The notes below the pieces were generated by a model. The model had not been told where the DNA came from. It searched no databases and worked only from the letters and a program-made list of their open reading frames with translations. Positions 1 through 23,740 of a DNA stretch of 23,740 nt are shown here, one piece after another. How positions within the stretch are numbered: the first letter of the stretch is position 1; each line of letters opens with the position of its first letter. The stretch lies in the IMG/VR virus record IMGVR_UViG_3300024264_000173, positions 1 through 23,740 of that record; one strand, 5' to 3'. The position numbers were made by a program, and so were the translations under genes. This DNA is from a virus.

Positions 1-3000
1 GGCGTATTTTTAAGAATTGTCCATTTACCATTATCGTCGTCATCTATCCAAACAAGTTCATTAGAACTTAAATTAGCAGTAATGTTTTTATTTGCGGCAT
101 TTATTGTTGCTGTGCGTTGACTTGTAAAAATTGTTACTGTGCCACTAATTTCAATTGTTTCGTCAATTTCTAACCAATCTTGTTTTTCGGTTTCAAAAGT
201 TACTTTGTTACCTTTTACATCAGTTGCTTTATAAAATCCATCAAGAGCAGTTAGAGACGCTGTATTTGCGTTTGTGATGCCAAATATATCGCCTACAGCA
301 ATCTGTCTAGCAGTAAAGTTTAAAGTAAGTGTAATTGTATTACCAACAGGGCTTACTTCTTTTATTCTTAAATTAGTTTCAGTATGTTGTAAAACATTCC
401 ATGTTTGATTATCTGAAGCCACCCAGATATAATCATCTTTATTCACGTCACTTATATTAAAATTTATAATTCCGTCTTTTGTTAATACTGCTCTACTAAC
501 ATCTTCACCTGTGACATATCCTACAGTTTTAGCATATTCGTCGTTAGTATATTTGGTAGGAATTTTATTTGTGTCATAATTGTTAGGCTTTAAAAACACA
601 TCATAATTTGGAATTCTATATATTAAATCTGTTGATGCTGGTACAGTTTCTACCAATTCGATTGGTTGAGGAGATATTTTAAATTTAGACTCGTCTAACT
701 GCCATTCAATTTCTTCAAAATTAGTAGTAGCACCATATTGACTATTCTTTACTGCCCATTCTTCATAAAAATCAACTGACTCTTTATCAGCACTTGCTAA
801 CGCATCAAATAATTTGTCAATACTATTTCTGGTACCTTTATCTTGAATGAAACCTTGATAGAATTTATATTGACTTACATCATCATTAATGATGTTTTCT
901 AAATACTGGCGTTTTTGATAACCTATTAAATGCTGTGCTAAACGCTGTTGTTCGTTATCAAAATTATCGCTATCAAGATCATAAAAGTCAGTAAACTGAT
1001 TAATTCTATAATCAAAGTTTGTAAGAAGTTTTGTTTCAGGACGGCTATCTAGTCTATTCCATTCGTCTGCTTTGAATTTTGAATCGCCTGCAATTTTATT
1101 TTTTGCTGAATAAAAGAATTCTTTGTAACGAACTGTATCGCCAATTGCATAATCTTTAAGGGCTTGCCATTCTGTAACTTCTGCTTGATCAAATACAAAC
1201 CCTGGAATATTTAAACTTCCATCCCATCCAGCAGTTCTGTATCCTAAAACCTTAACACGGTCTTGTCTGTATCCTGATGCAGGTGAATAAATTACATCTT
1301 TAAAGTCTGACGTATTATCAAGCAAAGCAACGTGTTCTATTTGAACTAAAGGTAATTGAATATAATAGATGCCTTCAGCAGTATTAGAAAGATTAACAGC
1401 AAACGTGTTGCCGTCTCTTGTAAGTCTTGTAAATGTCTGTTCTAGTGCAGTACCGTTGCTTACTTGCATTGAATAATCGTAAAAATTATCTAATAAATTA
1501 TCAACTACTGCAAATTTTCTAGTAAATTCAATTTGGTTGGCGCTTGGACTTAGAGCAATAATTGTTCCTGCCGCCCAGTTTTGAGTAGTCCAAAATAAGA
1601 ATTCCTTTGTACTGTATTTCCAGTCTTCAACAACACCTGTTTCTGTATTAAAGTAGTTGAATTCAAATCCTACTGTTTGTAAATACTGTGCATAACCTAA
1701 CAAGAAGTCTACTACATCTTGAACATCGTCGTATATTGTACCATACGGAACTTCGGTTATTTTATTACTGAAATCTTTTCTAAGTATTGCTGTAGCACCA
1801 CCACGCATTGGTAAGTCGCTTAGTTTTACAAATTTTGCAGTATCAAAATTTTCAGTTGATGTGTGCTCAACTGTAACCCTATAAAATGAATTTACGTGTC
1901 TAACAAATTTATCTACAGTATATTGTTTATTGCTATCCCATTCTACAAACGATTCACTAACTCCACCAACATTAACTGCGGGATCATTTGATTTTTTTCT
2001 CGCTGTTTGTATTTTGAATATTGGATTTGCACGATCATAACCTTTTACTACATATCCAAAAGATTGCTTTTCTACAATCACTCCACTGTACGAAACTGTA
2101 TCAATTGGTGAACTTTTATTTAAAAATATTTGATAATTTTCTTTGGGTAAAAATACATTACCTTGATTAAAAGGAGTTCTACTATCTAAAACAAATTTTA
2201 GTTTTTCCTGATCAGTAAAACCACCTAGTTTAACCCCTAGTTGATATTTTAAACTTTTTACTTGTTCTTTATAATTACTAGTTGAGATTGCACTGTTGCT
2301 TAATGTATAGTTTATAATATAGTCTACTAATCCACTTGTAAAGACTCTTTTAGTATCTCCATATGTATTACTAAAGACTAAACTTGCTAAAGATATTGAA
2401 CGATTGTTTTCATTATATACATATTGGCCTGCTAAATTTTTACTAATTCGTGATGTATCCCATGCTAGAGACATATATTTTGCAGGCTGATTTAGTAACT
2501 GTGATTTAACAAGACTAAAAGCATAATCACTACTAGTTCTCCAAGCATTTTCTGTAGGAGCATGATCTCCAAACTTAAATCCCAACTTAGTATATGATGA
2601 AATATATTCTTTTGCAAACTTAGACTGTAATGGACTTAATAAATTACCATCTTCATCAACCGGGATATGATTTAGTAACCCTGGTCTTTTATACTTGTCC
2701 AAATATTTTACAGGTTGATTAGGCTCTGCTAATTTACCTTCTTGTAAATCTTCCCAAAGAATTAAATTATTTGATGTGTAAGGAGCCGCTCCATACTGTG
2801 TGTCCCACCATTTAGGTTTTGTAGTTAAGCCTAACATTTCCCACGGTGATGTATGCGGAGAATCAGTATCGTATGCATGTCTATATATTGAACGCCAGAA
2901 GCCTGTTAATGATTCGCCGTCTGGACCAGACATATAAGAATAGTTATAAGTGAAACTATCAGTTAATTCATAGAATGTATTTGATGTATAATCTAACCCG

Positions 3001-6000
3001 CCTAAACTTTCGCTCCACTTAACAAAGTCACTTAGTAAAACATGATTAATATTGTTTAGATCAAATTTAGTGTTTCTATACTTTCCTGGAGTAAAATCAT
3101 GTATGTCAATTTTAGTAGTATCATATACACTTTTAATATTATTATATATTCTACGTTCAAGATCTAAAATTAAATTATCTCGATAATCATTAAATGCAAT
3201 AGTTTTACTTCCGTCATGACCTCTTATAATATTTGTAGGAGTTCTGTAAGTATTATCTTCATAAATTTCCGGAACGTAAGAAGGATATAATCCTAATTTA
3301 CTAGGTGTACTTGGTATGTAACATCCATCAGTACTTTCATATTCAAAAATTTCAATTTTATCACCATCTGCTTTAGTTGCTGTAATTACAGCAAAACCAT
3401 CACTATTAAAAGTATAATCTCTACCATGTACTAACTGTGCTCCGTTTTGATAAATTGTTACGGCTTTATTGCTTAGTTTTGTTTTATCAAATACTTGCGA
3501 CAAACTAAAGAAAGTATTCTCAGTATCGTAAACTGTGAACTCTAATCTTTTATTTCCTAAAAAAGGAACCATGTCACTAAAATAATACGGGTCGGTTGTT
3601 GTTTTGTCTTTTAATACTTCTTTTAAAATTCTATCAACATGTTCTTTAGTTTGGCCATCAAAGCCTAAATTTTCTGCTACTTGTAAAAACGATCTTTTAA
3701 AAGTTCTAAATTGTTCTTTAGCAGAATCAATTGCTTTGATTACATTTGCTTCTTTTGTAGTAATGTGATAAAGAGGATTATTAATTGGGCCCGAATGTTG
3801 TACAAACTTTTTACCAACAGTATTAATATTACCTAAATTTGCTAAGTTACTGTTTCCAGGAAATACTCCACTAAAGTTGTCTAAGTCTTCAATCATACTA
3901 AACACATGATCATTCACTTCACCTAATGTGAAAGTAGTTAAGTTTACATTATTTGGGTTGTGTTCTAGATTAATTGGAAATTCATAATAACCGTTGTCAT
4001 TTTTCTTAGTTGCTGATTTAGTTTTTAAAATAATATTATCGCCTGCACTTAACGAACTATCAAATACTATAAATGCTCTTCCATCTTGTCTTGAAAGTGT
4101 ATAGTCATAAAAATGATTGTTATTTAAAAGTACAGTAACATTTAAATCATTTAAATCACCAGCCTTATCATACATGTCAACTTCAACTTGTGTAGTTCCG
4201 CTAGTAATATTATACTGTCTAATTACTTTTTGGGTTGATAAATCTTTTGCTTTTTCCCATCCATTTTTATAAGTAAATGCATTTAACGAAGTATACTTCC
4301 GCAAAAATCCTAGTTCAGTATTAGTAGTAAACGTGTCTGTTAAACTTTGATGTGTAAATTTCTCTGTTAACATATCAAAGTTGAAAGTAATATCGCCTAC
4401 ATTAGTTAATGCTCGGTACGTTACTGGAAATCCTAATTCTGTATCATTAGTTCCTGTACCAACTTTATAACTAAAAATTTTGTTACCTTTAAACGTAGAT
4501 GTGTTGTAAGTTTCAGTATCTGAATAACTAACACCGTTAGAATCAAACATATCAAACAATGGTTGCTGGTTTGCTTTAGTTTTTAATTGTCCTAGTACCC
4601 ATTTAGTACCATTAAAGTAATAATGCTTACCAGCATTTTCAATACCTTTTTTAACTAACACTACTTCATTTGTTTGCGGAGTTGCATCAGTTTCTTCAAT
4701 TAACGCAATTTGACTTACAGTATTATTGTGTTTGATAAATTTTACTTTATAAATTTTACCGGTTACTCTAATGTCATTATCAGCAGTAAACAAAATACGC
4801 ATGCCGTCAGTAATATTTTCACCGTCAATATTAAATCCAACTGAACCTTCTACAGTTGAAAATATATCAGTTGTAAATGTATCAACTAAGTCAACATCTT
4901 GTTTTTTTTCTGTACCAAAATTATATAATTTAATACCACTATCAAATTCAAGAATTGGACGCTTGGCTCTTAGTGATTGATCTATTTTAACAATATCACC
5001 ATTTATTTCAGCACTCTTTTCAATTACTGATCTATGATACCATTTGTTGTTTCTTGCCCAAGCATTTTTATCAGGAGAATTTCTATTTACTACAATATAA
5101 TCTTTTGTTTCACTGTAAGATGCCGCATTACCAAATGGCAAACTATCAAAATTATCACTATCAAATGCAATTGGTTTATCTTGGGAATATGCTAAAGATA
5201 TTATCAACTCATCTGTATTAACTAAACTTATATTAGTACCTACACCTTCAACTATCCAGTATCCAGTTGCATATTTTGCAGGCGTAACTTCGCCTATAAA
5301 ACTTAACTTCATACCATTTAGAAGTTCTACTCCTTTAGAAGTAGTGTATTCAGACTTTCCAATAATTTCTTGTTCTACATTAATTTCTGTTGCTTCATCA
5401 ACTTCTGCAATTCGAATAACACCGCCAGCATTAATATCGTTACTGTTTTGATAATATAATCTTGCTGGAGCGTTTAAAGGTACTGTGAATGTAAGTAATC
5501 CCTCTTCAATATTGTCGTTGCTAATACCAGTTTCAAAAATAGTGTTAGCATCAAGACTGCGTTCAGTTCGTATTGTAAACGGCATGTCAGGACTGCTTAT
5601 ATCAAAAGTATAAGTTTGTCCTTTGTATAATTCTATTGTAGGATTTTGTTCAAGATTTCCGTTTATTACATAAGAAACATTGTTGCCGTTTTGTATACTT
5701 GTAATTGTATAAGTGTTTGTTACATCTGTGCTTTGTCCTGCAACATTTATTGTTGATGGTCCGTTTGGTAACCAAAAGTATTCACGAAAATTAGTTAACT
5801 TATCCCAATTTAAATTTGGGTTCCAAGAATAATATTCTGCACCATTAAGTAAATCATGATTGTCAGTGTTTCCACCAAATGCTTTTATTTGGTTAACGTA
5901 ATCATTGTAATCTTTATAAAATGTTACATTATCATAAAGATCTTTTGCAACAACTGATGGTTCTAATTGATACGATTCTCTAGTGCTTGAAGTATCACCA

Positions 6001-6224
6001 ACATAGTTGTCAGTATTTCTATAAGACTTTGCTGTACGTCTACCGTAATATCCGTTTAGTTTTTGTGCAGTACCTGGTTGCAATACTTGATCAAGTGTAG
6101 CATCTAAAAACTTTTTATTCTTTTTTGTACGAAAGTATTTAGGTAATAGGTTATTTGAAGCAAACTTGTCGTTATCATCTCCAACCGGTAATGGACTCTC
6201 TTTTTGGTTGTCATCGTATGCCAT
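1..6224 (-). CDS. Giant virion structural protein, probably baseplate/wedge-associated (partial, C-terminus off the left edge)
   Basis: One uninterrupted reading frame starts with ATG at 6224 and stays open to the left edge, giving at least 2074 residues; the true stop lies outside. The ATG overlaps the gp6 stop (TAATG), and GGAGGA inside the end of gp6 can serve as RBS. The N-terminus is polar, with an aromatic NFREYFWLPNGP motif near residue 150. Around residues 690-710 and 910-940 there are beta-rich segments of similar pattern (V.I..NG....RDYTF). A GHDGS motif followed by a helical DLERRIYNNIK segment lies near residues 1000-1030. Near the visible C-terminus a tryptophan motif recurs about 130 residues apart (WVASDNQTWNVL and WIDDDDNGKWTIL). 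No signal peptide or membrane segment is seen. T4 has gp7 (1032 residues) after gp6; this protein occupies that position and is at least twice as long. Virion role is inferred from position and similarity to large structural proteins of marine T4-like phages; exact identity is uncertain. Confidence 0.8.
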   Translation of the reverse strand, partial: MAYDDNQKESPLPVGDDNDKFASNNLLPKYFRTKKNKKFLDATLDQVLQPGTAQKLNGYYGRRTAKSYRNTDNYVGDTSSTRESYQLEPSVVAKDLYDNVTFYKDYNDYVNQIKAFGGNTDNHDLLNGAEYYSWNPNLNWDKLTNFREYFWLPNGPSTINVAGQSTDVTNTYTITSIQNGNNVSYVINGNLEQNPTIELYKGQTYTFDISSPDMPFTIRTERSLDANTIFETGISNDNIEEGLLTFTVPLNAPARLYYQNSNDINAGGVIRIAEVDEATEINVEQEIIGKSEYTTSKGVELLNGMKLSFIGEVTPAKYATGYWIVEGVGTNISLVNTDELIISLAYSQDKPIAFDSDNFDSLPFGNAASYSETKDYIVVNRNSPDKNAWARNNKWYHRSVIEKSAEINGDIVKIDQSLRAKRPILEFDSGIKLYNFGTEKKQDVDLVDTFTTDIFSTVEGSVGFNIDGENITDGMRILFTADNDIRVTGKIYKVKFIKHNNTVSQIALIEETDATPQTNEVVLVKKGIENAGKHYYFNGTKWVLGQLKTKANQQPLFDMFDSNGVSYSDTETYNTSTFKGNKIFSYKVGTGTNDTELGFPVTYRALTNVGDITFNFDMLTEKFTHQSLTDTFTTNTELGFLRKYTSLNAFTYKNGWEKAKDLSTQKVIRQYNITSGTTQVEVDMYDKAGDLNDLNVTVLLNNNHFYDYTLSRQDGRAFIVFDSSLSAGDNIILKTKSATKKNDNGYYEFPINLEHNPNNVNLTTFTLGEVNDHVFSMIEDLDNFSGVFPGNSNLANLGNINTVGKKFVQHSGPINNPLYHITTKEANVIKAIDSAKEQFRTFKRSFLQVAENLGFDGQTKEHVDRILKEVLKDKTTTDPYYFSDMVPFLGNKRLEFTVYDTENTFFSLSQVFDKTKLSNKAVTIYQNGAQLVHGRDYTFNSDGFAVITATKADGDKIEIFEYESTDGCYIPSTPSKLGLYPSYVPEIYEDNTYRTPTNIIRGHDGSKTIAFNDYRDNLILDLERRIYNNIKSVYDTTKIDIHDFTPGKYRNTKFDLNNINHVLLSDFVKWSESLGGLDYTSNTFYELTDSFTYNYSYMSGPDGESLTGFWRSIYRHAYDTDSPHTSPWEMLGLTTKPKWWDTQYGAAPYTSNNLILWEDLQEGKLAEPNQPVKYLDKYKRPGLLNHIPVDEDGNLLSPLQSKFAKEYISSYTKLGFKFGDHAPTENAWRTSSDYAFSLVKSQLLNQPAKYMSLAWDTSRISKNLAGQYVYNENNRSISLASLVFSNTYGDTKRVFTSGLVDYIINYTLSNSAISTSNYKEQVKSLKYQLGVKLGGFTDQEKLKFVLDSRTPFNQGNVFLPKENYQIFLNKSSPIDTVSYSGVIVEKQSFGYVVKGYDRANPIFKIQTARKKSNDPAVNVGGVSESFVEWDSNKQYTVDKFVRHVNSFYRVTVEHTSTENFDTAKFVKLSDLPMRGGATAILRKDFSNKITEVPYGTIYDDVQDVVDFLLGYAQYLQTVGFEFNYFNTETGVVEDWKYSTKEFLFWTTQNWAAGTIIALSPSANQIEFTRKFAVVDNLLDNFYDYSMQVSNGTALEQTFTRLTRDGNTFAVNLSNTAEGIYYIQLPLVQIEHVALLDNTSDFKDVIYSPASGYRQDRVKVLGYRTAGWDGSLNIPGFVFDQAEVTEWQALKDYAIGDTVRYKEFFYSAKNKIAGDSKFKADEWNRLDSRPETKLLTNFDYRINQFTDFYDLDSDNFDNEQQRLAQHLIGYQKRQYLENIINDDVSQYKFYQGFIQDKGTRNSIDKLFDALASADKESVDFYEEWAVKNSQYGATTNFEEIEWQLDESKFKISPQPIELVETVPASTDLIYRIPNYDVFLKPNNYDTNKIPTKYTNDEYAKTVGYVTGEDVSRAVLTKDGIINFNISDVNKDDYIWVASDNQTWNVLQHTETNLRIKEVSPVGNTITLTLNFTARQIAVGDIFGITNANTASLTALDGFYKATDVKGNKVTFETEKQDWLEIDETIEISGTVTIFTSQRTATINAANKNITANLSSNELVWIDDDDNGKWTILKNT

Positions 6225-9200
6225 TAGTAACTATATCCTCCGCCACTTGATCCTGAACTGCCTGAACTACCTGTACTTGTACCTGTAGTAGTTGTTGTAT
6301 TAGATAATGAACTTGTAACACCTGCATTAGTTGTTTCTTGACTTGCTGTAATAACACTGCCTGTTGCTCTTAATCTACTTGCTGTAATAGCATCTATAAT
6401 TTCAACGTTTTCGACTGTTGCAGAACTAATAAAAATTTCATTTGATTCTGATTTTATTTCATACAAACTACCAAATGACTGACTTTGCTCATTTGGTACA
6501 ATAACAATACTAACAATATCAGGAGTCATTTGATTCATAATAAAAGTTGATAATTCACTGAAGTAAAAACTTTCACCAAATTCCCAATTATCTAAATTAA
6601 AATAAATGTTAATCGCTTCAATTATTCTTGACTTAATATCGTTAGCGTTTGTAACTACGTCTGAGTTAGTTACTACTTTAAATGTTGCTTGCAAACTAGT
6701 CTCCGCTGTTCTTCCAAACAATGACTTATACTTAACTGGATGATAAATTAACTCGTCACTAATTGACTTAATCTTATCAAGTTCAGTTCCGTATGAACGA
6801 TACATACTATCGCTACTTGGCGGCAATGGTTCTGTTTCTAAATCACCTTGTAACCATCGTCTATATTGAATATCATATGTACGAGTAAGAAGATACGCAT
6901 CCATAATATTACTTGCCGCAGGGTCTATTCTTTGATTATAATCTGCACTATGCAAATATCTAAACTTTAATCCAGAACGCCCAATATATCCTCTATAATC
7001 TTTAATAATATTGATATTTTTCTTTGTAGCATCTAGTTTATAAAACAATTCAGTATCCATAGTAAAAAATACTTGTCCTGCTGTATACTGACTATATGCT
7101 CCAATAGCACCTGAGTTTATTTTAACTTGAATTCCTTCAATTGAATTATCAACATATCTAAAGTCTTCTACTCCGTCATTAGTTGTATATTTCTTTTGAA
7201 AGATATATTTTGTTTCAGGGTTTGTTGCTTCATCAACAATATCTATAAATCCTTGTGGATTATCAATTACTCCGTCATCGTCTACATCAAAGAAACTGAT
7301 TTCAATACGTTTACTATCAACATATCCTTCTGAATCTCTATATTCTTTAATAATTTCCCAATCATAACTTACAGTAAACGGATTTGCTACATCTGGTTTA
7401 TTATTAACATTTAATACTTCGATTTTATCTTTAATAATTCTTCCTGTTTTATTATCAAAAATTTTGTCTGTGCTATCATAATAAAATTTAATTTCTTTGT
7501 CGCTTTCAAAAACATATCTCATTGTTCTATATGTAATATCGTAGCGTTCACCATCAGTTTTAAAATACAATAACCAACTTGCATCTAAGTTTTGATTACT
7601 TGAATCGCCTGTTTTACCTGTACTAAAATTTGATATGCTATCAAGATTTGCTTCAGTAATAATTCTCCACTGTTGTGTTTCAACATCATACCTTAAACCA
7701 AATGTATTTGTTGCAAACGCCTGATCAACAATTTGTGTTTTAACTGCATCTGTAATTACATTTGCAAGTTTTGGTCTTACTTCTGTTAATACTGCTTCTG
7801 AGGGGATTAAATCATTTAATACAACTGGGCCGAGTCCTGTTGATCCAACTACTGTACCGTCTCCAGTTACACTAACAACTTTAGTCCAAATATATTCAAC
7901 CGCTCCTGGATGATTTGCAGGTCCTGTCATTAACTTATTTTTATCAGTAGTCATAAAATGATAGCCTGTTGGAGCAACAAATTTGACAAGTGTTCCTGAT
8001 TGAATAAATCTTAAATTATTTGCTGTAAACGATCCTAGTTTAAATTTAGTATCATTATCGTCATTAATATAACCTGTACTTCTATTTGTATCTTGAGTAG
8101 AACTTACCCATGAAACACCTAAGTCAGAAGCAAGAATTTTTGTAAAATTTTCTAAATAATAATTATATACTTTTCTTTCACGTATAATAGGTTCAATAGT
8201 ATTTGTAATTGCACTTTCAATATCTGTTGTAGTTACAAAGTTAAAACTTGTTTTCAAATTTGTAGTTTGTTTATAAATTATACCGTCGTTTCCAAATAGA
8301 TTAGTACTTGAATATTTTCCTGTAGAATCAATTAAATCAAAATATCTGCTTATTCCGCTTGCATTTCTATTAACTGTTTTTACTTTTACTATCTCTTGAC
8401 TTACTGCTAATGGTGCAACATTGTAATCTTCTGCTGTAACCATTCTATTTTGTGTATAATATGTTGAAGGAGCATTTGCTTTAATGCTATCATTAGATTC
8501 GCTCAAACTACTATTTGAAATTGTATATTTTAATTGCAATGTTAAACTAAGTGTTTCTGGAACTCCAACTTCACTTAGATAAGGTATAGTAATTTGTATG
8601 TTTGACATTTCACTAGGTTTAACTGTATAACGTTTATTTGCACTTGTACGATATACTACTTTAAATCTACCCTGTGGCAAATTACCAAAAACACCATCAC
8701 TAAAAATTAAACTAATTCTGTCTTGCACTCTAGTTAATACAGAATATAAATTTCTTATATTTTTGTTTAGACTATTATAGATAACATTGTTACCTTCAAC
8801 TGAATCTACTTTGGTCCAATATTCAACTTCGCGCCCTTGTTCGTCTAGTTTAAACAGCCAAACATCTTTGTTGTTAATATCAGTTGCATCAATGTCAATT
8901 TTTTGATTACTACTTGGATTTTGTACACTGAATTGACCTTCATCTAATGCGCCTTGTTTAAAAGTAGCAAAAAATCCTGTGTTTGTACTTGCAGGTCCTT
9001 GACCGTCATTTTTATACAAACATGCAAAACTATTACCAACAATAGGAATTTCTTCTTCAAGTGCATTATTATCAATATCTGAACTTACAATTTCAAATGG
9101 TAAACTCTGTCCTTCAACAGTTTTACTAAATGCATATTTAGGAATATCAGTGTTAAGTCCATTGAATCTATATTGTTCATGTGGTATACCGTTTACTGTT

Positions 9201-9730
9201 GCTTTTTTAGTAGGTTTGCCAAAAGTACCATTTGTTGGTAGTGCGGCATTCATTACTTTAATAAATTGCTCATACCACTGTGGGTTACTAGGATCGTTCC
9301 ACTGAATTTGTTGTCCAGCCAAATTAAAATTATTTGAATCTATTACATCTTCAGTAGTGTTTACTGATGTAATTTTTAATAAACCCTCAGCGGCTTGATT
9401 ACGCTTTGGATTATAAGAAAGTAATCTTGCTAGACGGAGAACACTTTCTCTACGTTCGGCAAGTTCTAAGAAGTTTTCACGTGCATTTAAGTCTATACGG
9501 AATGAAATGTTTTGACCTAAAAATGCAATGAGATCTATTAGTGCTAGATATTCACTTGATTCAATGTAATCGTTAAAATCCTCAGGATAGTTAGTCCTTA
9601 GGTAGTTTATCATTGTTCTACGTAAATTGTCGAAATCGTAACTTTGGAAATCAGCATTACGATAAGACTGGTATATACGCTTCCAATCTTCTGCTACTAG
9701 CAGTCTATTTTGTCGGTCGGTAGATGACAT
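6224..9730 (-). CDS. gp6: Baseplate wedge protein gp6-like (Baseplate_J type)
   Basis: A 1168-residue protein with the layout of T4-like gp6. Residues 10-130 contain the helical N-terminal part (YLRTNYPEDFNDYIESSEY, then DLNARENFLELAERRESVLR and LLSYNPKRN). The middle is a long beta-rich region. Near residues 1030-1080 lies the typical C-terminal block (IIEAINIYFNLDNWEFGESF, then SELSTFIMNQMTPDIVSIVI) shared by gp6 and Baseplate_J proteins. gp6 forms the inner wedge ring that holds the baseplate together and changes shape on contraction. T4 gp6 has 660 residues, so about 500 are extra here, mostly in the middle. The last 30 residues are a Ser/Thr/Gly tail ending SSGGGYSY. The ATG has a good RBS (AAGGA, about 6-7 bases upstream), and two late-type promoter boxes lie just ahead. 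It is translationally coupled to the giant downstream gene through TAATG. Confidence 0.85.
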   Translation of the reverse strand: MSSTDRQNRLLVAEDWKRIYQSYRNADFQSYDFDNLRRTMINYLRTNYPEDFNDYIESSEYLALIDLIAFLGQNISFRIDLNARENFLELAERRESVLRLARLLSYNPKRNQAAEGLLKITSVNTTEDVIDSNNFNLAGQQIQWNDPSNPQWYEQFIKVMNAALPTNGTFGKPTKKATVNGIPHEQYRFNGLNTDIPKYAFSKTVEGQSLPFEIVSSDIDNNALEEEIPIVGNSFACLYKNDGQGPASTNTGFFATFKQGALDEGQFSVQNPSSNQKIDIDATDINNKDVWLFKLDEQGREVEYWTKVDSVEGNNVIYNSLNKNIRNLYSVLTRVQDRISLIFSDGVFGNLPQGRFKVVYRTSANKRYTVKPSEMSNIQITIPYLSEVGVPETLSLTLQLKYTISNSSLSESNDSIKANAPSTYYTQNRMVTAEDYNVAPLAVSQEIVKVKTVNRNASGISRYFDLIDSTGKYSSTNLFGNDGIIYKQTTNLKTSFNFVTTTDIESAITNTIEPIIRERKVYNYYLENFTKILASDLGVSWVSSTQDTNRSTGYINDDNDTKFKLGSFTANNLRFIQSGTLVKFVAPTGYHFMTTDKNKLMTGPANHPGAVEYIWTKVVSVTGDGTVVGSTGLGPVVLNDLIPSEAVLTEVRPKLANVITDAVKTQIVDQAFATNTFGLRYDVETQQWRIITEANLDSISNFSTGKTGDSSNQNLDASWLLYFKTDGERYDITYRTMRYVFESDKEIKFYYDSTDKIFDNKTGRIIKDKIEVLNVNNKPDVANPFTVSYDWEIIKEYRDSEGYVDSKRIEISFFDVDDDGVIDNPQGFIDIVDEATNPETKYIFQKKYTTNDGVEDFRYVDNSIEGIQVKINSGAIGAYSQYTAGQVFFTMDTELFYKLDATKKNINIIKDYRGYIGRSGLKFRYLHSADYNQRIDPAASNIMDAYLLTRTYDIQYRRWLQGDLETEPLPPSSDSMYRSYGTELDKIKSISDELIYHPVKYKSLFGRTAETSLQATFKVVTNSDVVTNANDIKSRIIEAINIYFNLDNWEFGESFYFSELSTFIMNQMTPDIVSIVIVPNEQSQSFGSLYEIKSESNEIFISSATVENVEIIDAITASRLRATGSVITASQETTNAGVTSSLSNTTTTTGTSTGSSGSSGSSGGGYSY

Positions 9731-9734
9731 ATTT

Positions 9735-9743
9735 CATTCCTTA
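9735..9743 (-). promoter_or_regulatory. Ribosome binding site of gp6
   Basis: On the minus strand TAAGGAA (9743-9737) precedes the gp6 ATG (9730-9728) by six bases. It is the first gene of its transcription block and carries its own strong site rather than relying on coupling. Confidence 0.7.
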
Positions 9744-9755
9744 TTTGTACACATG

Positions 9756-9763
9756 TATTTATT
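9756..9763 (-). promoter_or_regulatory. Second late promoter-like box AATAAATA upstream of gp6
   Basis: The minus strand reads AATAAATA at 9763-9756, one base different from TATAAATA and fitting the looser NATAAATA form reported for cyanophage late promoters. It lies 25 bases before the ATG and would give a leader of about 19 bases that still contains the AAGGA RBS. It may be an alternative start or chance in AT-rich DNA. Confidence 0.4.
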
Positions 9764-9785
9764 AAGATTAGATAAGTGCGTATTT

Positions 9786-9793
9786 TATTTATA
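9786..9793 (-). promoter_or_regulatory. T4-type late promoter box TATAAATA upstream of gp6
   Basis: The minus strand reads TATAAATA at 9793-9786, an exact match to the T4 late promoter -10 sequence recognised by gp55 with RNA polymerase. Transcription would begin roughly six bases downstream and leave a leader of about 50 bases before the gp6 ATG. A gp55-type factor is encoded in this same window at 19181. The motif is seen directly; promoter activity is inferred. Confidence 0.7.
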
Positions 9794-9812
9794 AGTTATA
9801 TCAAGCCAGTTT

Positions 9813-10700
9813 ATGATACACGACTATTACCATGTATTAAATATTGATATGAAAACATTACACACATTTGGCTGTTCTATTACACAAGGATTTGCTCTAC
9901 CAGACGTAGTTGCTCCTATACTTAATGACCAGGGTTATCAGTGTACTGATGATGAAATTGATGCTAATCCAGATATTGATTGGTCCGATATTCATCTATA
10001 CAAACCTAGCAAATATGCTTGGCCGCAAGTACTTGGCGAAATGCTTGATATGAATGTAGTAAATCATGCTAGGCGCGGTGCGTGTTTTCAACAAATATCA
10101 AGACAATGTGCAGTTGGTGCTAAAGATATTCAACCAGATGATACTGTGATTGTGATGTGGACTTACCTAAGTAGACTATCATTACAATGGCCTGCTAGAA
10201 CGTCAGTACCGTTTTGTAATATTGTTGCTAGTGATTATGGTTGGCAAACTGTAATAACAGGATTTAACAAGTTATTTGGTTTAGAAAAATCTAAAGAAAG
10301 TACAAACGAAGACGAAGAAAAATTTCAAAAGTATATAGAAAATTCTACAAAAAATACATATTTAGATCCTATGGGTGTATATAATCGATATTACAATAAT
10401 CTAGTTTTACAACAAATGACTGATGGATTTTTACGTGCAACTGGTGCTAAAATTATACATTTAAGTGTAGAAACACAACGATTAAAAGATCAACTAGAAG
10501 GTGCACGACATGATCTTCATCCTACATTAAAAGATCCTTACAATATTCCAAGTCCAGACGATTGGTATAATATAGATGTTGATCATGATAGTTGTTTTGT
10601 AATTCTTGATCCAAACATACCTCCCGCTGAAAATGACATGCATCCAAGCATTCAACATCATAGCAATTTTGCTAATCACATTTATAAACGTTATTTTTAG
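9813..10700 (+). CDS. SGNH/GDSL-like hydrolase, on the opposite strand to the surrounding tail genes
   Basis: A 295-residue protein with SGNH hydrolase marks. FGCSITQG at residues 19-26 matches block I, with S22 as nucleophile. NHARRGA at 84-90 fits the conserved Asn/Gly region. DMHPS at 275-279 fits block V, with D275 and H277 as the rest of the catalytic set, although the usual spacing is DxxH. Members are esterases or lipases, often acting on acetylated sugars; the substrate here is unknown. No signal peptide or membrane segment is seen, so it is probably cytoplasmic or packaged. Start choice is uncertain: ATG at 9813 and ATG at 9849 (protein starting MKTLHTFG, which fits the fold better) both lack a clear RBS. 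It stands alone between gp6 and gp25, converges on gp25 with a 4-base overlap, and no promoter of its own was recognised. This looks like an acquired accessory (moron-type) gene. Confidence 0.7.
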   Translation: MIHDYYHVLNIDMKTLHTFGCSITQGFALPDVVAPILNDQGYQCTDDEIDANPDIDWSDIHLYKPSKYAWPQVLGEMLDMNVVNHARRGACFQQISRQCAVGAKDIQPDDTVIVMWTYLSRLSLQWPARTSVPFCNIVASDYGWQTVITGFNKLFGLEKSKESTNEDEEKFQKYIENSTKNTYLDPMGVYNRYYNNLVLQQMTDGFLRATGAKIIHLSVETQRLKDQLEGARHDLHPTLKDPYNIPSPDDWYNIDVDHDSCFVILDPNIPPAENDMHPSIQHHSNFANHIYKRYF

Positions 10701-11143
10701 GCTGTTAGACCGGCTTTTTCATCAAAGTCTAGTCTAAGTTTTTCTGATATATTATACGGCAGGTATGTTAGTTCCATTTCAATTTGAATGCCGCTTTCAT
10801 AACTTGTAACTCTAATATCTTCTGCTTGCACACGAGGATCATAATTAACAATAGTTGTAACATTTTCTGCGATTGCTTGTTTTAAGTCATCTGTAAATGG
10901 TTCAAATAAGGCGTCCCAAATAATAGTGCCGAAAGCAGGATTCATTAATTTTTCACCTTGACGTATATGAAAATGATTAAGTAAGTCTTGCTTAATAAGT
11001 GCTAGATCATATAATGTACTAGAGGTATTCTCGGGATTAACTGTAGACAGTCCCCTATATGCTTTACTAGTAACTACAGGCTTTTGCTTTTGTGATGGCT
11101 TGACTGCAATTCTATCGTATAATTTTTTCTCTAAAGTACTCAT
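10697..11143 (-). CDS. gp25: Baseplate wedge protein gp25 (GPW/gp25 family)
   Basis: A 148-residue protein, close to T4 gp25 (132). The family pattern is clear from about residue 45: LYDLALIKQDLLNHFHIRQG, then GEKLMNPAFGTIIWDALFEP with the conserved small hydrophobic and Gly pattern, then a C-terminal beta part (IRVTSYESGIQIEMELTYLP). gp25 is the small lysozyme-like-fold core protein that joins gp6 and gp53 and helps start sheath assembly. The first 40 residues are basic and probably disordered. The AGGAG sequence at the end of the PAAR gene is 13 bases before the ATG, longer than usual; no other in-frame ATG exists until residue 66. It ends tail to tail with the SGNH hydrolase gene, with no terminator between. 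Confidence 0.88.
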   Translation of the reverse strand: MSTLEKKLYDRIAVKPSQKQKPVVTSKAYRGLSTVNPENTSSTLYDLALIKQDLLNHFHIRQGEKLMNPAFGTIIWDALFEPFTDDLKQAIAENVTTIVNYDPRVQAEDIRVTSYESGIQIEMELTYLPYNISEKLRLDFDEKAGLTA

Positions 11144-11151
11144 AACAATAT

Positions 11152-11451
11152 TTATGCTCCTACGTTTACAAAGGATGCGCCACTAGTTATCGTCCCAGCA
11201 TCACATCCGTCGCCAACTCTACCTACAAGTTGCCCTGCTATCTTAACCACAGCACTTGATCCGTTAATATATTCTACATGACTAGGACAAACAGGTGGAT
11301 TGTGTGTATGTGATACTGTTGGATCACCTAATCTAGCAACGTATTGCCCTTGTATTTTTACAAACGCTTGTCCTGGGGCATCTAGTGTAGTTGTACTTGT
11401 ACAACCATGTCCTGTATCTACTGTATCTGTTTCTCTTGCTATTAATGGCAT
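11152..11451 (-). CDS. PAAR-repeat spike tip protein (gp5.4-like)
   Basis: A 99-residue PAAR protein, about the size of T4 gp5.4 (97). Two PAAR-like halves are visible: GQAFVKIQGQYVARLGDPT and SSAVVKIAGQLVGRVGDGC. Candidate metal ligands are H15, C17, H48, H50, C55, H58 and C83. PAAR proteins form a sharp cone on the end of the gp5 or VgrG beta-helix and pierce the cell envelope. The ATG overlaps the stop of the hydrolase gene upstream (TAATG), and the RBS is weak, so coupling is likely. The order spike - hydrolase - PAAR - gp25 supports the role. Confidence 0.85.
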   Translation of the reverse strand: MPLIARETDTVDTGHGCTSTTTLDAPGQAFVKIQGQYVARLGDPTVSHTHNPPVCPSHVEYINGSSAVVKIAGQLVGRVGDGCDAGTITSGASFVNVGA

Positions 11452-12218
11452 TATACTGTTGAATCCGTTCCTGCTGTTGCTGGAGCAGTACCATCAATAG
11501 GTACATCATATTCTGTTGGTAAACTCCAATTACGTTTAATACTTTTTACGTACTGACTTCTGCTGTTAAATTGATAATTAGAAACTTTAGCATTATCGCC
11601 TTGGTTTCCGCCTAATACTTTTATAACACCGTTGGAAGTAATTTCTTGTACAAATCCAATGTGTCCGCCGGAGCGTTTTTTTGATTTAAAAATTACGACA
11701 TCCCATTTTCTAATATTTGCTGTGTCTCGCCAATCTACTTCACTACCCCAATTATACCAACCTTGACTGCTCATAGTTTGTAGTGTAGGAATGCCTGCTG
11801 TAAATAATGCCCAACTTACAAATGCCGCACACCATGCATAGGACATAGAACTACTGTCTCTAGTATATGCATTGCCACAAACTTTGTAACATTCTAATAT
11901 TCTTGGATTGCCTTCTCTACCACGTTCTCTCCAATCTTGTGTAAGAACATTTGCTAGTAATGCATCTAATTTTTCCCAGCCAGGGCCTTCAGGTAATGGT
12001 CCAGGTGTAATATTTGGATCTAGTGCAGGTAAGTTTGACGGATTTACATATCCTCCATTGCCTGCTTGTTGGCCGGGTCCAGATCTTGGATAATCTCCTT
12101 CTAAATCAAATTGCCCATCTGGAAATCTATTTGACTCAATTGATTCATTCCAATCAGAGTTATCAGCAACTTCTGCTGGGTTAACTGTAGGTGTTAGTGG
12201 AATAATTACTTGTCCCAT
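11451..12218 (-). CDS. CHAP/NlpC-like cysteine peptidoglycan hydrolase of the spike region (TIGR02594-like)
   Basis: A 255-residue protein. Residues 1-80 are rich in Pro, Gly, Asn and Asp and look like a flexible or docking arm. Residues 80-235 form a cysteine-hydrolase domain: SYAWCAAFVSWAL gives nucleophile C130, WDVVIFK and GGHIGFVQEI give H186, and VIKVLGGNQGD supplies the third position (N205). This pattern matches the TIGR02594 type of CHAP/NlpC-P60 enzymes that cut peptide crosslinks in peptidoglycan. There is no signal peptide, and the gene lies between the gp5 spike and PAAR genes, so it is more likely carried on the tail than used as a lysis enzyme; that is inference. ATG overlaps the gp5 stop (TAATG), and GGAG eight bases upstream is a good RBS. 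The C-terminus is a short Thr/Ala/Gly tail. Confidence 0.75.
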   Translation of the reverse strand: MGQVIIPLTPTVNPAEVADNSDWNESIESNRFPDGQFDLEGDYPRSGPGQQAGNGGYVNPSNLPALDPNITPGPLPEGPGWEKLDALLANVLTQDWRERGREGNPRILECYKVCGNAYTRDSSSMSYAWCAAFVSWALFTAGIPTLQTMSSQGWYNWGSEVDWRDTANIRKWDVVIFKSKKRSGGHIGFVQEITSNGVIKVLGGNQGDNAKVSNYQFNSRSQYVKSIKRNWSLPTEYDVPIDGTAPATAGTDSTV

Positions 12219-14827
12219 TATACTACTCCATTCCTTGGATCGTTTTGATCTACGCCTGCAACAAGAACTCTGTTGTTTGGATCTCTAACCCAATCTGGAT
12301 CATACTTGCCGTTGGTTAAAAGTTTGGCTTGTAAGTACCCTTGGTCTTTAGGAAATCCTAATTCGTATCCTCTTTCAGTTCCTGCAATAGCAAATCTAAA
12401 GTTACCAAGAGTTCCTCTACCAAAATCTTTGTAACGCTCTTTTAAATATGCCGCTGTAACTGCAACTGACTTAGCAACGTCTGTGATTAAAATAGTAGGA
12501 TCATCTACAATTTCTACACCAAATGGATTTAATTCTGCATCTACTAATTCTTCTTTTATTAGTCCTGCCGCTTTACCATATCTTTGATAGTTTGCTTTAC
12601 CTGTTAACTGAATTAGTCCACGGCCGATATACTTACCGCCATCGCCTGCTCTTGTATTACCCATACCAGGACCAATTTTACTTGTATAACCGTAAACAAG
12701 TTCAAAAAATGTTGCTTTATCTTTTTTAATTTCTGTAAGTTCTGCATCACTAACTGTTCTAGCATTACTAAAGATTGAACGTATACGCTCGTTGCTAGTT
12801 CCGCCATAACCTTTTTCAGTACCTAATGTTAATCCTGATTCAGTTTCTGCTGTTGCAATAGCCGCATAAACTTGTTCTTCTGTAAATCCTTCAGCAAACA
12901 ATGCACTTGCAAATAATCTTGATAGTTCTTGTTTTGTAGTTTTTACTGCTGGAGGATCAGGTTGAATTGTTGCCGCCGCAATAGGATCAAATCTTGCACT
13001 ACCTTCTGGAGCACCACTTGAGTTGTAAGCATTAGGCTGATTACCACTACCAACTACTGTTCCACCTGGTGTTCTGTTAAACGTATCTGGAGTACTTGGT
13101 GGATATGTTTCTGGAGGATCAACTCCTGCTCTAGTTAAGTCTGGTGTATATTTTAAAGGATCATAATGTTCATGTTCAAACCAAGGCTCATGTTGTGGAA
13201 CACGACTTGCTTTAAGTGCAATTTCTGGTGGTGTAGGATCTACAATAAACGGTGCTGGCGGTATAACTGCTTCGGTTGGTGCTGTAGGCGCAACTGGTGC
13301 TGTTCCTTGTATATCAATATTATTGCCTTCACTGTAAATTTTTAATGCGCCGCCAGTAGCCAATCCACCTTCTGCATCAGTTCTTATACGCAAGTTACCA
13401 ACTGCTTTTAAATCTAATATATTTCCAGATTGCATTGTAGTTTTCAATGTACTTGTTTGATGTATTTCTGCGCCAGCACTTATATAACTACTACCTAATG
13501 CTTTCATATGATAGTTTCCATCAGTAGTAATTTTTACTTCATTGTGACCTTCAATACCAATACCTGTTGTACTACCTAATGAAAGTTGATCACCTGATGA
13601 AATGTTTTGTTTTTCTACAGCAACCATCATACCATTTTGGTTTGCATATAGAATTAAATCTTCATTAGTATTAATATTAATATCTTTGCCCGAATTTAAA
13701 CTAAACTGTGTACCAGTAATCATACTTGTACTATCATGAGAACTTGTTCTTATTTTATTTGCAACTATGTTTACATCTTGACCTGCGTTTAAGTTTATAT
13801 CTCTGTCTGCTGTAAAATTTAAATCTTGCTGTGAATGTACACTTATACTATCAGCACCGTAAATATCAATCTTACCGTTACTAGTCATTTCAATCCAAGA
13901 AGTTCCTCTTGCATTTGCAATGTAGATTAAATCTTCTGTATTGTGCATTAAGATTTGATGACCTGTTCTTGTACGCATACGAAATAATTCGTTATGTGGT
14001 CTAGTAACATCTCCGCCTTCTTCTTGTGCTTCAATATTAGCATACTCCATTGGAGTATCTTTAGGATGACCTTTTCTTAAAAATTTATCATCACCGTCAT
14101 CCATTACAAAACTAGATCCACCTAATCTACTTTTTGGATGATCAATTTTATTGCCTATAAATCCTATTTGTGCCCTGGGTGCACCTTCACGTTTATCTAA
14201 TGGGCCTGGAGTACTCCATCCAAATACTGCACTAGGTAATTCGCGCCTTGCACTTGAACTAGTAAGTCCTCTAGTTTCGTCATCACTTAAACCTGCTGTA
14301 ATATAATTTTTTAACAAATCTAAATGTGCAGATTTTCTATGTGATGTTGGTTCGTTATTTGGTTCTGTAGTTGTAAGTTTATTGTATTCTGCGGCAGGTG
14401 CTTTTTTATTAAAGTCTTTTAATAGAGATGTTGATGCTAATCCAGGAACCATAAAGTTCATAAATTCATCTTGCACACATCCTATCCAATAACATTTACT
14501 TGCATTTCCTTCAACAAAAATAACAAGTACCCTAGTTCCTACATCAGGTGGTACTGCCCAAAATCCATAACTTTGTTGAGTGTGTCTATAACCTTCATTT
14601 TTACTTGCAGAATTAACTGGCGTTGTTCCATAAAAAGGACTCAAATAACTTGCTTCAAATACTTGTCCTGAACGCTCTGGTTGGTTACCCGATGCTGTAG
14701 TTTTTAGTAATTCAACTTGCAAAGTACCCATATACTTTGTGTCTAAGTTGTTTACAATTATTGCTTCAAACGGACCTGTTTGTTGTGTTGGTTTTGGCCT
14801 ATTTCTGCGAATGTCTGATACTGGCAT
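12218..14827 (-). CDS. gp5: Baseplate central spike gp5-like: OB fold, beta-helix and C-terminal GH19 lytic domain
   Basis: An 869-residue protein. Residues 15-130 are the OB-fold part (FEAIIVNNLDTKYMGTLQV, FWAVPPDVGTRVLVIFVEG, CYWIGCVQD), shared by gp5 and VgrG proteins. Residues about 300-500 carry short alternating repeats (INLNAGQDVNIVANK, ININTNEDLILYAN) expected for the trimeric beta-helix needle. A Pro/Thr-rich linker (about 510-630) follows. Residues 635-835 are a glycoside hydrolase family 19-like domain: AETESG (E661, E663) and DGGKYIGRGLIQLTG near 729-743 are typical. It would pierce the outer membrane and cut glycan strands. In T4 gp5 (575 residues) a T4-type lysozyme sits between the OB fold and the helix; here the enzyme is of another family and lies at the C-terminus. 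The ATG follows the hub gene by two bases; an upstream GAGG is 12 bases away. Confidence 0.85.
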   Translation of the reverse strand: MPVSDIRRNRPKPTQQTGPFEAIIVNNLDTKYMGTLQVELLKTTASGNQPERSGQVFEASYLSPFYGTTPVNSASKNEGYRHTQQSYGFWAVPPDVGTRVLVIFVEGNASKCYWIGCVQDEFMNFMVPGLASTSLLKDFNKKAPAAEYNKLTTTEPNNEPTSHRKSAHLDLLKNYITAGLSDDETRGLTSSSARRELPSAVFGWSTPGPLDKREGAPRAQIGFIGNKIDHPKSRLGGSSFVMDDGDDKFLRKGHPKDTPMEYANIEAQEEGGDVTRPHNELFRMRTRTGHQILMHNTEDLIYIANARGTSWIEMTSNGKIDIYGADSISVHSQQDLNFTADRDINLNAGQDVNIVANKIRTSSHDSTSMITGTQFSLNSGKDININTNEDLILYANQNGMMVAVEKQNISSGDQLSLGSTTGIGIEGHNEVKITTDGNYHMKALGSSYISAGAEIHQTSTLKTTMQSGNILDLKAVGNLRIRTDAEGGLATGGALKIYSEGNNIDIQGTAPVAPTAPTEAVIPPAPFIVDPTPPEIALKASRVPQHEPWFEHEHYDPLKYTPDLTRAGVDPPETYPPSTPDTFNRTPGGTVVGSGNQPNAYNSSGAPEGSARFDPIAAATIQPDPPAVKTTKQELSRLFASALFAEGFTEEQVYAAIATAETESGLTLGTEKGYGGTSNERIRSIFSNARTVSDAELTEIKKDKATFFELVYGYTSKIGPGMGNTRAGDGGKYIGRGLIQLTGKANYQRYGKAAGLIKEELVDAELNPFGVEIVDDPTILITDVAKSVAVTAAYLKERYKDFGRGTLGNFRFAIAGTERGYELGFPKDQGYLQAKLLTNGKYDPDWVRDPNNRVLVAGVDQNDPRNGVV

Positions 14828-14829
14828 TT

Positions 14830-17800
14830 TTAACGAGGTCCTCTATTATTTGTCAACGTATTATTTAACTGGGCTAGTTTTTCTACATTAGCAGAAGCGG
14901 CTTGTTCTACAGCATTTGGAATTTGTGCTTTAACGTTTGCTACTGTTTGTCCAACTGCGCCTGATGAAATGTTTTGTAGAAGTGCATCATTGCCTATGTT
15001 ACCTGTTAAGTTAGTGCCAAATTTTCCTAAAACATCTGTACCGCTTAAATTTATTTGACTTAATGTTTCACTAGCAAAAGATGTTGCGGCGCTTTTTAAG
15101 TTGTTAAATTCTGCACCTATTTTTCCTAGATCAGCAACACCTATTTGACTTTGTATTTTTGCTAGTGAAGCACCAATATTACCAAAGGCATCAAGTGCCG
15201 GTAGACCCAGCGATGAGGCTTGCTTTCTAACAATTTCGTCAAGGCCTTGATATCCGCCTAATAAACCTGCAATTTCTTTTTTGTATGCTTCTAAGTTTTC
15301 AGTTGCACCTGTTACAATAGCCGCGTCTGAAACTTTTTGTGCATAAGCAACTGCTTTTTCATTCATTGCTTCGCCAGGTTTATCTGTTTTAATAAGAGCA
15401 CCAAGATTTTGTGTTTGTGATTGATTATCTTGTCCTTGCAATCGATTCATTTGTAGTCTAGTTGTATACTGGTTTCCACTAATCGAATGGACTACTGTAT
15501 TCACTCTATACAATCCGCTAAAAGTATCAACTACTATTAATTCTTCTGGAAATGTATAATCGCCTTTGTCAGCATTAATATCTACAGGTGTTCTAAATAA
15601 AATATTAATATGCAACTCGCCGTTACTAAAATTTGCTTGTCCGTCTTCCATCATATTAGTATAAGGAGTTTCTTTACCGTGGAAGTTTCCAACGCCATCG
15701 TCTGCTAGATAAAATGGGTCACCCATAATTGTCATATTGACTGTTACCATATCCACTCTTGAATTTAATAATCTATCATTAAACATTCTAGCGATGCCGA
15801 TTTCAGAATTATCAATTCCTGATCCACCTGCATTTCCTGAATTTGTATTAACGGCTTCAGTTTGCTTTTGTGCAGATTCGCCTGCGGCTAAACTACCTTG
15901 TGTGTTGCTTGTTACTAGTACTGCCTCTTTAGGTAATGCTGTCTGCGTTCCTGCGGCGCCTGTAGTTTGTGCGGCTGTTGATGAACCTTTATCTGCTGTA
16001 ACTGGGTATATAAAACTATTATTATATGCAATTTCAAAATCAAGTATATCTTTGTTTTTTCCAGTGTAGATATAATTGTATTGTTTTGCGGCTTGTGCTT
16101 TTAGTTCTGGAATACCTTGACTTGCTGTTGTTGGTGCTTTAAATACACTGTGATGTACAAAATAAGGAACAATTCTATAAACATGTACAGTTGGAACTTT
16201 TCCTGTTCTACCAATTTCACTATTATTTGGTACAACATATTCATCTGTTTCTACTTTGTACCATTTGATCATACCGCCGTTTGATTTAAGGTCGTCAAGT
16301 TGTGTAGCCAATTCTCTACCATACATACTTGTTAATAAAACTTCTTCAATAATTTCTTGTAATCGTGTCCCGGCTGTAAAAGTATAAGTTCTAATACCGC
16401 CATCTAGTCTCATGTTTTTATTTGCTCTAGAAAATATTGCATATCTTTTTTCGTATTCTTCAGTTTTTGCTTGTTGTGCTGTCTTTTCTCTTGCAACATT
16501 ATCTGCTTGATTTTGTTGTACTTGAGCGGCATAAGCATCTAAAGTAGTTCCTCTTACATAAGCAGGATCCGGCATAGGTTGTGTTCCGCCTTCAAACGGA
16601 CTGTCAAGCATTTTTGCTTGTCCTATTACATTATTACTAAAATTACTAGCCGCATATTTTTTAAGAGCAAAATCCAAACCACTCGCTTGTTTAACATTTC
16701 CTGACATTGTATTAAGATATTCATCAAAGTTTTGAGGGACTTCTCCTTGTCCGCCTTGGCTTTGCCAAAAGTTTTCTAAACCTGCTCCTGAAACTGCGCC
16801 TCCTGTTACTGGATCTGGATTAACAAATCCTTCGTCAGGCCCGTATCCTGGAGATATAGTAGCAGTATTGTTTGTAGACTCATTTGCTGTTGCTCCTGCT
16901 GTTGATGCTCGATCATTAGGAAATATTATAACAAATTGGTCTGCAACATTTACTTGATTTGCTTTTTGCATATCTAATAAACGTGAGTTCATAACTGATG
17001 TTACACTTTGGGCACCTGATTGTAAAATTTCTTTTACAGTTCTTCCTTTAATTGCTATATCTGTTTTGACTTGTTGCACACTGTCTGATAATGCACGTTC
17101 ATTCCATGCTATCGCTTCAACCATATATGTTGAGCCACCTTCATTTACAGAGAAAGTTGAATTAGTAAGTTTTATAGGAAAGAACCGTCTAGCATACGGA
17201 ACTTCAACTTGGTTTCCATCTACATCCCAACCTTTAAAATCTATTTGGAGAGCAAAACATGCTGTTGTATAATCTACAAATCCTGCTTTTGCCGCGGCAA
17301 TCGTTAATGCTTGCCAAAATAATCCCATGCTATATGGTTCTAGTACATCAAATGTTAATTTTGTTACATTACTATTAAAACCATAAGCAAGACTAGGCAT
17401 AGCATTTACGCTAATTTCAAAATTATCAATAAAAAATTCTACATTATTACCTAAAGCAATTTCAACTTGAGTTTTATTTTTTCTACTACCGGCTCCGCCG
17501 CCACTTTGACAAACAATATTTGTTAAACCTGTTTTTCGATATGTATTATCAGGGTCATTAATTTGTTCATGACTTAAACAGGCCAAAGTAATAATAGTGT
17601 TCATACTAGCAAAATCTTCTAGTTCATTAGGCCATGGAGGCTGTGACTCGCCTGGAACTAGTGTTCCAACTTTGGTTGTATATCCAATTGGTCCTGGTTT
17701 TGCATCTAAGTTACTTTTAAATTGCTTCGGATCCATTGCCGCAAAAAGGTCACCATCTTTTAAACTACCTGACAGTCCTGCTACTGTTGATCCTACAGAA

Positions 17801-17934
17801 TTTAATGCTTCTCCTTTGAATATAGATGCTGTTCGGTCAAGAGTATTTTGTAAATCTCCTGCAAGTTCAGGAACATTATCGACAATGTTTTCGATCTTAT
17901 TTGATACTCGATTAAAGAGTGCTTTAAAACTCAA
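14830..17934 (-). CDS. Large baseplate hub-like structural protein (position of T4 gp27), TTG start
   Basis: A 1034-residue protein without signal peptide. Residues 150-290 are beta-rich and conserved-looking (FEISVNAMPSLAYGFNSNV, FWQALTIAAAKAGF, RRFFPIKLTNSTFSVNEGGS). Residues 340-500 are a Gly/Gln/Ala-rich linker. A second mixed domain covers 500-640 (TRLQEIIEEVLLTSMYGREL, VPTVHVYRIVPYFVHHS). After a Thr/Ala/Gly linker, residues 700-835 form a third beta domain (VTVNMTIMGDPFYL, LHINILFRTPVDI, TTRLQMNRLQG). The last 200 residues are Ala/Asn-rich and helical. It lies directly before gp5, where a hub protein holding the spike is expected, so a gp27-like role is inferred; it is much longer than T4 gp27 (391). 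The start is TTG: AGGAG lies exactly six bases upstream, overlapping nothing else, and the next in-frame ATG is only at residue 67. Confidence 0.7.
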   Translation of the reverse strand: MSFKALFNRVSNKIENIVDNVPELAGDLQNTLDRTASIFKGEALNSVGSTVAGLSGSLKDGDLFAAMDPKQFKSNLDAKPGPIGYTTKVGTLVPGESQPPWPNELEDFASMNTIITLACLSHEQINDPDNTYRKTGLTNIVCQSGGGAGSRKNKTQVEIALGNNVEFFIDNFEISVNAMPSLAYGFNSNVTKLTFDVLEPYSMGLFWQALTIAAAKAGFVDYTTACFALQIDFKGWDVDGNQVEVPYARRFFPIKLTNSTFSVNEGGSTYMVEAIAWNERALSDSVQQVKTDIAIKGRTVKEILQSGAQSVTSVMNSRLLDMQKANQVNVADQFVIIFPNDRASTAGATANESTNNTATISPGYGPDEGFVNPDPVTGGAVSGAGLENFWQSQGGQGEVPQNFDEYLNTMSGNVKQASGLDFALKKYAASNFSNNVIGQAKMLDSPFEGGTQPMPDPAYVRGTTLDAYAAQVQQNQADNVAREKTAQQAKTEEYEKRYAIFSRANKNMRLDGGIRTYTFTAGTRLQEIIEEVLLTSMYGRELATQLDDLKSNGGMIKWYKVETDEYVVPNNSEIGRTGKVPTVHVYRIVPYFVHHSVFKAPTTASQGIPELKAQAAKQYNYIYTGKNKDILDFEIAYNNSFIYPVTADKGSSTAAQTTGAAGTQTALPKEAVLVTSNTQGSLAAGESAQKQTEAVNTNSGNAGGSGIDNSEIGIARMFNDRLLNSRVDMVTVNMTIMGDPFYLADDGVGNFHGKETPYTNMMEDGQANFSNGELHINILFRTPVDINADKGDYTFPEELIVVDTFSGLYRVNTVVHSISGNQYTTRLQMNRLQGQDNQSQTQNLGALIKTDKPGEAMNEKAVAYAQKVSDAAIVTGATENLEAYKKEIAGLLGGYQGLDEIVRKQASSLGLPALDAFGNIGASLAKIQSQIGVADLGKIGAEFNNLKSAATSFASETLSQINLSGTDVLGKFGTNLTGNIGNDALLQNISSGAVGQTVANVKAQIPNAVEQAASANVEKLAQLNNTLTNNRGPR

Positions 17935-17935
17935 T

Positions 17936-18241
17936 TTAAACTCCTAATACATTTTTAAGTGAAGGACCTTTTGGTAGAAATATTTTTACTCCGGCTACCA
18001 TATCAAACACAGGGTCTTTTATTACATCCATATTTCTTTGTGCAAATACCCACCATAATTTACTACTACCATAAACATCATGTGCTAATAAGTCAGGTCT
18101 ATGTGTATATTGTGTTTCAATTGTATATAAAAAATCATCTGGTTCTGACGGAACTGGTCGTATTTGAAATGTTCCTAAATATCTATTGTCTACCACTTTT
18201 GTATTTTTCCACGGACTAGAATTTGTATATGAAACAGACAT
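17936..18241 (-). CDS. gp53: Baseplate wedge protein gp53-like
   Basis: A 101-residue protein with the gp53 family signature: YTIETQYTHRPDLLAHDVYG followed by SSKLWWVFAQRN, then a short segment with GVKIFLPKG. T4 gp53 has the same RPEELA..IYG....YWV...N core and is 196 residues long, so this is a compact version lacking the C-terminal half. gp53 binds gp25 and gp6 in the inner baseplate. GAGGA lies eight bases before the ATG, and the ATG overlaps the stop of the preceding tube-cap gene (TAATG). Residues 70-100 resemble the LysM-like ending found in other phage baseplate proteins. Confidence 0.8.
   Translation of the reverse strand: MSVSYTNSSPWKNTKVVDNRYLGTFQIRPVPSEPDDFLYTIETQYTHRPDLLAHDVYGSSKLWWVFAQRNMDVIKDPVFDMVAGVKIFLPKGPSLKNVLGV
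17941..17945 (-). promoter_or_regulatory. RBS AGGAG deciding the TTG start of the hub gene
   Basis: The minus strand reads AGGAG at 17945-17941, then six bases (TTTAAA, including the gp53 stop), then TTG at 17934-17932. The ideal spacing and the lack of any nearby ATG make TTG the best start. Confidence 0.75.
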
Positions 18242-19086
18242 TATAAAAATCCTCTCGTACTAATTAAATTACCACTAACAAAATCATTAAGATTAAATTG
18301 TTCAACATGTGTTCTACTGTAAATAGGCTGTAGTGTTACTGCTATCAAACTTTGTGCAGGTACCCAAGTTCCTGGTTCACTTTCGTTAGTTCCAGCATCG
18401 CCACCTGCGATATTTGTTTTTAAGTAATCAACATCTTGTGGCATATCAACGTTAAAACTTGTTACAACACAAGGAACATTTTTAAACACATATTCTCCGT
18501 ATCCATTAAATTTTACAATTGGTGGCGGATTACCTGTGTTTGCTCCGTTGTCTCCATAAAACATTTTTGTTAGTGTACGCAAGTAAGTTACTGCCGCAAC
18601 CCAATATTCTGCATCTTCATTAGTTTCAATAAAGAAATCACCGGATACTACTATAGCATCCACAGCGGAGTTCTGGTAATTGTAAAAAGGATAATTACTA
18701 TGTACAGGTTGCATTGAACTATATGACGCCTGATGCGAAAATATTACTGACGGAGTAAACGGAAATATTAATCTATTACCTGAATTTACTAGTGGTGCCA
18801 TTAAACTAGAATCTAATTCACCAATAACTGGAGGAATACTAATACTAACACGCCAATCATTATCACCTGCACTGTCTATAATCTTTGCTTCTGATGTTGT
18901 TCGGTTTTTTGGTACAGCATCTTTTGGTATGTTAACACTACGACGAGCAACAATTTCTTCAATACCCGACCGATATGCATTAACACGCTTTTTTACTGCT
19001 TTAGTCACACTTTGTACTGTGGCTCCAATAGAACCAGAATTTTGTACACCGGACGAATTTGGATCTTGATCTCGAAATGTTGTCAT
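18241..19086 (-). CDS. Baseplate tail-tube cap protein, gp48/gp54-like
   Basis: A 281-residue protein, first gene of the minus-strand tail block. Residues 1-60 are polar and basic (KAVKKRVNAYRSGIEEIVARR). From residue 75 a beta-rich body follows: WRVSISIPPVI, RLIFPFTPSVIFSHQASYSS, VDAIVVSGDFFIETNEDAEYW, then VAAVTYLRTLTKMFYG and PPPIVKFNGYGEYVFKNVPCVV. This pattern of a tube-like fold with an aromatic helix and a closing beta strand is what tail-tube cap and initiator proteins show. The C-terminal ending loosely recalls that of T4 gp48. In T4, gp48 and gp54 cap the hub and start the tube; which of the two this matches is not certain. GGAG sits six bases before the ATG. Its neighbours gp53, hub and gp5 support a baseplate role. 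Confidence 0.6.
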   Translation of the reverse strand: MTTFRDQDPNSSGVQNSGSIGATVQSVTKAVKKRVNAYRSGIEEIVARRSVNIPKDAVPKNRTTSEAKIIDSAGDNDWRVSISIPPVIGELDSSLMAPLVNSGNRLIFPFTPSVIFSHQASYSSMQPVHSNYPFYNYQNSAVDAIVVSGDFFIETNEDAEYWVAAVTYLRTLTKMFYGDNGANTGNPPPIVKFNGYGEYVFKNVPCVVTSFNVDMPQDVDYLKTNIAGGDAGTNESEPGTWVPAQSLIAVTLQPIYSRTHVEQFNLNDFVSGNLISTRGFL

Positions 19087-19113
19087 AAATTACTCCATTA
19101 AACTTTATAGTAT

Positions 19114-19121
19114 TATTTAGT
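19114..19121 (-). promoter_or_regulatory. Possible late promoter box ACTAAATA ahead of the tail block
   Basis: The minus strand reads ACTAAATA at 19121-19114, sharing TAAATA with the T4 late box but not its first two bases. It lies 27 bases before the tube-cap ATG, with the GGAG RBS (19096-19093) between. The tail block needs a late promoter here and this is the best candidate, but it is a weak match. Confidence 0.4.
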
Positions 19122-19149
19122 TGACTTTTTTAACTACGTATATTATAAT
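19121..19149 (+). promoter_or_regulatory. Sigma70-type promoter of gp55
   Basis: TTGACT (19121-19126) and TATAAT (19144-19149) are separated by exactly 17 bases, which fits a host sigma70 promoter with one mismatch. Transcription would start near 19156, leaving about 25 bases before the ATG at 19181, with the RBS GGAG at 19172-19175. It points to early expression of gp55 and lies back to back with the tail-block control region. Confidence 0.75.
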
Positions 19150-19180
19150 AGTAACTAATATATATTAAATCGGAGACCTA

Positions 19181-20020
19181 ATGAGAAAAGTAAATTACTT
19201 AAACAACAAAGATATCTTAAAAGAGATACACAAATCAAAAAGCACCTTTTGTAGTTATGTTGCTGACGAATATGGTATGTTTGATATAATTTTGCCTAGT
19301 ATAGACAAGATAAACATTCGTACTATTGCCGAAGCAAAGCGTAATAAAGCAAAAAAACAAAGCCAATTAGCCTTTGAAACAAGAAAAATGGCCGGAGAAA
19401 AGATTAAACAAGCAGAATGCGAAGTTGATTACCGAAAAATTACAAAAGAAGAATTAATTTTTCGAATTATGACATTTGACCACATTCCAGAAGAGCCCGG
19501 AAGAAAGAAAAATCCTAAAACTATAGCAGATACAAAGACAAAACTTAATTTTCCACCGTTTCAGCACTATAAGTTTAATGAACACGATGAATTAGTTTGT
19601 GTAGGCAAATCACACTGGGAAGGCGGACTAGAAAACGGCTTTTTTAACAAAGGCCACGGAAAAGCAACTAATAAACTTGCTATGATGTGGATGAAACTGT
19701 GTGATAGATACGCAACAAGAGGAAATGTACGTGGATACACATACAATGACGAAATGCGTGGACAAGCAATACTGCAATTAGCACAAATTGGACTACAATT
19801 TGACGAGTCGAAGTCGCAAAACCCATTTGCTTACTATACAGCGGCAGTTACAAACTCGTTTGTACGTGTTATCAACTTAGAAAAGCGTAATCAAAACATT
19901 AGAGATGATATTTTAGAGATGAATAATATGAATCCTTCATATACTAGACAACATTCTGGTGAATGGGAAGCCCAACAGAAGCGAGAAGCAGAAGCAAACG
20001 CTAAAAAAATAAACACTTGA
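19181..20020 (+). CDS. gp55: Late-transcription sigma factor gp55-like, with a long internal insertion
   Basis: A 279-residue protein against 185 in T4 gp55. Residues 4-12 (VNYLNNKDI) match the T4 start (YNYVNNKEL). Residues 160-250 match the sigma region-2-like core: MMWMKLCDRYATRGNVRGYT, NDEMRGQAILQLAQIGLQFD, ESKSQNPFAYYTAAVTNSFV, then INLEKRNQN. Between them lie about 130 residues absent from T4, basic at first and containing GRKKNPKTIADTK and NFPPFQHYKF. gp55 joins host RNA polymerase and recognises TATAAATA late promoters. The T4 protein ends with a hydrophobic/acidic motif (around DFLYE) that binds the sliding clamp; here the ending is polar (EANAKKINT) and no such motif is seen. The ATG has a good RBS (GGAG, five-base gap). 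Its stop codon overlaps the -35 box of the gp47 promoter. Confidence 0.85.
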   Translation: MRKVNYLNNKDILKEIHKSKSTFCSYVADEYGMFDIILPSIDKINIRTIAEAKRNKAKKQSQLAFETRKMAGEKIKQAECEVDYRKITKEELIFRIMTFDHIPEEPGRKKNPKTIADTKTKLNFPPFQHYKFNEHDELVCVGKSHWEGGLENGFFNKGHGKATNKLAMMWMKLCDRYATRGNVRGYTYNDEMRGQAILQLAQIGLQFDESKSQNPFAYYTAAVTNSFVRVINLEKRNQNIRDDILEMNNMNPSYTRQHSGEWEAQQKREAEANAKKINT

Positions 20021-20045
20021 CAATGTATAGTTTTTAACGTATAAT
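20017..20045 (+). promoter_or_regulatory. Consensus sigma70 promoter of gp47/gp46
   Basis: TTGACA (20017-20022) and TATAAT (20040-20045) with 17 bases between: a perfect match to both consensus boxes and to ideal spacing. The TGA stop of gp55 (20018-20020) lies inside the -35 box. Transcription would start near 20052, just before the gp47 RBS AGGAG (20058-20062). Confidence 0.8.
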
Positions 20046-20071
20046 AATATAGAAAACAGGAGTGATTATAA

Positions 20072-21082
20072 GTGTTTAAAAAAGCGGCTGTCTTTACTGA
20101 CATTCATCTTGGCCTAAAAGGCAATAGTAAAGTACATAACGATGATTGTGAACGTTTCGTAGATTGGTTTATCGAACAAGCAAAGGCCAATAACTGTGAA
20201 ACAGGTATCTTTTGTGGCGACTGGCATCATAATAGAAACAGTTTAAATCTTACAACTATGGATGCTACAATCCGTTGTATGGAAAAACTTGGTAGTTCAT
20301 TTGAAAAGTTCTACTTCTTTGATGGTAATCACGACTTATATTATAAAGATAAGCGTGATGTCAACTCGACAGCGTTTGCTACATACATTCCTGGTATTAC
20401 TTTTATTGATGAAATATATCAAGAAGAGGATGTTGCACTAGTCCCTTGGTTAGTAGGCGACGAATGGAAGAAGATGAAGGACATTAAAACAAAGTATATG
20501 TTTGGACACTTTGAACTTCCTAGTTTTTATATGAACGCCATGGTACAAATGCCTGATCATGGAGAACTAAAGAGTGAACATTTTGTAAATCAAGAATATG
20601 TGTTTAGTGGGCACTTCCACAAACGCCAGAAACAAGGCAAGGTACACTACATTGGTAATGCATTTCCACACAACTATGCAGATGCATGGGATGACGATCG
20701 CGGAATGATGATTCTTGATAGAGAAAACAATAAAGAACCGGAATATTTAAGTTGGAGTGATTGTCCTAAGTATCGAACAACTACACTTAGTCGATTATTA
20801 GATCCTAATCAGGATATTATTAAAAGTAATATGTACCTACGTGTTACTATTGATGTTCCAATTAGTTACGAAGAAGCACAATTCATTAAAGAAACGTATA
20901 TCTCACAACATGGATGTAGAGAGATTACTTTAATCCCGCAAAAACAGGTTGAAGAAATTTCAACAGATTTAGATATTTCAACATTTGAAAGTGTTGACGA
21001 AATTGTATCTAAAGAAATTACTGCAATTGACTCAGACAACTTTAACAAGAAAATGCTATTGGACATCTATAACGAACTATGA
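20072..21082 (+). CDS. gp47: Recombination endonuclease subunit gp47 (Mre11/SbcD-like phosphoesterase)
   Basis: A 336-residue protein, almost the length of T4 gp47 (339). All metallophosphatase motifs are present: FTDIHLG with D10 and H12, FCGDWHHNR with D50, DGNHD with N86, H87 and D88, FGHFELP with H146, and SGHFHKRQ with H171 and H173. Together with gp46 it forms the nuclease complex that resects DNA ends, feeds recombination-dependent replication and helps degrade host DNA. Translation starts with GTG at 20072, nine bases after AGGAG; no in-frame ATG is close. Its stop overlaps the gp46 start (ATGA at 21079-21082), fitting equal production of both subunits. Confidence 0.93.
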   Translation: MFKKAAVFTDIHLGLKGNSKVHNDDCERFVDWFIEQAKANNCETGIFCGDWHHNRNSLNLTTMDATIRCMEKLGSSFEKFYFFDGNHDLYYKDKRDVNSTAFATYIPGITFIDEIYQEEDVALVPWLVGDEWKKMKDIKTKYMFGHFELPSFYMNAMVQMPDHGELKSEHFVNQEYVFSGHFHKRQKQGKVHYIGNAFPHNYADAWDDDRGMMILDRENNKEPEYLSWSDCPKYRTTTLSRLLDPNQDIIKSNMYLRVTIDVPISYEEAQFIKETYISQHGCREITLIPQKQVEEISTDLDISTFESVDEIVSKEITAIDSDNFNKKMLLDIYNEL

Positions 21083-22851
21083 TACAAATTAAAGACCTAA
21101 CTGTAAAAAACTTTATGAGTGTGGGTAATCAAACTCAGGCTGTTGACTTTAATAAAGAACAACTAACACTTGTACTAGGTGAAAACTTAGATCAAGGCGG
21201 AGATGATAACGGATCACGTAATGGTACTGGTAAAACTACTATCATTAATGCTTTAAGTTATGCGTTATACGGTACAGCGTTAACAAATATTAAACGTAAT
21301 AATCTTATTAACAAAACTAATAGCAAAGGCATGTTAGTAACACTGCATTTTGAAAAAGATGGCATAGATTATAGAATTGAAAGAGGGCGGTCACCTAATG
21401 TCCTTAAATTTTATATTAACAATCAAGAACAAGAAATGTTAGATGAGTCACAAGGTGATTCACGTAAAACACAAGAAGATATTAATCAACTATTAGGCAT
21501 GACCCACGATATGTTCAAGCATGTTGTTGCACTTAATACGTATACTGAACCGTTTTTAAGTATGAGGCAGAACGATCAACGTGCTATCATTGAACAGTTG
21601 TTAGGTATTACTATCCTTAGTGAGAAAGCAGATACTTTAAAAGACCAAGTTCGGCAGACTAAAGAAACTATTACACAAGAAACATTAAAGATTGAAGCAA
21701 TACAAACAGCAAATAGCAAGATCGAAGACACTATTTCTAGTTTGCAAGGAACACAACGTGCTTGGCTTGCTAAGAAGCAACAAGACATTAGTAAACTAGC
21801 ATCTGCTATTGATGAGTTAGAACACTTAGATGTTAATATTGAATTAGAATCTCATGAAAAACTATCTAATTGGAATGAACATAACAATGCTATTTTGGCT
21901 CTTAAAAAAGAATTAAGCACATTAGAGCCAGCACTACAACGTGCTGAGAAGAGTGTTGAAAAAGCAACTAAAGACATAACAAATCTTGAAGATGCTACTT
22001 GTTATACATGTGGACAAGAACTACACGCAGATAAAAAAGCAGAACTACAAACACGTAAAGAAAAAGAATTAGATGAAGCAATTGACTATCGATCAGAAAT
22101 TTCTAAAAAAGTAGATGACGTTGTTAAGGGACTTGGAGACATTGGTGATATCAATGGTAAACCTACTACTTACTATGAAACAGCAAAAGAAGCATACGAG
22201 CATAGACAGAATGTTGACAGTTTAAAAACTGCTTTACAAAATAAACAAGACGAAGAAGATCCTTATCAAAAACAAATTGACGAGTTGACCACAACAGCCG
22301 TACAAATTATAGACTGGTCTCCTGTTAATGACTTAACTAGTTTCAAAGAACATCAAGAGTTTTTATTAAAACTGTTAACAAACAAAGATAGTTTTATTCG
22401 TAAGAAGATTATTGATCAAAACTTAGCATACTTAAACAATAGACTTACATATTATCTTGACAAACTAGGTTTACCACATCAGGTTGTATTCCAAAACGAT
22501 CTAAATGTTGAGATTACACAACTTGGTCAAGACTTAGACTTTGATAACTTGTCAAGAGGTGAGCGTAATAGACTTATCCTTGGTATGAGTTTTGCATTTA
22601 GAGATGTTTGGGAAAGTTTATATCAAAATATTAACTTATTGTTTATTGATGAGTTAATTGACAGCGGTATGGACACTGCTGGAGTTGAAGGATCTTTAGC
22701 AGTTCTTAAGAAGATGGGTAGAGAACGCAATAAAAATGTGTTTCTTATCTCACACAAAGACGAATTAATTGGTAGAGTTAATCATTTAATGAAAGTTGTT
22801 AAAGAAAATGGCTTTACTTCATATGAAAATGACATAGAAATAGTAGATTAA
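21079..22851 (+). CDS. gp46: Recombination endonuclease subunit gp46 (Rad50/SbcC-like ATPase)
   Basis: A 590-residue SMC-type ATPase (T4 gp46 is 560). Walker A is GSRNGTGKTT at residues 45-54. Two coiled-coil arms (about 175-300 and 315-400) flank a zinc hook CYTC (C308, C311). The ABC signature LSRGE is at 491-495, Walker B LLFIDE at about 520-525, and the switch histidine in FLISHK at H559. With gp47 it binds and processes DNA ends during recombination-dependent replication. The gene has no clear RBS of its own; the ATG overlaps the gp47 stop (ATGA), so it is probably translated by coupling. Its own stop overlaps the next ATG (TAATG at 22848-22852). Confidence 0.93.
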   Translation: MIQIKDLTVKNFMSVGNQTQAVDFNKEQLTLVLGENLDQGGDDNGSRNGTGKTTIINALSYALYGTALTNIKRNNLINKTNSKGMLVTLHFEKDGIDYRIERGRSPNVLKFYINNQEQEMLDESQGDSRKTQEDINQLLGMTHDMFKHVVALNTYTEPFLSMRQNDQRAIIEQLLGITILSEKADTLKDQVRQTKETITQETLKIEAIQTANSKIEDTISSLQGTQRAWLAKKQQDISKLASAIDELEHLDVNIELESHEKLSNWNEHNNAILALKKELSTLEPALQRAEKSVEKATKDITNLEDATCYTCGQELHADKKAELQTRKEKELDEAIDYRSEISKKVDDVVKGLGDIGDINGKPTTYYETAKEAYEHRQNVDSLKTALQNKQDEEDPYQKQIDELTTTAVQIIDWSPVNDLTSFKEHQEFLLKLLTNKDSFIRKKIIDQNLAYLNNRLTYYLDKLGLPHQVVFQNDLNVEITQLGQDLDFDNLSRGERNRLILGMSFAFRDVWESLYQNINLLFIDELIDSGMDTAGVEGSLAVLKKMGRERNKNVFLISHKDELIGRVNHLMKVVKENGFTSYENDIEIVD

Positions 22852-23048
22852 TGACCGACGACACACACGATCTATTAACAAAAGCATATATGGAGTATTT
22901 CAAGGAAAACGAGAATTTTGAAAATCGTTTATCTTATAGGACACACCGGGCAAGCCGGAAATGCCTCAGAGAGATACGCAGATTGAGTAAATTACGTATG
23001 GACGAGATTAACGAAACGTTCAAAACCAAGATCGAGGCAGAGAAATAG
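22851..23048 (+). CDS. Small basic helical protein of unknown function
   Basis: A 65-residue protein not recognised by name. It has an acidic N-terminus (MTDDTHDLL) and an Arg/Lys-rich middle (RTHRASRKCLREIRRLSKLR), and appears fully helical with one cysteine. It is a good candidate for a nucleic-acid or protein-binding accessory factor, but nothing in the sequence proves this. The start overlaps the gp46 stop (TAATG), so it is likely produced by coupled translation with the recombination genes. Small genes between gp46 and the clamp gene are common in T4-like phages. Confidence 0.7.
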   Translation: MTDDTHDLLTKAYMEYFKENENFENRLSYRTHRASRKCLREIRRLSKLRMDEINETFKTKIEAEK

Positions 23049-23068
23049 AAGACACGGTAAGTAAGTTC

Positions 23069-23518
23069 ATGCAGTGGACTTATCAAGGAAAAACAATTGA
23101 CACAATACCAGATGAGTATGAAGGCTTTGTTTATCTAATTACAAATACCACTACAGGCCAAAAATATATAGGCAAGAAACTAGCAAAATTTAAAACTACC
23201 AAGCCACCACTCAAAGGCAAAAAAAATAAAAGACGTGGAAAAAAAGAAAGCGATTGGAAAGATTACTGGGGATCCAGTGACAGACTAAACGCAGACGTTG
23301 CACAACTAGGCGAAAACAAGTTTACAAGAGAAATATTATACCTATGTAAAGGTAGGGGCGAAATGTCCTATATAGAGGCAAGAGAACAGTTTGATAGGCG
23401 TGTACTTGAAACTGATGATTACTATAACGGTATCATTAATGTTAGAGTAGGCGGATCAGACAAACTCAAACAGGCATTGCTAGAACATCACATCAAGGCA
23501 AAACAATCTAACACCTAA
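23069..23518 (+). CDS. GIY-YIG family endonuclease (Seg-like)
   Basis: A 149-residue protein that is mainly a GIY-YIG domain. GFVYLI at residues 19-24 stands for the GIY part and QKYIGKK at 31-37 for the YIG part. A very basic loop follows (38-60, Lys/Arg-rich), then DYWGSS near 65-70. Further candidate active-site residues are R87 (KFTREIL), E103 (SYIEAREQF) and N120 or N124 (YYNGIINV). The family cuts DNA; T4 carries free-standing Seg homing endonucleases of this type. No separate DNA-binding module is seen beyond the basic loop, so it may be a homing enzyme or a domesticated nuclease. The RBS is weak (GGTAAG-like), 20 bases after the previous stop. Confidence 0.75.
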   Translation: MQWTYQGKTIDTIPDEYEGFVYLITNTTTGQKYIGKKLAKFKTTKPPLKGKKNKRRGKKESDWKDYWGSSDRLNADVAQLGENKFTREILYLCKGRGEMSYIEAREQFDRRVLETDDYYNGIINVRVGGSDKLKQALLEHHIKAKQSNT

Positions 23519-23587
23519 GGTTGGCGGGCCAGATTAAAAATACCGCTGAGAAAAAGGTCCCGTGATAAGGACACTCGTACACGTTGA

Positions 23588-23610
23588 GCCGCGTCCGGTA
23601 GTAGGGCGGC
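23588..23610 (+). repeat. Hairpin GCCGC...GCGGC in the non-coding region
   Basis: Five G-C pairs (23588-23592 with 23606-23610) continue, after a two-base bulge, into CC/GG (23595-23596 with 23604-23605) around the loop GGTAGTA. It is the most GC-rich point near this end of the window. Confidence 0.5.
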
Positions 23611-23622
23611 AGGATTGATGTA

Positions 23623-23640
23623 GATTGACTGTTAGCAATC
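23623..23640 (+). repeat. Hairpin GATTG(A)CT-GTT-AGCAATC
   Basis: Seven base pairs with one bulged A and a three-base loop. It is followed by GAAAAA rather than a T-run, so it does not look like an intrinsic terminator. Confidence 0.45.
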
Positions 23641-23737
23641 GAAAAACACAACACAGTTCATAAAAACTCTTTAGCAATAGGAACGAAGCGAGAGGTAATG
23701 TGTTATATGTAATAATATATATTTTTTAAGGAATTAT
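23641..23737 (+). promoter_or_regulatory. AT-rich leader with RBS for the next gene
   Basis: No gene is seen here. It contains CTCT (23667-23670) able to pair with AGAG (23691-23694), an extended -10-like TGTAATAAT (23708-23716) without a clear -35 box, and a strong RBS AAGGA (23728-23732) five bases before the ATG at 23738. Confidence 0.4.
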
Positions 23738-23740
23738 ATG
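23738..23740 (+). CDS. Start codon of a further gene, cut by the right edge
   Basis: ATG in the last three bases, preceded by AAGGA at ideal spacing. In T4-like genomes the sliding clamp gene 45 lies near gp46 in this direction, so it could be gp45, but no coding sequence is visible to test this. Confidence 0.45.

Follow-up and report, generated by a model that had tools for sequence, protein, structure and literature searches.

What is encoded in the short G+C-rich stretch that follows a GIY-YIG nuclease gene in a T4-like phage? The stretch (23519-23640) lies in a window of 23,740 nucleotides, which is the whole DNA analysed here (positions 1 to 23,740 of the IMG/VR virus record IMGVR_UViG_3300024264_000173). 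Genes of a T4-like phage that resemble gp55, gp47 and gp46 precede the nuclease gene in the window. The stop codon of the nuclease gene is 23516-23518 and 23519-23640 comes immediately after, which agrees with the position given in a first-pass annotation of the letters alone. The 63 G+C counted there in 122 bases proved exact and the surroundings are indeed AT-rich, with a G+C content of about 0.27-0.41 in 500-base segments of the remaining window. The same annotation had read the stretch as a foldable, structured and possibly switching RNA that belongs to no known family and that might be linked to mobile elements through its neighbour.

The neighbouring protein resembles SegE-type free-standing endonucleases in that it matches Pfam PF19835 over the full length of the profile (1-123 of 123); it differs from these in that the nuclease is found here at one genome position and paired with the RNA, although it is unpaired in phage Melnitz and in the tested cyanophage S-SRM01. 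PHROG 447 and many phage records label this family as NAD synthetase whereas Pfam describes it as a SegE-type GIY-YIG nuclease; the former label is a propagated misannotation.

Distribution and extent of the RNA

Viral contigs were searched with the nuclease alone, which gave 80 loci with 89-97% identity. The element was present behind the nuclease in 79 of these, and the remaining locus stops 24 nt past the stop codon. A second search used the RNA motif, was blind to the nuclease and yielded additional loci. Since these were chosen on the motif, its invariance among them is partly by construction, whereas the nuclease-found loci are free of this bias. One match to the degenerate pattern (L261) was discarded; no RNA is present there. 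Some loci represent one contig fetched twice, and alignments were built from non-redundant sets. The family comprises over 200 loci in marine phages. When a covariance model was built from the 3' core, each of four large contigs proved to contain a single strong copy (E=1e-32 to 2e-39), and a second phage lineage was recovered as well (E=6e-25 to 7e-27); with nine isolates (Melnitz, HTVC008M, HTVC111P, HTVC112P, HTVC202P, HTVC026P, DSL-LC06, S-SRM01 and phiN3) only chance-level scores were obtained. Blastn against phage and plasmid records gave no match to the RNA. Weak matches to Lak phages (E=0.3) covered only the AT-rich last 43 bases of the stretch from the window and were rejected. Two matches were found in bacterial genomes, L253 and L254 (PBPT01000016 and PBPT01000082), both contigs with RNA and nuclease from one marine Neomarinimicrobiota MAG. 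In L254, which has enough upstream DNA, the phage genes gp55-gp47-gp46-nuclease precede the RNA, and these T4-like genes suggest that both are phage contigs binned with the bacterium.

Judged from the homologues, 23519-23640 is the 5' part of a larger conserved RNA of ~340-475 nt (Table 1), and the element marked in the first-pass annotation was therefore real but incomplete at both ends. The RNA starts at AAGG at ~23517, i.e. at the nuclease stop codon, and continues past 23740. Conserved sequence is seen already from ~23499, so that the last nuclease codons overlap the conserved 5' flank. This flank is probably part of the RNA, since it stays as non-coding sequence where another ORF separates nuclease and RNA. 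In relatives the 3' end is at approximately ...GGTTCCGTCTGACTGAAACAATCTACATGAAG, 340-475 nt after the start. Positions 23517-23696 are identical in 178 of 180 bases to L001, which has a full copy at 3430-3850. The end of the window cuts the RNA inside a variable hairpin insert, which was found complete in L073. This insert sits between P8 and the 3' core and differs even among close relatives. In many loci, e.g. at L001:3790-3900, one or more further hairpins with loops of the TTCG/CGAA type follow the RNA; they are possibly terminators.

Table 1 Features of the nuclease-RNA locus in the window
Feature	Position	Strand	Basis
SegE-type GIY-YIG endonuclease gene	23069..23518	+	ORF; Pfam PF19835 E=6e-36; PHROG 447
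Conserved 5' flank, GGCAAAACAATCTAACACCT-like	23499..23516	+	Upstream alignments of L095, L099, L147, L158; putative boundary
Structured RNA, 5' part only	23517..23740	+	Homologues
P1	23524-23527 with 23543-23546	+	100% paired; 2/4 pairs covary; 32 sequences
P2	23548-23550 with 23574-23576	+	100% paired; UA/AU compensatory change
P3 (GGTCC/GGAC stem)	23557-23560 with 23569-23572	+	4/4 pairs covary; 85.9% paired
P4	23581-23587 with 23615-23621	+	98.2% paired; 3/7 pairs covary
P5	23592-23596 with 23604-23608	+	4/5 pairs covary; 86.9% paired
P6	23623-23627 with 23636-23640	+	4/5 pairs covary in both alignments (92.3% and 97.0% paired)
P7, 5' strand (GTTCA)	23656..23660	+	5/5 pairs covary; 99.0% of cells paired
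P8	23667-23671 with 23690-23694	+	5/5 pairs covary; 91.8% paired; loop contains AGGAACGAAGC
Variable hairpin insert, truncated by the window end	23695..23740	+	0-110 nt in relatives

Covariation defines a pseudoknotted fold

The folding energy of the single sequence was not better than that of shuffled sequences (z = +0.49 for 122 nt and +0.40 for 222 nt), and the stretch is thus no more foldable than expected by chance. A structured RNA is nevertheless strongly supported by covariation among homologues, the check proposed in the first-pass annotation. A home-made, R-scape-like test with a null that preserves column rates and tree found 12 pairs at E<0.05, 8 of which were at least 90% canonical; the other significant pairs adjoin true pairs, and bulges or misalignment are their probable cause. 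The same stems ranked top in a scan of all possible helices, with P4 first. Pairs of the 3' core were counted in 40 non-redundant sequences from two phage lineages: 97.1% of cells were paired compared to 87.0% after shuffling and at most 45.7% in a control in which the core was slid by 1-3 columns, and 117 cells showed double changes compared to 24.3 in the shuffles. In the 5' domain, counted in 32 sequences including the window, 94.9% of cells were paired, 18 of 28 pairs covaried, all six stems (P1-P6) showed covariation and double changes amounted to 125 cells versus 38.6 in shuffled alignments. GU cells by far outnumbered AC cells (101 versus 2), which identifies the + strand as the RNA. 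The covariation, found in two phage lineages, proves the fold on this strand.

The 3' core contains P9, a helix with an invariant hairpin loop, and P10, a hairpin near the 3' end that lies between two short direct repeats. The long-range helix P7, whose pairs covary throughout across the two lineages, has its 3' partner (TGAAC in L001) past the window end and inside helix P9, as seen in other loci too. The crossing of P9 by P7 makes the core a pseudoknot. The 5' domain is less constant. P5 is an exchangeable module with two forms in the alignment, the longer one being present in many relatives, and in four T4-like loci (L092, L108, L183 and L254) an unrelated structured segment takes the place of the entire 5' domain. 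P7 appears to be kept where P5 is longer or the 5' domain is swapped, as judged by eye for L092 and L108.

The competing stems described in the first-pass annotation were located as stated (GGTCC at 23556-23560, GGAC at 23569-23572, GGGCC at 23526-23530), but only one of them is conserved. The GGTCC/GGAC stem is P3, in which every pair covaries; in the GGGCC/GGTCC alternative 58.8% of cells were paired versus 58.9% in shuffled alignments, with zero double changes.

Genomic context

Wherever enough DNA is present, the gene order gp55-gp47-gp46-orf65-nuclease-RNA is constant in the T4-like carriers. The 174 motif-found loci comprise 149 with the nuclease upstream, 17 with too little DNA and 8 without the nuclease, which corresponds to nuclease adjacency in 149 of 157 decidable loci. 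The eight nuclease-free loci and L237, which has short upstream DNA, are candidates for a second phage lineage and appear to form one; no GIY-YIG nuclease was seen in its members (L112, L119, L201-L203, L237, L239, L246 and L260). In the six members whose flanks were read (L112, L119, L201, L237, L239 and L246), terminase genes are located 1-3 kb downstream of the RNA. L239 has a terminase with 52-54% identity to those of the pelagiphages HTVC111P, HTVC112P, HTVC202P and HTVC026P and of DSL-LC06, in which the covariance model did not find the RNA.

This context bears on the idea that the RNA is a cis-regulatory leader of the downstream gene, either riboswitch-like or an attenuator. Indeed, 142 of 163 loci have a next ORF of the same orientation, with a median gap of 160 nt. 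However, a conserved family of downstream genes on the same strand is absent: single-linkage clustering separates these genes into at least 30 groups, of which the largest (91 loci) may be held together by low-complexity stretches, and in 21 of 163 loci they are on the opposite strand. Since the downstream genes vary, the RNA is not the riboswitch of one gene. Further hairpins, seen by eye, lie between RNA and gene, two mutually exclusive conserved stems are absent and no riboswitch of Rfam matched. A leader function is therefore unlikely, and the switching RNA considered in the first-pass annotation is not supported.

More improbable again is that the RNA is a guide or cofactor of the GIY-YIG nuclease, the two forming one RNA-guided or RNA-activated system. 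The pair is found in the same order in the 79 of 80 close nuclease homologues and in the 149 of 157 decidable RNA loci mentioned above, and the RNA begins at the nuclease stop codon. But co-occurrence is not obligate, as the logic of IscB/TnpB-type systems would demand: eight RNA loci of the terminase-adjacent lineage have no GIY-YIG gene, and Melnitz, S-SRM01 and phiN3 carry homologous nucleases without the RNA. Since the RNA is also found without nuclease, beside terminase genes, it is not simply a nuclease guide. The fixed gene order suggests co-inheritance; from this order the T4-like loci look inherited and not mobile. The adjacency on which the proposed link to mobile elements was based is thus real, but RNA and nuclease each also occur alone. 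The adjoining nuclease is probably a conserved neighbour and not the effector of the RNA, but there may be a functional link between both in the T4-like lineage, since nearly all close nuclease homologues carry the RNA.

A dedicated promoter for the RNA was detected neither in the window nor in 221 of 225 loci. In the other four (L079, L125, L163 and L195), the space between nuclease and RNA has an inserted sigma-70 consensus promoter (TTGACA-17-TATACT/TATAAT) at 93-103 nt before the RNA.

Two direct repeats change in step

P9 is followed by ACTC plus 7 nt and P10 by ATCT plus the identical 7 nt, e.g. ACATGAA. The repeats, which span ~7-10 nt, are located at L001:3710-3795 and in all full copies, past the end of the window. 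The two 7-mers were identical to each other in 135 of 138 RNAs, despite at least 12 variants, and on the tree 27 changes were joint (both copies on the same branch) versus 2 in a single copy. Divergent members obey the same rule, with AACTGAA in L246, ACATCAAG in L260 and ATCATCAAGT in L112. The length of the repeat unit is 49-68 nt. Complementary partners were sought in the RNA itself, in 600 nt before and 300 nt after it and in the rest of the locus, with no clear enrichment over other repeat variants, and the repeat motif was not enriched in five whole phage records. Both copies therefore seem to be constrained by an external partner.

The best published parallels are the A-B-A' signature of DRT10 RNAs, in which the match of the repeats is kept while their sequence varies (PMC12632851), and the ACA-1/ACA-2 repeat pair of DRT2 (PMC11100668), whose RNA is also pseudoknotted (PMC12039810, PMC11100668). 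Like these template RNAs, the RNA described here is structured and has two matched direct repeats that vary together; it differs in that its repeats are longer and enclose a conserved hairpin, and no reverse transcriptase was found in the carrier phages. By analogy, the RNA could be a template for repeat-adding or template-jumping reverse transcription, or a guide, with the repeats as A and A' jump sites that would let a polymerase or partner strand jump; it would be carried by the phage and used by a host enzyme. The repeats stay identical while their sequence shifts and have no complementary partner within the RNA itself, and the core is a pseudoknot, as in DRT2. However, a reverse transcriptase (PF00078) was absent from 12 RNA-carrying phage records, the units of 49-68 nt were not enriched for multiples of 3, never-ending (neo-type) frames were found in 30 of 107 units where 29 were expected, and a conserved hairpin lies inside the would-be template. 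We consider this reading very improbable; if true, a phage RNA would be using or jamming a host repeat-adding reverse transcriptase.

Comparison with known RNA families

With Rfam 15 (4227 families), no covariance model matched the window at its gathering score, the full element of L001 gave only four sub-threshold chance matches at E up to 10, and six divergent loci gave none at E up to 3. The candidates SAM_alpha, S-element, snoZ39, SSRC38 and ZNRD1-AS1_2 were far below the gathering score and were rejected. The models of GOLLD and ROOL did not match the window, L001 or the divergent loci. Therefore, the RNA family is, by Rfam 15 and the open-access literature, previously undescribed, as the first reading had surmised.

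GOLLD is a large, pseudoknotted, phage-encoded RNA with a conserved 3' region, a less conserved 5' region and a variable linker (PMC12286853). The RNA described here is likewise a large pseudoknotted phage RNA with a conserved 3' and a variable 5' region and linker, the function of both being unknown, but it is half as long (GOLLD often exceeds 800 nt) and has other neighbours. ROOL is also phage-encoded, with a complex pseudoknotted fold and no known function (PMC12286853), but it is longer; in the window, neither tRNA nor tmRNA genes were found by ARAGORN, and the RNA is thus not adjoined by tRNA genes. The cyanophage RNAs PhotoRC-II, wcaG, manA, the glutamine riboswitch and the CfrI antisense RNA are RNAs of marine T4-like phages as well (PMC9602691, PMC2864571), but none of their Rfam families matches, and those with a cis-regulatory role form the 5' leaders of metabolic genes whereas the RNA described here follows a nuclease gene and precedes varied genes. 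In sum, the RNA belongs to the loose kind of large structured phage RNAs of unknown function and to none of the testable known families of this kind.

A GIY-YIG neighbour and a pseudoknotted core would also fit a self-splicing group I intron, in remnant or variant form, with the GIY-YIG protein as homing endonuclease. This is hardly tenable: no intron model of Rfam matched even at E=3-10, the RNA comes after the nuclease stop codon or after other ORFs and interrupts no gene, and it is present without the nuclease. A protein-coding or DNA-level element (small ORF, origin or packaging site) that mimics an RNA is the least likely reading. In the second lineage it is located shortly before terminase genes, a common place for packaging sites, but the ratio of GU to AC cells reveals one-strand selection for RNA pairing, and a conserved reading frame is at odds with compensatory changes, indels and exchangeable modules.

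Proposed function

We propose that the stretch behind the nuclease gene is part of a new single-copy noncoding RNA gene of marine phages, most likely coding for a trans-acting structural RNA, a reading to which we assign a probability of roughly two in three. A nuclease guide, a cis-acting switch, an intron and a template RNA are all less likely. We infer that the RNA is made as a separate transcript and acts in trans on a partner. Transcription of the + strand would include the nuclease gene upstream or, in some relatives, start at a sigma-70-type promoter of the RNA itself. The transcript would then fold into the variable 5' domain (P1-P6) and the conserved core, the 3' half being held together by P8, by P9 with its invariant loop and by P7 crossing P9. 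Its action would be that of a structural RNA in trans, either by itself or together with a protein of phage or host, and a single partner, different from phage to phage, may dock at both of the identical repeats. The repeats recast the question of function as: what do both bind?

Large structured phage RNAs such as GOLLD and ROOL are known to be puzzling and give experiments almost no point of attack, and the new family is unrelated to them. It offers a pseudoknot proven by covariation, modules that are exchanged between relatives and a pair of repeats evolving in step, and its structure is defined well enough for an Rfam family and for searches of metatranscriptomes.
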